Positions 1-64,000 of a stretch of 64,000 nucleotides of DNA are shown piece after piece. Made by a program: the position numbers and the translations under genes. A model generated the notes under the pieces. The model was not told the DNA's origin, made no database searches, and saw only the letters and a program-made list of their open reading frames with translations. Source of the stretch: Desulfuromonas sp. (GTDB lineage: Bacteria; Desulfobacterota; Desulfuromonadia; Desulfuromonadales; UBA2294); the NCBI GenBank assembly GCA_002869615.1, contig PKUH01000099.1, positions 1-64,000 on the forward strand, written 5' to 3'. Position 1 is the stretch's first letter, and every line of letters starts with the position of its first letter.

Positions 1-2
1 AG

Positions 3-2084
3 ACCTGTAACACTTGTCACAACGTGACCGTGAATGCCGACGACCGTTCGATTGCCGACAAGCGTCAGCACATCAACGGGACCCGGGATGTTGATCTGGC
101 TGCGACCTACGGTGGCGGCACAGATTGTAGCGCGGTCTACTGTCACTCTGATGGTTTGGCCACGCCTGTCGCATACACCAATCCAACCTGGGGTGGTGCA
201 GCGATGACTTGTACTTCCTGTCACGGTGGTGCCGGTACAACCACGACTTTGTCGGCGACACACCTTGCACATATCGGTACTGATGTATCTGGTACCTCGC
301 AGTTTGGTTACAGTTGCGAAAGGTGTCATAGCGCTACGGTCACCAATAGCACCACCATTGGTACTGCTGCTAATCACGTTGACCAGCTCCGTCAGGTTAC
401 GGTAACTGCTGCCGATGGTGGTGACGATGCTGTCAACTCCAACTTCACCAGTAATTCTTGTGCAACCACCAACTGTCATGGCTCGGCATCGCCGACATGG
501 GGCGCCTCAACCACATCCAGTGACTGTTCTCTCTGTCATGGTATGGCTGCCGATCCGACTGACGGCCGTGACACCAACGGCGACACAGCGAATACCGACA
601 CTGAGGTCGGTGCTCACGTTGCTCACCTGAACGCCGCCAGCGGTATCTCGGCAGCGATCACTTGTAATCAGTGTCACGTGGATCCGAAGGATACCGCTGG
701 TACTTATGTACAAAATGTCAATACCGCTGGTCATATGGACTGCGCTACCGTGCTCACCTGGGGCGGCATCGCATCCGCAAACGGCACTACGCCGACCAGC
801 TGCGCCACGACCTACTGTCACGATTCCAGTGCCATTGGTAATGGCTGGGGTGGAGATGAAGGCATTGCTCTTGACTGGGCAACACCCATGATGGCTGGTA
901 ATGTAAACGACTGTGATAACTGTCACGGTTATCCGCCGACCCCGGCGAACGGGCATCCGAACAACACTAACTGTAATGCCTGCCATGATAACGTCGATAC
1001 TGACAATGTCAGCTTCACCTTGGCCGGCAAGGCCTTGCACGTCGATGGCGCTGTTTATACTTCCGGTGGCGACACCTGTACCGATTGCCACAATGCCGAT
1101 ATCGATGGCGGCAAGAATGGCGTCCACGCCAGCCACACTGACGTCGCGACCTTCCTCGGCACCAAGTCAATTACTGCCGGTGACTACGGTACCAACGGCT
1201 GGTACACCACGACCTGGGTCAACGGCGCACCGATGTTCGGCTGCGGTGAGTGTCACCCGGCTGGTGAGGGCACCGGTCACCCGACTGCCGGTCTGAATGT
1301 TGACCTGGATCCGACTGGTGAAACGCCTCCGGCAACCAGTCCGAAGAGTAAGAATACAGAGACTCCGGACACTCCCACCTACACCAGTGGTAGCAGCGTC
1401 ACCTGCTCGAACATCTACTGTCATTCTGATGCTCAGGCAGCAGGTAGCCGTAACTACGCACTTACGCCGAACTGGTACGGTGGCGCGTTGCCGACCGACG
1501 GCACCGAGTGTGCTTCGTGTCACAACAACGCTCCGTCAAGCGGTACCCACGGTAGCCACCTGGTCGGTATCCACTACGAGACCCTGTACAGCGGTACCGC
1601 TGGCCTGATGGCCTCCGGTGGTACGGGCGCCGCAGCTCACGGTAACGCTGCAACCTCCGATACCATCGGTTGCCAGACCTGTCATAACGACACGGTCACC
1701 GTTGAGTTTAACGACCAGAACAGCGTCTGTGCCACCTGCCACGACGGCGGCACTGCGGCGCTGCAGGGCAACATGGCGATCGACACGACGGGTAGTACCC
1801 ACGTCAACGCCCAGGCCGACGTTGCCTTCGACACCCTCACGGGTTACAAGTCGCGTGCCCAGGTTCGTGATGACATCACCACCGTCACCGAACTGAACGA
1901 CAACTGGACGCGGACCGACGGCTACAAGGCAAGCACCAGCTTCGACCAGATGAAGGTTGCAGCGCCGACCTACGAGGCCGACAGCAGTTGTTCCTCTGTC
2001 AGCTGTCATAATGGCATCGCGACCCCGACCTGGGACACCGGCGCCGTAGCAGACTGTACGGTCTGTCATACCAAGCTGCCGTAA
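3..2084 (+). CDS. Multiheme c-type cytochrome, CX4CH/CX2CH type (5'-truncated)
   Basis: The reading frame is open through the left edge: codons before the first possible start encode another haem motif (CNTCH, bases 6-20), so the gene starts outside the window. In the visible part I count 13 CX2CH motifs and five CX4CH motifs (for example CSAVYCH, CATTNCH, CSNIYCH), with scattered His residues that can serve as distal ligands. Pairs of one CX4CH followed by one CX2CH recur, as in the Geobacter CxxxxCH...CXXCH repeat family. The chain is rich in Thr, Gly and Asn and poor in Lys, with no membrane segment, which fits a secreted or outer-surface electron carrier. Its role in extracellular electron transfer is inferred from the family. 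Whether the CX4CH sites bind haem cannot be read from sequence. Confidence 0.9.
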   Translation, partial: TCNTCHNVTVNADDRSIADKRQHINGTRDVDLAATYGGGTDCSAVYCHSDGLATPVAYTNPTWGGAAMTCTSCHGGAGTTTTLSATHLAHIGTDVSGTSQFGYSCERCHSATVTNSTTIGTAANHVDQLRQVTVTAADGGDDAVNSNFTSNSCATTNCHGSASPTWGASTTSSDCSLCHGMAADPTDGRDTNGDTANTDTEVGAHVAHLNAASGISAAITCNQCHVDPKDTAGTYVQNVNTAGHMDCATVLTWGGIASANGTTPTSCATTYCHDSSAIGNGWGGDEGIALDWATPMMAGNVNDCDNCHGYPPTPANGHPNNTNCNACHDNVDTDNVSFTLAGKALHVDGAVYTSGGDTCTDCHNADIDGGKNGVHASHTDVATFLGTKSITAGDYGTNGWYTTTWVNGAPMFGCGECHPAGEGTGHPTAGLNVDLDPTGETPPATSPKSKNTETPDTPTYTSGSSVTCSNIYCHSDAQAAGSRNYALTPNWYGGALPTDGTECASCHNNAPSSGTHGSHLVGIHYETLYSGTAGLMASGGTGAAAHGNAATSDTIGCQTCHNDTVTVEFNDQNSVCATCHDGGTAALQGNMAIDTTGSTHVNAQADVAFDTLTGYKSRAQVRDDITTVTELNDNWTRTDGYKASTSFDQMKVAAPTYEADSSCSSVSCHNGIATPTWDTGAVADCTVCHTKLP

Positions 2085-2107
2085 CGGTCGAAGAAGGAGT
2101 AAGAACA

Positions 2108-2143
2108 CACGCCCATCCGGGGGAACCTTTCCGGATGGGCGTG
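2108..2143 (+). terminator. Strong hairpin after the cytochrome gene
   Basis: A perfect 13-bp stem (2108-2120 with 2131-2143) lies 24 bases after the cytochrome stop codon. No T-run follows, so it may protect the 3' end or pause polymerase rather than act as a classical terminator. Confidence 0.55.
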
Positions 2144-2253
2144 AACATCGACCTGGCAATGAAGGGAGAACCGATAACCGAGTAGCAGGGTGGTGATCAC
2201 ATCCGCTACAAAACAACAGAGACTACAAGAACAGATAAAATAACTGACCTATC

Positions 2254-2287
2254 AAGGGCGCTTTCACCAGAAAGCGCCCTTTTCTTT
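2254..2287 (+). terminator. Rho-independent terminator
   Basis: An 11-bp perfect stem (2254-2264 with 2271-2281, loop CACCAG) runs into TTTTCTTT. It closes the cytochrome transcription unit. The remainder of the 2085-2392 gap holds only this, the hairpin at 2108 and two GGGACACTTCCC repeats. Confidence 0.8.
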
Positions 2288-2363
2288 ACCCATCACCCAT
2301 CACCAGGGACACTTCCCGTTGGGATGAACTCCGTGATATGTTAGTATCCTGAAAATTAACAGG

Positions 2364-2390
2364 GGGACACTTCCCAATGGGGAGTGTCCC
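2364..2390. repeat. GGGACACTTCCC palindrome, copy 1
   Basis: Arms 2364-2375 and 2379-2390 are near-perfect inverted copies around a 3-base loop. A half copy lies at 2306-2318. The right arm supplies the only Shine-Dalgarno-like GGGGAG before the resB start, so repeat and translation start overlap. The same palindrome recurs at 3593, 50712, 51091 and 51730. Confidence 0.75.
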
Positions 2391-2392
2391 TT

Positions 2393-3631
2393 ATGATGGG
2401 TAATTATATGATTTTACGTTTTTTTACATCGCTGAAGCTGACCTTGACCCTGCTGCTCGGTCTTTCTTTTGTGTCTATTTTCGGCACCCTCGGCAAGGTT
2501 GAAGATAATCGCTTCGATTACTTCTATCAGTCGACCGGGTACCGTATTCTGCTCCTCTTGCTGGCTCTTAACATCGCCGCCTGTACCTGGAAAACATGCA
2601 AACGGAACCTCGACGACAAGAAGCGTTTTCGCGAGCGGCTGCATGAAGAGGCAGAGAAAACCTCCAACGGTGCGGATTTTGAAGCCCTTGAACGGGAATT
2701 GCAGAAGACGTTCCGGGTTGAGCGACGTACAAACGGTTTGCTCGCCAGCCGTGGCCGCCTCGGCCGCTGGGGCTCGACGATCGTTCATGTCTCGCTGCTG
2801 ATTATCATGCTCGGTGGCATTCTGGCTGAATTCGGCTTTGTCGGGACCCAGATGGTGCCTGAAGGTAAAAGCACGATAACCTATTTCAATTGGGATGTCG
2901 GACTGGACCGGCCCCTCGGGTTTGAATTCCGGGTCGATCATTTCGAGCTCGACTACTACCCGATTGAACTGAAGATCGGTGCCTACGATCCGCAGACGAG
3001 GGAACTGATCGAGGAGTACGTGACCCAGGAAGGGGAGATGATCGAACTGCCGCTGCAGGGGGTAACGGCCCGAATCGTCAACTTCGAACCTTTCGACAAG
3101 GCGTTGAGTCTCGATATTTTCCGGGAGGGTCAAAAGATCGGATCTTATCGAGGGTTGCCGGGAGCGAGCAAGGAGGAGGTCACCAATTTCCTCGATGAAT
3201 TCCTGGTGATCAAACCGACGGCGTTTCGTGATCCTGTTGTCCGGCAGATTATTGCCGATGCCTCGATTCTCGAAAACGGCGAGGTGGTGAAGCAGCAGCG
3301 GATCATGGTCAACCATCCTCTCGTTTACAAGGGGGTTGCCTTTTATCAGACCGCCTATAACCAGGACGAGTTCGGCTTCTGGTATGTCGGCTTCCAGATT
3401 TCGAAGGATCCGGGAGAACCGCTGGTCTGGGCCGGCTCGATTCTCCTGGTCTTCGGGCTGTGCTGCGCATTTTTCATCCGCTACCGGGTCTTGGTGGTGA
3501 CGGCATCCGGTTTGACGCCGCTGCTCGGTTTCAATGACCTGGTTGGGCAGGCGTTGCTGAACGATATCGCAGCGAATAACGCAGGTATCGCGGGGGACAC
3601 TTCCCTCGGGGAAGTGTCCCCGAAGAAGTAA
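2393..3631 (+). CDS. resB: ResB-like cytochrome c biogenesis protein
   Basis: ResB (Ccs1) works with CcsA/ResC in system II cytochrome c maturation, moving haem across the membrane to apocytochromes. The N-terminus has the family's FFTSLKLTLTLLL membrane helix and two more early helices, then a large extracytoplasmic domain, and a last helix near residue 350 (GSILLVFGLCCAFFIRYR). Length, about 412 residues, is normal. ATG 2393 has GGGGAG eight bases upstream; ATG 2408 also fits family starts. No ccsA/resC partner is adjacent. The last 12 or so codons (GDTSLGEVSPKK) lie in a GGGACACTTCCC palindrome, so the natural C-terminus was probably rewritten by repeat insertion. Its placement after the multiheme cytochrome fits a role in loading haem. 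Confidence 0.88.
   Translation: MMGNYMILRFFTSLKLTLTLLLGLSFVSIFGTLGKVEDNRFDYFYQSTGYRILLLLLALNIAACTWKTCKRNLDDKKRFRERLHEEAEKTSNGADFEALERELQKTFRVERRTNGLLASRGRLGRWGSTIVHVSLLIIMLGGILAEFGFVGTQMVPEGKSTITYFNWDVGLDRPLGFEFRVDHFELDYYPIELKIGAYDPQTRELIEEYVTQEGEMIELPLQGVTARIVNFEPFDKALSLDIFREGQKIGSYRGLPGASKEEVTNFLDEFLVIKPTAFRDPVVRQIIADASILENGEVVKQQRIMVNHPLVYKGVAFYQTAYNQDEFGFWYVGFQISKDPGEPLVWAGSILLVFGLCCAFFIRYRVLVVTASGLTPLLGFNDLVGQALLNDIAANNAGIAGDTSLGEVSPKK
3593..3621. repeat. GGGACACTTCCC palindrome, copy 2, inside resB
   Basis: Arms 3593-3605 and 3609-3621 are perfect 13-base inverted copies with a 3-base loop. The repeat is translated as the end of ResB. Confidence 0.85.
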
Positions 3632-3651
3632 TCTTTGAAAAGTTCTTTGCT

Positions 3652-3678
3652 TGTCATTCCCGACTTGATCGGGAATCC
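3652..3678. repeat. ATTCCCGA...TCGGGAAT short palindrome
   Basis: An 8-base inverted repeat (3656-3663 and 3669-3676) in a REP-like context between resB and the hydrolase. A degenerate relative is at about 17861-17882. Confidence 0.5.
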
Positions 3679-3694
3679 ATGATTGAAAAAAGCG

Positions 3695-4486
3695 ATGCAA
3701 CTGAAAATCAACGAAAGCACGATCCATTACGACGATCTCGGCAAAGGGCCGGCGGTGGTTCTGATCCACGGATTTCCCTTGTCGCGCCAGATGTGGGCGC
3801 CGCAGGTTGAGCCGTTAATTGCAGCCGGCTATCGGCTGATCCTGCCGGACCTGCGCGGTTTCGGTGATTCGGAAGGGGGCGGCCGTAATGTCGCGATGGA
3901 TGTCTATGCCGACGATCTTATCGGGCTCCTCGATTATCTCGAAATCGAGCGAGCGGTGGTTGGCGGGATGTCGATGGGTGGCTACGTGCTGATGAACCTT
4001 CTCGAAAGATATCCTGACCGGATTTCCGGAGCGATGTTCCTGGTCACCCGGGCGGCCGCTGACGACGAAGCGGGGAAACAGAAACGGGATGAGCTGATCG
4101 ATGCAGTTGAGACTGGCCGCAAGGCACTAGTTGCCGAAACCTTTGTCGGTGTACTGTTCGCTGATGAGACTGCCGATCAACAGCCGGAGCTGGTTGCCGA
4201 GGTCCGCCAGTGGATGGAAGCCGTGACCCCGCAAGGTCTGATCGGCGGCCTGGCGGCGATGCGCGAGCGGCCGGACTATGCCGACCGGCTCGACCGGTTC
4301 CGGCTGCCGGCCCTGGTGCTCGGCGCCGACCAGGACAAGGCGATTCCGCTCGAGCATTACCGGACATTGGTCGACGGATTGCCGGATGCCGAGGGAGTGC
4401 TCATCGCCGGCGGCGGTCACATGGTCAACATGGAGATGCCGGAGGTGTTCAATCAGGCAATTCTGCGGTTTCTGGCTCGCTTTTAA
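3695..4486 (+). CDS. Alpha/beta-fold hydrolase
   Basis: A single-domain serine hydrolase of 263 residues without a signal peptide, so cytosolic. It shows the oxyanion-hole stretch HGFPLS (residues 25-30), the nucleophile elbow GMSMGG with Ser93, an acidic candidate in LGADQDKAIP and the final His in GGGHMVNME. A cap region lies between about residues 120 and 190. The closest recognisable types are esterase/3-oxoadipate enol-lactonase-like hydrolases, but the substrate cannot be told. ATG 3695 gives the family-like start MQLKINESTIHYDDLG; an earlier TTG at 3683 is in frame but falls just after a repeat. It appears to be transcribed alone. Confidence 0.88.
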   Translation: MQLKINESTIHYDDLGKGPAVVLIHGFPLSRQMWAPQVEPLIAAGYRLILPDLRGFGDSEGGGRNVAMDVYADDLIGLLDYLEIERAVVGGMSMGGYVLMNLLERYPDRISGAMFLVTRAAADDEAGKQKRDELIDAVETGRKALVAETFVGVLFADETADQQPELVAEVRQWMEAVTPQGLIGGLAAMRERPDYADRLDRFRLPALVLGADQDKAIPLEHYRTLVDGLPDAEGVLIAGGGHMVNMEMPEVFNQAILRFLARF

Positions 4487-4508
4487 AGCAAAAAAGCCTA
4501 AAAGCGAT

Positions 4509-4640
4509 TTTAACGCAGAGGCGCAGAGACGCAGAGAAAGCCAAAACCTTTACAGGCTTTTTGGTTTTAAGGCTTTTACCTTGAATCTTTTCTCGATGTT
4601 TGTTTTCTCGGCGGCGTCAGCCTGCGCCTCTGCGTTAAAG
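4509..4640. repeat. Long inverted repeat, AACGCAGAGGCGCAG type, copy 1
   Basis: The left arm begins TTAACGCAGAGGCGCAG (about 4510-4538) and the right arm ends with its complement CTGCGCCTCTGCGTTAA (4622-4638), about 85 bases apart. It can form a long imperfect hairpin after the hydrolase gene. Relatives occur at 27652, 55939 and 57238. Confidence 0.7.
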
Positions 4641-4722
4641 AGTTTTTTGATCTGAACACTCGGATTTTACGTTGCGAACTTTGCGCTTTTGCGGTCAATT
4701 TCTTTATAGTCAGGTTTCTTAA

Positions 4723-5955
4723 ATGAAAACAGTTTTTATCATCCTCTTCGTACTGGTTTTACTGGTCCGTTTTTTTCTGCGCCAACTCAATATCAGCCAT
4801 CTCAAAAAACATGGTCACGAAATCCCGGCCGGATTTGCGGGGGCAATTGATGCCGAGACCCTGACCAGAACATCCGACTACACCCTGGCCAAGGACCGGG
4901 TCGAGGCGGTTGAGTCGCTGCTCGGCAGCATCATTGCCGGCCTCTACCTCTTCAGCCCGATATTTCCCTGGTACGATCAAATCATCGCCTCATTCGGTTT
5001 CGGTTTTATCCTGCACGGGCTGATCTTTTTCCTGATCCTCGGCCTCATTCAGGGCCTGATCGGTATCCCGTTCAGTCTCTACCGGACCTTCGTCCTCGAA
5101 GAGAAGTTCGGCTTCAATACGATGACGCTGCGGCTCTGGCTGAGTGATCTGGCCAAGGGGGCGGCACTCTCACTGATTATCTCCGGAATCCTCCTCGGCG
5201 GTGCCTTTGCCCTGATCGCATCTTCACCACAATGGTGGTGGCTCTGGGTCTGGGGGTTTGTTGCCCTGGTCACCCTGTTTCTGATGCATCTGTCGCCGTA
5301 TGTCATCGAACCGCTCTTCTTCAAGTTTGAGCCGGTGCAGAAGGAGGGTCTGGAAGAAGGGGTGCGGTCGATGGCGGAAAAGGCGGGCCTGACGATCAGC
5401 AAGATCCAGCAGGTCGATGCTTCGCGGCGCAGTCGACATGGCAACGCCTACTTCACCGGAATCGGCAAGGTCAAGCGGATCGTTTTGTTTGACACCCTGC
5501 TCGAAAAGCTGACGAATCATGAGGCGTTGGCGGTCCTCGCCCATGAAATCGGCCATTGGAAAAAAGGGCACATCTGGAAACGCCTGGTCAAGACGGAATT
5601 GCTGACGCTGTTGTTCTTCTGGGCGTCCTGGTACTGTCTCGACCAGGGCTGGCTGCCATCGCTGCTTGGACTGGATACGGCCTCATTTTTCAGTCAACTG
5701 GTTATTATCGGGTTTGTGATCTCGATCCTGTCTTTTCCGCTGACGCCGTTTTCAAGCTGGCTGTCGCGACGGGATGAATGGCAGGCCGATGCATTTGCCT
5801 GTGAACTGCACGGTGAAGCGAAAGACCTGGCGTCGTCGCTGGTGAAAATGTCCCGCGACAATTTGGCCAACCTGCATCCGCACCCGCTTTATGCCTGGTT
5901 TTACTATTCGCATCCGGCCCTGGCTGAACGGGTTGGAAGGCTGCTCGGAAGGTAA
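4723..5955 (+). CDS. M48-family CAAX prenyl protease-like metallopeptidase (Ste24 type)
   Basis: An integral membrane zinc protease of 410 residues. The zinc site is plain: HEIGH in LAVLAHEIGHWKKGH near residue 270, and a downstream Glu ligand in DEWQADAFACEL. Several hydrophobic segments lie in the N-terminal half (residues 1-20, 65-115, 150-195), with two more after the HExxH helix, as in Ste24 proteins. In bacteria this family acts in membrane protein quality control; the substrate here is unknown. The following MFS gene starts three bases after the stop and takes its Shine-Dalgarno from the last codons, so the two are co-translated. Confidence 0.92.
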   Translation: MKTVFIILFVLVLLVRFFLRQLNISHLKKHGHEIPAGFAGAIDAETLTRTSDYTLAKDRVEAVESLLGSIIAGLYLFSPIFPWYDQIIASFGFGFILHGLIFFLILGLIQGLIGIPFSLYRTFVLEEKFGFNTMTLRLWLSDLAKGAALSLIISGILLGGAFALIASSPQWWWLWVWGFVALVTLFLMHLSPYVIEPLFFKFEPVQKEGLEEGVRSMAEKAGLTISKIQQVDASRRSRHGNAYFTGIGKVKRIVLFDTLLEKLTNHEALAVLAHEIGHWKKGHIWKRLVKTELLTLLFFWASWYCLDQGWLPSLLGLDTASFFSQLVIIGFVISILSFPLTPFSSWLSRRDEWQADAFACELHGEAKDLASSLVKMSRDNLANLHPHPLYAWFYYSHPALAERVGRLLGR

Positions 5956-5958
5956 CCC

Positions 5959-7098
5959 GTGGCGGTTGTTATCTACATCACGATTCTCGCCTTTTCGGCA
6001 ATCTATGCCCCGCAGCCACTGTTGCCGGTTCTCGCCGAAGAGTTTGGCGTCAGCCGTGATGCGGCGGCGATGCTGACAACGGTTGTTTTCCTTCCCCTCA
6101 GTGTTGCGCCGCTGCTGTACGGTTATATTCTCGAATCGTTTACTCCCCGCCAGATGCTGCGCGTTGCCGTTTTCCTGCTGGCCATCTCGGAATTCTTTTT
6201 CATGACGGTCGACTCTTTTGCCGTGTTGCTCGGTCTTCGTCTCTTCCAGGGAATGCTGATGCCGGCGATTCTGACGGCTCTGATGACCTATGTTTCGACC
6301 GAGACCGAACCGGGCCAGATTCGCAAGGCAATGGCCGTCTACATCTCCAGCACCATCATGGGCGGTTTCCTCGGCCGGTTGATGTCGGGAGCCATTGCCT
6401 CCCTGTTTGGCTGGCGCTTCAGTTTCCTGATCCTCGGGATCAGCCTGCTTCTCGGTTTTTTTCTCCTCGGTCGGCTCAAGGCTGGCCGGCAATCGCAAAC
6501 GATCAAGCCGAAGCTTGATCTTGTACTGACGGTGCTGCGCCGGAAAAGTTATCTCAAAATTTACGTCACCGTATTCTGTTTTTTCTTTGTTTTTGCCGCC
6601 ATTATGAATTTTCTGCCGTTCCGGGTGACCGAGCTTGACAGCAGCGCTTCGGAAATGCGGATCGGCTTCATGTACAGCGGATACGTTCTGGGAATCTTTA
6701 CCGCGATCTATTCGGTCCGGATTTCTGATCTTCTCGGCGGCCCGATCCGGGCGATGCTGCTTGGTCTCTTTTTTTTCGGTCTGGCGTTGGCCGGGATGAT
6801 GTTGCCGGATACGCTGGTTCTTTTCGTATTGCTGTTTCTGTTCTGCGGGGCGCTGTTTCTCGTCCATTCGGCGGCGAGCGGGCTTGTCAACAGCCTGGCG
6901 CCGGAGAACAAAGGGATGGTCAATGGCCTCTATGTCGCGTTCTACTATGCCGGCGGGATGTTCGGATCGAGCCTGCCGGGGCTGGCCTACCGGGCATACG
7001 GCTGGTCGAGTTTTATCATTATTCTGATCGTGATTGTTCTGTTCGGTCTGCTGACAGTGGCAACCCTGTGGTCTCGCGCTAATATTGACGGAACCTGA
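5959..7098 (+). CDS. MFS transporter (YnfM-like)
   Basis: Major facilitator protein of 379 residues with about 12 hydrophobic helices. The loop after helix 2 (LYGYILESFTPRQML) is the place of the DRxGRR signature and helix 4 carries RLFQG. It starts at GTG 5959 with GGAAGG seven bases upstream inside the end of the protease gene; this places the start close to helix 1, so the cytosolic N-tail is very short. It resembles YnfM/arabinose-efflux-type exporters. Substrate is unknown. Confidence 0.87.
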   Translation: MAVVIYITILAFSAIYAPQPLLPVLAEEFGVSRDAAAMLTTVVFLPLSVAPLLYGYILESFTPRQMLRVAVFLLAISEFFFMTVDSFAVLLGLRLFQGMLMPAILTALMTYVSTETEPGQIRKAMAVYISSTIMGGFLGRLMSGAIASLFGWRFSFLILGISLLLGFFLLGRLKAGRQSQTIKPKLDLVLTVLRRKSYLKIYVTVFCFFFVFAAIMNFLPFRVTELDSSASEMRIGFMYSGYVLGIFTAIYSVRISDLLGGPIRAMLLGLFFFGLALAGMMLPDTLVLFVLLFLFCGALFLVHSAASGLVNSLAPENKGMVNGLYVAFYYAGGMFGSSLPGLAYRAYGWSSFIIILIVIVLFGLLTVATLWSRANIDGT

Positions 7099-7113
7099 CT
7101 GTGCATCCTGCGG

Positions 7114-7142
7114 TTGACAGACGGGGATTGTTAAGGTATCTC
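7114..7142 (+). promoter_or_regulatory. Possible sigma-70 promoter of the FKBP gene
   Basis: A perfect -35 (TTGACA, 7114-7119) is followed after 17 bases by a weak -10 (TATCTC, 7137-7142), 58 bases before the start codon. Confidence 0.4.
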
Positions 7143-7199
7143 TTTGAGCTGTTTTGAATAAAATAAATGGAATGAACCATTGACCTGAAAGGAATATTG

Positions 7200-7931
7200 A
7201 TGAAAACAACAATGATAAAACTGATGATGCTGTTTGCTGCTCTCCTGTTTTTTGCCGGAACTGTCTCCGCTGCCGAGTGGGGTAAATATATGCGCTCCGA
7301 AGAAGTCCCGACGAGTGCCCTTGATCGGGCCAGCTACAGTATCGGCATGAGTCTCGGGCAGGATTTCAAAACACGTGGCATGGAGATGAATCCGGATCTG
7401 ATCGCCCAGGGTATCCACGATGTTCTCGCCGGGAACGAACCCCTGCTGAGTCAGGAAGAAGCGCTTGCGGCTCTGCAGAAGCTTCAGGAAATGGCGCTCG
7501 CCAAACAACAGGAAGTTATGGATGGCATGGCGGCGACCAATCTCGCCGAGGGGACGGCGTTCCTGGAGGAGAACGGAAAACGGAGCGGTGTTGTCACCAC
7601 CGACAGTGGCCTGCAGTATGAAGTTCTTGTCGAAGGGAATGGGGCATCGCCGAAAAAGACCGATAACGTCAGCGTTGATTACCGCGGCATGTTTATTGAC
7701 GGCACCGAGTTTGACAGCTCCTACAAGCGGGGTGAGCCGGCTAATTTCAGTGTCGAGGGAATCATTCCTGGCTGGACCGAGGCGCTGCAGATGATGAAGG
7801 AAGGCGGCAAATGGAAGCTTTTCGTTCCGGCCGACCTGGCCTATGGTACCCGGGGTGCGCCGCCGGTTATCGAGCCGAACAAGACACTGATTTTCGAAGT
7901 TGAGCTGAAAGAGATCCTCGAACAGGATTGA
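7200..7931 (+). CDS. FKBP-type peptidyl-prolyl cis-trans isomerase (Mip/FkpA-like)
   Basis: A 243-residue periplasmic proline isomerase/chaperone. ATG 7200 has AAAGGA six bases upstream; the TTG just before it is a poor alternative. The protein has a cleavable signal peptide ending about VSA-AEW, then a helical dimerisation region (residues 40-120, with LDRASYSIGMSLGQDF typical of Mip/FkpA) and a C-terminal FKBP domain from about residue 130 (VDYRGMFIDGTEFDSS, GWTEALQMM, LAYGTRG). It stands alone and probably assists folding of exported proteins. Confidence 0.92.
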   Translation: MKTTMIKLMMLFAALLFFAGTVSAAEWGKYMRSEEVPTSALDRASYSIGMSLGQDFKTRGMEMNPDLIAQGIHDVLAGNEPLLSQEEALAALQKLQEMALAKQQEVMDGMAATNLAEGTAFLEENGKRSGVVTTDSGLQYEVLVEGNGASPKKTDNVSVDYRGMFIDGTEFDSSYKRGEPANFSVEGIIPGWTEALQMMKEGGKWKLFVPADLAYGTRGAPPVIEPNKTLIFEVELKEILEQD

Positions 7932-8106
7932 CCCTGATTGGGCCGACCCGGTGCCAAATTTTGTCATCCGACCGCTTCCCGGAAAAAAGCAGGATTCGAT
8001 TCGGAACACGATTCGGCACCGGAAATGTCGATTTTCAGGAAATTGAGAAAAAGGGGATCGCCTGAAAAATCCTGAAAATCCCGCAGTATAAGCCAAGAAT
8101 GATTTC

Positions 8107-8143
8107 GCCGGATGCAGTAATCTGCTGCATCCGGCTTTTTCTT
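8107..8143 (+). terminator. Rho-independent terminator
   Basis: An 11-bp stem GCCGGATGCAG (8107-8117) with its complement (8125-8135), followed by TTTTT. It probably ends the FKBP transcript about 175 bases downstream. I see nothing else in 7932-8146. Confidence 0.75.
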
Positions 8144-8146
8144 GGC

Positions 8147-8175
8147 TTGACGATTGCATTTTATTACGGTAACTA
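8147..8175 (+). promoter_or_regulatory. Possible sigma-70 promoter of the REC-PilZ gene
   Basis: TTGACG (8147-8152), 17-base spacer, TAACTA (8170-8175), 42 bases before the start codon at 8217. Confidence 0.4.
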
Positions 8176-8216
8176 TTTAAAAATACAGTTTAAAACTGAA
8201 TTGTGGAGGGTTCCAA

Positions 8217-8924
8217 ATGGGAGTCAAGGTTCTTTTACCGGATGATGCTGTGGTCAGGGATATTCTTGAAAACTCTTTTCTGCAGCGCGCCGGGTTTGAA
8301 TTTGTGAAAGCTGACGCCGCTGGTGATGTTTTTCAGCAGGTCAATGACCTCAATCCGGCGCTGGCTGTTTTCGACCTTGAGATGCCCGGCGTTGATGTCC
8401 CGGCTCTCTGCAGCCGGATCAAGGAAGATGCAAACCTCGGGAAGGTTCAGCTGATCCTGATTATTCCGAACGAGTCGCGCAAGCGGGATGATGAAATCAG
8501 CAGCATCGATGTCGATGCGATTGTTTCCCGGCCGATTGAACACCAGCGGTTTCTGACTTCGGCCAGCCACCTGCTCGGCGTATTCGACCGAACTAAGCCC
8601 CGGTTCGAAACCTTTATCATGGTCTCTTGCGGGTCTGATATCGATGAACTGCATCAGGGCTGGATCCGGAATATCAACAGCGGCGGGGCTTTTATTGAAA
8701 CGAAAGACCTGCTGCCGATCGATTATCGATTGCAGATCCAGTTTGAATTGGGTGATGGTTCCGATCTGATCAGCTGCACCGCCCGGGTCGCCTGGGTGAA
8801 TCATCCGGACTGGATCAAGTGTGAAAACCTGCCGCCCGGTATGGGGGTTCAGTTTCTCGATCTGGGAGAAGAAGATCAGGAATTGGTCTCTGCTTTCGTC
8901 GATTCCCAGCTGACTCAATCGTAG
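8217..8924 (+). CDS. Receiver-PilZ domain protein, copy 1
   Basis: 235 residues with two parts: an N-terminal receiver-like domain (residues 1-120; likely phospho-acceptor Asp in VFDLEMPG) and a C-terminal PilZ-like domain (about 130-230; NINSGGAFIET, ARVAWVNHP, GMGVQFLDL). The usual RxxxR c-di-GMP arginine motif is not evident before NxSxGG, so nucleotide binding is doubtful. The layout resembles the PilZ-like family expanded in Myxococcus and Geobacter. A paralogue lies at 9588-10304, with a DUF924 gene between. Likely a response regulator acting on motility or the cell envelope; the partner kinase is not visible. Confidence 0.85.
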   Translation: MGVKVLLPDDAVVRDILENSFLQRAGFEFVKADAAGDVFQQVNDLNPALAVFDLEMPGVDVPALCSRIKEDANLGKVQLILIIPNESRKRDDEISSIDVDAIVSRPIEHQRFLTSASHLLGVFDRTKPRFETFIMVSCGSDIDELHQGWIRNINSGGAFIETKDLLPIDYRLQIQFELGDGSDLISCTARVAWVNHPDWIKCENLPPGMGVQFLDLGEEDQELVSAFVDSQLTQS

Positions 8925-8930
8925 AGAGAG

Positions 8931-9530
8931 ATGACGCGGCACGATGACATTCTGATGTTCTGGTTCGGTGCCCTCGAGCCGGACAAGCCGGTGTCGCCTG
9001 AGCGGAGCCGGCTCTGGTTTGGCGGCCTGGACGAGACCGATCAGCTGATTCGCGATAACTTTCTTGATGATGTTGAGCGGGCCGCCGCCGGTGAGTACGA
9101 CTCCTGGTCAGGGACTGCGCGCGGCAGACTCGCCCTGATCCTCCTGCTTGACCAGTTTACCCGCAATATCTTTCGCAAAACCCCACAGGCATTTGCCTGC
9201 GATGAAAAGGCGCTGTCGATTTGTCAGGATGGCCTTGGCATTGCGCAGGACCTCGACTTGTCGGTCATTGAACGGGCCTTTTTTTATCTGCCGCTGGAGC
9301 ATTCCGAGAAGATCGAGATTCAGCGCCGCTCGGTGGCAGCTTTTCAACAGTTGATCGATGCTGCGACACCGGCCCAGCGCCAGGCCTGTGAATCGTTCCA
9401 TGATTATGCGGTTCGCCATTATGAGATCATCGCCCGCTTTGATCGATTCCCCCATCGAAACAAAATTCTCGGCCGGAGATCGACTCCGGATGAGATTGAA
9501 TTTCTCAAGCAGCCAGGGTCGTCATTCTGA
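8931..9530 (+). CDS. DUF924 family protein
   Basis: 199 residues, soluble and all-helical in appearance. Hallmarks are ILMFWFG near the start, LLLDQFTRNIFR at about residue 65 and DRFPHRNKILGR near the end. Function is not established for this family; it has a TPR-like helical fold. It starts six bases after the first REC-PilZ gene stops and is followed 57 bases later by the second REC-PilZ gene, so the three probably form one transcript. Confidence 0.9.
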   Translation: MTRHDDILMFWFGALEPDKPVSPERSRLWFGGLDETDQLIRDNFLDDVERAAAGEYDSWSGTARGRLALILLLDQFTRNIFRKTPQAFACDEKALSICQDGLGIAQDLDLSVIERAFFYLPLEHSEKIEIQRRSVAAFQQLIDAATPAQRQACESFHDYAVRHYEIIARFDRFPHRNKILGRRSTPDEIEFLKQPGSSF

Positions 9531-9587
9531 TATTTCCTGTTAAACTTCAATTATGTGCTGTCGATCTGGATATTGCCGGAGGACTCC

Positions 9588-10304
9588 ATGCAGGATATGA
9601 ATTCAACCGTTGTTGTCCTGGCTGACGACCATGAACTGCATGCCGCGATAAAAAACTCCCTTTTTCAACGCGCCGGGTTTGTGACCTACGACGTCAACGG
9701 CGCAGAGGATACGTTCTTGGCGATCCGGCGGTTGCGGCCTGTTCTTGTGATTCTGACCCTCGATATGGCAGGTGAAAGTGGTGACCTGATTTGCCGTCGA
9801 ATTAAGGAAGATGCCGATTTGCACAGCACTCCGGTTGCGTTGATTGCCCATTATGAAGATAATGATGAACGGGAACGGTGTCGCGAATCGGGTTGTGATG
9901 AGGTTTTGCATCGCCCCCTGAGTACCAAACAGCTGATGGCTGCGACCTACCGGATGCTGAAGGTCTTTGCCGATCGCTATGAGTTTCGCGGATTTGTCCA
10001 GTTTGAGGGGCTGTGCGGAGGTGATGGTGAGAGCCTTCGTGATTGTTCGATCCTCAATCTTTCCGGTAGCGGCGCCTTCATTGAAACCGGGAAATTGCGC
10101 CCGGTCGATTCATCGATTATCCTCGAATTCTCCTTGCCGGATGATGATGAGGCTGTTCGTTGCCGCGGCCGTGTCGCCTGGCTTAATCATCCTGAATGGT
10201 CGCGCAAGCCGCATCTGCCGGTTGGATTCGGGGTTCAGTTCGAAAGCCTGCCGCCCGAAAAGAGAGCCCATATCGAGGAATTCATTCACTCCGGAAAGCA
10301 TTGA
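9588..10304 (+). CDS. Receiver-PilZ domain protein, copy 2
   Basis: 238 residues from ATG 9588, which follows a good CCGGAGGA; an upstream GTG at 9555 in the same frame lacks a ribosome site. The receiver-like half holds VVVLADDHELHAAI and the central LVILTLDMAG, where Asp aligns with the phospho-site. The PilZ-like half has LNLSGSGAFIET, RGRVAWLNHP and GFGVQFESLP. It parallels copy 1 along its length (LFQRAGF, CRRIKEDADL, FIET, WLNHPEW) and clearly arose by duplication. RxxxR is again missing or displaced. Confidence 0.85.
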   Translation: MQDMNSTVVVLADDHELHAAIKNSLFQRAGFVTYDVNGAEDTFLAIRRLRPVLVILTLDMAGESGDLICRRIKEDADLHSTPVALIAHYEDNDERERCRESGCDEVLHRPLSTKQLMAATYRMLKVFADRYEFRGFVQFEGLCGGDGESLRDCSILNLSGSGAFIETGKLRPVDSSIILEFSLPDDDEAVRCRGRVAWLNHPEWSRKPHLPVGFGVQFESLPPEKRAHIEEFIHSGKH

Positions 10305-10320
10305 CACTTCCGGATCCCCG

Positions 10321-11160
10321 TTACAATTTGCTGCCGCAGAATTTGCAGTGGACGGCATCAGCGTCATGTCCTTCGGCGCTGCACTCCGGACAGGATTGGG
10401 TTGAAACTTTCTTGTAGGCCTGGGTCATCTCGACGGTCACGATCCCGGTCGGAACGGCGATAATGCCATAGCCGAGGATCATGATACCGGATGCCAGGAA
10501 CTGTCCCAGTCCCGTCTGCGGAGCGACCTGACCGTAGCCGACCGTGGTCAGGGTGACGATCGCCCAGTAGATGCTGCGCGGGATACTCGTGAAGCCGTTG
10601 TCTCCTCCTTCAATCACGTACATCAATGAACCGAAGATGACGACCAGGGTCAGCACCGTGTAGAGAAAGACGGTGATTTTCCGGCCGCTGGCCTTCAGCG
10701 CCCGCATCAGCAGCTGCGCTTCGCCGAGGTAGGGAACCAGCTTGAGAATACGGAATATCCTGAGGATACGGAGAATCCGGATCACCAGGAAATATTGACT
10801 GCCGGGGAGCAGCAGGCTGAGGTAAGTCGGGATAATTGCCATCAGGTCGACAATGCCGAAAAAACTGCGCGCATACTTCAGCGGCTTTCCGACGCAGCTT
10901 AACCGGAGGACGTATTCGATCGTAAAGAGAATGGTGAAAAACCATTCGATCGCGTAGAACTGCCCGGCGAAGCGCAGACGCAGTGATTCGATACTGTCGA
11001 GCATGACCGCAATAACGCTGATCAGAATGCTCGCAATTAGCAGAATGTCGAACAGTTTGCCGGCCGGCGTGTCGGCTTCGAAAATCACCTCGTGTACGCG
11101 GTAGCGCCAGCTTTCGGTTTTTCGCGATTCGGGTGGATCCGGTTTGTTGTACTGTTCCAT
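10321..11160 (-). CDS. Voltage-gated-type potassium channel with C-terminal zinc ribbon
   Basis: 279 residues with the 6-TM plan of the VIC superfamily. An S4-like helix with regularly spaced Arg (RILRILRIFRILKLV, about residue 130) precedes a pore loop with the K+ selectivity filter TVGYG (about residue 212) and S6 (FLASGIMILGYGIIAVPTGIV). The last 25 residues carry CPEC...CKFCG, a two-knuckle zinc ribbon uncommon in characterised Kv homologues; it might sense metal or redox state or mediate assembly. It faces the REC-PilZ gene end-to-end and is divergent from the oxidase operon. Confidence 0.9.
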   Translation of the reverse strand: MEQYNKPDPPESRKTESWRYRVHEVIFEADTPAGKLFDILLIASILISVIAVMLDSIESLRLRFAGQFYAIEWFFTILFTIEYVLRLSCVGKPLKYARSFFGIVDLMAIIPTYLSLLLPGSQYFLVIRILRILRIFRILKLVPYLGEAQLLMRALKASGRKITVFLYTVLTLVVIFGSLMYVIEGGDNGFTSIPRSIYWAIVTLTTVGYGQVAPQTGLGQFLASGIMILGYGIIAVPTGIVTVEMTQAYKKVSTQSCPECSAEGHDADAVHCKFCGSKL

Positions 11161-11325
11161 AACGATAGAATTTATCCTACCGCCGGCGGCCGGTCAATCT
11201 TTTAGGCCGGCCCGATTGCCAACCAAAACGGTCATTTATTGTATTTCTTGGCAAAGGGAGTATCATTCTGATAATATTTATTTTTATGTCAGGCATCAGT
11301 TCTGCCTGAATCAACCTCAAAAAGA

Positions 11326-12198
11326 ATGAGCAGCCCAATGATATCGACCAGACAGTCGGCGTTTTGTACTCTTCTCTGTGCGCTGGTTCTGCTTTTCACC
11401 CAGGCGGATCCAGCTCTGGCAAAAGAGGCGATGGAACACTCCGGTATGAAGATGACGAAGGAGGGCCAGCATCAGCATGCCGAGATGCCGGACGATGACC
11501 CCGGCGTCGGCCTCGATGAGAAGATCGGTGCGACCATTCCGCTTGAATTGACCTTTCGCGATGAAACCGGAAAGCCGGTTACGCTGGCCAGTTTGATCAA
11601 TGGTCCGACGATTATTGCCCCGATCTATTACCGTTGTCCGAATGTCTGTAACTTTTTACAGAGTGACCTGGCCCGGGTTCTTCCCGATATCAAAAAAAAA
11701 CCGGGGAAAGAGTACCAGGTTCTTTCGGTCAGTTTTGATGATACCGAGACGCCCGAACTGGCTACGAAAAACAGGGAGATGTATTATAAGGCGATGAAGG
11801 GGGAGTATCCTGACGGCGCCTGGCGTTTTTTGACCGGTGATCATGACGCCATCATGAAGCTGACCGGAGCGGCCGGATATCGCTTCAAGAAAATGCATGA
11901 CGGCCAGTTTCTTCATCCGGTCGCCATTTTTGTTGTTGATAAAAACGGGATGATCGTTCGTTACCTGCATGGCACCCGTTTTTTGCCGAAAGATATCACT
12001 CTGGCTTTTATCGAGGCGTCCGAAGGGCGACTCGGGACGACCATTCAAAAAGTTGTTCGCTTCTGTTTCAGTTATGATCCGGAAAACAAAACCTACGTCT
12101 TCAACATCCTCCGGGTCACCGGTTCCGTGGTGTTGTTGACCGCCGTCGCCTTCATGGCCTTTCTGTTTTTCGGCGGCAAGAAGAAAAAGGGAAACTGA
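11326..12198 (+). CDS. SCO1/SenC family copper chaperone
   Basis: Assembles the CuA centre of cytochrome oxidase. The 290-residue protein has an N-terminal signal or anchor (to about residue 35), a Met/His-rich linker (MEHSGMKMTKEGQHQH) that may bind copper, a thioredoxin-like SCO domain with the CxxxC site (YYRCPNVC) and the conserved His in FLHPVAIF, and an unusual extra C-terminal membrane helix (about 258-283) ending in KKKKGN. It ends one base before the subunit I start. First gene of the oxidase operon. Confidence 0.93.
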   Translation: MSSPMISTRQSAFCTLLCALVLLFTQADPALAKEAMEHSGMKMTKEGQHQHAEMPDDDPGVGLDEKIGATIPLELTFRDETGKPVTLASLINGPTIIAPIYYRCPNVCNFLQSDLARVLPDIKKKPGKEYQVLSVSFDDTETPELATKNREMYYKAMKGEYPDGAWRFLTGDHDAIMKLTGAAGYRFKKMHDGQFLHPVAIFVVDKNGMIVRYLHGTRFLPKDITLAFIEASEGRLGTTIQKVVRFCFSYDPENKTYVFNILRVTGSVVLLTAVAFMAFLFFGGKKKKGN

Positions 12199-12199
12199 T

Positions 12200-13837
12200 A
12201 TGGCTGATGCTGTAACGCCGGCCGCTGGCAACCGCGGTTTTTTTGATGAGGGTGGAAAGTACGGAGCCAGGGGGGTTCTTTCCTGGATTTTCTCGACCGA
12301 TCACAAGCGGATCGGGCTGCTCTACCTCTGGTGTATTGTTGCTTTTTTTATCATTGGCGCCATCCTCGGGCTGCTGATCCGTCTGGAACTTTTCGCCCCG
12401 GGTGAGACGATCATGTCGGCGCAGACCTACAATGCGACCTTCACCCTGCACGGGGTGATCATGATCTTTCTCTTTATTATTCCGAGTATTCCGGCAGCCT
12501 TTGGCAACCTGGTCCTGCCGATCCAGCTTGGAGCCCGCGATGTCGCCTTCCCGCGGCTGAATCTCTTTTCCTGGTGGCTCTATGTTATTGGTGCGGTGAT
12601 GGCCGTTACAGCACTCTTCACCGGTGGCGGGCCGCCCGATACCGGCTGGACCTTCTATGTCCCCTTCAGTGTCGAGACCACGACCAATGTCTCCCTGGCG
12701 GCGCTGGCGGTGTTCGTACTCGGTTTCTCTTCGATCCTGACCGGGCTCAATTTTCTGACGACCATCCACCGGATGCGGGCCGAAGGGTTGACCTGGGGCC
12801 GGCTGCCGCTCTTTATCTGGTCGCTTTATGCGACCGCCTGGATTCAACTCCTGGCGACGCCGGTGATTGGTATCACCGTCGCCCTGCTCTTTATTGAGCG
12901 CCTACTCGGGACCGGGCTGTTCGATCCGAATCTCGGCGGCGACCCGATCATGTTCCAGCATCTCTTCTGGATTTATTCGCATCCGGCGGTCTACATCATG
13001 ATCCTTCCCGGGATGGGGGTCATCTCCGAGATTATTCCGGTCTTCTCGCGCAAGCCGGCCTTTGGCTACAAGGCGATCGCCGTCTCGAGTCTTGCCATCG
13101 CTTTCGCCGGTTCTCTGGTCTGGGCGCACCATATGTACACCAGCGGCATGTCCGATATGGCGGTTCTGGTCTTCTCCCTGTTGACTTTTATTGTTGCGAT
13201 CCCGTCGGCGATCAAGGTGTTTAACTGGCTCGCTACCATGCACAAAGGGTCGATTCTGCTTGATCCGCCGATGCTTTTTGCCCTTTCGTTCATCCTTCTG
13301 TTCTCGATCGGTGGCCTCACCGGCCTGATCCTCGGTTCGGCCGCGACCGATGTCCATGTCCACGATACATACTTTGTCGTTGGACATTTCCATTATGTAA
13401 TGTTCGGTGGGACCGGTATGGCCTTTTTTGCCGCCATGCACTATTGGCTGCCGAAGTTCTACGGCCGGATGTATGACAAGAAGATTGCCACGATCTCCTG
13501 GGTCATTATCTTCGTCGGCTTCAATATCCTTTATATGTCAATGAAGGCGGTCGGAATTATGGGAATGCCGCGGCGGTACTACGATTATATCCCCGAGTTC
13601 ACCACGATGAATATGGTTTCGACCTTTGGCTCCTGGGTGCTCGGTTTCGGTCTGCTGCTGATGTTTGTCAATCTGTTCCGGGGCCTCTTCAAGGGCACAC
13701 CGATGGAACTTGAAAATCCGTGGGGCGGTGCCACCCTCGAATGGCAGGTCGCGACACCGCCGCCTCTGGAAAACTTTGATGATGATCCGGTTGTAACCCA
13801 CGGGCCGTATGATTTCAAGAAGGCGGGAATCTTATGA
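12200..13837 (+). CDS. ctaD: Cytochrome c oxidase subunit I (A2-type)
   Basis: Catalytic haem-copper subunit, 545 residues and about 12 helices. Visible ligands: His in TFTLHGVIMIF (low-spin haem), HPAVY (CuB His with the cross-linked Tyr), HH in WAHHMYTSGM (CuB) and HFHYVMFGG (both haems). Helix VI reads YSHPAVY in place of GHPEVY: the proton-channel Glu is absent and the Tyr-Ser pair of the A2 subfamily is present, as in Rhodothermus- and Thermus-type caa3 enzymes. Its stop overlaps the start of subunit III (ATGA). Reduces oxygen at the membrane with proton pumping. Confidence 0.97.
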   Translation: MADAVTPAAGNRGFFDEGGKYGARGVLSWIFSTDHKRIGLLYLWCIVAFFIIGAILGLLIRLELFAPGETIMSAQTYNATFTLHGVIMIFLFIIPSIPAAFGNLVLPIQLGARDVAFPRLNLFSWWLYVIGAVMAVTALFTGGGPPDTGWTFYVPFSVETTTNVSLAALAVFVLGFSSILTGLNFLTTIHRMRAEGLTWGRLPLFIWSLYATAWIQLLATPVIGITVALLFIERLLGTGLFDPNLGGDPIMFQHLFWIYSHPAVYIMILPGMGVISEIIPVFSRKPAFGYKAIAVSSLAIAFAGSLVWAHHMYTSGMSDMAVLVFSLLTFIVAIPSAIKVFNWLATMHKGSILLDPPMLFALSFILLFSIGGLTGLILGSAATDVHVHDTYFVVGHFHYVMFGGTGMAFFAAMHYWLPKFYGRMYDKKIATISWVIIFVGFNILYMSMKAVGIMGMPRRYYDYIPEFTTMNMVSTFGSWVLGFGLLLMFVNLFRGLFKGTPMELENPWGGATLEWQVATPPPLENFDDDPVVTHGPYDFKKAGIL

Positions 13838-14439
13838 GCGAGCATGTGCACAAGGACTACACCGGCGCCAAGTTCGGGATGTGGCTTTTTCTCTTCACCG
13901 AAGTGCTGTTGTTCGGCGGGCTGTTCATCCTCTACTCGGTCTATCTTCAGCGCTACCCGCAGGAATTTATTTCAGCCGGTAGCGAGCTCGATGTCCGTTT
14001 CGGCGGCGGCAATACCCTGGTGCTTTTGACCAGTTCACTTTTCGTGGCGATGTCAATTACCGCTTTGCGGCGGGGACAGACGGCGCTTTGCCAGGGGCTG
14101 CTCGGCGGGACGATTATTGCTGCCGCCATCTTCATGGTGAACAAGTTTTTCGAGTGGAGCGCCAAGATCCATCATGGCTTCTATCCCGGGTCGCCGCATA
14201 TGCACGAAATTGCGCCGGGCGAATCAATCTTCTTCTCAATTTATTATATTACCACCGGGCTGCATGGCGTTCATGTGGTTATCGGTGCCATAATTATCGG
14301 CTGGACCATGTTCAAGATCAAGTCCGGTTCGGTCAATGCCGAAGACTGGGTTGTTTTGGAGAACGCAGGTTTATACTGGCATCTGGTCGATCTGATCTGG
14401 ATTTTTATCTTTCCTTTATATTATCTGATCCTGCATTGA
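13834..14439 (+). CDS. ctaE: Cytochrome c oxidase subunit III
   Basis: 201 residues, five hydrophobic helices, the short form found in caa3-type and quinol oxidases. Typical segments are FGMWLFLFTEVLLFGGLF near the start and TGLHGVHVVIGAI plus LYWHLVDLIWIFIFPLYYL at the end. The four-base overlap with subunit I shows translational coupling; subunit IV follows 26 bases later. Confidence 0.95.
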   Translation: MSEHVHKDYTGAKFGMWLFLFTEVLLFGGLFILYSVYLQRYPQEFISAGSELDVRFGGGNTLVLLTSSLFVAMSITALRRGQTALCQGLLGGTIIAAAIFMVNKFFEWSAKIHHGFYPGSPHMHEIAPGESIFFSIYYITTGLHGVHVVIGAIIIGWTMFKIKSGSVNAEDWVVLENAGLYWHLVDLIWIFIFPLYYLILH

Positions 14440-14465
14440 TTCGGACCGGGATATCGAGGTGACTT

Positions 14466-14750
14466 ATGTCTGAACAACACGAACATATCGTCAGTTATAA
14501 ATTATTTGCCATTGTCTGGTCGGCCCTGCTCATCCTGACCGGAGTGACAGTCTGGGTCGCCCAGTATAACCTCGGTGCGTTCAATATCTGGGTGGCCCTG
14601 GGAATTGCGTCATTGAAGTCGGGTCTGGTTGTTGCGTTTTTCATGCACATGAAATACGAACAGCCGCTGTTCAAGATCGCGTTGATCTCGACGTTGACGA
14701 TCCTGGCAATATTTATCGGCTTTACTTTCTTCGATGTGCTTTACCGCTAA
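14466..14750 (+). CDS. Cytochrome c oxidase subunit IV (CyoD/CtaF-like)
   Basis: 94-residue small accessory subunit with three helices, the usual arrangement for the bacterial subunit IV (COX4_pro) family. The SLKSGLVVAFFMHMKYE segment in the middle is diagnostic. GAGGTGACTT precedes the ATG. It probably stabilises the I/III interface. Confidence 0.93.
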   Translation: MSEQHEHIVSYKLFAIVWSALLILTGVTVWVAQYNLGAFNIWVALGIASLKSGLVVAFFMHMKYEQPLFKIALISTLTILAIFIGFTFFDVLYR

Positions 14751-14762
14751 GGGGGTATTCGC

Positions 14763-16118
14763 GTGAATCCGCAGTCTTTAACGACCGTCGAAGCGGTCGA
14801 TCCTGTTTTCTACTTTATTTTTGGCGTCAGCGCGGTGATGTTGGTCGGAATCGTTGTGGCGATGGTCTGGTTTGCCTACCGTTACAACCGCAAGCGCTGC
14901 CCGGTTCCCGAGTCGCAGAAAGATCAAAATGTCTGGCTCGAGGTGACCTGGACCGTCATTCCGACCATCATTGTCCTGATGATGTTCTGGTTTGGTTGGG
15001 AAGGTTACCTTTCGCTGCGCCGTATTCCCGATAATGCTATGGCCGTACAGGGCACTGCCCGGATGTGGTCGTGGCTCTTTACCTACGAAAATGGCAAGAC
15101 CAGTGACAAGCTCTATGTGCAGGTCGGAACGCCGGTCAAGGTCAAACTAACCTCTGATGATGTTCTGCACAGTTTCTTTGCCCCTGCCTTCCGGGTCAAG
15201 CGCGACTGTGTTCCCGGCATGGAAAACTATGCCTGGTTTGTCGCCGACGAAGCCGGCTCCTATGACGTGTTCTGCGCCGAATACTGTGGTGTCGCCCACG
15301 CCGATATGATAACAACGATCGAGGCGGTGCCACCGGCCGAATTTGACGCCTGGCTGGCCGGCAGCGGAGAGCCGGATGAAAGGCATCCCGGACTGGTCGC
15401 GATGGAGAATTATGGTTGTCTCGGATGTCATTCACTTGATGGTGCAAAACAGGTGGGACCGACCTTCAAGGGGATTGCCGGTCGGCAGACGGTTGTCGAA
15501 GTCGACGGTCGCGAAAAAACTATTTCCGCTGATCGCGACTACCTGCTAAGGGCGATCAACCAGCCGAATGCCGAAATAGTCAAGGGATTCCCGCCGGCGA
15601 TGCCGCCGTTTGCCGACAGTGTCAGCGCGGACGAGCTTGAACAGATGGTCGATTACCTCATGCAGGACGAACAGGAGGGGGCGGAAGAGGTTCGGGAAGC
15701 GGTGGTTAGCGCTGAGCATGAAAAAGTTGTCGAATCTGAACAACCCGATTCAACTGTGAAGGAACACGCCGCCGAAACAGAAGATAAGGAAGAAAAAACC
15801 GGGCCGGTCGCCAACGATCCGGAACAACTGACCATGGACGGCATGAAACTGCTGCAGGAAAACGGTTGTCTCGGTTGTCATTCGACCGATGGCAGTCGTA
15901 TGGTTGGTCCTTCTTTCAAAGGGATCGTCGGGCGCCAGGTCGAGGTTGAAAAGGATGGAGCGACCACAACGCTGACCAGTGACCGGCAATATCTGTATCG
16001 TGCCATCAATGAGCCGGCGGTCGAGATCGTGGTCGGCTATCCGCCGGTGATGCCGGCGGCCGGGCTCTCGGAAAAAGAAGTTGAAGCGATGATTGATACG
16101 CTTGAGGAAATGGAATAG
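14763..16118 (+). CDS. ctaC: Cytochrome c oxidase subunit II with two tandem cytochrome c domains
   Basis: 451 residues from GTG 14763, preceded by AAGGGGG. Two N-terminal helices (about 15-40 and 58-80) anchor a periplasmic CuA domain with ligands His136, Cys171, Cys175, His179 and Met182. Two similar cytochrome c domains follow, residues about 205-302 (C219LGCH223, Met280 in PPAMPPF) and 352-451 (C369LGCH373, Met430 in PPVMPAA), joined by a 45-residue Glu/Lys/Val-rich linker. The domains share GCLGCHS-DG, VGP-FKGI-GRQ and RAIN-P--EIV-G-PP-MP, so they come from internal duplication. caa3 oxidases normally carry one such domain; two makes a longer fixed electron wire. Confidence 0.95.
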   Translation: MNPQSLTTVEAVDPVFYFIFGVSAVMLVGIVVAMVWFAYRYNRKRCPVPESQKDQNVWLEVTWTVIPTIIVLMMFWFGWEGYLSLRRIPDNAMAVQGTARMWSWLFTYENGKTSDKLYVQVGTPVKVKLTSDDVLHSFFAPAFRVKRDCVPGMENYAWFVADEAGSYDVFCAEYCGVAHADMITTIEAVPPAEFDAWLAGSGEPDERHPGLVAMENYGCLGCHSLDGAKQVGPTFKGIAGRQTVVEVDGREKTISADRDYLLRAINQPNAEIVKGFPPAMPPFADSVSADELEQMVDYLMQDEQEGAEEVREAVVSAEHEKVVESEQPDSTVKEHAAETEDKEEKTGPVANDPEQLTMDGMKLLQENGCLGCHSTDGSRMVGPSFKGIVGRQVEVEKDGATTTLTSDRQYLYRAINEPAVEIVVGYPPVMPAAGLSEKEVEAMIDTLEEME

Positions 16119-17006
16119 ATGCTCGGACGCCTGACCCGCTCACATCTTTCGATCCTGGTTGCTTTCTCGGCCCTCGCCGGCTACCTGTTTCATCCGGCCG
16201 GTCCTGATTGGCGCGGCGCCATCCTGCTCAGTCTTGGCGTCTGGTCGCTTGCGGCCGGCGCCTCGGCTCTGAATCAGGCCCAGGAAAAAGAGGTCGATGC
16301 ACGGATGGTGCGGACCCGTACCCGGCCATTGGTTACCGGCCAACTCACGGTTTCAAGCGGGATCGTTATTGCTGCGCTGTTTCTCGGAATCGGTCTTGCC
16401 CTGTTGGCTGCTACCGGAGAGGTGCAGGTTTTACTCCTCGGCCTGTTCGCCCTGACCTGGTACAACCTTGTCTATACCCCACTCAAAAAAGTGACCCCTT
16501 TCGCTGTTCTTCCCGGCGCTCTCTGCGGCGCCCTGCCGCTCCTGATGGGATGGGTTCTCTCGGGGGGAGGGATATTCGACTCCCCGATCCTGATGCTTTG
16601 CGCCATCGTCGTTCTCTGGCAGGTTCCGCATTTCTGGCTGCTGGCGCTGGCGTATCCGGAAGATGCCCGACGCAGCGGCCTGCCGAACCTGTTCACCCGG
16701 ATCCGGCCCGGGCGCTTGCGCTACCTCAGCCTGGTCTGGATCGTTGCCCTGCTGGCCGGCGTCGGTTTTGCCAATCTCTCCGGGTTAATCAGGGCCGACC
16801 TGAGCCGGATCGCTGTAGCAATTGCGATGCTGCTACTCGGTGGTGCGCTCGTACGTTATCACCGAAGAGAACCAGAGCCGGCTGACAGCGGTCGCCTTTT
16901 TGTTCAACTTAATCTTTTTATGACCCTTCTTTTCGTGGCCGTTGCGGTTGATCGGTTTGCCGCAAAGGGAGACGTTTTCGTCTCTTTTATATCGGCGCTC
17001 GGATAG
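16119..17006 (+). CDS. ctaB: Protohaem IX farnesyltransferase (haem O synthase)
   Basis: 295-residue UbiA-family membrane prenyltransferase that farnesylates haem b for the oxidase. The first Asp-rich motif region reads SALNQAQEKEVDARMVRTRTRP (about 49-70), followed by TWYNLVYTPLKKVTPFAVLPGA and the second region WQVPHFWLLALAYPEDARRSGLP; about nine helices. It abuts the subunit II stop directly. No haem A synthase (CtaA) lies in this window, so either it is elsewhere or the enzyme uses haem O. Confidence 0.93.
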   Translation: MLGRLTRSHLSILVAFSALAGYLFHPAGPDWRGAILLSLGVWSLAAGASALNQAQEKEVDARMVRTRTRPLVTGQLTVSSGIVIAALFLGIGLALLAATGEVQVLLLGLFALTWYNLVYTPLKKVTPFAVLPGALCGALPLLMGWVLSGGGIFDSPILMLCAIVVLWQVPHFWLLALAYPEDARRSGLPNLFTRIRPGRLRYLSLVWIVALLAGVGFANLSGLIRADLSRIAVAIAMLLLGGALVRYHRREPEPADSGRLFVQLNLFMTLLFVAVAVDRFAAKGDVFVSFISALG

Positions 17007-17063
17007 CTTCATGTCGATTCTGACCGCGTTCGCGGCATCAGCCGTCCTTGAAAAAATACCGAC

Positions 17064-17091
17064 TTGCAAAAGAAGACTTGTGTGGTAATAT
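17064..17091 (+). promoter_or_regulatory. Possible sigma-70 promoter of desulfoferrodoxin
   Basis: TTGCAA (17064-17069), 16-base spacer, TAATAT (17086-17091), 85 bases before the start codon. It would let the gene be expressed apart from the oxidase operon. Confidence 0.45.
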
Positions 17092-17175
17092 ATAAGTTTA
17101 AGTTAGACGAAGGGTCATCATCCGACCCTTGGCACTGGCTCAACCCAAACACACAATCAATAAAGGAGACCTGCC

Positions 17176-17556
17176 ATGGCGAAAAAACTTGAGGTGTACA
17201 AATGCGAAGTCTGCGGAATTATTACCGAGGTTGTCAACGAAGGTGGCGGCAGCCTGGTTTGTTGCGGCCAGGAGATGGTACTGCAGGATGAAAATACCGT
17301 CGATGCTGCGGTTGAAAAACATGTACCGGTGATCGAAAAGCAGAACGGTTCGATCAAGGTCACCGTCGGTAGCGTTGCCCATCCGATGGAAGATGATCAT
17401 TACATCCAGTGGATTGAGCTGCTCGCCGACGGCAAGTCCTACACCCAGTTTCTGAATCCGGGCGATGCCCCGGAAGCGGTTTTCAATATCGATGCCGACA
17501 AAGTGACCGCCCGTGAATACTGCAATAAGCACGGACAGTGGAAAGCCGAAGCCTGA
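17176..17556 (+). CDS. dfx: Desulfoferrodoxin (superoxide reductase)
   Basis: 126 residues, class I (2Fe-SOR). The N-terminal desulforedoxin module binds iron through Cys10, Cys13, Cys29 and Cys30 (CEVC...CC). The C-terminal neelaredoxin module has [15 protein letters not shown] and the final CNKHGQW, which supply the four His and one Cys of the catalytic iron. It reduces superoxide to peroxide in the cytosol without releasing oxygen. AAAGGAGA precedes the ATG. Its place right after an oxidase operon fits joint handling of oxygen. Confidence 0.97.
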
Positions 17557-17584
17557 TAGACTGCTCAAGCTGATGAGAAGCAAA

Positions 17585-17614
17585 AGGCTCCCCCGTCTGG
17601 GGGAGCCTTTTTTG
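17585..17614 (+). terminator. Rho-independent terminator after desulfoferrodoxin
   Basis: GGCTCCCCC pairs with GGGGGAGCC around TCTG, followed by TTTTTT. Confidence 0.9.
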
Positions 17615-17691
17615 TGGTTCATCGCATTTTACCGGGAATCAGGTGGTGCGTACTTAAACTCCTCCACACGTTTTTAACTGCACCCTGAAAA

Positions 17692-18205
17692 CAAAAAACC
17701 AGTTCGCCGGTATCTCCCGGCCTGCTCATTACTTTTCTTGCCTATCCTGAGCCAGCCGAAGGGCTTGTCCAGGAAAAGTAAGCAAAAGAAAGACACTCCA
17801 GCGAGTCCGCCTGATGATCAGGTTCCCTCACTGCGCCGATTTCAATCCGTCAGTCACTGTCGTTCCCGACTCCGATAGGAAATCAAATTATGATTTTGAA
17901 TCACCACCGGAGCTCTTGAGCTCGCCCCTTTTTCCCGCACCAATGATCCGTAGCCCGACCGCAACCGCCACGGAGGCATGCCGCGTTTGCCTCAAGGCAA
18001 ACTCTCGAATTGCACTGTTGAACAGAAGCAATTCAGACCGAGTACAAAAGCCCCCTGCAAGGGAGCCGTTTTCTGCATACTCTTTTATGGCTTAATAAAA
18101 GAGTATGGCGGAGTGCGCGGCCGCGACCGCGCGGTTCTCCTGTATTCTGAACTCAGGTCAGTGTCCCTATCCAGCCAATCAAGACCGCAAGTTGCCCGGT
18201 TCAAA
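17692..18205. repeat. Composite dispersed repeat, copy A (modules X and Y)
   Basis: Module X (about 17692-17866) is matched, inverted, at about 51540-51720. Module Y (about 17910-18176) is matched, inverted, at 50711-51003 and 51090-51409. Within Y I see a short hairpin GTTTGCC...GGCAAAC, a terminator-like GC hairpin (AGCCCCCTGCAAGGGAGC), a 12-bp perfect stem (18076-18087 with 18096-18107), a GC-rich palindrome (18117-18134) and half of the GGGACAC palindrome. Reading frames inside it are low-complexity and I do not call them genes. It ends about 30 bases from the methyltransferase stop. Confidence 0.8.
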
Positions 18206-18234
18206 TCAAACTCAAATCCGGGCTATATCTTTAA

Positions 18235-18867
18235 CTAGGCGTGCTCCGCTTTTTGATAGACACAGACATTGCAACTCGATCCTTCCTTCTGGATGTAATC
18301 TGTCGCCTGTTCTTGCAGACGTTTCCAGGCGCCACTCTTTTCGATTTCATCCATGGCAGTGCGGTAATTATCATCTTCCCAGGCCTTGTCGCGGACGGTA
18401 AAGCAGATATAGCCTCCCGGCCTGGTAATGCGAATCAGCTCGCTAAAAGCTTCCGGACCGACGTGACCGCAGGTAAAGGTGCCGACACTGATAATCGCGT
18501 CGAAGCTGTTCTCCGGGAAATCAAGCTTAGCGGTCAGATCCCCCTGGTAGAGTCGGGTATAGACCTCCTTCGATTCGGCCTTTTTCAGCATCTGTTCGGA
18601 ATAGTCAAGCCCTTCCAGGTTGCGATAGCCCTTTTGGTAAAGATCTGCGCCGACCAGCCCGGTACCGCAACCGGCATCCAGGATTCTGGCGGCCCGGTCT
18701 TTGACATGGTCATCGAGGAGTTGACCGGCTATCGCCGGGGCGACGTAGCCCATTTCATCGATCAGGTCACTATCGTAACGCTCAGCCCATTCACTGTAGG
18801 CTGTTGCCAGTTCTTCCTTGCTTTTTGCATTGAGTACTCTGTCATGAATCTCTTTACGGGTTGCCAT
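18235..18867 (-). CDS. Class I SAM-dependent methyltransferase
   Basis: 210 residues starting at the ATG at 18867, eight bases after AGGAGA; upstream codons in frame lack a ribosome site. The SAM-binding motif I is ILDAGCGTGLVGADL (about residue 66), followed by EGLDYSEQML (motif II) and FDAIISVGTFTCGHV (motif IV region). It resembles small METTL27/UbiE-like methyltransferases. The substrate is unknown. Single-gene unit; downstream lies repeat A. Confidence 0.88.
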   Translation of the reverse strand: MATRKEIHDRVLNAKSKEELATAYSEWAERYDSDLIDEMGYVAPAIAGQLLDDHVKDRAARILDAGCGTGLVGADLYQKGYRNLEGLDYSEQMLKKAESKEVYTRLYQGDLTAKLDFPENSFDAIISVGTFTCGHVGPEAFSELIRITRPGGYICFTVRDKAWEDDNYRTAMDEIEKSGAWKRLQEQATDYIQKEGSSCNVCVYQKAEHA

Positions 18868-19153
18868 GTTTTCTCCTAAAAAAAATGATGAAAGTATTGA
18901 ATGGAAGGAGGGTGTACAGAATATAAACGAGCCGAGGATATTATTCACCACGACCCTGGGGGTAAGGCAAAAACGGCCTCACAAGCTGTCATCTCTTTTG
19001 ATCGAGGGTACTAAAACCGGGCAGGATGGTCAAATTTATCTGTAAACAGCTGCACCCGGTAAATTGGTCGCGACAATTTCTATTGTACCGGAACTTACCT
19101 TTAACCTTTATCCTCGTCCCCTATTTTGCTAGCATACCTGCTCGGAGGTCGCC

Positions 19154-19345
19154 ATGTCTGAAAACGAAGAACGCTTGACCAATCTTGAACTGAAATTTAT
19201 GGACCAGTCGCAGCTGCTTGAAGAATTGAGTCACGAACTCGCATTCTGTCACAAGCGGATCGAAGAACTGACGCGTGAACATCGCTCAATGCAGGAAATG
19301 ATGAAATCGCTTGAACCTGAGAATCAAGTCTCTCCGGATGAATAA
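19154..19345 (+). CDS. slyX: SlyX family protein
   Basis: 63 residues, almost wholly coiled coil (heptads in LTNLELKFMDQSQLLEELSHELAFCHKRIEELT). Matches the small SlyX family, whose function is unknown. GGAGGT precedes the ATG. Its stop overlaps the next start by one base, so it is the first gene of a three-gene operon. Confidence 0.85.
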   Translation: MSENEERLTNLELKFMDQSQLLEELSHELAFCHKRIEELTREHRSMQEMMKSLEPENQVSPDE

Positions 19346-19848
19346 TGAGCCTGCAATTTGATTACAGCAACCTGAAGCGGGTTTGTGTCGAAGCTGTTAT
19401 TATCGTCTGTTTTGCAATGGCAATCGGACTCGCTTTTAATCACCAGATGTTGATGGCTTCTTTTTCCGGAAAGGTCGTGGCCACAGCGCTCCCTGATGCC
19501 GCCGTTGATGAGCCGATCCCGGTTCCGGTGACCCTTCAGGATGTGCAGAAGTTGATGAACCGTTCGGTGCTGATTGACGCCCGGATTGCAGAGCTTTACC
19601 GTACGGGGCATTTACCGGGTGCCGTTTCTCTGCCGATGGATGAAGTTGAAGAACGCCTGCCGGTTTTTTCGGAAAAGTATCCCGGTACCCGATCGCTGAT
19701 TGTCTACTGCAATGGCTATGGCTGCATTGACTCCTATGACCTTGCCGTGCGCTTGCTGCGGCTCGGTTATAACGACGTCATGGTCTACGAGGCGGGATAT
19801 CCGGAGTGGCGGGATGCCGGACTGCCGGTTGAAGGAGGCACGCCATGA
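19345..19848 (+). CDS. Membrane-anchored rhodanese-like protein
   Basis: 167 residues. One helix (about 15-32) anchors a single rhodanese domain facing the periplasm. The active-site loop is YCNGYGC with the likely persulfide Cys122 and a second Cys127 close by; RTGHLPGAVSLP and GYPEWRDAGLPVEGG are classic rhodanese ends. Overlaps slyX and overlaps the next gene by four bases. Pairing of such a rhodanese with a MauE-like membrane protein suggests sulfur or thiol transfer in the envelope, which is inference. Confidence 0.88.
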   Translation: MSLQFDYSNLKRVCVEAVIIVCFAMAIGLAFNHQMLMASFSGKVVATALPDAAVDEPIPVPVTLQDVQKLMNRSVLIDARIAELYRTGHLPGAVSLPMDEVEERLPVFSEKYPGTRSLIVYCNGYGCIDSYDLAVRLLRLGYNDVMVYEAGYPEWRDAGLPVEGGTP

Positions 19849-20288
19849 AACGGAGCGGCCGGCTCTCTTACCATCTCTGCCGGGTCATTCTCGGCGCCTT
19901 CTTTATTTATGCCGGGAGTCTGAAGATCAGCGATGCTCCGGCCTTTGCCGGCCAGATCGCGGCCTACCAGATTCTGCCGTACCAGTGGAATTATGTTGCG
20001 GCTGCAGTCTTACCGTGGATTGAGCTGCTTTGCGGGCTGCTCCTGCTGATGAACCGCAAGGTTCGACCGGCGGCACTCGTTGTTGGTGTGCTCAGTATTG
20101 TTTTCATGGTTGCCCTGTCAACGGTGATCTATCGTGGCTTGAATATTGACTGCGGATGTTTCGGCCCCAACGTACACTCGACTCCACAGCAGGCGTTGTT
20201 GCGCAATGTCCTGATTCTGGCGCTGGCGCATTTCGTTTTTCATTTGCGCAATAAGTATTCGAAAAAGGAATTGAAAGGCAGTAGATAG
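19845..20288 (+). CDS. MauE/DoxX family membrane protein
   Basis: 147 residues with four hydrophobic helices. GAFFIYAGSLKISD and the Cys pair in NIDCGCFGP are family marks; that CxC is a redox-active candidate. MauE proteins help form disulfides in methylamine dehydrogenase; here, next to a rhodanese and with no mau genes, the role is probably general thiol chemistry. The ATG overlaps the rhodanese stop. Confidence 0.85.
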   Translation: MKRSGRLSYHLCRVILGAFFIYAGSLKISDAPAFAGQIAAYQILPYQWNYVAAAVLPWIELLCGLLLLMNRKVRPAALVVGVLSIVFMVALSTVIYRGLNIDCGCFGPNVHSTPQQALLRNVLILALAHFVFHLRNKYSKKELKGSR

Positions 20289-20303
20289 TAAGCAGTAAGC
20301 TTA

Positions 20304-20373
20304 AAACTGCCAACTGCCAACTGCCAACTGCCAACTGCCAACTGCCAACTGACAACTGATAACTGATAACTGA
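20304..20373. repeat. Heptanucleotide tandem array (AACTGCC)n
   Basis: About ten 7-base units: first mostly AACTGCC, then drifting to AACTGAC, AACTGAT and AACTGAA. It ends seven bases before the ATG of the next gene and fills the place where a Shine-Dalgarno sequence would be. Confidence 0.9.
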
Positions 20374-20379
20374 ATCCCC

Positions 20380-21426
20380 ATGGAACCCTGGCAACAACAA
20401 CTCAAGACTTCCCTCACCGAGCCGCTGTCGCTGGCCAGTAGGCTGAATCTCGATGTTGGTGACGTCAGGGCCGTCGCCGAAAAATACCCGGTGCAGCTGA
20501 CGCCCTACCTGCTCGAACTTTTAGCCGACCGGACCCATCCGTTCTGGAAGCAGTTCGTTCCCGATCCGGCCGAACTGGCCGATGATGTGGCGTCGGAGGA
20601 TCCGTTGGCGGAGCAGGAAAAGTCACCGGTGCCGGCTGTTGTTCACCGCTACCCGGGCCGGGTTCTGCTGCTGGCGGCGAACAGCTGCGCTGCCTATTGT
20701 CGATTCTGCACCCGCAAGCGCCGGGTGGGCAATCGCGACCAATCATTGTCGTTCGGCCAGGTCCTGGATGGTATCGACTATGTCGCCGACCACCCGGAAG
20801 TTAATGAAGTCATTCTCTCCGGCGGCGACCCCCTGACGATGAATGATGGCCTGCTCCGGGAGCTTCTCGATCGGCTACGTCGAATTCAACATGTTGAAAT
20901 CATCCGGATTGCAACCCGCATGCCGGCGGTGTTGCCGGAGCGGGTCACCGAGTCGTTTGCGGCGATGCTCCGGACGTTTCAGCCGATTTACCTGACGACC
21001 CATTTCAACCATCCGGCCGAGCTGACGCCGGCTGCGGTCGAAGCCTGCCGGCGCCTGGCCGATGCCGGGATCCCGCTGGCCAACCAGACGGTCTTGTTGC
21101 AAGGGGTCAACGACGATATTGAAAGTCTCAGCCAGCTTTGTCTTCAGCTCCTGAAAATACGGGTCCGCCCGTATTATCTGCATCAGCTCGATTCGGTTCG
21201 CGGAACCGGCCATTTCCGGGTATCATTGGCAAGAGGGGTTGATTTGATCGGGCAGTTGCGTCAACAGGTCTCCGGATTGGCCATGCCGCATTATATTGTC
21301 GATTCACCCGGCGGTCATGGCAAGGTCGAACTGCTACCGGAAAATGTTCTGGCCAGAGGCGACAGACAATGGGTTTTGCGGGCTCCCGACGGAACTTCGG
21401 TGACCGTACAGAGCGAAGGAGATTGA
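20380..21426 (+). CDS. epmB: KamA-family radical SAM aminomutase, EpmB-like
   Basis: 348 residues, close to EpmB (YjeK) and shorter than catabolic lysine 2,3-aminomutase. Radical SAM cluster Cys103, Cys107 and Cys110 (CAAYCRFC), GGDPL after it, and the PLP lysine Lys315 in PGGHGKVELLP. EpmB converts alpha-lysine to (R)-beta-lysine for modification of EF-P. The presence of EpmA-like (26713-27624) and EF-P (27787-28350) genes 5-7 kb away supports this role over lysine fermentation. No Shine-Dalgarno is visible; the start follows a tandem repeat. The next gene begins directly after the stop. Confidence 0.88.
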   Translation: MEPWQQQLKTSLTEPLSLASRLNLDVGDVRAVAEKYPVQLTPYLLELLADRTHPFWKQFVPDPAELADDVASEDPLAEQEKSPVPAVVHRYPGRVLLLAANSCAAYCRFCTRKRRVGNRDQSLSFGQVLDGIDYVADHPEVNEVILSGGDPLTMNDGLLRELLDRLRRIQHVEIIRIATRMPAVLPERVTESFAAMLRTFQPIYLTTHFNHPAELTPAAVEACRRLADAGIPLANQTVLLQGVNDDIESLSQLCLQLLKIRVRPYYLHQLDSVRGTGHFRVSLARGVDLIGQLRQQVSGLAMPHYIVDSPGGHGKVELLPENVLARGDRQWVLRAPDGTSVTVQSEGD

Positions 21427-22485
21427 ATGGAACCGACACTGCACAAGCATGGTCGCCGCAACCAGTTCGCCAGCGATAATTACGCCGGAATATGTCCGGA
21501 GGCCTGGCAGGCGATGCAGGAAGCGAATCACGGCTTCTCGAATTCCTACGGCGACGATCTCTGGACGGAAAAAGCCTGTAATGCCTTGCGTGAATTTTTT
21601 GATTTCGAGTGCCAGGTCTTCTTTGTCTTTAACGGCACGGCGGCCAACTCGCTCGCCCTGGCCTCGCTCTGTCGTTCCTATCACAGTATCCTCTGTCACG
21701 AACTGGCGCATATCGAGACCGACGAATGCGGCGCTCCCGAATTTTTTTCCAACGGCACCAAGGTTCTTCTGGTTCCGGGCGCTGATGGCAAGGTTGATCT
21801 CGAGGCGGTAGCCAATACCGTGACCCGCCGGGCCGACATCCATTATCCGAAGCCGAAGGTTCTGTCGATCACCCAGGCGACCGAACTCGGTGGTGTTTAC
21901 ATTTCGGAAGAATTGCAGGCGATTAAGGCGATTGCCGAAGAATACGATCTCAGGGTTCATATGGACGGAGCCCGCTTTGCCAACGCAGTCGCTTCGCTTG
22001 ATGCCGAACCGAAAGAGATCACCTGGCAGGCCGGTGTCGACGTGTTGACCTTTGGTGGCGCAAAAAACGGGATGGCAGTTGGTGAAGCCGTGGTCTTCTT
22101 TAATAACGACCTGGCCGAAGAGTTCGACTATCGCTGCAAGCAGGCGGGGCAGCTCGCTTCGAAGATGCGATACCTGTCGGCGCCATGGTATGGATTGTTG
22201 AAGGATGGGGCGCTGCTTCGGCATGCCGCTCACGCCAATCGGATGGCCCGTGAACTGGCCGAGGATCTGAGCTCGATCCCGGGAATTGAAATCGTACACC
22301 CGGTTAAGGCCAATGCCGTCTTTGTCCGGATGCCGGAATATCTGCTTGAATCAGTGCTTGCCCGAGGCTGGTATTTCTATACCTTTATCGGCACCGGTGA
22401 GGCCCGCCTGATGTGCTCCTGGCAAACCTCGGAAGAGGATATCGCCGAGCTGGTCAGTGACCTGCGTGAGCTGGTGCAGGGATGA
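21427..22485 (+). CDS. Low-specificity L-threonine aldolase
   Basis: 352 residues, fold type I PLP enzyme of the beta-eliminating lyase family, cleaving L-threonine or allo-threonine to glycine and acetaldehyde. [15 protein letters not shown] at the start, [10 protein letters not shown] and the PLP lysine Lys213 in [10 protein letters not shown] are diagnostic. AGCGAAGGAG precedes the ATG. It overlaps the downstream acetyltransferase by four bases. Confidence 0.92.
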
Positions 22486-22946
22486 CGATGATTGTTGATG
22501 TCGAAACGCCTGAACAGCTTGCTGCCGCGCGCCAGATTTTTCGTGATTATGCCGCATCGCTCGATATCGACCTTGAGTTCCAGGGATTCAGTTCCGAGGT
22601 CGCTGCGTTGCCGGGTGAATATGCGCCGCCGACCGGGGCGTTGCTGCTGGCGGTAGAAGAGGGCGAATGTCTCGGCTGTGTCGCCTTGCGTAAACTCGAA
22701 GAGGGCGTCTGCGAGATGAAGCGGCTATATGTCGCCGAAGCGGGTCGGGGGCACGGTCTCGGTCTCAAACTGGCCGAAGCGATCATTGTCCGGGCCTGTG
22801 AGCTCGGCTATGATAAAATGCGCCTCGATACATTGGCAACGATGACCGAAGCGCGGGCGCTCTATGCATCGCTCGGCTTCCGACCGGTGGAACCGTACTG
22901 TCACAATCCCCTGCCCGGAGCCGAGTTCTATGAGCTTGAACTCTGA
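22482..22946 (+). CDS. GNAT family N-acetyltransferase
   Basis: 154 residues. The acetyl-CoA loop is [21 protein letters not shown] (V-x-R-x-x-G-x-G type), and [19 protein letters not shown] is the usual GNAT end. It resembles CarD-like/phosphinothricin-type small acetyltransferases. Substrate unknown. Last gene of the kamA operon; it meets the following gene tail to tail with no gap. Confidence 0.88.
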
Positions 22947-23504
22947 TCAGGACCCGCCAAGCATCCCTTTCTTCATGTCGACATCGGCCGGCTGGTCGCC
23001 GAGATAGATCAACAGGATCCCCTGCGCGAGCTCTTTTGATTCGATCGAGCCGAGATCCCGGCCGTTATGGGTTGCCCTGACCCGGCCATCGGCTCCGAGG
23101 ATCAGGTCGACCTGGTCGCCGGCGACAAAATCATCGCCGAAGAGGCCGAGGAATTTCCTGACCGGCGGGGTTGCGACCAGTTTCGGCGAGTTTTTTTCAA
23201 ACCCCTCGGCAAAGGCGTCGATAATCTTTTTCTTGTCGACCTTTTTATAGAGGAAATCCATCCGGATCAGTTTGTTGCCGGTCATGTCGAGAACCTGGCT
23301 GGCCCGGGTTGTCTTTTGCGGCGTATATAGCGAACCGACATAGACCTTGACGAAAACAAACTTCTTGCGGATGCCGTAACCGTTCAATTGCAGCTTCTCT
23401 CCGGCGACCTCGGTCTCGCTGGCGATGTTGACGCCGGCCACTTCAACAGCCAGGGCATTGCCGGAACAGAAGAGAATCAACAGGAAGATCAGAATGCTTT
23501 TCAT
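22947..23504 (-). CDS. Periplasmic chalcone isomerase-like protein
   Basis: 185 residues with a cleavable signal peptide (about 1-19, ALA-VEV). The body matches the bacterial CHI-like family: LNGYGIRKKFVFVKVYVGSLYTP near residue 42 and RMDFLYKKVDKKKIIDAFAEGF. These proteins share the chalcone-isomerase fold but lack plant flavonoid activity; fatty-acid or lipid binding is suspected. GGAGA precedes the ATG. Followed downstream on the other strand by the GNAT gene with no intergenic bases. Confidence 0.88.
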   Translation of the reverse strand: MKSILIFLLILFCSGNALAVEVAGVNIASETEVAGEKLQLNGYGIRKKFVFVKVYVGSLYTPQKTTRASQVLDMTGNKLIRMDFLYKKVDKKKIIDAFAEGFEKNSPKLVATPPVRKFLGLFGDDFVAGDQVDLILGADGRVRATHNGRDLGSIESKELAQGILLIYLGDQPADVDMKKGMLGGS

Positions 23505-23532
23505 GGCAGTCTCCTTTTCTTTGCCAACGGTG

Positions 23533-25434
23533 TCAGCTGATTTTGATCTGAACTTTCTCCATCATAGGTGATTGCGGGAATAGTTCGGCAAAAAGTTGAT
23601 AGTGTCGGTTGGCCGAATCGGCAAAGCCACCGATTTCGAGCAGGCGGGCACACTGGAACACCGCTTTCTCGCGAATGGTCGGCGGCGTTGTCGCATCGGC
23701 TGAAAGTATCTCGAGGCAGCGGGTCGCCATCTCCAGGTCCTTCTCCTTGTGGAAAATCGAAGCAAGGCGGAACAGGGTCGGATGGTCGGTTCCCTTGAAG
23801 TAGATATTATAGTACTCCCGAAAAGCTAATGCTGCCTTCAGCGGTTCCTTGTGCGCGAAAATCCTGATAGCCTTGCTGTAGAAATCTCCACCTTCATCAC
23901 TCGGGCCGTACTTCGAGTTAATCTGCCCCAACATCAACATCGCCTCGGCGTTCCCCGGATCCCGCTGTAATGCATAACGGAGCGATGCCTCGCCGGTCTC
24001 AAGATTGACCTTGCCGGTTTCCATTGCCTGAGTGCCGATATCCATATGGCGTTCATCGATTGCCTCTTCCCCGAGTTTAAACATCATGGCAAGAATCACC
24101 CCGCCGAGCATGCCGCCGATATGAGCCCAATGCCCGATGTTGGAAGTATTGGTCCCGGCGATCTGGCCGATGCCGCCGGAAAGGTCGGAGAGGAAAAAGA
24201 GGCCGATAATGACCAGGGAATTGAGTCGGACCTTGAGGCTGATCGGCAGAATCAGCGAAAAAATTCCGAGGATCGGCAATGGAAAAACCATGCTCTTGAA
24301 GTAGCAGCGGATTGCGAATATTCCCATCACTCCCGATATCGCGCCGGATGCACCGAGCAGGTGCCCGGATGCACCATGAAATACCCGAACAATGAGCACA
24401 AAAAGGAGCCCTGACGCCAGTCCGGATAAAATATAAAAAAGCAGAAAACGGCCATGGCCGATCCGTTTTTCAACGACAGTTCCAACCGCCCAGAGAAACA
24501 GCATGTTTCCCCAGAGGTGGCCCTGTCCGGCATGCAAAAACTGGTGGGTGAAGGCACTCACCGGAACATTAAACAGGTTCGGCTCGTGCGGCAGAAAGAC
24601 GAAGCCCTTGATGGTTTCGACATCGACATTCATCTCGATGCCGTAAAATACAAAGATATTGATAAAAATGATCGCATAGGTGATGCCTGCCACCCCTTCG
24701 GTCTTTTTTTCTCCTTCGGCATACATGACCGGCATGAAGGTGATGTACTCCTTCAGGACCTGAAAATATGTTCTGCCACTTTCGGCGGCCATAATGCGGA
24801 CATAGCAGGAGAGTAGGAGCGGAGCGAAGAGAAAGCCGAGAAATAGCAGGAACCTGAAGTCAGCAAGGGTGCTCTTCAGGGCAAGGATGATGCCGATCAG
24901 GATGAAAGACTTGAGGACAAACGCTTTTTCCCGGTGGTCGGAAAAATAGGCTGACACACGTTCAAGAAAAGAGGCGTTCTGCGGCAGTGGGGCCGCATCG
25001 CCCGGAGTAATGATCGGTGCTGATTGAGCCGGGGGTTGTTCCTTCGTACCGGAAGTTGAATCTCCGGCTGTTGCTCGTTGTTGCTGTTTAAGGAGTTTCT
25101 CAAAAATGACGCCACATTGAATGCAGGTTGTCCCCTGCTCCTGTTCTGTTGTGCATTTCGGACAGCGAAAGATTTCCGGTTCCGGCGGTGGTGGCGGGGC
25201 TGGCATCTCCTTGATGTCGCAATCGGCACCGGTTTTGTCGAGTAGCGCCTTGTACTTTGCTGCGGTGGCCTGGTCGAGATTTTTTTTCAGGATAAACGGA
25301 TCGCCGGAGAAAAAACGATGCATGGTTTCATCGTCATATTTGCAGAGGGCCTGAACCTTCTCCCAAACTTCACTGCGCTCATATCCCGGCAGCAGAAAGC
25401 CACGAAAAACAAGATGGAATTGCTGATGGCTCAT
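23533..25434 (-). CDS. Rhomboid intramembrane protease with zinc ribbon and TPR repeats
   Basis: 633 residues in four parts: an N-terminal alpha/beta module (1-80), a zinc ribbon (CPKC...CIQCG, about 90-110), a membrane core with the rhomboid dyad Ser in GASGAISG and His in GHWAHIGG plus the HLWGNM loop (about 255-455), and a C-terminal region of TPR-like helices (about 470-630). Between zinc ribbon and core lie two extra helices (about 175-215). Rhomboids cleave transmembrane substrates in the membrane plane. The cytosolic zinc ribbon and TPR ends suggest recruitment of partners. GGAGGGGG precedes the ATG. Confidence 0.9.
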   Translation of the reverse strand: MSHQQFHLVFRGFLLPGYERSEVWEKVQALCKYDDETMHRFFSGDPFILKKNLDQATAAKYKALLDKTGADCDIKEMPAPPPPPEPEIFRCPKCTTEQEQGTTCIQCGVIFEKLLKQQQRATAGDSTSGTKEQPPAQSAPIITPGDAAPLPQNASFLERVSAYFSDHREKAFVLKSFILIGIILALKSTLADFRFLLFLGFLFAPLLLSCYVRIMAAESGRTYFQVLKEYITFMPVMYAEGEKKTEGVAGITYAIIFINIFVFYGIEMNVDVETIKGFVFLPHEPNLFNVPVSAFTHQFLHAGQGHLWGNMLFLWAVGTVVEKRIGHGRFLLFYILSGLASGLLFVLIVRVFHGASGHLLGASGAISGVMGIFAIRCYFKSMVFPLPILGIFSLILPISLKVRLNSLVIIGLFFLSDLSGGIGQIAGTNTSNIGHWAHIGGMLGGVILAMMFKLGEEAIDERHMDIGTQAMETGKVNLETGEASLRYALQRDPGNAEAMLMLGQINSKYGPSDEGGDFYSKAIRIFAHKEPLKAALAFREYYNIYFKGTDHPTLFRLASIFHKEKDLEMATRCLEILSADATTPPTIREKAVFQCARLLEIGGFADSANRHYQLFAELFPQSPMMEKVQIKIS

Positions 25435-25553
25435 GCGATCATCCCCCTCCGCGATAATTTAAAACAGTTATCTTTATAACATGTAAAATGGATAGTGAAC
25501 AAGAAGTCAGAAAAGGTGTTTTGCGGGGTAAGTCATCAAGTGCGACGAGATAC

Positions 25554-26105
25554 TCAATAGTAAAGCATCAGGAACAGAATCGGGATACCGCATCCGGCGG
25601 CGGTCAGGATCAGGCACCGTTTGCGCATTCTCCCTTTCGGTAGCAACAGCAGCCCGGTCAGGGCGAGCAGAATCATTCCCCCGGCGTATAGGTCAGCCAT
25701 CCAGGTCCAGGCTTTTTTCGGATGGTTGAGGTGCAGGAAATTCAGCGGATACCAGAAGCTGCGTGGTTCGATGCGCTCATGCACGACCTTGCCGCTCGGG
25801 AAATCATACTGGATGACCCGGCCCTCGACAAAAACCATAACGCTCTCCGGGTCGTTCTGGAAGATATTGTCATAGGTGCTTTTTTCGCCGAGCTTGCCGA
25901 GCAGTTGTAAAACCTGGTCTTCAGAGATAACTCCTGTGAACCCGCTTGGTGGCAGCTGCGTAATCGATTTGACGACCTTGTAGTTCGGATTCCAGTCACG
26001 GATGTGATTAACTGCGATGCCGGACAAGGCATAGATCAGGGTCAGCCCGATACAGAGATAGCCGATATCACGATGCAGGGCGTGATTCCATTTGCGCCAG
26101 TTCAT
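25554..26105 (-). CDS. PepSY-associated TM helix protein
   Basis: 183 residues. It starts WRKWNHALHRDIGYLCIGLTLIYALSGIAVNH, the PepSY_TM signature in which His residues may bind haem or metal, with three helices in all (about 12-32, 130-150, 160-180) around a soluble PepSY-like domain. It lies 15 bases after the stop of the interrupted gene at 26121-26588, so the two were one operon. Function unknown; such pairs often accompany metal or respiratory genes. Confidence 0.82.
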   Translation of the reverse strand: MNWRKWNHALHRDIGYLCIGLTLIYALSGIAVNHIRDWNPNYKVVKSITQLPPSGFTGVISEDQVLQLLGKLGEKSTYDNIFQNDPESVMVFVEGRVIQYDFPSGKVVHERIEPRSFWYPLNFLHLNHPKKAWTWMADLYAGGMILLALTGLLLLPKGRMRKRCLILTAAGCGIPILFLMLYY

Positions 26106-26120
26106 GGAGTCAGCCGCGGC

Positions 26121-26588
26121 TTACAGGTCTGGAATCTCGGCACCGAGTCCGCGCAGTTGATAAAACGTCTCACCGGATGTGACAGTGGCCGGATCGAAAG
26201 CTTCGCCGGTCTCTTCAGCGTGATGTTTTTTGCGGGCGATAACGTCCTCTTTGCTCAGGACGAATTTTTGCAGGATCCCTTCAACCGTTGCCATTTTGCC
26301 CCGGGCGGTCATCGGAAAGACCATGTCGCCATCGGTGACCTTGAAGCGGAGCTTCTGAAACGGCTTGTCGCCGGCAATGTACATCCAGCAGCCACGCGAG
26401 GCGCAGACATCAACGATCATGCCTTTGACCTGAACTTTCTTGCCGAGGTAATTGTCCGGTGTTTCCAGTATTGACTAAACCAGAGTTGTCTTTTCAAGCG
26501 ACAGCCCGGCACCAAAAGTCTGGGCAAATGAAACTGAAGAAAAAATCAGAAAAAGTAGTGATGTAATCGTTAGAATTCTTTTCATCAT
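26121..26588 (-). pseudogene. Periplasmic DUF4920-like OB-fold protein with in-frame TAG
   Basis: Read from the ATG at 26588 (GGGAG upstream), codons 1-37 give a good signal peptide (MMKRILTITSLLFLIFSSVS, cleavage near FAQ). A TAG at 26475-26477 follows, and then the frame continues without a stop for 117 codons: SILETPDNYLGKKVQVKGMIVDVCASRGCWM and on to DL. The joined product, about 155 residues, matches DUF4920-like small periplasmic proteins including the conserved VC-x3-GCW. Options are a recent nonsense mutation, stop read-through, or a sequencing error (TAG is one base from TCG Ser, which would suit the position). An internal ATG at 26420 would lose the signal and first strands. Confidence 0.75.
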
Positions 26589-26712
26589 AAACTCCCGTAG
26601 AATTATTTTACCAATGCTATTACAGCGTGCTTTTTAGTGTCAATATAAATATTCAGTTTTTTGAATATTTAAAGTGTGAAAGGTTGTCATCGGCTTGCCT
26701 GGGCATCTGATG

Positions 26713-27624
26713 TCATAGTGATTCATCAGGAAAGGCAACGACGTCATTGATGTCACTGCTGTCGGTGATTAACATCACCAGGCGATCGATTCCGAGAGCG
26801 ATGCCGGCTGATTGTGGCATATTGTATAGTTCTTCAAGGAATTTTTCCGGCAACGGGTTTGGCGTCTTCCCGGTCCGGCGCCGTTCCGCTTCATCCTTTT
26901 CAAAACGGGACCGTTGCTCGCCAGGGTCGGTCAACTCCGAGAAGCCGTTTGCCAGTTCCAGTCCGCCGATGTAGAGTTCGCAGCGCTCGGCAACTTGGGG
27001 GTTGCCCGGTTTGGTCCGGGCCAGTGCCGCCAATGGTGCCGGGTAGTCGATCAGAAAGAGTGGTTGCGGGGCGAGGGCCGGTTCGACGTCGGCAGTCAGG
27101 ATTTCTTCAAAACGGTTCTCTTGCAAAGCCTCTGTCGCGCTACAGGCCGCATAGCGTTTGAATGCTTCATCGACTGTCAGGCGCGGCCACGGCGGCGCCA
27201 GATCAATTTCCTGCTGCTGCCAAATGATTTTTTGCGCCGGGACGAGTCGCAGCAGCAGCTGTTCGCAGTCGTCCATCAACTTGAGATAATCGGCATGCGG
27301 CCGGTACCACTCGAGCATCGTAAATTCCGGCAGGTGTCGGGCGCCCCGTTCATGCTCACGCCAGACCCGGCAGATTTGAAAAATATCGCCGTAACCGGCA
27401 GCGAGCAGGCGTTTCATCGCCAGCTCCGGAGAGGTCTGCAGCCACTGTTCTCCGCAAGCGACCGCATCTATGTGCGGCTCCGGTGCGTTGGCGCTGATCC
27501 GGTGCGGTGTCTCGACTTCGAGAAAGCCGCTTTCGACGAAAAAGGCCCGGATCGCTTGAATGATCCGGGCCCGTTCTGCCAGAAGTTCCTGCTTGCGGGC
27601 GAGAGCCCAGTTGAGATCAACCAT
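26713..27624 (-). CDS. epmA: EF-P lysine aminoacylase, EpmA-like
   Basis: 303 residues, a lysyl-tRNA synthetase catalytic domain without the anticodon-binding domain, as in EpmA (GenX/PoxA). Class II motifs are visible: motif 2 FQICRVWREHE...HLPEFTMLEWY (about 85-115) and motif 3 GIALGIDRLVMLI near the end. It would attach (R)-beta-lysine made by EpmB to EF-P Lys32. ATG 27624 is preferred to a TTG four codons earlier. The efp gene lies just upstream on the same strand, separated by a long inverted repeat. Confidence 0.92.
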   Translation of the reverse strand: MVDLNWALARKQELLAERARIIQAIRAFFVESGFLEVETPHRISANAPEPHIDAVACGEQWLQTSPELAMKRLLAAGYGDIFQICRVWREHERGARHLPEFTMLEWYRPHADYLKLMDDCEQLLLRLVPAQKIIWQQQEIDLAPPWPRLTVDEAFKRYAACSATEALQENRFEEILTADVEPALAPQPLFLIDYPAPLAALARTKPGNPQVAERCELYIGGLELANGFSELTDPGEQRSRFEKDEAERRRTGKTPNPLPEKFLEELYNMPQSAGIALGIDRLVMLITDSSDINDVVAFPDESL

Positions 27625-27651
27625 GATGGACTTCAACCATTCGAAAAAACC

Positions 27652-27784
27652 TTTTTAACGCAATGGCGCAAGCTTACGCCGCAAAGAGAATCAAATTCAA
27701 AAAATCTTGTTTCGGGTTTAAAACCCAACCAGCTTCCAAGGTTTTGTCTTTCTTAGCGCCTTCGCGTCTTTGCGTTAAGAAGTT
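27652..27784. repeat. Long inverted repeat, AACGCAAnGGCGCAA type, copy 2
   Basis: The left arm TTTTTAACGCAATGGCGCAA (from about 27652) is complementary, imperfectly, to the right arm ending GCGTCTTTGCGTTAAG (about 27764-27779). It fills the gap between efp and epmA and may attenuate transcription from efp into epmA. Confidence 0.65.
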
Positions 27785-27786
27785 CT

Positions 27787-28350
27787 TTATTCCTTTACCC
27801 GAGTGACATATTCCCCGGTTCGCGTATCAATCTGGATCAGCGTTCCCTCCTCGACAAAACCCGGGACCTGAAGGGTATAGCCCGATTCAATGGTTGCCGG
27901 CTTGTTGTTGCCGGCCGCGGTGTCGCCTTTAACCCAGGGGTCGGTATCGGTAATACGCATATTGACGAAATTCGGCAGGGTGATGCCGATGCCGCGTTCG
28001 CCGAACATCAGGACCTTGACTTCCATGTTGTCGACCAGGAAATACTTGTCGTCAGCAAGAACCTCTTCGCTAAGAGAGACCTGCTCATAGGTTTTCTGAT
28101 CCATGAACACGTACCCGGAATCATCCTTGTAGAGATACTGCATCTCCTGTTCGGTCAGGGAAGCCGGCTCAAACGATTCGCCGGAACGGTAGGTCCGATC
28201 GAACAGGGCGCCGGTCAGCATGTTGCGGAGCTTGCACTTGTAGAGAGCCTGGCCCTTGCCCGGCTTGGTGAAGTCGAACTGGGCGACGACGTGCGGTTCG
28301 CCGTCGATCAATATTTTCAGGCCCTTCTTGAGGTCTGAACAGCTGTACAT
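27787..28350 (-). CDS. efp: Elongation factor P
   Basis: 187 residues, three beta-barrel domains. Domain I loop reads TKPGKGQAL, with Lys32 the site for beta-lysylation. EF-P relieves ribosomes stalled at polyproline. AAGGAGA precedes the ATG. It is divergent from the EfpL gene with 358 bases between the starts. Confidence 0.97.
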   Translation of the reverse strand: MYSCSDLKKGLKILIDGEPHVVAQFDFTKPGKGQALYKCKLRNMLTGALFDRTYRSGESFEPASLTEQEMQYLYKDDSGYVFMDQKTYEQVSLSEEVLADDKYFLVDNMEVKVLMFGERGIGITLPNFVNMRITDTDPWVKGDTAAGNNKPATIESGYTLQVPGFVEEGTLIQIDTRTGEYVTRVKE

Positions 28351-28708
28351 TTCTGTCTCCTTATGGTGTTGGCGATGATCATCAGCAGTGGCGTTATGCT
28401 TAACCCCGGTTCTGTAACTTGCCGGGTCATATCAGACTTGTGCCACAGCCCTGCGCAAGCTTTGCTGGAAATGAAAATTGCCGGTGCAAATAAAACGATT
28501 GGTTGTTGCAATGGCCAACAATTTAATTGGCTCTAAACTTTTCACAAGAATGACTGATATTGTGGTGATAAGTCGGAATTGTCAAAAAAGCTTAAAAGCA
28601 AGAGAGTTATACACAATGTCGCTTGTAATGTCACTGAAAAATCTTTGGCAAAGCCTGTTGATATGCTAGATTGTGCCGATATTTCAGCCTGTTTGGAAAG
28701 GATTCCTT
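28351..28708. other. Divergent control region between efp and efpL
   Basis: 358 bases without a gene. I see an imperfect palindrome at about 28498-28520 (TTGGTTGTTG...CCAACAA) and AT-rich stretches, but no convincing -35/-10 pair for either direction. Confidence 0.5.
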
Positions 28709-29269
28709 ATGACATCAAATGATCTTAAACGGGGCCAGGTGATCGACCTCGACAACGCACCCTGTCTCGTCCTCGAAGTGACCAGCCAGTCGCCGTCGGC
28801 CCGGGGCGGCAGTACATTGATCAAGACAAAGTACCGCAATCTGTTGACCGGCCAGGTGCTCGATAAAGCTTTCAAAGCCGGTGAACGGGTTGACCCCGCT
28901 GATTTTGAAAAGCGTAAAGGCCAGTATCTTTACGCCGATGGTGAGCATGGCGTCTTCATGGACATGGAGAGCTATGAACAGTTCGAACTCGGTGACGATA
29001 TATACGGTCCGGTTAAAGGTTTTTTGCTCGATGGTGCCGAAGTGATCATGGGGGTTTTTGCGGGTCAGGTTGTTTCGATCGAGCCGCCGATGACGGTCGA
29101 ACTGGTTGTCTCGGAAACCGAACCGGTGATTAAGAAGGCGACCGCCCAGGCCCAGAGCAAGGAGGCGATCCTTGAGACCGGCCTCGTCATCCAGGTTCCG
29201 GCCTATCTCGAGACCGGCGAGAAAGTGAAGATTGATACCCGGGAAGGACGGTTTGTTTCGCGCGCCTAG
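28709..29269 (+). CDS. efpL: EF-P-like protein EfpL (YeiP)
   Basis: 186 residues from ATG 28709 (GGAAAGGA upstream). The domain I loop is QSPSARGGSTLIK in place of PGKGQ, exactly as in YeiP/EfpL (QSPTARGAATLYK in E. coli), so the tip carries Arg and is not a beta-lysylation site. VSETEPVIKKATAQAQSKEAILETGLVIQVP is the shared C-terminal EF-P signature. EfpL rescues a partly different set of stalling motifs in enterobacteria. Having both paralogues head to head suggests balanced expression. Confidence 0.93.
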   Translation: MTSNDLKRGQVIDLDNAPCLVLEVTSQSPSARGGSTLIKTKYRNLLTGQVLDKAFKAGERVDPADFEKRKGQYLYADGEHGVFMDMESYEQFELGDDIYGPVKGFLLDGAEVIMGVFAGQVVSIEPPMTVELVVSETEPVIKKATAQAQSKEAILETGLVIQVPAYLETGEKVKIDTREGRFVSRA

Positions 29270-29320
29270 GTCTGATGAAATAACCGTTTGCAGCCTGATG
29301 TTACCGCACAAACTTCCGGA

Positions 29321-29349
29321 CAAAACGCCCCTCACGGGGCGTTTTGTTT
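29321..29349 (+). terminator. Rho-independent terminator after efpL
   Basis: CAAAACGCCCC (29321-29331) pairs with GGGGCGTTTTG (29336-29346), followed by TTT. Confidence 0.85.
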
Positions 29350-29394
29350 ATGTGATAAAATCCGAACTTATCTCAATAGTCATCTGTTTCACTA

Positions 29395-29511
29395 TTTGCA
29401 TTCCTGCAAAAATCCGCTTTTCACTATTTGCATTCCTGCAAACTCCGCAAAATCCCTGCTTTTATGAGCTTTCGTCTCTCTCTCTTTTGTTCTGATTTGC
29501 ATTCCTGCAAA
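29395..29511. promoter_or_regulatory. Three TTTGCATTCCTGCAAA palindromes (upstream activating sites)
   Basis: Identical 16-base palindromes at 29395-29410, 29427-29442 and 29496-29511. The first two are preceded by the same TTTCACTA, start 32 bases apart (about three helical turns) and share flanks. They lie 110-215 bases upstream of the sigma-54 promoter at 29609, the normal distance for an enhancer-binding protein. The same motif is found near the NtrC-type regulator genes (39718-39764, 43140-43163), the likely binder. Confidence 0.8.
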
Positions 29512-29608
29512 AACTGCCGATTTCGATCTTCCTGGATAATTCCCGTTTCTAATTCATAAAGTACTGAAATTAAAGAGAAAAATTAAATACAAAACATTGT
29601 TCTTTTTC

Positions 29609-29624
29609 TGGTACGCAGCTTGCC
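29609..29624 (+). promoter_or_regulatory. Sigma-54 promoter of the OFA transporter
   Basis: TGGTACGCAGCTTGCC: GG (29610-29611) and GC (29622-29623) are separated by exactly ten bases, matching the -24/-12 consensus. Transcription would start near 29635. A 9-bp hairpin (29641-29649 with 29656-29664) lies in the leader. Confidence 0.8.
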
Positions 29625-29822
29625 AATACAAGAATGCATCATCAACAGAATTCAATCTGTTGATATCGGCAATCAAGGATGATGACCATGCGAAATCAGA
29701 AACCGAACAAGAGCGGCCCACGGATCAACGGTATCAATGGGAAATGGCCGCTCAGCTATCGGTTGCGAATGACCATGATGCAGGACTTGAATACTTCCTA
29801 TCTGAATAAAAAGGAGAAAGAC

Positions 29823-31133
29823 ATGAGTACACAGAATTCATTGATGCGTGGCTGGGTTGTTGCCCTGGCTGGTACCGGGATCAACCTCGCTCTCGGGATT
29901 CTCTATACCTGGAGTATCTTCAAGGTGGCAATCGCCGATTCGGTTGCCACCGGCGGCGCCTTCAGTTGGGAGCCTTCTTCGATTAACGACCCCTATGCGA
30001 CGGCCTGCCTGGTTTTTGCTGTGGCGATGATCGTTGCCGGCAAGGTTCAGGATAAGTTCGGTCCGCGCGTGACCTGTATCGCCGGCGGCATGATGGTCGG
30101 TGCCGGTTTTATTATGATTTCGCAGAGCGCCAATTACTGGGTCTGGATCCTCGGGTTCGGTATCCTCGCCGGTGGCGGTATCGGCTTCGGCTACTCGGCT
30201 GCAACTCCGCCGGCCCTCAAGTGGTTCCCGCCTAAAATGACCGGCCTGGTTGCCGGGATCGTTGTCTCCGGTTTCGGGCTCGCTTCGGTTTACATCGCTC
30301 CGCTCGCCAAATATCTGCTCGGGACTTACGGGCTGCAGCAGTCGATGATGTTTTTCGGCTTCGGTTTTATGGCGATCGTCAGCCTGTTTGCTCTGTTCGT
30401 CTCCAATCCGCCGCAGGGCTATGTGCCGAACCTGGTTGATACCCCGCTTGACAAGCCTGCTGTCAAGGTCGAGAATTCCGAAGACCTCAGCCCCTCGCAA
30501 CTGTTGAAAACCGGCTCCTTTTATACTCTCTGGCTCTGCTTCTTTATCGGTGCCGGTGCCGGCCTGATGGTTATCGGTAGTGCCAAGGGCCTGGCCAAGG
30601 CGAGTATGGGTGAGATGGCTTTCCTCGTCGTTGTTATTATGTCGGTCGGTAATGCTGCCGGCCGCCTGGTCGCCGGGGTCGTCTCCGACAAAATCGGTCG
30701 CGCCAATACCCTGACGATCATGCTGGTATTCCAGGCCGCCCTGATGTTTGCCGCTATTCCGGGACTCAAGGGTGATGCCAACCCGATTGTTGTTGTGTTG
30801 CTGGTCACCTTCATGGTCTTTAACTACGGCACCAACCTTTCCCTGTTCCCGAGCTTTGTCAAGGATATGTGGGGCATGAAGCATTTCGGTATGAATTACG
30901 GAATCCTGTTCAGCGCCTGGGGCGTTGGTGCTTTCGTCCTGGTCCGTGTTGCCGAAGTGCTGAAAGTCCGGACCGGTGACTTCACCATGTCGTTTGCCGT
31001 TGCCGGCGTCATGCTGCTGGTCGGCGCGATGATGGCCAGTTCGCTGCGGCCGGCCAAGGCTATCGAACCGGTTCCGGCAACCGACCCGGTTGAAGAAGAG
31101 GATATGGTCCTCCAGAAAGCCGGCATCGAATAA
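29823..31133 (+). CDS. OFA-family MFS transporter (monocarboxylate or oxalate/formate type)
   Basis: 436 residues and 12 helices. Begins MRGWVVALAGTGINLALGILYTWSIFK, typical of the oxalate:formate antiporter family; GFGYSAATPPALKWFPPKMTGLVAGIVVSGFGLA in the N-half and a long central loop fit. AAGGAGA precedes ATG 29823. The frame is open upstream to ATG 29679, which would add 48 polar residues; the strong ribosome site favours 29823. It is driven by a sigma-54 promoter with three upstream palindromes, and the same motif marks an acetate-transporter-like gene, so a small carboxylate is a plausible substrate (inference). Confidence 0.9.
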   Translation: MSTQNSLMRGWVVALAGTGINLALGILYTWSIFKVAIADSVATGGAFSWEPSSINDPYATACLVFAVAMIVAGKVQDKFGPRVTCIAGGMMVGAGFIMISQSANYWVWILGFGILAGGGIGFGYSAATPPALKWFPPKMTGLVAGIVVSGFGLASVYIAPLAKYLLGTYGLQQSMMFFGFGFMAIVSLFALFVSNPPQGYVPNLVDTPLDKPAVKVENSEDLSPSQLLKTGSFYTLWLCFFIGAGAGLMVIGSAKGLAKASMGEMAFLVVVIMSVGNAAGRLVAGVVSDKIGRANTLTIMLVFQAALMFAAIPGLKGDANPIVVVLLVTFMVFNYGTNLSLFPSFVKDMWGMKHFGMNYGILFSAWGVGAFVLVRVAEVLKVRTGDFTMSFAVAGVMLLVGAMMASSLRPAKAIEPVPATDPVEEEDMVLQKAGIE

Positions 31134-31182
31134 TCCGAAAATTACCTCTCAGACGTATCCCTGTGCCGGGATACTGATTCAG

Positions 31183-31209
31183 GCCCCGCCACTGGCGGGG
31201 CTTTTTTTG
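31183..31209 (+). terminator. Rho-independent terminator after the OFA gene
   Basis: GCCCCGCC (31183-31190) pairs with GGCGGGGC (31194-31201), then TTTTTTT. Confidence 0.9.
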
Positions 31210-31352
31210 TTGTGCCGAAATGAGAACAGGCAGCCTGACGCGGCAAAATGTTAATTGCGATCCATGATAAATCCGGTCTGTGCAATTTTTCAATATTTTG
31301 TAATGACTGGGCTTTTCGAAAACTTTTCCAGATAAAAAGAGCCTGGATATGG

Positions 31353-31380
31353 TTTGCAGCACGGAGATATCGTCTATACT
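31353..31380 (+). promoter_or_regulatory. Weak promoter candidate for tamA-tamB
   Basis: TTTGCA (31353-31358), 16-base spacer, TATACT (31375-31380), about 118 bases before the tamA start. The rest of the 31210-31497 gap shows nothing I can name. Confidence 0.3.
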
Positions 31381-31497
31381 TGAATGTATGAACATCCGGA
31401 AAATAGTCATGTTGTCGAATCGGCTATAAATGCGCTCTGTTTTTCCTCGGCCTTTTTGCCTGCAAATGAGGATGAATTGTAAAAAAACATCTCCCCA

Positions 31498-33282
31498 ATG
31501 CGAATGATTTTTTTTTGTATACGCTTGTCGATCCTGTTCTTAATGTTGGTCGTAACCTGTATCAGTCAACAGAAGTCAGTAGCGGCTGCCGAAGCAAGCC
31601 TGGTTCTTGTTGTTTCCGGGGTTGAAGGTGAGTTGCGTGAAAATGTCGAGGCTGCGCTGGCGATCCCGCGGGGGCTGGTCAGGGACGGTCAGATCAATCA
31701 TCTCTGGTTGCGACGTTATGTTCGGCAGGCGCGGCAAAAAGTTCGGGATGCCTTGAAGCCTTTTGGATATTACCGGGCCGAAGTGGATGCCCATCTTGAA
31801 GAAGGACCGGGCCAACATTTTCTGCTGCGGGCCCTGGTTCAGCCGGGTCCACCGACGAACCTCGAAGATGTTTCTATCGAACTGACCGGACCAGGCCGTG
31901 ACGAGAAAGTATTGCAGCAGTATGTGAAGGAATCGTTCCCCCTGGTTGAAGGTGATGTTCTGCGGCATGATCTTTACGAAAAGGGCAAAAGCCAGCTTGC
32001 GGACGCAGCGGTCGACCTCGGTTATATCAAGGCAAAATTTACGACCCACATTATTACAGTTGACCCGGAGATCGACCGGGCGAGATTGTCTCTGACACTC
32101 GATACTGGTCCGAGATACCGTTTCGGGCGGATTGTTTTCCCGGCTGATTCAGCTTATCCCGAACGGTTTCTGCAGCGTTACCTTACTTTCAAGTCGGGTG
32201 ATGTGTTCACTTATGCCGCTCTGGGGCGGACCCATTCCCGATTGATTGACTCGGACCTTTTCCAGAATGTCGCCATCTTTCCGCGCATCGAAACAGCTGA
32301 TGAATCACGGGTTCCGATCGAAATACTGCTCAAACCGAAAGCCCGCCGGACCTTGCGGCCAGGGGTCGGCTACGGCACCGATACCGGCGCCCGTTTTTCC
32401 CTGCTTTATCGCGATATCAACGCATGGCAAATCGGACACAGGTTTGATACCGATCTGATTATTGCCGAGGTACGGCAATCAATCGATTTTTCCTATATGT
32501 TCCCTCACTACCGGGACATCCATAGTTCTACCGTGATCAAGGGAGGCTTTGATCGGGAAAAAACCGATAGCTATATCAGCCGTATTCTATTTACTGAAGC
32601 GGAACTGGTCCAGAGTTTTGGCCGCGGCAAAAGGCTTTCGCTTTATGCTCGTTTGCAACGGGAGAGTTACGAAGTCGGGCTGACTGATGAAACATCGCAA
32701 CTGTTGATTCCCGGACTCCGCTGGAGTCAAAGGACCTATGAATCGCCGACCCGACCGTTAAAAGGATATCATCTCGGCCTGGAAATTCGCGGAACCCGCA
32801 AAAATTACTTGTCCGATACAAGCCTGCTGCAGATTCTCGGCGAAGCCAATGTCCTGATTCCCTTGCCGGGACGGGTTTCCGTTTTTTTGCGCGGCAAAGG
32901 GGCAACGACACGGCAGGAGGACGAATTCGAGGATATTCCGGCTTCGCTCCGTTTCTTCACCGGCGGGGACCGGAGCGTTCGCGGGTTTGCCTATCAGAGC
33001 CTCGGCCCGGTCGATAACGCCGGAAACGTCGTCGGCGGCAAGCATTTGCTCATTGGAGGTATCGAGCTCGAACGTGCCGTTGCCGAGAAATGGGGATTGG
33101 CTGTTTTTTACGATACCGGCAACGCCTTCAATACTCTCTCCGATTATGAACTGGCCCGGGCAGCCGGAATCGGGCTGCATTGGTATACTCTGATCGGTCC
33201 GATCAAGATTGATGTTGCGCGCCAACTGAGCGTAACCGATCCATCTTACCGCCTTCATTTAAGTGTGGGGTTTGCATGGTGA
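31498..33282 (+). CDS. tamA: TamA-type Omp85 outer membrane assembly protein
   Basis: 594 residues. A signal peptide (about 1-30) is followed by POTRA-like repeats (about 35-285) and a 16-strand barrel domain ending with aromatic Trp after LHLSVGFA, the Omp85 C-terminal signal. The conserved lid-lock motif reads RSVRGFAYQSLGP (about residue 495) and the family's GVGYGTDTGARFSLLYRD opens the barrel. No clear Shine-Dalgarno is seen before ATG 31498. It overlaps tamB by seven bases, so the pair is coupled. Confidence 0.93.
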   Translation: MRMIFFCIRLSILFLMLVVTCISQQKSVAAAEASLVLVVSGVEGELRENVEAALAIPRGLVRDGQINHLWLRRYVRQARQKVRDALKPFGYYRAEVDAHLEEGPGQHFLLRALVQPGPPTNLEDVSIELTGPGRDEKVLQQYVKESFPLVEGDVLRHDLYEKGKSQLADAAVDLGYIKAKFTTHIITVDPEIDRARLSLTLDTGPRYRFGRIVFPADSAYPERFLQRYLTFKSGDVFTYAALGRTHSRLIDSDLFQNVAIFPRIETADESRVPIEILLKPKARRTLRPGVGYGTDTGARFSLLYRDINAWQIGHRFDTDLIIAEVRQSIDFSYMFPHYRDIHSSTVIKGGFDREKTDSYISRILFTEAELVQSFGRGKRLSLYARLQRESYEVGLTDETSQLLIPGLRWSQRTYESPTRPLKGYHLGLEIRGTRKNYLSDTSLLQILGEANVLIPLPGRVSVFLRGKGATTRQEDEFEDIPASLRFFTGGDRSVRGFAYQSLGPVDNAGNVVGGKHLLIGGIELERAVAEKWGLAVFYDTGNAFNTLSDYELARAAGIGLHWYTLIGPIKIDVARQLSVTDPSYRLHLSVGFAW

Positions 33283-36200
33283 AAAGGCGCCTGAAAATCA
33301 TACTCTCGATCCTGAGCCCTCTTGTCCTGGTCTTTGTCGCAACCGTCTGGCTTTTCGGAACGAGTACAGGTGCCAGATGGTTAATCGGGCAGCTGCCAGG
33401 TGTCGAAAGCGTCGAGGTCCGGGGGCCGATTGCCGGTACGCTGGCCATCGAAGATCTCAAAGTCGTGATGGCGGACAGAACGGTCCACCTCCGGAGTATG
33501 GAGTGGCAGATGTATCCTCTTGGCCTCTTCAAAGGTTCTCTTCATTGGGCGGAAATCGCCCTGCACGGAATGGACATTGTAATTTCAACCGATGATATTG
33601 AGCCGGAAGACGGCACGTTTTTTTTGACAAATCTGCAACTATACCAGGACACCTTTCCCGGTTGGCTCGGATGGCTCGATGTTCATGCCGAGAGCTTGAT
33701 AGTTGAGGATATATTAATTCGTCGGTCGGGGCAGGAAATCTTCAGGTTGGATGATCTGCAGGCATCTGCTGACTGGTCGGATAAGTGGCTAAAGCTAAAG
33801 CTTGAAAAGCTGCGAACCGGTTTCGGTTCGGCCCAAGCCGATTTCTCACTCGACATGGAAACCTTCGAGGGAGCATTCCAGTTTGTCGGGCAGCTTGCGC
33901 AAGTCCGGTATGGACTGGAAAAAGTAGAGACGCAGTGGCGGTTTTCTCCGGATGATAACGATCAGGTTCGAGCCATCGGCATGCTCGATCTCGTCGGACA
34001 ATCGGAATTACTGGGCAGGGTTGACGCGCAACTCCTGTTTTCATCAGAACGACTCAGGGTAGAAAACCTGATTGCAAGCCGTCCCGGCCGGCCGGGCGAA
34101 CTCAAAATAGATGGCAACTTGAGTTGGCCAAAGGGTCCATACACCTGGTCTGGACGCCTCGGTTTTCGGAATATTGAACTGGATGAATGGAATATACCGC
34201 TCCGGCTTGACGGAAACCTGAATCTTGCGGGAAGACCCGAAAAATATGCAGGTCGTTTTGCCTTGACCCGGCTCAATCCGGAATGGCAATTCGGGGCGTT
34301 GGCCGGAGCCTTTTCCGGCAACCGGCAGGGAGTCGACTTGACCGAACTGAGCGGCGAAATTCTGCAGGGTACGCTCGCCGGAACGGCCGAAGTTAACTGG
34401 CAGACCACTTTTCATTCTGTCGCCGCTGTGCAACTCCGCGGGATCGATGTTAATCATTTTTTGCCTGATATTGACTCGAACCTCAACGGAAACTTCAGTG
34501 GAAACTGGTTGATGCTCGGGGATGATTCCAGCTGGAAAATGAACCTCGACATCCTTCCGAGTGAGTGGCAGGCGAACAACCTGTCCGGCGAACTGGCGGC
34601 CGGTGGAAACCTTGAGCGTGTCGATATCGAAACGCTGCGGATACGTGGTGATGGTTTGGATCTCGAGGCCGCCGGGCTTCTGGCCGAACAAGTAGATTTC
34701 AATCTTCAGATCGCCCGTCTTTCCAGTTGGTGGCCGAAAACCGATGGCGTACTCACCGCCGCTGGCCGGCTTCAATGGAAGTCAGGTTATGCCGCAGCTT
34801 TCGTACAGGGAGATTTGCAGGACGTGGCTGCGTACGGAGCCACCCTCGACCAAATCGAGTTCAGCGGCGGTATGGATGGTTGGTTGCAAAATATCGAGTT
34901 TGCCATCACAGGCAGAGCTTTGAACTATCGGCAAAAAAACATTGACCGGATTGATCTCGGTTTCACGGGCTCTCCGGCGCAGCATCGTCTAACGATGGCT
35001 CTCGACTGGGCCAGCGGCGAGTTGGATTCGAGCGCCACAGGAGGGTGGCGGGACGGAATTTGGCAAGGTGACATCAGCAGTCTGCAGGTATCGGAACAGG
35101 AGGCCGGTGTCCTGACTCTGCGAGGTCCGGTCGAACTGGAGGCAGGACGGAGGATCTTTCGCGTATCCCCGGTGCAGCTCGAAAGCGACCGTAACGAGAG
35201 GGTGGAAGTCCGGACTGATTTCACCATGGATCCGATAACCGGAACTGCACGTTTGTCCTGGAATGATTTGCAACTGGCCCGGTTCAATCCCTGGCTGCCG
35301 ATGCAGATGACCGGTGTCGGTAGCGGCGATATGCGCACTTCCGTTGACGCAGGAGTTCTGGTAAACGCCAGTGTTGAGGCAATATTCGGCCTTGATCTCA
35401 AATGGCAGGAGCTCGAACTTGTCGACTCGAAAATCCAGGTATCCGGAGACTGGAACCGGGATGGTCTGCGATTGAACCAGACGACGATTTTTTCCGAAGG
35501 AGGTGAACTGCATCTGAACGTTTCCTCTTTCGCCACCCCGTACTGGAATCTGCCGGAACAGGGCAAGTTTCAATTCGACTGGATCGATTTGCCGCTGATA
35601 CATGCAGGGACCTGGCTGCCGCCGAAGATGGCAATGGCCGGCTCCTGGGAGGGAGAAGCGTTCGGTACCTGGAAGAATGGCGGCGAGGTCATGCTTGACT
35701 GGAGCAGTCAAATTGAAGAGGGTCAGGTTGGGTGGCGTGACCAGGTTGGCACCATGACTGCCTCAAACCTGACCGGTTATCTCGATGGAAAATGGCAGAA
35801 CAATAAACTTTCGGTCGACTCGGGCCTTGACCTTTCACGGCAGGGGCGTCTTGAATCGGATCTGCTTCTGCCTCTTTCAAGTCGCTTTCCTTTTCCATTC
35901 AAGGGCGATAGTTCCTGGGGCGGATATCTTGCACTGGACGCGCGGGAAAGCGGTCTGCTCAGCTACTTCCTTCCCGGAATGGTCGAGCAGACAGACGGAA
36001 AGTTAACGATGGCAGTCGACCTCGCCGGAACACCTGCAAAACCGTCTCTTAATGGCCGGTTCGCCCTCACCGAGGCTTCAGCATCGATCCCGGCCCTTGG
36101 CATCCGGCTCGACCAGATCGAATTTCACTCCACTCTTGTCGATGACGAGATTAACGTTGGAAAATTGTCTCTCGCCTCCGGAGATGGGAACCTGTTTGGC

Positions 36201-37190
36201 GAAGGACGTTTCCGGTTTTCTGGCTGGAAACTGACGGAGCAGAAGTGGAGCGTCAAGGGCGTGGCCATGCCGCTGGTACGACTGCCGGAACTCGAGTTGT
36301 TTGCCACTCCTGACCTGCAGGGAGAAGGCGCCGCCGGCAAGCTGGAAATCCGGGGCGGCATCCTGGTCCCCCGGATGCGCTTAAGCAGCATCAATGCACC
36401 CGGGCAGATGCCGGTCAGTCCCAGTCCCGATGTTGTCGTGGTTAAAAAATCGGAAACGACAGAACGCGTGCTGCCTTTACGGCTCGATGCGCGGATTCGA
36501 ATCGAACTGGGTGACGAAGTCGTGGTCGATACGGCCGGCGTCGATGCCCGCCTGGGTGGTGAAGTGACACTGAATATTGAAAAACTGAACCAGGTCTTTG
36601 CCAGCGGTCAGATAATGGTCGAGCAGGGGACCTATTCGAGCTACGGCTTGCGCCTGCCGATTCACAGGGGGCAGCTTCTGTTCGCGGGTGGACCGATTCA
36701 ACGGCCGACCCTCAATATTCTGGCGTATAAAACAATCGGCGAGGTCAAGGCCGGGGTCAAGGTTACCGGAACTCCCCGCCAGCCTCTGGTTAAACTCTAT
36801 TCGGAGCCGGCCATGCCGGATACCGATATCCTGTCCTATATCATTCTCGGACGTCCTCTTGACGAAGAAGGTGGTCAGACCGATGCTTTTATGTTGGCGG
36901 CGACGGCTCTGCTCTCCCGGGGCGAATCGGTCGCTTTTCAGGACGCCTTGCAGCGGCGCCTCGGTATCGACGTCATCCAGGTCAATACCGGCGAGGGGGA
37001 TATCAACGAATCGGTTGTAACCATCGGGAAATACCTGGAACCCGGTCTTTACGTCAGCCTCGGTTATTCGGTGTTTAATCAAACCAACGAGCTGCGGTTG
37101 CGTTACAATCTCTCCGAACATTGGGAGCTGCAGTCCAACATAGGTGAGGAGAGCGGCGCCGATATTTACTACCGGTTCGATTTCAATTAG
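33276..37190 (+). CDS. tamB: TamB-type translocation and assembly module protein
   Basis: 1304 residues, AsmA-like superfamily. One N-terminal helix (about 8-28) anchors a long periplasmic beta-rich chain (repeated 12-15-residue amphipathic strands), and the last 300 residues form the conserved DUF490 domain with EQGTYSSYGLRLPIHRG and the very typical DTDILSYIILGRPLDE. TamB spans the periplasm and, with TamA, helps insert outer membrane proteins and probably carries phospholipid. Begins inside the end of tamA. Confidence 0.94.
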   Translation: MVKRRLKIILSILSPLVLVFVATVWLFGTSTGARWLIGQLPGVESVEVRGPIAGTLAIEDLKVVMADRTVHLRSMEWQMYPLGLFKGSLHWAEIALHGMDIVISTDDIEPEDGTFFLTNLQLYQDTFPGWLGWLDVHAESLIVEDILIRRSGQEIFRLDDLQASADWSDKWLKLKLEKLRTGFGSAQADFSLDMETFEGAFQFVGQLAQVRYGLEKVETQWRFSPDDNDQVRAIGMLDLVGQSELLGRVDAQLLFSSERLRVENLIASRPGRPGELKIDGNLSWPKGPYTWSGRLGFRNIELDEWNIPLRLDGNLNLAGRPEKYAGRFALTRLNPEWQFGALAGAFSGNRQGVDLTELSGEILQGTLAGTAEVNWQTTFHSVAAVQLRGIDVNHFLPDIDSNLNGNFSGNWLMLGDDSSWKMNLDILPSEWQANNLSGELAAGGNLERVDIETLRIRGDGLDLEAAGLLAEQVDFNLQIARLSSWWPKTDGVLTAAGRLQWKSGYAAAFVQGDLQDVAAYGATLDQIEFSGGMDGWLQNIEFAITGRALNYRQKNIDRIDLGFTGSPAQHRLTMALDWASGELDSSATGGWRDGIWQGDISSLQVSEQEAGVLTLRGPVELEAGRRIFRVSPVQLESDRNERVEVRTDFTMDPITGTARLSWNDLQLARFNPWLPMQMTGVGSGDMRTSVDAGVLVNASVEAIFGLDLKWQELELVDSKIQVSGDWNRDGLRLNQTTIFSEGGELHLNVSSFATPYWNLPEQGKFQFDWIDLPLIHAGTWLPPKMAMAGSWEGEAFGTWKNGGEVMLDWSSQIEEGQVGWRDQVGTMTASNLTGYLDGKWQNNKLSVDSGLDLSRQGRLESDLLLPLSSRFPFPFKGDSSWGGYLALDARESGLLSYFLPGMVEQTDGKLTMAVDLAGTPAKPSLNGRFALTEASASIPALGIRLDQIEFHSTLVDDEINVGKLSLASGDGNLFGEGRFRFSGWKLTEQKWSVKGVAMPLVRLPELELFATPDLQGEGAAGKLEIRGGILVPRMRLSSINAPGQMPVSPSPDVVVVKKSETTERVLPLRLDARIRIELGDEVVVDTAGVDARLGGEVTLNIEKLNQVFASGQIMVEQGTYSSYGLRLPIHRGQLLFAGGPIQRPTLNILAYKTIGEVKAGVKVTGTPRQPLVKLYSEPAMPDTDILSYIILGRPLDEEGGQTDAFMLAATALLSRGESVAFQDALQRRLGIDVIQVNTGEGDINESVVTIGKYLEPGLYVSLGYSVFNQTNELRLRYNLSEHWELQSNIGEESGADIYYRFDFN

Positions 37191-37282
37191 TCAGCTGTTG
37201 CTGTCGTTCAGGTTTTTCGCCCGTAGATCAGAGCGGAAGCCGGTTGCTGGTCCGAACATTGGCCGTTTTTTCTGGCTGGATA

Positions 37283-37316
37283 TAAAAAAGCTCCCCGACC
37301 GGGGGTGTCAGGGAGC
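37283..37316 (-). terminator. Terminator of the small gene 37364-37576
   Basis: Read on the minus strand, GCTCCC...GGGAGC with inner CCCCGG pairing is followed by TTTTTTAT. It may also stop tamB transcripts from the other side. Confidence 0.65.
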
Positions 37317-37363
37317 GAAGACGGTAACCAGTTTGGGAGGAAGGTTACCGTTCGGGACTATTT

Positions 37364-37576
37364 TTATGGTTTCGGATCTCTCTTCGCAAGCAGGCTCCTG
37401 CTTTTCTCTTCAGCGAGGATTGCCCTGGCGAGCCGGACCCATTCATCCCATGGTCCCTCGGCGCCAAGGGCATCATGCCCAGGAGAGTTGCCAATAAACC
37501 AGTCCTGTTCCGGGTCGCCGCTGATTGCCAGGCTTGTCCCGCAGATGTGAACCTGCTTTCTATTTTTTCGCTGCAT
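37364..37576 (-). CDS. Small hypothetical protein, 70 residues
   Basis: Supported by AAGGAG seven bases before the ATG and by a terminator 48 bases after the stop. Sequence features: basic start (MQRKNRKQ), then GTSLAISGDPEQDWFIGNSPGHDALG and WDEWVRLARAILAEE, a small alpha/beta-like soluble protein with several Trp. I recall similar short proteins in Geobacter genomes but no function. The 213 bases between it and the GNAT gene hold nothing clear. Confidence 0.65.
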   Translation of the reverse strand: MQRKNRKQVHICGTSLAISGDPEQDWFIGNSPGHDALGAEGPWDEWVRLARAILAEEKSRSLLAKRDPKP

Positions 37577-37789
37577 CGAAGCTCCTTGTTGATTTCTTGT
37601 TCTTCTGACGGAGCAGAACGATCCCGGTTGACAGGAAAAATATTTTTTAGCCTGTTATTTCGGTTTTCATCTTTGCTGTTGATATTTTTTTCAAAGCCGT
37701 TTTCTGGTCAACGTGAATCTGGCACGGGGAGAAGAATATTGGCGAATGAATTGAGGGGGGCGGGAAGAATCTGGTAATCAGAACAACGT

Positions 37790-38296
37790 TCAGATCTTGC
37801 GGCCGTAAATCAAAAGTCCCGATCTTTTGCTTCCGAAATCAGCGACATCGGGCATATGTCCCCACCGCGTAAAACCGAATTTTTCCAGAAGCCCGATGCT
37901 GACCGAATTCATCTCGAGCAGAATGGCGAACAAATGCTGATGGTCAAGGGCGCGGGCCGCATTGATGGTAGCGGTCATCAGTTCTTTACCGAGGCCGAGA
38001 CCGCGCTGCTCGCGGTCGAGATAATAACTGATTTCGATTGTTTTGGCCAGCGCTCTGCGACCGTGACGAAACGGACTCAGGCTGCTCCAGCCGGCGACTT
38101 CTCCGTTGCTGATAATCACATGAATGGGATATTCGGTTTCTGTGTGCAGTTCGAACCAGTCGCGGCGGCTGTCGATGCTGATATGTTCCATGTCGGCCGT
38201 ACAGTAGCCGTCATCGATTGCCTGATTGTAAATCTCGACGATACGGGGCCAATCGGTTTCGACAGCAATGCGGATCTCCGTTGAACTTTCGGTCAT
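37790..38296 (-). CDS. GNAT family N-acetyltransferase (PAT-like)
   Basis: 168 residues from the ATG at 38296; upstream codons in frame read through the previous gene and are not credible. RIAVETDWPRIVEIYNQAI and the acetyl-CoA loop DREQRGLGLGKELMTATI with LEKFGFTRWGHMPDV match phosphinothricin/methionine-sulfone acetyltransferase-like proteins. Starts 17 bases after the membrane gene stops, so probably the last cistron of the sigma-54 operon starting at 39473. Confidence 0.88.
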   Translation of the reverse strand: MTESSTEIRIAVETDWPRIVEIYNQAIDDGYCTADMEHISIDSRRDWFELHTETEYPIHVIISNGEVAGWSSLSPFRHGRRALAKTIEISYYLDREQRGLGLGKELMTATINAARALDHQHLFAILLEMNSVSIGLLEKFGFTRWGHMPDVADFGSKRSGLLIYGRKI

Positions 38297-38312
38297 AGCG
38301 GGAATGGATCGT

Positions 38313-38684
38313 TTACGGGCCGTGAACAATCGGGTCGTTGTAGTCTTCTGAAGGAAAATGGGTGAGATTGGCATATGTGGTATCTGCCGGCTTGACCAGA
38401 ACAATGACCATGATTGAAATGATCAGACTGGCCGAAACCCAGTTGAGAACATTTGTCCGAAACGTCCAGTCAATTTCGGGTTCTTCTTTTTGCTTTTGCT
38501 CTTTTTCCGGCAGACGGCTTGCGATCTGGCGCATAATCTTTCCGGAGAAAAGAAAGAATATCGCCGAGACGGCAAATTGCGGCAGAATTTCAACGGAAAC
38601 CTGGCCACTGGCAAACAACGCTCCGTAAAAAAGCATCGCTCCTAACCCGAGCAGGGTTATTTGTCGACTCAGATTTGCATGCAT
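38313..38684 (-). CDS. Small membrane protein of unknown function
   Basis: 123 residues with three helices (about 8-26, 32-50, 80-100) and a charged loop KEQKQKEEPEID between helices 2 and 3. CCGGAG precedes the ATG. Lies 27 bases downstream of the acetate-transporter-like gene on the same strand, so it may be an accessory subunit. I do not recognise a family. Confidence 0.75.
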   Translation of the reverse strand: MHANLSRQITLLGLGAMLFYGALFASGQVSVEILPQFAVSAIFFLFSGKIMRQIASRLPEKEQKQKEEPEIDWTFRTNVLNWVSASLIISIMVIVLVKPADTTYANLTHFPSEDYNDPIVHGP

Positions 38685-38711
38685 AAGAATACTCCGGAAC
38701 CTGTTCGCAGA

Positions 38712-39473
38712 TTACGTTTTTGCCTGTTTTCTGTCAAGCGCTGAGACCGTTGACGCGGCTTTCAACAGATATTGCCCTCCGGCCCAGACTCCGCAAATGC
38801 CGGTCATTATACCGGTACCATAAACCATAAGATGCAGGACTTTCGGAAACAGCGGCAGAGCCGCCAGCATAAACAGGAATACTGCTCCAAGGGTGTAAAA
38901 ATGGCGGCAGATGCGGCTGATCTGAGTGCCGGCCTGGGCCGGGATCAAGCCGAAAAAGCCCCAAAGGACAAGATATCCGGACATCGGGATTGCCGCTGTT
39001 GCCGTTCCAAAACCGGCCGCCGGGAGAATTTCGAGGGCCAGCATCGAGGTCCAGAAAAGGCCGCCGCCGATAAACATGAGCGCCCGGATCGATTTTTCCC
39101 TGAGGGCAGCAGTACCGGCGAGCATCTGCATGATTGCTGCTCCGATCAATGCCAGCGCCGGTATTCTGATATCTGTTGAAAAAAGACCGATTTTACAGAA
39201 TATATAGAGCAGAATTGCGATTCCGCCGCCACTCAGACCAAGAGCGATATTCCGGTTTTCACGACCAGGGGCTGCTGCCATCGGCAGATCGGTTGGTGAC
39301 CCGTCCCGGTTGTCCGGACTGTGTTGTAATTCGCGGTATTTGATACATGAATTGAAATCGGTCGAGCAATATCGGCTGATCATGCTGGCATCGTGTGACG
39401 AGATATATCCGCAACCGACATCACAGCTCTCTTCATTGCGGGCGTAATAGGGACAGACCGTTTGAGTTGCCAT
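38712..39473 (-). CDS. Divergent acetate-uptake-transporter-like (GPR1/FUN34/YaaH) protein with Cys-rich N-terminus
   Basis: 253 residues. The C-terminal 180 residues form six helices that line up by eye with SatP/YaaH: GAAIMQMLAGTAALREKS (SatP GGIAQIFAGLLEYKKG), GLFWTSMLALEILP, GYLVLWGFFGLI (GVYLGLWGVFTLF) and GIMTGICGVWAGGQYLL (WIGLICGASAIYL). The usual NPAPLGL start is missing. In its place is a 70-residue cytosolic extension with six Cys (CPYY...CDVGC...YC...C). GGAGGT precedes the ATG. A sigma-54 promoter sits 52 bases upstream. Assignment rests on my alignment and needs a profile search. Confidence 0.6.
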   Translation of the reverse strand: MATQTVCPYYARNEESCDVGCGYISSHDASMISRYCSTDFNSCIKYRELQHSPDNRDGSPTDLPMAAAPGRENRNIALGLSGGGIAILLYIFCKIGLFSTDIRIPALALIGAAIMQMLAGTAALREKSIRALMFIGGGLFWTSMLALEILPAAGFGTATAAIPMSGYLVLWGFFGLIPAQAGTQISRICRHFYTLGAVFLFMLAALPLFPKVLHLMVYGTGIMTGICGVWAGGQYLLKAASTVSALDRKQAKT

Positions 39474-39524
39474 AGTGCTACCTCCGGGCTTATGTTGCTT
39501 CGGCTCTTCTTCGTACTTATGTTC

Positions 39525-39540
39525 AGCAAATGGCGTACCA
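39525..39540 (-). promoter_or_regulatory. Sigma-54 promoter of the acetate-transporter-like operon
   Basis: On the minus strand TGGTACGCCATTTGCT: GG and GC ten bases apart, sharing TGGTACGC--- -TTGC with the promoter at 29609. Start of transcription would be near 39514, about 40 bases before the start codon. Confidence 0.8.
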
Positions 39541-39717
39541 AAAACAGCTGATTTAAGTTAAGAAATAACGCAGAAATCGGGTTGTTGAAGGGGAACCGGC
39601 CGGTTCGAAAAAGCTGGTTTTCGCAGGAGTGCAAAGAGCCGTGGCGGCTGTGGCAGGACGAAAGGACAATCCGGGTGAAACTCGCTGGATAAGGCTTGTT
39701 GCCACGTTTCTGCTTGC

Positions 39718-39764
39718 TTTGCAATTTTGCAGATTTGCAAGCAACTTTTTTGCATATCTGCAAG
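39718..39764. promoter_or_regulatory. Three TTTGCA-N4-TGCAAG sites
   Basis: Sites at 39718-39733 (TTTGCA-ATTT-TGCAGA), 39726-39741 (TTTGCA-GATT-TGCAAG) and 39749-39764 (TTTGCA-TATC-TGCAAG); the first two overlap by half a site. They lie about 180-240 bases upstream of the sigma-54 promoter at 39525-39540 and immediately after the stop codon of the NtrC-type regulator. Confidence 0.8.
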
Positions 39765-39768
39765 AAAT

Positions 39769-41136
39769 TCAGGTGATCTTTTTTTTGTCGATCTCTCTTT
39801 TTTTGATTTTTCGATAGATCGTTGCCATGTTCATGCCGGCTTCGGCGGCGGCTGCCTCAACGTTGTTCCCGTGTTTGCGCAGCAGTCGATTCAGGTAATC
39901 GGTTTCAAATCGGGCCAGGGCCGTCGCGTAATCGCTTTCATTGATCGCTACATAATCGCCATCGACCTCAATCAGTTGTCCGAGTACCGGCAGGCCGATA
40001 TAGGTTTCGGTGGTCAGGGTCATGGCAGCTTCAATGACATTCTTCAGCTGTCGGATATTGCCGGGCCAGGGGTAGTTTTTTGCGGCTGATGTCGCTTCCG
40101 GTGTAAGTCCCTTGACCTCGGTTTCGAACTTTTCATTCTGCTCATTGACGAAGCGGTTGATCAGCAGCGGGATGTCTTCCGGCCGGTCACGAAGTGGCGG
40201 CAGATGAAGGTTGATGACGTTCAGGCGGTAGTAGAGGTCTTCACGGAAGCTGCCATTCTTGACCGCTTCTTTCAGATCGGCATTGGTTGCCGAAAGAATT
40301 CTGGCGTCAACCCGGGTCGGTTCGCGATCGCCGACCCGGAGAAATTCATGCTCCTGCAGAAAGCGGAGCAGAGTCATCTGGACGTTCAACGGCAGGTTGC
40401 CGACTTCGTCGAGGAACAGGGTGCCGCCGTTTGCTTCTTCGAGCAGGCCCCGCCGGTTTTCAGTGGCGCCGGTAAATGCCCCCTTGCGGTAGCCGAACAG
40501 TTCACTCTCGAGGATGTTTTCCGGCAGGGCACCGCAATTCAGAGCAACGAACCGGCCATTGGCCCGCGGCGAGTTGTAATGAATCGCCTGGGCGATCAGC
40601 TCCTTGCCGGTTCCTGATTCTCCGGTGATCAGGGCGGCCGTGTCGCGCACCGCGACCTTGGCAACCTTGGCCAGCAAATGCTGTAATGCTTCCGATGTCC
40701 CGACGATATTTTCGAAGCAGAAGCGACCTGACAACTCTTCCTTCAATTCCCGGTTTTCATCCATCAGTTGCTGGTGCTGCAGGGCGTTTCTGACCCGGTA
40801 GAGCAACTCGTCCGGTTCAAACGGCTTGGTCAGCATGTCGTAAGCGCCCTGCCGCAGTGCCTGAATCGACAGTTCAACGGTGGCATAAGCGGTGATGACA
40901 ATGACCGGAATCTCCGGATCGCGGCCGCGAATATGTTTGAGGAGTTCAATCCCGTCCATTTCCGGCATCTTGATGTCGGTAATAACAAGGTCGTAAGAAC
41001 CGGCGGTGAAATCAGCGACCGCCTGAACCGGTCGGGTGTAGCTTTTGACCTGGTAATCACAATCCCGCAGCACGGCCTCCATCATCCGGCAGAGCCCCTC
41101 TTCGTTATCGACCAACATGATTCTGGCTTTCGACAT
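39769..41136 (-). CDS. NtrC-family sigma-54-dependent response regulator
   Basis: 455 residues: receiver domain (phospho-site Asp54 in VITDIKMPEMDG), AAA+ sigma-54 activation domain (Walker A GESGTGKE, sigma-54 loop GAFTGA, Walker B GGTLFLDEVG) and a Fis-type helix-turn-helix at the C-terminus (NVEAAAAEAGMNMATIYRKIKKR). It starts at the base after the kinase stop codon, so the pair is translationally coupled. The palindromes at 29395-29511, 39718-39764 and 43140-43163 are the natural candidate targets. Confidence 0.95.
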   Translation of the reverse strand: MSKARIMLVDNEEGLCRMMEAVLRDCDYQVKSYTRPVQAVADFTAGSYDLVITDIKMPEMDGIELLKHIRGRDPEIPVIVITAYATVELSIQALRQGAYDMLTKPFEPDELLYRVRNALQHQQLMDENRELKEELSGRFCFENIVGTSEALQHLLAKVAKVAVRDTAALITGESGTGKELIAQAIHYNSPRANGRFVALNCGALPENILESELFGYRKGAFTGATENRRGLLEEANGGTLFLDEVGNLPLNVQMTLLRFLQEHEFLRVGDREPTRVDARILSATNADLKEAVKNGSFREDLYYRLNVINLHLPPLRDRPEDIPLLINRFVNEQNEKFETEVKGLTPEATSAAKNYPWPGNIRQLKNVIEAAMTLTTETYIGLPVLGQLIEVDGDYVAINESDYATALARFETDYLNRLLRKHGNNVEAAAAEAGMNMATIYRKIKKREIDKKKIT

Positions 41137-43101
41137 CTAGATAACCTCTCGTACGAATGGCAGCTCGATACTGATGGTTGTTCCGCGTCCTGGCTCGCTG
41201 ATAATTCCGATTGTCCCCTGGTGCTGATCAATGATTTGTCTGGTGATTGCCAGGCCTAGGCCGGTACCACGTTCCTTGGTGGTAAAGAATGGCTCGAAGA
41301 CCTCATCCAGATCTTCTTCCCTGATGCCGCAGCCGGTATCTGTAAATGTGATCAGGGCGCTGGTGTCTTCAGTTGTCGTCGTGATTGTCAACTTACCGCC
41401 GGACGGCATGGCCCCGCCGGCATTGAGAATCAGATTGATTGCGACCTGGCGAATCTGGTCGGCGTCGACCTGAACGGTCGGCAGGTCGGGATCGAACTGC
41501 CGGATGATTTCGACCCGGCGCAAATCTGTGTGGTTGGCGGCAAAGTCGATAATCTGTGTAAGCAGTTCATTGATGTTTTCGTCCCTGAATTCAGGTTGCG
41601 GCGTTCTGGCGTAGTTGAGCAGATCCTGGACAATTTTTTTGCAGCGTTTACTTTCGCGTTTAATCTCGCCGATGAAGTGATAGCTTTGATCATCCGGGCT
41701 CATCTTTTTTTCGAGGTAGCCGGCATAGCCGAGTATGACCCCGAGCGGATTGTTGATTTCGTGGGCGACGCCGGACGAGAGGACCCCGAGGGACGCCATT
41801 TTTCCCTGCTGGGCAAGATCGGCCTCAAGTTTCCGGTTGCGGCGCAGCATCCGGGTCATCCGGTTGAAGGTCGAAGCGAGTTCGCCGAGTTCATCCTGGG
41901 AATTGACTACCATTCTTTGTCTGAAATTCCCCTTGCGGACGTTGCGCACGACTGCAGTCATGTGGCGTATTGGATCGGTAAGAACCTTGGCAGCAAGAAA
42001 AACCATAAAGGCCGCGATCAGGGCTGTGAAAAGCGATATAATTGCCATGCTCGAGAGAATACGTCCCTTGATCAGGTTGGCCTCGGCATAGAACTCATCT
42101 TCATACGAGCCGACGGCGACAATCCAGTCCCATGGCTCAAAGTGAAGATAGCGGACTATTTTCCGGCGCGGGCGGGGGTCGGATGAATTCTTCCAGTCGT
42201 AGCGGATCCATCCCGAGGTCTTCTCAACCATGGCGCGGACGAATTGACGCCCATTGGAATCGACGACGTCGAGAATGTTTTCCCCTTCGGCATCGGGATG
42301 AATGGTCAGGTTGCCTTTGCGGTCGAGGCAGTAGATATAGCCGGTCTGGCCGACTTTCTTGGCCTTGATTTTCCGTTTCAGTTCAGCAAAGGCCCGTTTT
42401 TCAAATTCCTGATTTTCGTATGTTTCGTCGATATAACCGCCGGTGGCGATGATCCAGTCCCACGGCTCAAAGTAGCGATAAGCAACCATCTTCATCCGTG
42501 GTTCAATATCCCCAAGTTCCCGATTCCGCCACGGATAGATGGTGGTCATAACCTTTCCGGGTTCAGCCCGGCGCGCATTTTCACTCATTTTCCGGATAAA
42601 GTACTCGCCGTCATCATCCTGTTCCTTGAAGATGTTTTCCCCTTCGCGGGCGATATGTACGGTCAGGGTCCCGTCGCTTTTCATCGCATATATATAACCG
42701 CTTTCGCCGACCTGAACCCGTTTCAAGACCCGCCGGGCCGCCTTTTTTGCGCTGACCAGGTCGAGATCACCGGAAAGATGCTGGTGGTGCTCGGCTTCAA
42801 CGAGACTGTAGGCAAGATTGGTCAGGTTCCTGAGTTCCTGCTCGGCAGCGGCTTTTTTATCCTGACGGTAGAGATGGTACTGCTGGTAGTGGGCATCAAG
42901 CAGGTCGATACTGAAATTGGCAAGATGGTCAAGATCATCCATGCTGGTCTGGGTGATACCGCGCCGGGCCTGCTGATGGCCAATGTAACCGACAATGGCA
43001 CCGACCATCATGATCGGAATCAGGACCAGGGGCAAAACCATGACCATCATTTTCCAGCGGATGCGGAGATTGTTGACAAATTTGAAAAAATGACGTGCCA
43101 T
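41137..43101 (-). CDS. Double-Cache sensor histidine kinase
   Basis: 654 residues. A membrane helix (about 15-37) is followed by two sCache_2-type sensor modules in tandem (GESGYIYAMKSDGTLTVH and GQTGYIYCLDRKGNLTIHP, each ending FEPWDWI), a second helix (about 350-375), HAMP, a HisKA box with the phospho-His in GVAHEINNPLG and an ATPase domain with N, G1 and G2 boxes (DTGCGI, GTGLGLAI). Cache domains of this kind bind small carboxylates and similar metabolites outside the cell. That fits control of carboxylate transporters. Partner is the NtrC-type regulator directly downstream. Confidence 0.93.
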   Translation of the reverse strand: MARHFFKFVNNLRIRWKMMVMVLPLVLIPIMMVGAIVGYIGHQQARRGITQTSMDDLDHLANFSIDLLDAHYQQYHLYRQDKKAAAEQELRNLTNLAYSLVEAEHHQHLSGDLDLVSAKKAARRVLKRVQVGESGYIYAMKSDGTLTVHIAREGENIFKEQDDDGEYFIRKMSENARRAEPGKVMTTIYPWRNRELGDIEPRMKMVAYRYFEPWDWIIATGGYIDETYENQEFEKRAFAELKRKIKAKKVGQTGYIYCLDRKGNLTIHPDAEGENILDVVDSNGRQFVRAMVEKTSGWIRYDWKNSSDPRPRRKIVRYLHFEPWDWIVAVGSYEDEFYAEANLIKGRILSSMAIISLFTALIAAFMVFLAAKVLTDPIRHMTAVVRNVRKGNFRQRMVVNSQDELGELASTFNRMTRMLRRNRKLEADLAQQGKMASLGVLSSGVAHEINNPLGVILGYAGYLEKKMSPDDQSYHFIGEIKRESKRCKKIVQDLLNYARTPQPEFRDENINELLTQIIDFAANHTDLRRVEIIRQFDPDLPTVQVDADQIRQVAINLILNAGGAMPSGGKLTITTTTEDTSALITFTDTGCGIREEDLDEVFEPFFTTKERGTGLGLAITRQIIDQHQGTIGIISEPGRGTTISIELPFVREVI

Positions 43102-43133
43102 AGATGCAACCCTGCAGGATAAAATTTGACCAG

Positions 43134-43163
43134 ATTATCTTTGCAGAATTGCAAAAATGCAAG
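43134..43163 (-). promoter_or_regulatory. Sigma-70 promoter of the kinase operon with embedded palindrome
   Basis: Minus strand: -35 TTGCAT (43162-43157), 17-base spacer, -10 GATAAT (43139-43134). The spacer contains the perfect palindrome TTTGCA-GAAT-TGCAAA (43140-43155), overlapped by a second near-copy (43148-43163) that covers the -35. A regulator bound here would block polymerase. Confidence 0.7.
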
Positions 43164-43256
43164 ATTTCTAATTTTATGCGAAATTGTGGTTAATGAGAGA
43201 TGGCGGGAGAAGGGGATTCCCTTCTCCCGTGATGGACTTCAGGTTCAGCTGCCGGG

Positions 43257-44084
43257 TCACTCGGGGTTCAGCACGTAATTGTAGAATTCAACAACAAGTT
43301 GTTCATCGAGACCGGGGCGGTGGATATTCCGGGCCTGCTTGCTCGGCAGGTAGTAATTTTCAACTTTGGTGAATTCGGTGGTCAACTGCTCATCGATGCT
43401 GCCGTCGGGCGATGTGATTGAGACCTCTTGCGGCAGCATGTTCCCCTCGGCATCAAGATGGCGGATTTCAACGGAAAGAGGGCTTTGTTCACGGGCAGCG
43501 ATGTCGATATGAATCAGTATCAATTGATCCGGATCAATGTCTAACGCCAGTTTTTCGATCTCTCTTTGCGGCAGGTCGAGGTCTGCTCCGTAGAAAGCCC
43601 CGTCGAGGTCGGTCGGTTCATCGAATTCAATATCGAAGTGATAGATGGTGGAGTCGGCGATCTGTGCTTCAGCACTTTTCACGGATGCTTTTTTCAAAAG
43701 CGCCTGCCGGATTTCGGTTTTGTCGATTGGCAGAAAGAGGGAACCGAGCTCGATGGCAAATCGTTGTGAGAAGCGGTTGATCATCTGTTCCATATACGGG
43801 AATGCGGTAACTGTTTTTGAGCGGATATAGATTCCGGATTTTCGGTTCCAGAACTTCATCAAATCAGGTGCTTCCGGTCGCGGGATATCTTTTGGCATGT
43901 TCCCGGTCATCCGCGCCAGCATTTCGTCAAGTTTATTGGTTTTCAGATCAACCCGGTAGGAATCAAGGCCTGGATGCTGGGAGGCATAATGCTTTGAAAC
44001 CGCTTCAATTAGTTCGGTTCTGGAGCAAGCTGCGGTTGGAACGAGCAGTGTAGCGAGAAGGCAGAATATAATGAAAAAACGCAT
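43257..44084 (-). CDS. Secreted hypothetical protein, LolA-like size
   Basis: 275 residues from the ATG at 44084 (GGGGA upstream). Signal peptide about 1-21 ending PTAACS; the Cys could be lipidated but the lipobox is poor (TAAC). The mature part is soluble, with alternating strands and Asp/Glu-rich loops (FDIEFDEPTDLDGAF, IEKLALDIDPDQLILIHIDIAA), which resembles outer-membrane-lipoprotein carrier or DUF-type folds, but I cannot assign it. Divergent from uvrC with 149 bases between starts. Confidence 0.75.
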   Translation of the reverse strand: MRFFIIFCLLATLLVPTAACSRTELIEAVSKHYASQHPGLDSYRVDLKTNKLDEMLARMTGNMPKDIPRPEAPDLMKFWNRKSGIYIRSKTVTAFPYMEQMINRFSQRFAIELGSLFLPIDKTEIRQALLKKASVKSAEAQIADSTIYHFDIEFDEPTDLDGAFYGADLDLPQREIEKLALDIDPDQLILIHIDIAAREQSPLSVEIRHLDAEGNMLPQEVSITSPDGSIDEQLTTEFTKVENYYLPSKQARNIHRPGLDEQLVVEFYNYVLNPE

Positions 44085-44233
44085 GGTCGATTCCCCCGAT
44101 ACTGTTAATGTCATTGCTTGTTGATCACGTTCATTATAACGCAGGTTTCCGGATGCGGAAAGGGGAAAGGATTTCCGACCGAACTCCGCATCTGTTAGAA
44201 TCAATTTTAAAGGATCATTCCGGACAGGAATAA

Positions 44234-46063
44234 ATGAAAACATTCGATGCGAAAAAATTCCCGACGGCGCCCGGTGTTTACCTGATGCAGGACAAGATCG
44301 GCAAAGTCCTTTATGTCGGCAAGGCGAAAAACCTCCGGAGTCGGCTGCGTTCCTATTTCTCCGGCAAAGGAGACGGGCGGGCCCATATCCGTTTTCTGAT
44401 GGAGAAGACGGAGACGGTTGAAACGATTGTCACCGATACGGAGAAAGAAGCGCTGCTACTCGAGAATACCCTGATCAAGAAGCACCGTCCCCGGTACAAT
44501 ATCGATTTGCGCGATGACAAAACTTACGTTTCGGTTCGCCTCGATCCGCAGCAAGAGTTTCCGGCTCTGCAGATTGTGCGGCAGGTCAAAAAGGATGGCG
44601 CCCGTTATTTCGGACCCTACGCTTCGGCCAGTGCAATCCGTAATACCCTGAAGGATATCTACCGGATTTTTCCGCTGCGGCATCATCCGCTGTCGACCTG
44701 CCGGGCGCGCCGCCGACCATGTCTTTATTACCAGATTGGCCAGTGCAGCGGCCCATGTCACGGCCTGATTTCCGTGGAAGATTATCGTCGGCATGTCGAC
44801 GGCGTTATTGCCCTGCTCGATGGCCGGGAAGGTGAGGTCAAGGCGCTGCTTGAGCAGAAGATGGTCAAGGCTTCGGCGGAATTGCGCTTCGAGGAGGCGG
44901 CTCGCCTGCGGGATCAGATGGTTGCACTGGAGAAGAGTGTTGAGCGGCAAAAGGTTTCGGAAGAGGGAGATCTTGATCAGGATGTCTTCGCTCTGCATCG
45001 TGAAGGTGGAGAAGTCGAGATCGCTGTTCTCTTTATCCGACGGGGAAAACTGACCGGCAAAAGGACCTTCGCGCTCGAGTGGCAACTTGACCAGGAGGCA
45101 TTGCTGACCAACTTCCTGCAGCAGTTTTATGCCCGTGAAATTATTCTTCCAGACGAGATTCTCCTGCCGATCGCAGTTGATGACAGCCCGGTTATTGCCG
45201 AATGGTTGTCGGAAAGACGGGGCAAAAAAGTGTCGCTGCATGTTCCGCAGCGCGGCGGCAAGGCCCGGCTTGTTTCTCTTGCCGGGAGAAACGCTTCCGA
45301 AGCCTTCCGCCAGCGGGGCAGTCAGAAAGAAGCGCGGTTCAAGCTGCTCGAAGAGATCCGACGCCAGTTCCATTTGCAGCGGTTTCCGCATCGTATCGAG
45401 TGTTTTGATATCTCGAATATCCAGGGGGCGCAGGCCGTTGGCAGTATGGCGGTACTGCTGGACGGCGAACCGGCTACCAGGGAATATCGGCACTACCTGA
45501 TTCGAACAGTTGTTGGTAGTGACGACTTTGCATCTCTGGCGGAAGTTTTGCAACGGCGGCTCAGGCGTGGGGTCGAAGACGACAATCTGCCGGAAATGCT
45601 GTTGCTCGATGGCGGCAAAGGCCAATTATCATCGGCGCTGTCGATCATCGAGGAGCTTGGCGTGGCCGATCAGGTTGATTTGGTTGCTATTGCCAAAAGT
45701 CGGGTCAAGGCCAATGTTAGAGGGAAGATGGTTGAAAAGACCGAGGAGAGGTTTTTCCTGCCGGGCCGAAAAAACCCGGTGATCTTGCGACCGGGCGCTC
45801 CCGAGCTTTTTCTGCTCGAACGATTGCGGAACGAGGCGCACCGCTTTGCCATTACCCATCATCGCAAGTTAAGAAAAAAGGCGACCCTGAAGTCGTCACT
45901 CGACGAAATCCCGGGGGTCGGGCCGGGCCGGAGGAAAAAACTGTTGAAATACTTCGGTAGTTTGAAAAAGGTCAAGGCCGCATCCCTTGAGGAATTACGG
46001 GCAATGCCCGGATTGCCGGATAAGGTTGCCGAAACGATTTACCATTATTTCAGGGCGGACTAA
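44234..46063 (+). CDS. uvrC: Excinuclease ABC subunit C
   Basis: 609 residues, nucleotide excision repair endonuclease. N-terminal GIY-YIG domain (PGVYLMQDKIGKVLYVGKAKNLRSRL, residues 13-38), the UVR motif near 200-235, an RNase H-like domain with ECFDISNIQG (about 395) and LLLDGGKGQL, and a C-terminal double helix-hairpin-helix (IPGVGPGRRKKLLKYFGS). Full length. Single gene with AGGA before the ATG. Confidence 0.98.
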   Translation: MKTFDAKKFPTAPGVYLMQDKIGKVLYVGKAKNLRSRLRSYFSGKGDGRAHIRFLMEKTETVETIVTDTEKEALLLENTLIKKHRPRYNIDLRDDKTYVSVRLDPQQEFPALQIVRQVKKDGARYFGPYASASAIRNTLKDIYRIFPLRHHPLSTCRARRRPCLYYQIGQCSGPCHGLISVEDYRRHVDGVIALLDGREGEVKALLEQKMVKASAELRFEEAARLRDQMVALEKSVERQKVSEEGDLDQDVFALHREGGEVEIAVLFIRRGKLTGKRTFALEWQLDQEALLTNFLQQFYAREIILPDEILLPIAVDDSPVIAEWLSERRGKKVSLHVPQRGGKARLVSLAGRNASEAFRQRGSQKEARFKLLEEIRRQFHLQRFPHRIECFDISNIQGAQAVGSMAVLLDGEPATREYRHYLIRTVVGSDDFASLAEVLQRRLRRGVEDDNLPEMLLLDGGKGQLSSALSIIEELGVADQVDLVAIAKSRVKANVRGKMVEKTEERFFLPGRKNPVILRPGAPELFLLERLRNEAHRFAITHHRKLRKKATLKSSLDEIPGVGPGRRKKLLKYFGSLKKVKAASLEELRAMPGLPDKVAETIYHYFRAD

Positions 46064-46081
46064 TGTTCCGCCATTCAGCTG

Positions 46082-46783
46082 TTATTTGGTGGAAAGTTTG
46101 GCGAATTGCTGGATCCTGAGACGATCATCTTCTTCGATGAAATCAAAGTGGATGCCAAGATAAAAAGAATTGTCCTGGCCCGGCTCCGATCTGACAACTT
46201 CACCGGCAATCGGAATCAGTTCTTCATTATTCTCAAACGCAAGGTAGATAAGAAAATAGGTGCCCGGTTGGACCGGTTTCGGATATTCCATTCCGAGACC
46301 ACTTGAACTCAAAGATATCTCTTTTCTGGAAAAATTCGCACTTAGAGGCGCACCTGCCGTTCGTTTATTCTTGCTCGTTGCTCTCTCCCAGCGTTCCCGG
46401 ATAATCGCTTTCGAAACGTGACTTTCTTCGACCGCGATCCATAATTCAGAGCTGATTCTGGCGCTCCGGCGCTGATTGAAAAAGTTCAGATCTCCCGAGA
46501 GCTCAACAATCAGTCTTTGGTCAGAAAGTCTTTTGACAAACAGTGCGCGACAACTGATTCCCGTTTCGTTGTGCTCCGCCAGAAGCTCTATCCGTTGCCG
46601 GGGCTGAAACGGGTAGTCAGTATTATTGTTGTCGGAATTCAAGAAAATCAGTTCAAGTTTTGATCCCCGGCACGAAACAATGTAGGCGAAGACTGTGGCG
46701 AAAAGTTTCTTTGCTCCGGGGTCTTCAACGGCCGTTTTCAGGGTCACCCGATTGTTTTTGTCGAGATATTTGGCGTAATTCAC
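46082..46783 (-). CDS. PilZ domain protein (YcgR-like)
   Basis: 233 residues. An N-terminal YcgR-like half (about 1-100) precedes a PilZ domain with the RRSAR arginine motif (about 107-111) and SLSSSGLGMEYP, the xxSxxG element. Here, unlike in the REC-PilZ pair at 8-10 kb, the c-di-GMP residues are present. Likely a cytosolic c-di-GMP effector for motility or adhesion. It runs in the same direction as the shikimate kinase six bases upstream. Confidence 0.85.
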   Translation of the reverse strand: MNYAKYLDKNNRVTLKTAVEDPGAKKLFATVFAYIVSCRGSKLELIFLNSDNNNTDYPFQPRQRIELLAEHNETGISCRALFVKRLSDQRLIVELSGDLNFFNQRRSARISSELWIAVEESHVSKAIIRERWERATSKNKRTAGAPLSANFSRKEISLSSSGLGMEYPKPVQPGTYFLIYLAFENNEELIPIAGEVVRSEPGQDNSFYLGIHFDFIEEDDRLRIQQFAKLSTK

Positions 46784-46789
46784 AGGGGT

Positions 46790-47296
46790 TTACCTGCCAG
46801 CAAGCATCGTTGCAATTTCATCGGCAATGATTTCTATCGTCTTGGAATGGCTATTAACGGTTCTATCGGCATACTTGTGATAGAGCGGATTACGTTCTAT
46901 GAAGAGCTCGGTAAAGCTTTCTCCGGGTGAGATGACCATGCCACGGGTCGACATGTCGGCAATGCGTGTCTGCAGGGTTTGCAGGGGTGTGTTGATGAAC
47001 ACCGCGAGGCCGTTTTTCTTGAGATGCTGCATAGCCTCCGGGCTATAGACTGCCGAACCGCCGGTAGCGATCACGGTTCTGTCTGTCTCGAGGCCAAGGA
47101 GCACCTCCTCTTCGACCCGACGGAAATGATCGAGGCCATCCTCGTTAATGATCGTCTGCAGGGATTTTCCGGAAAGGCGCTGGATCAGGAGATCCGTATC
47201 GATGAAATCGAAGCCGATGCGCTTGGCCAGGATGACACCGATCGTGCTTTTTCCTGCTCCCGGCATGCCGATGAGGATGATATTCGAATGATTCAT
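46790..47296 (-). CDS. aroK: Shikimate kinase
   Basis: 168 residues from the ATG at 47296. Walker A GMPGAGKST, the shikimate-binding DTD in FIDTDLLIQ, the RxxE region FRRVEEEVL and GGSAVY are seen. It phosphorylates shikimate in aromatic amino acid synthesis. An ORF extension of 16 codons upstream has no ribosome site. The Arg-rich lid is less regular than in E. coli AroK (TRGMVISPGESF), nearer to AroL-like proteins. Confidence 0.88.
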   Translation of the reverse strand: MNHSNIILIGMPGAGKSTIGVILAKRIGFDFIDTDLLIQRLSGKSLQTIINEDGLDHFRRVEEEVLLGLETDRTVIATGGSAVYSPEAMQHLKKNGLAVFINTPLQTLQTRIADMSTRGMVISPGESFTELFIERNPLYHKYADRTVNSHSKTIEIIADEIATMLAGR

Positions 47297-47370
47297 CGAG
47301 CAATTATAGCGGCTCTCCGGGAAATTGAGAAACAAAATGAACAAGCCGCTTGCATCTGCTACTGACTGTT

Positions 47371-48186
47371 TCAGAAGTTGACGAAAACAGACCCTCCGAA
47401 ACCATAATCAAGACTTCCCGTGGTGAGCCCGGCAACAGCGTTAAGGGAAATGCCGGAAGAACTGTTAAGCCAGCTGGTTAATTCCAGATGAAGTTCTCCC
47501 AGGGAACCGATTCCTCCAGCTGGTTCGGTTGCACCCCAATAGCGAATTTCACCGAGAAGTTCTTGCCTGAACAGATATCCGAGGCTGATTTCATAGGTCG
47601 TGTAGTCGTCGAGCTTCAGCTGGTCGTTATTCCCCTGCAATACGTAGGACCCTTCCGACTTGATCAGCCAGGAACCGAGCCACTTGCTCAAGCCGATCCC
47701 GGCTGTATAGTCGGTTTCGCCTGTGCCGAGTCCCTTGTCTTCATCTGCCGTAGGCAATTTTACTTTTCCAAAAAAGCGAAATGCCGGTCGTTGAGCCGTT
47801 TCTTTGCACAGACCCAGGTTGGCTGATAATTCGATATCGCCAGGGCCGTTTACCGATTCGTTCGAATTCGATGTGCTGCCGGAAGCCGGAACGCCCGATC
47901 CGCGCCGGTCGACAAAGAGATTTCCTGACCATGCGGCCGAGCTGTTGGAGAGATAAAGGTGTGATAGCGCCAGGCCGAAATCGATCGTGTCGTTCGGATA
48001 ATATCCAAGAAACAGGGTCGATTTGAACGTCCTGGTCGTGTCCGTACTACCGAAATCGCCTGCGGTGTAGTTGCCGGTCAATTCCGCAGAGAACAGGGTA
48101 TTTGCTCGCGCATTTGCGGCGACCAGTAACGAACTGAGGACGAGCGCGACAAGGTAGATCATAGTGTCGGTCTGGATTGACTTCAT
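47371..48186 (-). CDS. Outer membrane beta-barrel protein (MetA-pathway/transporter-like)
   Basis: 271 residues. Signal peptide to about residue 28 (ANARA-NTL). The rest is made of alternating strands with aromatic girdles and ends GGSVFVNF, a C-terminal Phe barrel signal. FFGKVKLPTADEDKGLGTGETDYTAGIGLSKWLG resembles the bacterial family named after the MetA phenol-degradation pathway, which are porin-like. Start is uncertain: a second ATG at 48162 is possible and neither has a good ribosome site. Confidence 0.75.
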   Translation of the reverse strand: MKSIQTDTMIYLVALVLSSLLVAANARANTLFSAELTGNYTAGDFGSTDTTRTFKSTLFLGYYPNDTIDFGLALSHLYLSNSSAAWSGNLFVDRRGSGVPASGSTSNSNESVNGPGDIELSANLGLCKETAQRPAFRFFGKVKLPTADEDKGLGTGETDYTAGIGLSKWLGSWLIKSEGSYVLQGNNDQLKLDDYTTYEISLGYLFRQELLGEIRYWGATEPAGGIGSLGELHLELTSWLNSSSGISLNAVAGLTTGSLDYGFGGSVFVNF

Positions 48187-48292
48187 CTACGGGGACCCTT
48201 GCTCCGTGTGGTGAAATGTGCGGACGTTATGACAAATAAAGGTTCCGGTTCCTGCACCATTGGCCAGTCTTGTTCAGCAGGTCAAGCAGATT

Positions 48293-48328
48293 GCAGGGAA
48301 CGACGGATTTTTGGCCGTCGTTCCCTGC
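48293..48328. terminator. Perfect 14-bp hairpin
   Basis: Arms 48293-48306 and 48315-48328 around an 8-base loop, between two minus-strand genes and with no T-run on the minus side. It may end or stabilise the transcript of the 48374-48706 gene. Confidence 0.55.
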
Positions 48329-48373
48329 TGGGCTGGAAATGATGATTCCGGAACGCTTTGCGTGTTAGTGCGA

Positions 48374-48706
48374 TCAATCGGCCGTTTCCGGCATGTGCTC
48401 TTGGGTTTTTAATTGGAAACGATCCTGGTCGGCACGGTGAGCAACCTCCCCGGCCGGTGAATCCTCGACCTTTTGCTCCCTGAACTGCGACCGTTGCTGC
48501 TGTTGCAGTTCAGAGTCCTGTTGTTCCTGATAGCGATGCTGGTAACTGTTTTGGTAGGTGTTTTTCTGTTTGTAGGCTGTCCCGGATTGAGATCGATACG
48601 ATGACGATGTCCCCGTATGACCGCTGCCGCCATAGGCGGCCATAACGTAGCTGCCGCTGACGAAAACAAATACGGCTGCCAGTGTAAAGATTGTACATTT
48701 TGCCAT
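48374..48706 (-). CDS. Small secreted Gln/Ser-rich protein
   Basis: 110 residues: signal peptide (about 1-23, VMA-AYG), then a low-complexity Ser/Tyr/Gln tract (SYRSQSGTAYKQKNTYQNSY, ELQQQQRSQFREQ) and an acidic end. AAAGGAGG precedes the ATG, so it is translated. Likely disordered and periplasmic. I do not recognise a family. Confidence 0.7.
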   Translation of the reverse strand: MAKCTIFTLAAVFVFVSGSYVMAAYGGSGHTGTSSSYRSQSGTAYKQKNTYQNSYQHRYQEQQDSELQQQQRSQFREQKVEDSPAGEVAHRADQDRFQLKTQEHMPETAD

Positions 48707-48857
48707 GATTACCTCCTTTTTGGTATTCTGTTTCGTAAAGTGTAGGTTCTGCTCTATAGACGCCTCAACAGGTCGGAGGTTGACAGGAATGTTATGGTAT
48801 GCTCATTTTTCTTCAGGAGATTGGGTGCCAAGGAGTCCCGGTCGATGGGGCAGTAAA

Positions 48858-48884
48858 GAAAAGGGCCGGCAATTGCCAGCCCTT
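48858..48884 (-). terminator. Rho-independent terminator of the quinone oxidoreductase
   Basis: Minus strand: GGGCTGGC-AATT-GCCGGCCC followed by TTTTCTTT. Confidence 0.8.
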
Positions 48885-48907
48885 CTTGCTTCGATGTCTC
48901 TTTGCAG

Positions 48908-49900
48908 TCAGCCTTCGCTGATTTTCAGGACGATTTTTCCGAAATGCTTGTCCTCTTCCATCATCCGGTGTGCTTCAACGATTTCGTCGATGCTGAAGAC
49001 CTTTTCAATGATCGGTACGATGCTCCGGTCGGCAAATTTCGGCAGCGCCCGCCGGGTAAACTCGGAGACAATCTCGGCCTTTTCCGAAACCGGGCGGGAG
49101 CGCAGGACCGAACCGATGATCTGCTGACGTTTGACCATCATCAGGGCGAGATTCAGTTCGGCCTTGATACCGGAAATAACGCCGATCACCACCAGTTTGC
49201 CTTTGTAGGCTAGCGAGTTCATGTTCGGCTTGAGGTACTTGGCTCCGACATGATCAAGGATGACATCGACACCTTTCTTACCGGTGTACTCCTTGATAAT
49301 ATCGGTGAAGTCAGGGTTTTCGGTGTAATCAATGACCAGGTCGGCGCCGAGCTTCCTGACCCGCTCCATCTTGTCCGGATGCGCCGTGACGATCAATTTG
49401 GCGTTCGGGGTCAGGGCCTTGGCCAACTGAATCGCCGCGGTATTAACGCCGCCACCGCCGCCGTGCAGGATCGCTGTTTGCCCATCCTGCAGGTCGCCGA
49501 TCATGAAGACATTGAGGAAGGCCGTGATATACGATTCACAGACACAGGCTGCTTCTTCAAATGTCATCGATTCGGGAATCGGCATCAGGTGGTCGGCATA
49601 TGCCACTGCGTACTCGGCGTAACCGCCGCCGCCAACCAGCGAGATCACCCGGTCGCCGGCCTTCCAGCCGGTCACACCCTCGCCCAGCGCTTCAATGGTA
49701 CCGGCGACTTCAAGGCCGAGAATCTCCGAGTCGCCCGGTGGTGGTGGATAATTGCCCTGGCGTTGAACCAGGTCGGGTCGGTTGATCGAGGTGGCGACAA
49801 CCTTGACCAGAACTTCACCTTCTTTCGGGCGCGGCTTTTCGGCTTCGCCGACTTTCAGGACATCGACGCCGCCGAATTCGTCTATCAACACAGCTTTCAT
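48908..49900 (-). CDS. NAD(P)H quinone oxidoreductase, PIG3-like (MDR family)
   Basis: 330 residues, zinc-free medium-chain dehydrogenase. Substrate domain (1-125) with SINRPDLVQRQGNYPPPPG, then a Rossmann domain with the nucleotide loop HGGGGGVNTAAIQLAK (about 147-162) and PVSEKAEIVSEF at the end; these are marks of the PIG3 subfamily. Reduces quinones or related carbonyls with NADPH. GGAG precedes the ATG. Monocistronic, with its own terminator. Confidence 0.92.
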   Translation of the reverse strand: MKAVLIDEFGGVDVLKVGEAEKPRPKEGEVLVKVVATSINRPDLVQRQGNYPPPPGDSEILGLEVAGTIEALGEGVTGWKAGDRVISLVGGGGYAEYAVAYADHLMPIPESMTFEEAACVCESYITAFLNVFMIGDLQDGQTAILHGGGGGVNTAAIQLAKALTPNAKLIVTAHPDKMERVRKLGADLVIDYTENPDFTDIIKEYTGKKGVDVILDHVGAKYLKPNMNSLAYKGKLVVIGVISGIKAELNLALMMVKRQQIIGSVLRSRPVSEKAEIVSEFTRRALPKFADRSIVPIIEKVFSIDEIVEAHRMMEEDKHFGKIVLKISEG

Positions 49901-50046
49901 TGGTAAAACTCCTCTCTCATCGGAAACAATTTCATAGCTAAAAGTGAACCAAGATTATAGGATAATCGCCGAATGATTCAACCCATTGTTTTTTTGTTCC
50001 GCTTATCGGTTATAATGCTTGGAATAATTTCATGAAGGAGATCTTT

Positions 50047-50613
50047 ATGGTGACAAAGTGGCGTTGTACGGTTTGCGGTTACATTCATGAGGGCGAGGAG
50101 CCTCCAGAGAACTGTCCGATCTGCGGAGCGGAATCGGATAAATTTGTCGCGCTCGAAGAACCGAAGGTCAGTCTGCTGCGCGAGATGGTTGAGCTTTTTG
50201 AGCCACATCCGGTGACGGTCCATTTTCCGAACGCCCTGCTGCCGACCCTGGCTCTTTTTGTTTTTATTGCCCTGGTGTCCGACATCGGTTCCTTTGACAC
50301 CGCGGCATTCTATCTCCTTGTGGTTGTCCTCTGTACCGTCCCGATCACCTTTGCGACCGGGCTGCGTGACTGGAAAAGAAAATTCGATGGGCAGATGGCG
50401 GCGATCTTCAAGAAGAAGATCGTACTCGCATCAACTCTTGTCGTTCTCACGATTGTGACGGTGGCGATCCGCACCCGGCAACCGGAACTTATGCAGGAAG
50501 GTGGCGGCATGATGGTTCTCTATCTCGTTCTGATCCTGTTGATGCTTGGCTGCGTGACGTTGCTCGGACATTACGGGGCAAAGCTGATGCGGGCGTTGAT
50601 TGACAGGAATTAA
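50047..50613 (+). CDS. Rubredoxin-like domain fused to a DUF2231 membrane domain
   Basis: 188 residues from ATG 50047; AAGGAGA lies between an earlier in-frame ATG (50032) and this one, which fixes the start. Residues 1-35 form a rubredoxin-like iron site (Cys7, Cys10, Cys23, Cys26; CTVCGYIHEGEEPPENCPICG), as at the end of rubrerythrin. Residues 50-188 are four helices beginning HPVTVHFPNALLPTLALF, the DUF2231 start, with His residues that could ligate haem. It may pass electrons between a cytosolic iron centre and the membrane, inferred from architecture. Confidence 0.88.
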   Translation: MVTKWRCTVCGYIHEGEEPPENCPICGAESDKFVALEEPKVSLLREMVELFEPHPVTVHFPNALLPTLALFVFIALVSDIGSFDTAAFYLLVVVLCTVPITFATGLRDWKRKFDGQMAAIFKKKIVLASTLVVLTIVTVAIRTRQPELMQEGGGMMVLYLVLILLMLGCVTLLGHYGAKLMRALIDRN

Positions 50614-50710
50614 GGGAGGGTTGGCTCCGTGTTGATTAGGTCCTCCACGTGCCTAAAGGTACTAAGTTGCGCGGGCGTGCCCTCTGTCGTCCAAGGGGAC
50701 ATTGTTGGAT

Positions 50711-51003
50711 AGGGACACTCCCCGCAGTTCAGGGGAGTGTCCATAGATACTGAAGACAGGAAGAACCGCGCGGTCGCGGCCGCGCACTCCGCCATACTCT
50801 TTTATTGAGTTATAGAAGAGTATGCAGAAAACGGCTCCCTTGCAGGGGCTTTTTTATTTTTTTCTGATTTCTTCTGTTCAACTGTGTTACTGGAGAGTTT
50901 GCCTTGAAGCAAACACGGCATGTCTTCGTGGCGGTTGCGGTCGGGCTTCGGTTCAGTGAACGCGGTGCCAAGGGGCGACCTCAAGAGCTCCATGGGTGAG
51001 TCA
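50711..51003. repeat. Composite repeat module Y, copy B
   Basis: From left to right: GGGACACTCCCC palindrome (50712-50723 with 50732-50742), GC hairpin (50768-50773 with 50780-50785), 9-12-bp hairpin (50793-50801 with 50816-50824), terminator-like hairpin GGCTCCC-TTGCA-GGGGC followed by a T-rich run (50832-50860), then the GTTTGC...GCAAAC hairpin. It is the inverse of the matching part of copy A and a direct relative of copy C. Confidence 0.8.
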
Positions 51004-51089
51004 AAATCATCTATGGATTCCCCCTTCGTCTACTTCGGCGAGCTCAGTACAAGATAGCTCAGGACAGGTGATCGGAGTCGAAAAGCTGA

Positions 51090-51409
51090 CGGGGACACTA
51101 CCCGAATTACAGGGAAGTGGCCCCTGACCTGAAGACAGTAGCCAGGACATAGAACACTGAATACAGAAGAACCGCCGGGTCCCGGCCCGGCAGCCGGGTT
51201 CATTTCTTTATTGAGCGATAAAGAAACGAACCAAAGAAACCGCTCCCTTGCAGGGGGCTTTTTTTGATCTGAATTGCTTCTGTTCAACTTTGCTGCCAGG
51301 GAGTTTGCCTTGAGGCAAACGCAGTTCGTCGCTGTGGCGGTTGCGGTCGGGCTGAGGTTCAATGATCGCGCTACCGGAGGCGACCTCAAGAGCTCCACGG
51401 GTGAGTCAA
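51090..51409. repeat. Composite repeat module Y, copy C
   Basis: Same order of elements as copy B: GGGGACACTACCC palindrome (51091-51103 with 51112-51124), GC hairpin (51174-51179 with 51186-51191), 14-bp hairpin (51198-51211 with 51218-51231), GCTCCC-TTGCA-GGGGGC plus seven T (51242-51265), then GTTTGCC...GGCAAAC. Stem sequences differ from copy B but remain paired. Confidence 0.8.
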
Positions 51410-51479
51410 AGGCTTTGCTTTTAAGGTTTTGAGACTTTTCCTGGTTTTTTCTGACAGCTGACAGCTTAAAACTTACAGC

Positions 51480-51770
51480 TTTCTTATATGTAAGACCGCC
51501 GAGCGAGCAGATTTCAATCCGGCGTTCAGGTAACGCCAGTGACTGACGGATTGAAATCTGCGCAGTGAGGGAACCTGATCATCAGGCGGGTGAGCTGGGG
51601 TGTCATTCTTTTGCTTTCTTTTCTTGGACAAGCCCTTCGACTGGCTCAGGACAGGTAAGAAAAGAAAGGAGCAAGCCGGGCGATACCGGCGACCTTGATT
51701 GGTTTTTTTGTGGCGTCCCCAGGTTAGATGGGACACTACCAGAAGTTCAGGGAAGTGTCCTCTGGCCTGA
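51480..51770. repeat. Composite repeat module X, copy D
   Basis: Contains a 14-bp perfect inverted repeat (51508-51521 with 51547-51560) around a second hairpin (GGCGTT...AACGCC), a long imperfect stem TTGCTTTCTTTTCTT/AAGAAAAGAAAGGAGCAA (about 51608-51677) and a final GGGACACTACC palindrome (51730-51761). About 51540-51720 matches, inverted, 17692-17866 of copy A. Confidence 0.75.
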
Positions 51771-51774
51771 AGAA

Positions 51775-51805
51775 AAAAGGCGAGCTTTTCAGCTCGCCTT
51801 TTAAA
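51775..51805 (-). terminator. Bidirectional terminator of the nitronate monooxygenase gene
   Basis: GGCGAGCT (51779-51786) pairs with AGCTCGCC (51791-51798), flanked by AAAAAA and TTTT so it can work in both directions. Confidence 0.85.
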
Positions 51806-51832
51806 TAATTGAACAACTATGGTTGCTATCAC

Positions 51833-52912
51833 TTAATGGTTGACTGCCTCATCAGTTTCCACCGGAAAAAGATCGTCGAAAATTTCCTGGACTGTCTCAA
51901 TCTTGTTTGCTTTCCACGCATTGGTGCCGCAAAAGACAATCCCTGTTTCGACATCGCCGCGCTGGGCCCGGTCAAGAGCGTGAACAATACAGAAGCGTTC
52001 CCGGTTCTCCTTGTAGGTGCACTTACGCAGGCAATTCGATGGGCAGGATACGTTGAGATCGACATCCCGTTGACGAACCTTTTCAAAATTCTTGATAATA
52101 GCTCTTCCCGGGAGCCCGGCGGGGCTCATGATCAGGCCAATATCATCCTTTTTGCAGTTGAGGTAGAATTGCTTGAATGCGTCGGCGGCGTCGCACTCTT
52201 CGGTGGTAACGAACCGGGTCGCCATCTGAACGCCATCGGCACCCTGATCGAGCGCGTATTGAAAGTCTTCGCGACTCCAGACCCCACCGGCAGCTATTAT
52301 CGGTATATCAAGATCCCATTCATCGCGGAAGTAGGCCTTGACCCGCCGCACTGTTTCATATTGATCGTATTGGCCGGTTCCGATGTTTTCCGGTTTTTCA
52401 CCGAGATGGCCACCGGCGGTATCCGGATCTTCAACGACAACCGCATCGGGCAGGCGGTCAAATCCTTTTTTCCATTTGCGGGCGATCAGTTGTGCTGCCT
52501 TGACTGAAGAGACGATCGGCACCAGGGCTACGTCCGGATAGTCGGCAGTCAGTCCGGGAAGATTGAGCGGCAGACCGGCACCCGAGACGATCAGCTGCGC
52601 ACCATACTTACAGGCCGCCTTGATCATGTCGTCATAATTGGTTGTGGCGACCATGCAGTTAACGCCGATAACACCGTCGGGGGCGAGCTCGCGGGCTTTT
52701 TCCAGCTCGTCCTTGAGGGCGAGCGGCTCGGCCGCGAAATAGTTGCGACCATTGTAATGCGGGCTGTTGACAGCCAGGCCGGCGCTGGCAACAAGGCCGA
52801 TCCCACCGGCCCGGGCGACGGCGCTGGCCAGCCGGGCTCCGGAGACGCGAACCCCCATACCGCCCTGGATCAGCGGATACGGGACTGTATATTTTCCGAT
52901 AGTTAAACTCAT
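51833..52912 (-). CDS. Nitronate monooxygenase family protein
   Basis: 359 residues, FMN-dependent TIM barrel of the 2-nitropropane dioxygenase/FabK-like group. Start PLIQGGMGVRVSGARLASAVARAGGIGLVAS, central AGGHLGE with the catalytic-type His, IIAAGGVWSREDFQYALDQGADGVQMATRF for phosphate binding. The C-terminal part is longer than usual and holds clustered Cys (CPSNCLRKCTYKENRERFC), perhaps an iron or zinc site. AGGAGG precedes the ATG. Confidence 0.9.
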   Translation of the reverse strand: MSLTIGKYTVPYPLIQGGMGVRVSGARLASAVARAGGIGLVASAGLAVNSPHYNGRNYFAAEPLALKDELEKARELAPDGVIGVNCMVATTNYDDMIKAACKYGAQLIVSGAGLPLNLPGLTADYPDVALVPIVSSVKAAQLIARKWKKGFDRLPDAVVVEDPDTAGGHLGEKPENIGTGQYDQYETVRRVKAYFRDEWDLDIPIIAAGGVWSREDFQYALDQGADGVQMATRFVTTEECDAADAFKQFYLNCKKDDIGLIMSPAGLPGRAIIKNFEKVRQRDVDLNVSCPSNCLRKCTYKENRERFCIVHALDRAQRGDVETGIVFCGTNAWKANKIETVQEIFDDLFPVETDEAVNH

Positions 52913-53036
52913 GCTATTTCCTCCTTACTGCTCCTTGCTACCGTGATTTTATCAGGACTGCCGGTTTGCAAATGTAATAATTCTGTAAAACCTTTTCCCT
53001 TGTCGATCGACGGGCTTGAATGTTAAAGAATGAGTC

Positions 53037-53987
53037 ATGAAATTTATCAAGCGTCTTTTTAATCCGGTAATAGCTTTTATCGGGATTCAACTGGTCTGGC
53101 TGGTTGTCGTTTTTTTCTGGATCCGCTGGTTCATGGAGCGACACTGGCAGGTCCGTGAGCTGGCTGAAAAATACAGCCATGTGATGCCGGAAGGAACCGA
53201 CTGGTTTATTCTGGTCGAGGGGCTGGTTCTGCTTGCAGCCATCCTGGTCGGTGTCTATGTCATTTATCTCTACTGGCGGCGGCAGTCGGCGCTACTGAAG
53301 GCCAAGCGCGATTTCATCTCCCAGGTGACCCACGAGCTTAAATCGCCGCTCGCATCATTGCAGCTGCATATAGAAACAATCCGGCGTAATCCGCCACCGC
53401 CGCTGAAGCTTGAAACCTTTCTCGATAACATGTTGTCCGACACAGATCGTCTGAGCGCCTTGATCAATAATCTTTTGTCGGCCAATCGCCTTGAACAGCG
53501 CGGCATCAAACTTTCTTTGAAAAATGTTGATTTTTCAGAGTTTGTGTTGGGGTATTTTCGTCCTCTGCAATATTCACTGCCGAGGGCCGGAACCATGGAA
53601 ATCGACATCGAGCCGGGTCTCTATGCCCGGATTGAAGGCGAATCGATCGAAATCGTTTTTCGGAACCTGCTCGAAAATGCGATTCTTTATTCTCCCGATT
53701 CCCCTGAGCTGAAAGTTGAATTGAAAAAAGATGGTCGATATGCTCATTTTGTTATTTCCGATCAGGGTCGTGGAATTGTCGAGAATGAGCAGAAAAAGGT
53801 ATTCCGGATGTTTTACCGGGGGATGAAAGGGAGCGAAACGATCAAGGGGACCGGGCTCGGACTTTTTATTACCAAGGCGATCGTCCGTCTGCATAAAGGC
53901 AAAACCTGGCTTGAGAGCCCCGGCCCGAACCGGGGCACGGCGGTTCATATCCAGCTTCCCCTGGACGCCAGAGATGAGGAAAAATGA
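53037..53987 (+). CDS. Sensor histidine kinase
   Basis: 316 residues. Two helices (about 11-33 and 58-80) enclose a very small periplasmic loop (about 25 residues), so it probably senses the membrane or a partner. HisKA His99 in FISQVTHELKSPLASL; ATPase domain with NLLENAILYS (N box), DQGRGI and GTGLGLFITKAI. Its stop overlaps the regulator start. Confidence 0.93.
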   Translation: MKFIKRLFNPVIAFIGIQLVWLVVVFFWIRWFMERHWQVRELAEKYSHVMPEGTDWFILVEGLVLLAAILVGVYVIYLYWRRQSALLKAKRDFISQVTHELKSPLASLQLHIETIRRNPPPPLKLETFLDNMLSDTDRLSALINNLLSANRLEQRGIKLSLKNVDFSEFVLGYFRPLQYSLPRAGTMEIDIEPGLYARIEGESIEIVFRNLLENAILYSPDSPELKVELKKDGRYAHFVISDQGRGIVENEQKKVFRMFYRGMKGSETIKGTGLGLFITKAIVRLHKGKTWLESPGPNRGTAVHIQLPLDARDEEK

Positions 53988-54715
53988 TGAGCCAGGCACA
54001 TCTTCTGCTGGTTGAAGATGAACCACATATCGCCAGCGGCCTGATTTACAATCTTGAAGCCGAGGGCTACCAGGTGACCCACGCGGAAAAAGGGGAGGTG
54101 GCTCTCGAACAGCTCTGGCAGCAGCCGTTTGCCCTGGTTATCCTCGATATCATGCTCCCGGGCATCGATGGCCACGAGGTTTGTCGCCAGATTCGAAAGC
54201 TCGATCCAAAGCTACCGATACTGATGTTGACCGCCCGTTCGGAGGACAAGGACCGTATCGAGGGGTTGTCGGCCGGAGCTGATGACTACCTGACCAAGCC
54301 TTTCAATCTCGATGAATTCCTTCTCCGGGTCAAAGGGATGCTACGTCGCTCGGCCTGGTACCGGCCGCAGGCGGCGCCGGAGCAGCACTACGTTTTTGGA
54401 TGCAACGAAGTCAACCTTCACGAAGGCAGAGCGATGACGGCCGAAGGTGAAATATCCCTGACCGAGCACGAAGTCAAGCTGCTCCGGGCCTTTTTCCGCA
54501 GAGAGGGGGAGATCATCAGCCGAAGCGATCTGCTTGAAGCCGCGTGGGGGATGGATCCGAAAACCGAAACCCGGACCCTTGATAATTTCATCGTGCGTTT
54601 GCGCAAATACTTCGAAAAAGATCCATCTTCACCGAAGCACTTCCAGACCATTCGCGGCCGCGGCTACCGGTTTGTTAAGGATGAAAAAAATGCGAGCAGT
54701 CTTTCCTCGGCTTGA
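53984..54715 (+). CDS. OmpR-family response regulator
   Basis: 243 residues: receiver with Asp55 in LVILDIMLPGIDG and LTKPF, then a winged-helix DNA-binding domain (LTEHEVKLLRAFFRREGEIISRSDLLEAAWG, TLDNFIVRLRKYFE, IRGRGYRF). Overlaps the kinase by four bases; a second ATG lies one codon in. No target promoter is evident; the radical SAM gene 100 bases downstream has its own promoter-like sequence. Confidence 0.95.
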   Translation: MMSQAHLLLVEDEPHIASGLIYNLEAEGYQVTHAEKGEVALEQLWQQPFALVILDIMLPGIDGHEVCRQIRKLDPKLPILMLTARSEDKDRIEGLSAGADDYLTKPFNLDEFLLRVKGMLRRSAWYRPQAAPEQHYVFGCNEVNLHEGRAMTAEGEISLTEHEVKLLRAFFRREGEIISRSDLLEAAWGMDPKTETRTLDNFIVRLRKYFEKDPSSPKHFQTIRGRGYRFVKDEKNASSLSSA

Positions 54716-54746
54716 ATTGAAATAATGAGCAGAGGCGTCTCAACTC

Positions 54747-54776
54747 TTGTTTTGGCAAGCCCGCCTGTTGTACAAT
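54747..54776 (+). promoter_or_regulatory. Possible promoter of the haem cluster
   Basis: TTGTTT (54747-54752), 18-base spacer, TACAAT (54771-54776), 39 bases before the radical SAM start. Confidence 0.4.
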
Positions 54777-54814
54777 TTAAAACTTATGCAACATTTTTAA
54801 AATAAGGAGTTGTA

Positions 54815-55924
54815 ATGGCAAAACAGGAAGCAGAATTTATCCCGAAGTGGCTGGCCTGGGAATCGACCCAGCGCTGCAATCTGCAGTGTGTTCATTGCCG
54901 CTGCTCATCCGACATGGACGCAGCCAAGGGTGATTTTACAACCGAGGAAGCCAAGAAGCTGATTGATGATATCTGCGAAGTCTCGCAGCCGGTTATGGTC
55001 CTCTCCGGTGGTGAACCGCTGTTGCGCGATGATATTTTCGAAATCGCCGAATATGGTACCAGCAAGGGTCTGCGCATGTGCATGGCGACCAACGGAACCC
55101 TGGTCACCGACGAAGTCTGCCAGCAGATGAAAAAGGCCGATATCAAGATGGTCTCACTTTCGCTGGATGGCTCGACCGCTGAAACCCACGACGATTTCCG
55201 GGCCTGCCCGGGCGCCTATGAAGGCGTGGTTCGGGCCGCCGAAACGCTGACCCGAAACGGCATCAAATTTTTGATTAATTCATCCTTCACCAAGCGGAAT
55301 CAACACGATATCGGTGCGACTTTCAAGCGGGCCAAGGAACTCGGCGCCACCGCCTGGTACATGTTCATGATTGTTCCAACCGGTCGTGGCGAAGAGATCA
55401 TGAGCGAATTAATCTCGGCCGATGACTACGAGGAGATACTTTCCTGGCATTATGAACAGGAGAAAAACGAAGACGACATCCTGATGCGGCCGACCTGTGC
55501 GCCGCATTACTACCGCATTGTGCCGCAGATGGCCAAAGCCGAGGGAGTTGACTTCAAACGCCGCAGCCTGACCTTCTCGACCGGCGGCGGCAAGGGTTGC
55601 ATCGCCGCTCAGACGATCTGTCTGATCGACTGCTTCGGCAATCTCAAACCCTGTTCCTACTTCCACTCCTCGGTTGGCAACGTCAAGCAAATTCCGTTCA
55701 AGGAGCTCTGGTATAATTCCAAGACCTTCAATGATCTGCGGGACTTCAAAAAGTACGGCGGCAAGTGCGGCGAGTGCGAATTCATGAATGTCTGCGGCGG
55801 TTGTCGGGCCCGGGCCGACGCAGTCTATGGTGATTACATGGCGGAAGAGCCGTTCTGTAACTATATTCCGAACCGCACCCGTAAGCGGATGGAAGAGGAG
55901 GCGAAGGAACTCGCTCCGAAATAA
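54815..55924 (+). CDS. Radical SAM/SPASM protein, AhbD/NirJ-like
   Basis: 369 residues. Radical SAM cluster Cys21, Cys25 and Cys28 ([12 protein letters not shown]), GGEPLLR, and a C-terminal SPASM-type Cys set ([24 protein letters not shown] and [17 protein letters not shown]...FC) for extra 4Fe-4S clusters. This closely resembles AhbD and NirJ, which act on haem side chains. It stands upstream of hemE and hemH, so a porphyrin substrate is likely, but which step it performs is not clear. AAGGAG precedes the ATG. Confidence 0.85.
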
Positions 55925-55938
55925 ACCGGAGAACCTGC

Positions 55939-56135
55939 CTCACGCAAAGGCGTAAAGACGCCAAGAAAACCAAAGGCAGATTTAGCGATAAATCCGAGAC
56001 ACGTAAACTAAAAAGTCTTCATCCTTTTTGTTTATAAGGTTGTTACTTCCGCGAAAGCGTGGAACCAAATTTCTATACTTTGCCTAATTTTACGTCATAA
56101 TGTTTCTTCTCTTTGCGCCTTGGCGTCTTGAGTGA
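55939..56135. repeat. Long inverted repeat, CACGCAAAGGCG type, copy 3
   Basis: Left arm CTCACGCAAAGGCGTAAAG (55939-55967) and right arm CTTTGCGCCTTGGCGTCTTGAGTGAG (about 56110-56135), imperfectly complementary, between the radical SAM gene and hemE. Confidence 0.6.
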
Positions 56136-56182
56136 GCGGAAGCGAACGGGCGTGAAACAGATTTGAATTCAAGGAGATTCCA

Positions 56183-57223
56183 ATGTCTAAAGATTACACT
56201 TTTCTCAAGGCGTGCTGGTGTCAGCCGACCGATTATGTCCCCGTCTGGCTGATGCGTCAGGCCGGCCGTTACCTGCAGTGCTACAAGGATGTTCGCGCCA
56301 AGGGGGGCGGCACTTTCCTTGATCTCTGCAAGGATCCGGCGCGGGCCGCCGAAGTAACCATCCAGCCGATTGATATCCTCGATGCCGACGCGGCGATTCT
56401 TTTCTCCGATATCCTGACCCCAGTCGAGCCGATGGGGTTGAAACTCGATTTCGTGCCGGGGCCGGTCTTCGAAAATCCGGTTCGGACTGCGGCCGATGTC
56501 GATGCCCTGGTCGTTCCGGACGATATGGCGCAAGCGGTTTCCTATGTTCCCGAAATCATCAAGCGCCTCCGCGTTGCCTTTGAAAACCGGGTGCCGCTGA
56601 TCGGCTTTGGCGGCGCACCTTTTACCCTGGCCTGCTACATGGTTGAGGGGAAGGGGAGTAAAGACTTCGCTTCACTCAAGCAGATGATGTACTCCGACTT
56701 CCCGCTCTACGATGCCCTGATGAAGAAGGTCACCGAGATGGACCGGCGTTATCTCAACATGCAGATCGAAGCAGGGGCTCAGGCGATCCAGATTTTCGAT
56801 ACCTGGGGCGGCCTTTTGGCGCCGCACGATTTCGAACGTTACATCCTGCCGTACGTTAAAGAGCTGATTGATGGTCTGAACCGCGACGGAATTCCGATCA
56901 TCTACTTCGTCAAGGGTAGTGGTACCATGCTCGAACTGGTCAAGGAAGCCGGTTCCGACGTGGTTGGTCTCGACTGGCATGTCAACCTCGGCAAGGCGCG
57001 CGACATCCTCGGACCCGACATTGCCGTTCAGGGCAACCTCGATCCGACCGTCCTCTACGCGCCGAAGGATCATATCGAGCGCGAGGTGCAGCGGATTCTC
57101 GACGAGAATGCCGGCCGGCCGGGCTTCATTTTTAACCTCGGTCACGGTATCCTGCCGACGGTACCGCCGGAGAATGCGATTCACATGGTTGAGTGTGTCC
57201 ATCGTCTGTCCGGCAAGAAGTAG
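56183..57223 (+). CDS. hemE: Uroporphyrinogen decarboxylase
   Basis: 346 residues, full length, no iron-sulfur sites. PVWLMRQAGRYLQCYKDVRAKG (about 14-35) holds the substrate-binding Arg residues; ILFSDILTPVEPMG has the catalytic Asp; GAPFTLACYMVEGKGSKDF and the final NLGHGILP with its His are family marks. Makes coproporphyrinogen III from uroporphyrinogen III. AAGGAGATT precedes the ATG. Confidence 0.97.
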   Translation: MSKDYTFLKACWCQPTDYVPVWLMRQAGRYLQCYKDVRAKGGGTFLDLCKDPARAAEVTIQPIDILDADAAILFSDILTPVEPMGLKLDFVPGPVFENPVRTAADVDALVVPDDMAQAVSYVPEIIKRLRVAFENRVPLIGFGGAPFTLACYMVEGKGSKDFASLKQMMYSDFPLYDALMKKVTEMDRRYLNMQIEAGAQAIQIFDTWGGLLAPHDFERYILPYVKELIDGLNRDGIPIIYFVKGSGTMLELVKEAGSDVVGLDWHVNLGKARDILGPDIAVQGNLDPTVLYAPKDHIEREVQRILDENAGRPGFIFNLGHGILPTVPPENAIHMVECVHRLSGKK

Positions 57224-57237
57224 CCGAGATTATTTTT

Positions 57238-57352
57238 TAACGGAGAGATGCAGAGTTGGAGAGAACGGAGAGAATGCTTTTTGGGTTATGCCGGGGAGTG
57301 AGATTTCTCTCCGCACCTCTTGTCTCTCTCCACCTCTCCGTTAATTAGCTTT
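57238..57352. repeat. Long inverted repeat, copy 4
   Basis: TTAACGGAGAGATGCAGAGTTGGAGAG-like left arm (from 57238) and its complement ending CTCCACCTCTCCGTTAA (to about 57344), between hemE and hemH. Confidence 0.65.
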
Positions 57353-57357
57353 TTACT

Positions 57358-57382
57358 GGGGACAGAATTAAATTCTGTCCCC
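57358..57382. repeat. GGGGACAGAATT palindrome
   Basis: A perfect 25-base palindrome with one central A (GGGGACAGAATT-A-AATTCTGTCCCC), six bases before the hemH start. Similar palindromes border REP-associated transposase genes in related genomes, from memory. It leaves hemH without a clear Shine-Dalgarno. Confidence 0.8.
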
Positions 57383-57388
57383 TTTTAA

Positions 57389-58372
57389 ATGAGTCCGACA
57401 ATGAGCAAATCCGACAAAAAAGCGCTTGTTCTGTTGAACATGGGCGGTCCTGATAGCCTCGATGCGATCGAGCCGTTTCTCTATAACCTGTTCGCCGACC
57501 GCGACCTGATCCAGCTGCCGGCCGGGGCCCTTCTGCAGAAGCCGTTTGCCAGGTTGATTTCCCATTTTAGAGCGAAAAAGGTCGAGGCTAATTACCGCGT
57601 AATTGGCGGCCGGTCGCCGCTGCTCGAGTGGACGCAAAAACAGGCGGCAGCAATTGCAGGAGAGCTTGGTGCAAACTGGCAGCCGTATGTCGCCATGCGC
57701 TACTGGATGCCGCGGGCCGACGAGGTGGTCAAGAAGATTGCCCTCGACGGTATCCGCGACTGCGTCGTCCTCTCGATGTACCCGCATTACACTGGCGCGA
57801 CAACCGGCAGCAGCATCAAGGATTTCAAACGGGCGGTCGCCCGGTCCGCGCCGGAACTGAACTGTTCTTATATTGAAGAGTGGTACGATTGGTCCGGTTA
57901 CCTTGATGCCCTGGCCGGAAGGGTCAAGGCCGGTATCGACAATATCCACGACATGTTGCACAACGAGATGCAGATCGTTTTTTCAGCCCATGCTCTGCCG
58001 CAGAAATTCATCGATCGCGGCGACCCTTATCTCGATCATGTCAAGACGACGGTCGCAGGAGTGATGGAGCGGGTCGGGGACATCCCTTATCAAATCGGAT
58101 TCCAGAGCCGCAGCGGACCGGTGAAATGGATGGAGCCGGAGACCACCGAGGTGATGGATCGGCTGGCAGCAGAAGGCTGTCAGGCGCTGCTGATAGTGCC
58201 GATCTCTTTTGTCTCGGATCATATCGAGACGCTGCACGAGATCGACATCGAGTACCGTGACCACGCCATGAACGCCGGCATTCACAACTTCTACCGTTCA
58301 CCGTCACTGAATGTCGACCCGATCTTTATTGCCGCAATGGCCGAGCTCGTGCGCGCCAGAGGTGGCTCATGA
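57389..58372 (+). CDS. hemH: Ferrochelatase
   Basis: 327 residues. ALVLLNMGGPDSLDAIEPFLYNLF at the start, MRYWMPRADEVV, SMYPHYTGATTGSS, FSAHALPQKFIDRGDPY (catalytic His) and SFVSDHIETLHEIDIEY (Glu/His pair) are all in place. Inserts iron into the porphyrin. Start at 57389 or 57401 (MSKSDKK); neither has a good ribosome site. Overlaps the next small gene by four bases. Confidence 0.95.
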   Translation: MSPTMSKSDKKALVLLNMGGPDSLDAIEPFLYNLFADRDLIQLPAGALLQKPFARLISHFRAKKVEANYRVIGGRSPLLEWTQKQAAAIAGELGANWQPYVAMRYWMPRADEVVKKIALDGIRDCVVLSMYPHYTGATTGSSIKDFKRAVARSAPELNCSYIEEWYDWSGYLDALAGRVKAGIDNIHDMLHNEMQIVFSAHALPQKFIDRGDPYLDHVKTTVAGVMERVGDIPYQIGFQSRSGPVKWMEPETTEVMDRLAAEGCQALLIVPISFVSDHIETLHEIDIEYRDHAMNAGIHNFYRSPSLNVDPIFIAAMAELVRARGGS

Positions 58373-58548
58373 AAACCTGTACCGTCTGTAAAAAAGAATT
58401 TGATTCCGACGAAAAAAGTCTCGATCCGGCGGTCGAGATGGGAGCATTCCTCGGAGAAAATATTCTCAAGGATGGAGAAGAACTCTGCCCGACCTGTCTT
58501 GCCAGCCGCGGCGTGTTGGGGATGATGTACTGCCGTAATCTCGATTAA
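58369..58548 (+). CDS. Small Cys-pair (zinc-ribbon-like) protein, 59 residues
   Basis: ATG 58369 overlaps the hemH stop (ATGA), which argues for translational coupling. Two CxxC knuckles, Cys4/Cys7 (CTVC) and Cys41/Cys44 (CPTC), plus Cys56 near the end; DPAVEMGAFLGENILKDGEEL between. A small zinc or iron-sulfur protein that may serve the haem cluster, for example as a metal donor (inference). Confidence 0.75.
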   Translation: MKTCTVCKKEFDSDEKSLDPAVEMGAFLGENILKDGEELCPTCLASRGVLGMMYCRNLD

Positions 58549-58621
58549 CGAGGGTGTTCGATCAATGCAAGACCAGCGGTACTCAATCGGATGATTAGCC
58601 AGGTTGTTGCCGGTGACATAC

Positions 58622-58813
58622 TCATCGGTTGTCATCACGACCGGCCAGCGGCACCAGGAATACGAAACAGGCAACCAGGAAAATGAGGCTGCCGATTATT
58701 GTCCAGATATCATCATGCTTGATGCCGGCAGCAAGAAAGAACAAAGCGCAAACAATAAAAAGAACCCAGCCTGCAATATTGAACTTTCTCTCCCTTTCGC
58801 TGTTGCTATCCAT
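58622..58813 (-). CDS. Small two-helix membrane protein
   Basis: 63 residues from the ATG at 58813, eight bases after AAGGTGA. Hydrophilic start (MDSNSERERKFN) followed by two helices (about 14-32 and 37-57) with KHDDIW between, and a charged tail. No family recognised. Confidence 0.65.
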   Translation of the reverse strand: MDSNSERERKFNIAGWVLFIVCALFFLAAGIKHDDIWTIIGSLIFLVACFVFLVPLAGRDDNR

Positions 58814-58908
58814 GAAAATCACCTTCTGTCTAACGTGACGATTCTCTGCTGCGGAGCCACGGAGGTTTGAGCTGACCCGGTCGACGGTTCAAACTCGGCC
58901 CGGTTTGT

Positions 58909-59322
58909 TTACCCCTGTTTCTTGGCGACGATCTTCTCGAATTTTTCCCGGTTGATGGTGAAACGTTCGTGTGTTCCTTCACCGATGACATCCTGTTCGT
59001 CGCTGGCGACGATCGACCATTTGGTCTTCGGCCCGTCGACCGCTTCACATTTTACCTTGACTTCAACGGTCATGCCGGGAGGGGTTGCCGCACTGTGGGA
59101 AACGCAGATATTGGTCCCGAGGCTGATTTCATTATCTTCCATGTGATCGCGCAAGGCCTCCATGCAGGCCCATTCCATCAGCCCGACCATGAATGCGGTG
59201 GCAAAAACGGGCGGCATTGAGCGAAACAGATCGGATTCTTCATAAACATGGGGTACGGTCTTGTTCTCCGGTACCCGGTAAGTATGATTGAATTCCATGC
59301 CGGCGAGCAGAGTTGGTTTCAT
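58909..59322 (-). CDS. Hot-dog fold thioesterase family protein (FlK-like)
   Basis: 137 residues. ATG 59322 follows AAAGGAAC; a longer frame upstream overlaps the TolC gene and is spurious. GLMEWACMEALRDHM is the central hot-dog helix with the catalytic-type Glu, followed by ISLGTNICVSHSAATPPGMTVEVKVKCEAVDG, as in fluoroacetyl-CoA thioesterase-like proteins. Likely hydrolyses an acyl-CoA. It is 82 bases downstream of the TolC gene on the same strand. Confidence 0.85.
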   Translation of the reverse strand: MKPTLLAGMEFNHTYRVPENKTVPHVYEESDLFRSMPPVFATAFMVGLMEWACMEALRDHMEDNEISLGTNICVSHSAATPPGMTVEVKVKCEAVDGPKTKWSIVASDEQDVIGEGTHERFTINREKFEKIVAKKQG

Positions 59323-59404
59323 CGTCTGTTCCTTTCTTTTTAAAGATGCGTTTTGGCTGTTTTGCCTGAACCGGAGTTCTTCCACGGTGGTCGGCTCGTC
59401 GTTT

Positions 59405-61009
59405 TTACCTCCCGACAGTGATGCCGCGGCGGTCGAGCAGGCTTCCTTCGGCCAGGTAAAGCCGGACCAGGGCGATCCGGTAATGAACCATCGCTTCGAC
59501 CTCGGCGATCTGGGTCTGCAAATAGTCCCGCTGGACCTGGGCGACCTGTAGAGCCGTGCTGGCGCCGACACCGAAACGCTCCTTCTCGGCGTTGAGGGTT
59601 TGTTCCTGGAGTTTACGTGTTTTACGGGTTGCATCGATCTGTTGCCGCGCTCTTTCGAGCTCGTTGAAGGCGAGGCGAACATCGAGTTTGACCAGTTGCT
59701 GCAGGTTGGCGACCGCCTCGGCCGCCTGTTGCCGGGAAGCAAAGGCGGCTTCATTGCGGGCACGGGCCGCGCGGTTTCCCAGAAAATGATTCAGTCGCAA
59801 CCCGGCCGTCAGGTCGTAGTTATCCTGATCCAGTTCACGAAACGAATTCGAAAAGCTGTCAGCATAACCGGTCTTGCCATAGTTGATAAAGAGATCAAGC
59901 CTGGGCAACAGGCCGTTCCGTGTGATAACGGTTTCGAGCCGCTCCTGCTGCAGCCTGAGCCTGGCTTCCTGCAGGTCGGGACGGAGCTTGACGGCAAGGA
60001 AAAGCCTCTCCTCAAGATCATCGAGCGGCTCGGTGCTCAGGCGAAACTCACTGGTTGTGATGACGTCGAGATCGAAGTGCTTTTCGCCGCCGGGACTGAG
60101 CAGGCGCAACAGTCGGAGCCGACTCTCTTCGAGCAGGCTGCGGGCGTCGATCAGGGCCTGGACCCGCAAAGCTTCTTCGGTTCGCGCCGCTGCCAGTTCA
60201 ATTTCCGGCAGGATGCCGACCTCGATCCGCAACTCGATCTCGGACAACTGCTGCCGGGCGACATCGAGGGATTCCTTGAAAATACGGATCTCCTCGTGGG
60301 CCAGGACATGATTCCAGTAGGCGATTTCGGTTTCGGCCAGCACGGTTTCGGCATAGCCGCGGAATTGATCGCGGCTGGCTTTTGTTGCAAACTCCTGTTG
60401 CCGAACCCGTGCCAGGTTGACGGCGGGGCCGAAGCCCCGCAGCAATGATTGCGTGATCGTCAAACCGGCCCGCGCTGTCTGCTGTTCGGGCGCCCGGTTC
60501 GATTCGGAGCCGCTCTGGGTGACGTTTAAATCGATTTGGGTCCCGGTTGCGACGAACTGGCGCAGCCCGGCGACCGCTTCGGTCTCTTCACCGATAACGC
60601 TGAATTGGGTTCCGGTTGAGCGTGAGGTTTCGATCGATTCTTCTTCAAAATAACTATATTCGGCATAGACTTCCGGATCGAAAATGCCGCGCTCAATCTG
60701 TTCGAAGGTCCCGGCAATGACCGGGCCCAGGCGCTGAACGCGCAGATCCCGGTTGTTGTTCAGGGCGGCGACTATCGCCTGTTCGATCGAAATCTCCAGA
60801 ACGTTATCTTCGGTGATCGGCAATGTCGGCTCAGCCTGCTCGATAAAGGTTTCAACCGGTCTGATCGAGGGGTCGAAGTCGCCGGGGTGGAAAGGGTACA
60901 TTTCTTTTGTCGGAAGCGGCGGCTGGCCTGAAGAGCAGGCTGCGAGGGCTAAAACGAGAACCGAAGCGAGAAAACGGAAAACAGGTTTGTGAATGCTATT
61001 GTCAGGCAT
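59405..61009 (-). CDS. TolC-family outer membrane efflux lipoprotein
   Basis: 534 residues. Lipoprotein signal ending LALAAC-SSG with the lipidated Cys25. Long alternating coiled-coil helices with two OEP repeats (about 105-310 and 330-520; typical [17 protein letters not shown] and [14 protein letters not shown]). It forms the outer membrane tunnel for the pump encoded upstream; its start overlaps the pump stop by eight bases. Confidence 0.93.
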
Positions 61010-64000
61010 CAGCCGTCTCCGTCTTGTCCCGATGCATCAGCGAGTAGACTGCCGGAATCAGGGCGAGAGTGATCAGGGTCGAGCCGGCCAGCCCGCCAAC
61101 CACGGCCCGGGCCAGCGGCGCCTGGGCGTCAGCACCTTCGCCTAGGCCGATCGCCAGCGGCGTCAGGGCGAGAATGGTCGTCAGGGAGGTCATCAGGATC
61201 GGCCGGAGACGCCGTCGACCGGCCTCCGAGATCGCATCACGCACCGACAGGCCGCCCCGCTCGAGCTGCCCCGCCTGGTCGACCAATAGGATGGCGTTGT
61301 TGACAACGATTCCGCCGAGCATAATGCAGCCGATGAATGACTGCAGGTTGAGGGTGGTGCCGGTCAAAAGCAGGATAATGATAACGCCGACGGCGGCAAC
61401 CGGGACCGAAGCCATGACAATAATCGGGTCACGCAATGATTCGTACTGGCAGGCCAGCACCATGTAAACCAGAAGCAATGCCAGGATCAGCGAGACCACC
61501 AACTCATCAAAGGCCTTCTGCTGTTCCTCGAAGTTGCCGGCGACGAGCAGATCGTAACCGACCGATCGTGGAATCTGGTCGAGAGCAGCCTGAACATCGG
61601 CCGCAACTGAGCCGAGGTCGCGATCGGCGATGTTAGCCTTGACGGTCACCAGGCGTTGCCGGTCCTTGCGGTCAATCAGGATCGGTCCGCGTCCCGACTG
61701 GTAACTGACCAGGTTGCGCAGGGCGACCTGTTCGCCGGAGCGGGCGGTCAGAGTTAAATCGAGAATTTCCTCAATCGACCTTTTCTCCGCATTTTCGAGC
61801 TGCACGAAGATCCGGTAGGAGTTGCCCTCCGCTCGAAATTCACCCGCTCTCGAGCCGCCGACAGCAGTTTCCAGAACCTGGGCGACATCGCGTACGCTCA
61901 AACCGAGATCGGCAACCTTGTCGCGATCGACCTCAACCTCCTGTTGTGGAATTCCGGTCTGCTGGCTTTTCTCGATGTCGGTGATCCCGGGAATCCCCGT
62001 GATCGCAATAACCGCCCGATTCGCCAGGTTGTCGAGCATATCGAGATCGAAGCCGCGGATCTCGATATTGATTCCTTCCTCTGTTCGCAGGATTCTCTCG
62101 AGCAGAAATTGACCCTGCGGCGCCCGTGTCCGGATGGTCATGCCGGGAATCTGGCCCTCAAGCTGGCGGCGCAGCGCTTTGGCAATCTCAGTATTGGAGC
62201 GGTCCCGATCGGTTGCCGGGACCAGTGAGATCCGGATCTGGGTTTTCGATACGTCACTCGGCCGCCAACCGCTCGAGCCGACACTGGTAACCGAGGCGAC
62301 CGCTTCCGGAACTGCGGCGAAAACCATCTTTTCGAGCCGGCGGGCCTGTTCATCCAGCGTTTCAAGCCGGGTTCCGATCTCCATCTCTCCGGTAACCCGT
62401 ACCTCACCTTCATCGCTCGGCGGCAGAAATTCGGTGCCGATCAGCGGCAGCAGTAAAAGCGTTGAGAAGAGTAATGAAAAAGCGATAACGACGGTTCGCA
62501 AACGATGATTCAGAACGGCCTGCAGCAGCTTGCGATAGCTATTGTCGATCCAGTCGTAGAATCGGTCTGATTTTTCGACCAGGTTCTCGATCCAGGGCGG
62601 TCGGCGCTGGCGCATCTGCTCCGGTGATTCGAGAAGTTTCGAGGCGAGCATCGGTAGCAGGCTCAGGGAGACCATGAGCGAGCAGACCAGGGCAAAGATA
62701 ATAACCAGAGCCAGTTCCTTGAACAGCAGGCCGGCAACGCCGCGCACAAAAATCAACGGCAGAAAAATAACCAGGGTCGTAATCGTACTGGCAACGATGG
62801 CGTTACCGACCTCCCGGGCGCCTTCGATAGAAGCGATTTCCGGCGATTCGCTGTTTTCACTGCGCCGCCGGAAAATATTTTCCAGAACAACGACCGAACT
62901 GTCGACCATCATGCCGACCCCGAGGGCGAGTCCGCCCAGGGTCATCAGGTTGAGAGTGAAGCCGCCGAAGTAGATCAGGGCAAAGGTGGCGATGACCGAG
63001 ATCGGAATGGCGAGGGAGATGACGATGGTTGAACGGATATTTCTCAGGAAAAAGAGCAGCACGATGATCGAGAGGAACCCTCCGTAGAGGATCGAACGGG
63101 CGACATTGGCAATCGAAAGTTGGATGAAGTTCCCCTGGTTGATGACCGGGGTGATCTTGATCTGCGGGAAGGCGTGGTTGAAATTGTCGATTTCGGAAAG
63201 GATCGCCTTCGAAACTTCAACCGTGTTGGCTTCCTGTTGTTTGCGGATGGCGACCCGCAAGCCACGTTCGCCGTCCATACGGATGATGCGCCGCAGCTTT
63301 TCATAGGTGTCGCGAACCTTCGCAACCTGGCCCAGGGTGACCGACACCCCATCCTTCTGGTAGATCACCGTATCCCGGATCTGGTCAAGGTTGGCGAATT
63401 CGGCCGGGGCCCGCAGGGTGACTTCAAAGCGGCCCTGTTCGAGTTTGCCGGCCGGCAGGTCGAGGTTGGCATTGCGGATCGCCTGCAGCAACTGATCGAG
63501 CGGCAAGCCGAGAGCCTTGACCCGGTCGGGGTCGAGCTCTACCCGGATCTCGCGATTAAATCCGCCCCAGAGATCGACCTGGGCGACCCCGGGCAGGCGG
63601 CCGAACCGGTAGCGGACCTGGTCTTCGACCAGCTGGGTCAGTTCGACCGGATCAAGATTGCTGGATATGCCAAGCAGGACAACCGGGAAACTCGCAATGT
63701 CGAATTTACTGACCCGGGGCCGGACGACATCGTCCGGCAGCTCATTGATTTCATCCTCGAGCTGCGCCTGCACGTCGAGGGCGGCGGTGTCGATGTCGGT
63801 TCCCCAGGCGAAACTGACCCGGACCGTGCTGTTCCCCTCGGAGGATTGCGAGGAGATATCCTCGACGCCCGGCACGGTGGCAATAATCTCTTCGACAATC
63901 TGGGTGACAAGCCGTTCCATGACTACCGGGCTGGCCCCTTCATACTGGGTGCGGATGGTCAGGGTCGGCAATTCGATATTCGGCAGCATGTCGATCTGCA
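61002..64000 (-). CDS. RND efflux permease, HAE1-like (5'-truncated at right edge)
   Basis: At least 998 residues; the frame stays open to base 64000 (codons for QID precede [12 protein letters not shown]), so the true start with the first helix is beyond the window. DxxxD-type helix 4 region is visible ([21 protein letters not shown]), both periplasmic duplicated domains, and the second half [50 protein letters not shown]. Drives proton-coupled export of drugs or other small molecules. A membrane fusion protein gene probably lies upstream. Confidence 0.95.

Follow-up and report, generated by a model that had tools for sequence, protein, structure and literature searches.

The composite repeat modules described here probably represent the hairpin-triplex structured ends of a non-coding and presumably mobile DNA unit, usually of 0.4-0.6 kb. 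They were found in a 64,000-nt stretch of a Desulfuromonas sp. contig (PKUH01000099.1), hereafter called the window. The observations behind this reading are the covariation of two hairpins, the covariation of three strands, a polarity between these strands, the pairing of modules and the presence or absence of whole units at matching genomic sites. Should the units prove mobile, this would be a widespread and largely unannotated kind of mobile DNA whose ends consist of a structural signal.

Composite modules and covariation of their hairpins

An earlier note on this DNA had described two modules, B and C, with different stem sequences that stay paired, and had taken these compensatory changes as a sign of selection on structure. 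Both GC-rich stems were confirmed by direct reading with the sequences given there, and the AT-rich stems correspond to inverted repeats I12 (B) and I5 (C) (Table 1). The terminator-like hairpin reported for both copies, with a T-run after it, is also present in both, but only copy C reads as described, GCTCCC-TTGCA-GGGGGC (read directly), whereas copy B carries GCTCCC-TTGCA-GGGGC, with four G instead of five. Folding of the region beats dinucleotide shuffles both as RNA (z -5.0) and as DNA (z -3.0 and -3.8).

Table 1. Modules and associated features of the window
Positions	Strand	Feature	Details
17702-17791	+	Partner module, second pair unit	R1 match 33.4 bits
18067-18136	-	Type B module, second pair unit, facing inward	R1 match 85.4 bits; unit of 435 bp
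50712-50743		REP-like hairpin GGGACACT...AGTGTCCC adjoining module B	Repeat family D2, inverted repeat I8
50764-50833	+	Type B module: GC hairpin, linker, AT hairpin, mirror tail	R1 match 79.6 bits; ~33 type-B copies
50768-50785	+	GC-rich hairpin, module B, GCGCGG-TCGCGG-CCGCGC	Read directly; covarying helix 1
50793-50824	+	AT-rich hairpin, module B	Inverted repeat I12; 5 basal pairs freely variable, upper arm pyrimidine/purine
50826-50831	+	Putative third-strand tail AGAAAA, module B	Mirrors consensus purine arm AAAAGA; one mismatch in the module B copy
50834-50855	+	Terminator-like hairpin and T-run, module B	Lineage-specific addition; T-run missing in other lineages
51170-51239	+	Type C module, left end of pair unit 51170-51694	R1 match 73.5 bits; ~13 type-C copies
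51174-51191	+	GC-rich hairpin, module C, GCCGGG-TCCCGG-CCCGGC	Read directly; covariation
51197-51232	+	AT-rich hairpin, module C	Inverted repeat I5
51232-51239	+	Putative third-strand tail CAAAGAAA, module C	Mirrors AAAGAAAC at 51220-51227 exactly; family-wide test
51605-51694	-	Opposite-strand partner of the type C module, with REP-like insert in the AT-hairpin loop	R1 match 41.6 bits; arms 51614-51625 and 51657-51668

A profile search of the source genome revealed 46 copies of a ~300-nt repeat with two discrete core types, B and C (33 and 13 copies, two variants included), whose cores are near-invariant and whose flanks drift; type C resembles the main module type of a congeneric genome. Since both types are near-invariant sub-families, the comparison of B with C amounts to a single contrast, and related genomes were therefore needed to assess covariation. 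Homologous modules with other stem sequences were collected from genomes of the order by BLAST and a descriptor search. An alignment of 28 sequences (A1) contained 100 double-change cells against a shuffled mean of 32 (0 of 500 shuffles; slid controls 9-25), with double changes at 17 of the 20 pairs, and an alignment of 80 distinct sequences (A4) contained 323 against a shuffled mean of 88 (0 of 500; slid controls 23-64). A covariance model (R1) gave 101 matches in the source genome. Such covariation, which greatly exceeds both shuffles and slid controls and is strong over the 80 distinct modules, bears out the proposed compensatory changes: the structure of the module is maintained by selection. 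In one type B copy (locus L036, 797-1027) precisely the AT hairpin is missing, and this natural deletion offers a useful control.

A putative third strand

The AT motif of the module begins with a pyrimidine arm, which is followed by a purine arm and then by a purine tail. At stem pairs 6-10, 361 of 366 Watson-Crick cells have their pyrimidine on the 5′ arm; the basal pairs 1-5, in contrast, flip freely. The tail, which lies 3′ of the AT hairpin, is conserved (e.g. GCAGAAAA or GCAAAAGAA) and mirrors the upper purine arm across a constant gap of 6 nt. Among 81 unique modules, the mirror match between tail and purine arm reaches 0.85 versus 0.71 for permuted tails (0 of 300; kinship ignored), and the alternative of a direct repeat gives no comparable excess in the same set. 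With 75 modules, G was found opposite G between tail and arm in 54 cells, versus 22.6 expected (odds ratio 54, 0 of 2000 permutations ignoring kinship). The second position of the third strand shows agreement in 69 of its 71 purine-purine cells (35 GG, 34 AA). Matched arm/tail pairs include AAAAGA/AGAAAA, AAGAAAA/AAAAGAA, AAAGAAA/AAAGAAA, AAAGAGA/AGAGAAA and AAGAAGA/AGAAGAA. The mirror match was replicated in loci from a second bacterial class, that of Cupriavidus, which had entered none of the models (0.878 versus 0.705, 0 of 1000; kinship ignored), with arm/tail pairs that include AAGGAAA/AAAGGAAA and GAGAAAA/AAAAGAG.

At the level of sequence, this co-change of tail and arm is the signature expected when purine-motif (Y-R-R) DNA triplexes form, and three strands that change in step suggest that the triple helix itself is kept by selection. 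The AT motif could adopt either a 12-bp hairpin or, within the one strand, a purine-motif DNA triplex of ~7 nt in each of its strands; we infer that this triplex may also form in the cell. The triplex state would require the opening of the five basal pairs. Because a linker of 1 nt follows these pairs, hairpin and triplex cannot coexist, and the triplex is therefore proposed as an alternative state. The strand order (5′ pyrimidine, purine, and then a purine third strand as mirror repeat) is that of a class II intrastrand triplex, and both the ~7 nt per strand and the 6-nt second loop fit the ITxF definition (stem of 6-15 nt, loops of 1-6 nt); the first loop, with 6 nt in B and C, reaches at least 8 nt in some copies, beyond the 1-6 nt limit. 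The formation and relevance of DNA triplexes in living bacteria have so far been argued mostly from sequence abundance and in vitro work. The co-change of tail and arm in many lineages and in a second class provides comparative evidence for selection on the triplex itself. For a direct test, the modules are a well-defined substrate that is present in many copies and comes with natural variants and deletions.

The small RNA also proposed in the earlier note did not find similar support. According to this alternative, the module would be transcribed inward, either as a small regulatory RNA or as a structured untranslated region, and the transcript would stop at the terminator-like hairpin, in line with the stable RNA fold, the hairpin with T-run that follows both modules and the strong covariation of the helices. 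However, mismatches in unique helices are not skewed to wobble (G-T 11, A-C 19, both about equally rare), so the stems lack the wobble tolerance of a structured small RNA, and the pyrimidine/purine polarity together with the co-varying mirror tail would be left unexplained. Purine-motif triplexes are reported to form in DNA but not in RNA (PMC4666352). Moreover, the T-run after the modules is not kept in the genomes of other lineages, the modules are arranged as inverted pairs, and Rfam gave no meaningful match at either gathering or permissive thresholds. A small RNA is therefore regarded as very unlikely.

Paired units and their genomic setting

The hairpin-triplex modules stand one at either end of a non-coding unit, on opposite strands and both facing inward, usually 400-600 bp apart. 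Four complete genomes yielded 38 cases of module neighbours no more than 700 bp apart, of which 37 have the two modules on opposite strands (p ~3e-10): 24 are convergent, 320-598 bp apart, 13 are divergent, 106-160 bp apart, and correspond to junctions of adjacent units, and one case is on the same strand. Most units with inward-facing modules measure 366-541 bp. The earlier note was too narrow in this respect, as copy C has an opposite-strand partner and a second complete pair lies at 17702-18136; the pairs of the window are thus 51170+/51605- and 17702+/18067-, with module B as an extra.

Both unit regions of the window (50614-51832 and 17557-18234) are tail-to-tail intergenic spaces between convergent genes. 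One of the gene pairs consists of a rubredoxin/DUF2231 gene and a nitronate monooxygenase gene, and the other of a short ORF and an ORF that presumably encodes a methyltransferase. Unit interiors are variable and recombine as mosaics, with no conserved gene seen within them, and the two ends of a unit do not form inverted repeats of identical sequence. Units extend a few bases past the GC hairpin to their outer boundary, often with TCAA preceding RACCG, and GGTTTTGA often follows the GC hairpin on its outward side. Autocorrelation at 7 nt is 0.313 near unit ends versus 0.25-0.29 further out, and degenerate tandem repeats of 6-7 nt, such as (CAGCACT)n, abut units in their outward flanks (L162 4155-4244, L174). 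Tandem arrays of units occur in three genomes (G006, G029 and G052). In a locus of G005 (L163 1199-2193), four modules in direct orientation follow each other with a spacing of 308 bp, in contrast to the usual inverted pairs.

The location of both window units between convergent genes, as well as the frequent GGTTTTGA outward of the GC hairpin, could be understood if the units were bidirectional terminators or insulators, kept for their effect on neighbouring transcripts. However, termination needs neither the purine polarity nor the mirror tail, several units stand in arrays, and the PIT triplex repeats of E. coli show no promoter or terminator activity (PMC4666352), all of which makes this role most unlikely.

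Probable mobility and distribution

Units were found at three intergenic places of genome G052 whose matching sites are empty in the congener G005, and one unit of G044 lacks a counterpart at the matching place in both G052 and G005. These comparisons were made at 75-80% identity, at which insertion and deletion are not separable in every case, and a divergence of 20-25% between the congeners blurs the exact unit ends. Because whole units are present or absent at matching congeneric sites, they are probably mobile, and the earlier suggestion of a structured end of a mobile element holds in the form of an end of a dispersed, apparently mobile unit. No transposase or other unit-borne gene was found. 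A target-site duplication was not definable from G052, G005 and G044, where flanking repeats blur the boundary, or from the Cupriavidus copies, where the outer GC repeats are themselves tandem.

Several candidates for an autonomous element or a known carrier were set aside. Two 1.7-kb units of G025 hold an IS481-type insertion sequence instead, and since its copies are 99.9% identical and the units ~88%, the insertion sequence arrived later; its location at the same position in both units (L206 and L207) suggests a preferred target. Further wide spacings, seen in G041, contain host genes or reflect partners that escaped detection. As for a link to RAYTs, neither of the two Y1_Tnp genes of the genome is flanked by a module or a GGGACACT hairpin. 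An integron cassette array was set aside for the copies of G029 spaced by 640 bp, as they are tandem copies of one and the same unit. At the sensitivity used, there was no blastn match to the module in a plasmid collection and no pattern match in viral contigs.

Short non-coding units with inverted ends, variation in copy number and empty sites would also be expected of an ordinary MITE, whose ends would be recognised as hairpins by a transposase acting in trans, the triplex symmetry being incidental. Nevertheless, the covariation of the mirror tail and the polarity, which recur in a second class, would still need a reason, the ends lack sequence-identical inverted repeats, and neither a partner transposase nor a target duplication was found; an ordinary MITE thus seems unlikely. 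With the hairpin-triplex end as the preferred reading, we infer that the structure would act in single-stranded DNA, during replication or repair, where it would stall or mark the unit ends, and that some enzyme or the replication machinery would then place a further copy of the unit at another intergenic site. It is conceivable, though rather doubtful, that the units form an unnamed class of mobile DNA present in several phyla, whose ends would be recognised or replicated via a hairpin-triplex switch, with a triplex that is needed for spread because it halts the fork or marks it.

Model R1 detected the module in 52 of 58 genomes sampled from the order, with 0 to ~100 copies per genome, and gave sparse and weaker matches in the phylum outside the order. 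A pattern for one AT-stem type found at least 120 stretches in Desulfuromonadales and several Cupriavidus species, together with one locus each in Massiliimalia and a Clostridiales MAG; the occurrence in these two Firmicutes is weak. Cupriavidus numazuensis has at least 144 model matches, many of them paired ~600 bp apart, and the Cupriavidus class shows matches at E up to 1e-5 in 38 of 229 genomes. The architecture common to the order, the Cupriavidus class and the two Firmicutes may result from either common descent or convergence.

Comparison with known repeats

Among known repeats, the PIT/BoxC/TM-ECO intrastrand triplex elements described in E. coli and its relatives (PMC4666352, citing Hoyne and Maher) come closest, and the module is an A/T-rich, hairpin-capped variant of them. 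By its strand order, the putative triplex of the module belongs to the same class II of intrastrand motifs (pyrimidine-loop-purine-loop-purine, with a mirror-symmetric third strand), and both are found in many intergenic copies, several in inverted pairs, and linked to variable sites (PMC4666352). TM-ECO, rich in G/C, has strands of 9 nt and a second loop of 3 nt, whereas the arms of the module are A/T-rich and depart from the TM-ECO/PIT consensus CCCTCNCCC...GGGNGAGGG...GGGNGAGGG; unlike TM-ECO, the module also has five extra covarying basal pairs and an adjoining GC hairpin, and its pairs are usually spaced 400-600 bp apart instead of ~15-30 (PMC4666352).

By analogy, the unit would work like a bacterial MITE (PMC10969869), with which it shares its short, non-coding and intergenic nature, inverted ends, many copies and empty sites in relatives; unlike in MITEs, its ends are alike in architecture and not in sequence, with neither target duplication nor autonomous partner found. 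Paired multicopy sites of Geobacter metallireducens also form opposite-strand pairs, there with insertion sequences at fixed distances, and are set apart by their description, which speaks of putative IHF/HU sites and of octa- or heptanucleotide repeats in tandem (PMC2700814) rather than of hairpin-triplex modules. A sequence-string search of the open-access literature gave no match, and an earlier description of the exact family may exist.

Finally, REPs and REPINs are likewise dispersed palindromic repeats, but REPs are single hairpins of 20-40 bp with a GTAG or CGTC tag (PMC3733652), whereas the module combines two hairpins with a mirror tail and lacks the link of a tagged hairpin to a Y1 transposase. 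REP-like hairpins do adjoin the units. The GGGACACT...AGTGTCCC hairpin, a separate repeat family, occurs again in the window at 51092-51123 and 51730-51760, and also soon downstream of many copies. REP-like hairpins also occupy the AT-hairpin loop, where they look like insertions, at 51614-51668 of the window and in two further loci (L084 999-1116 and L089 846-963).
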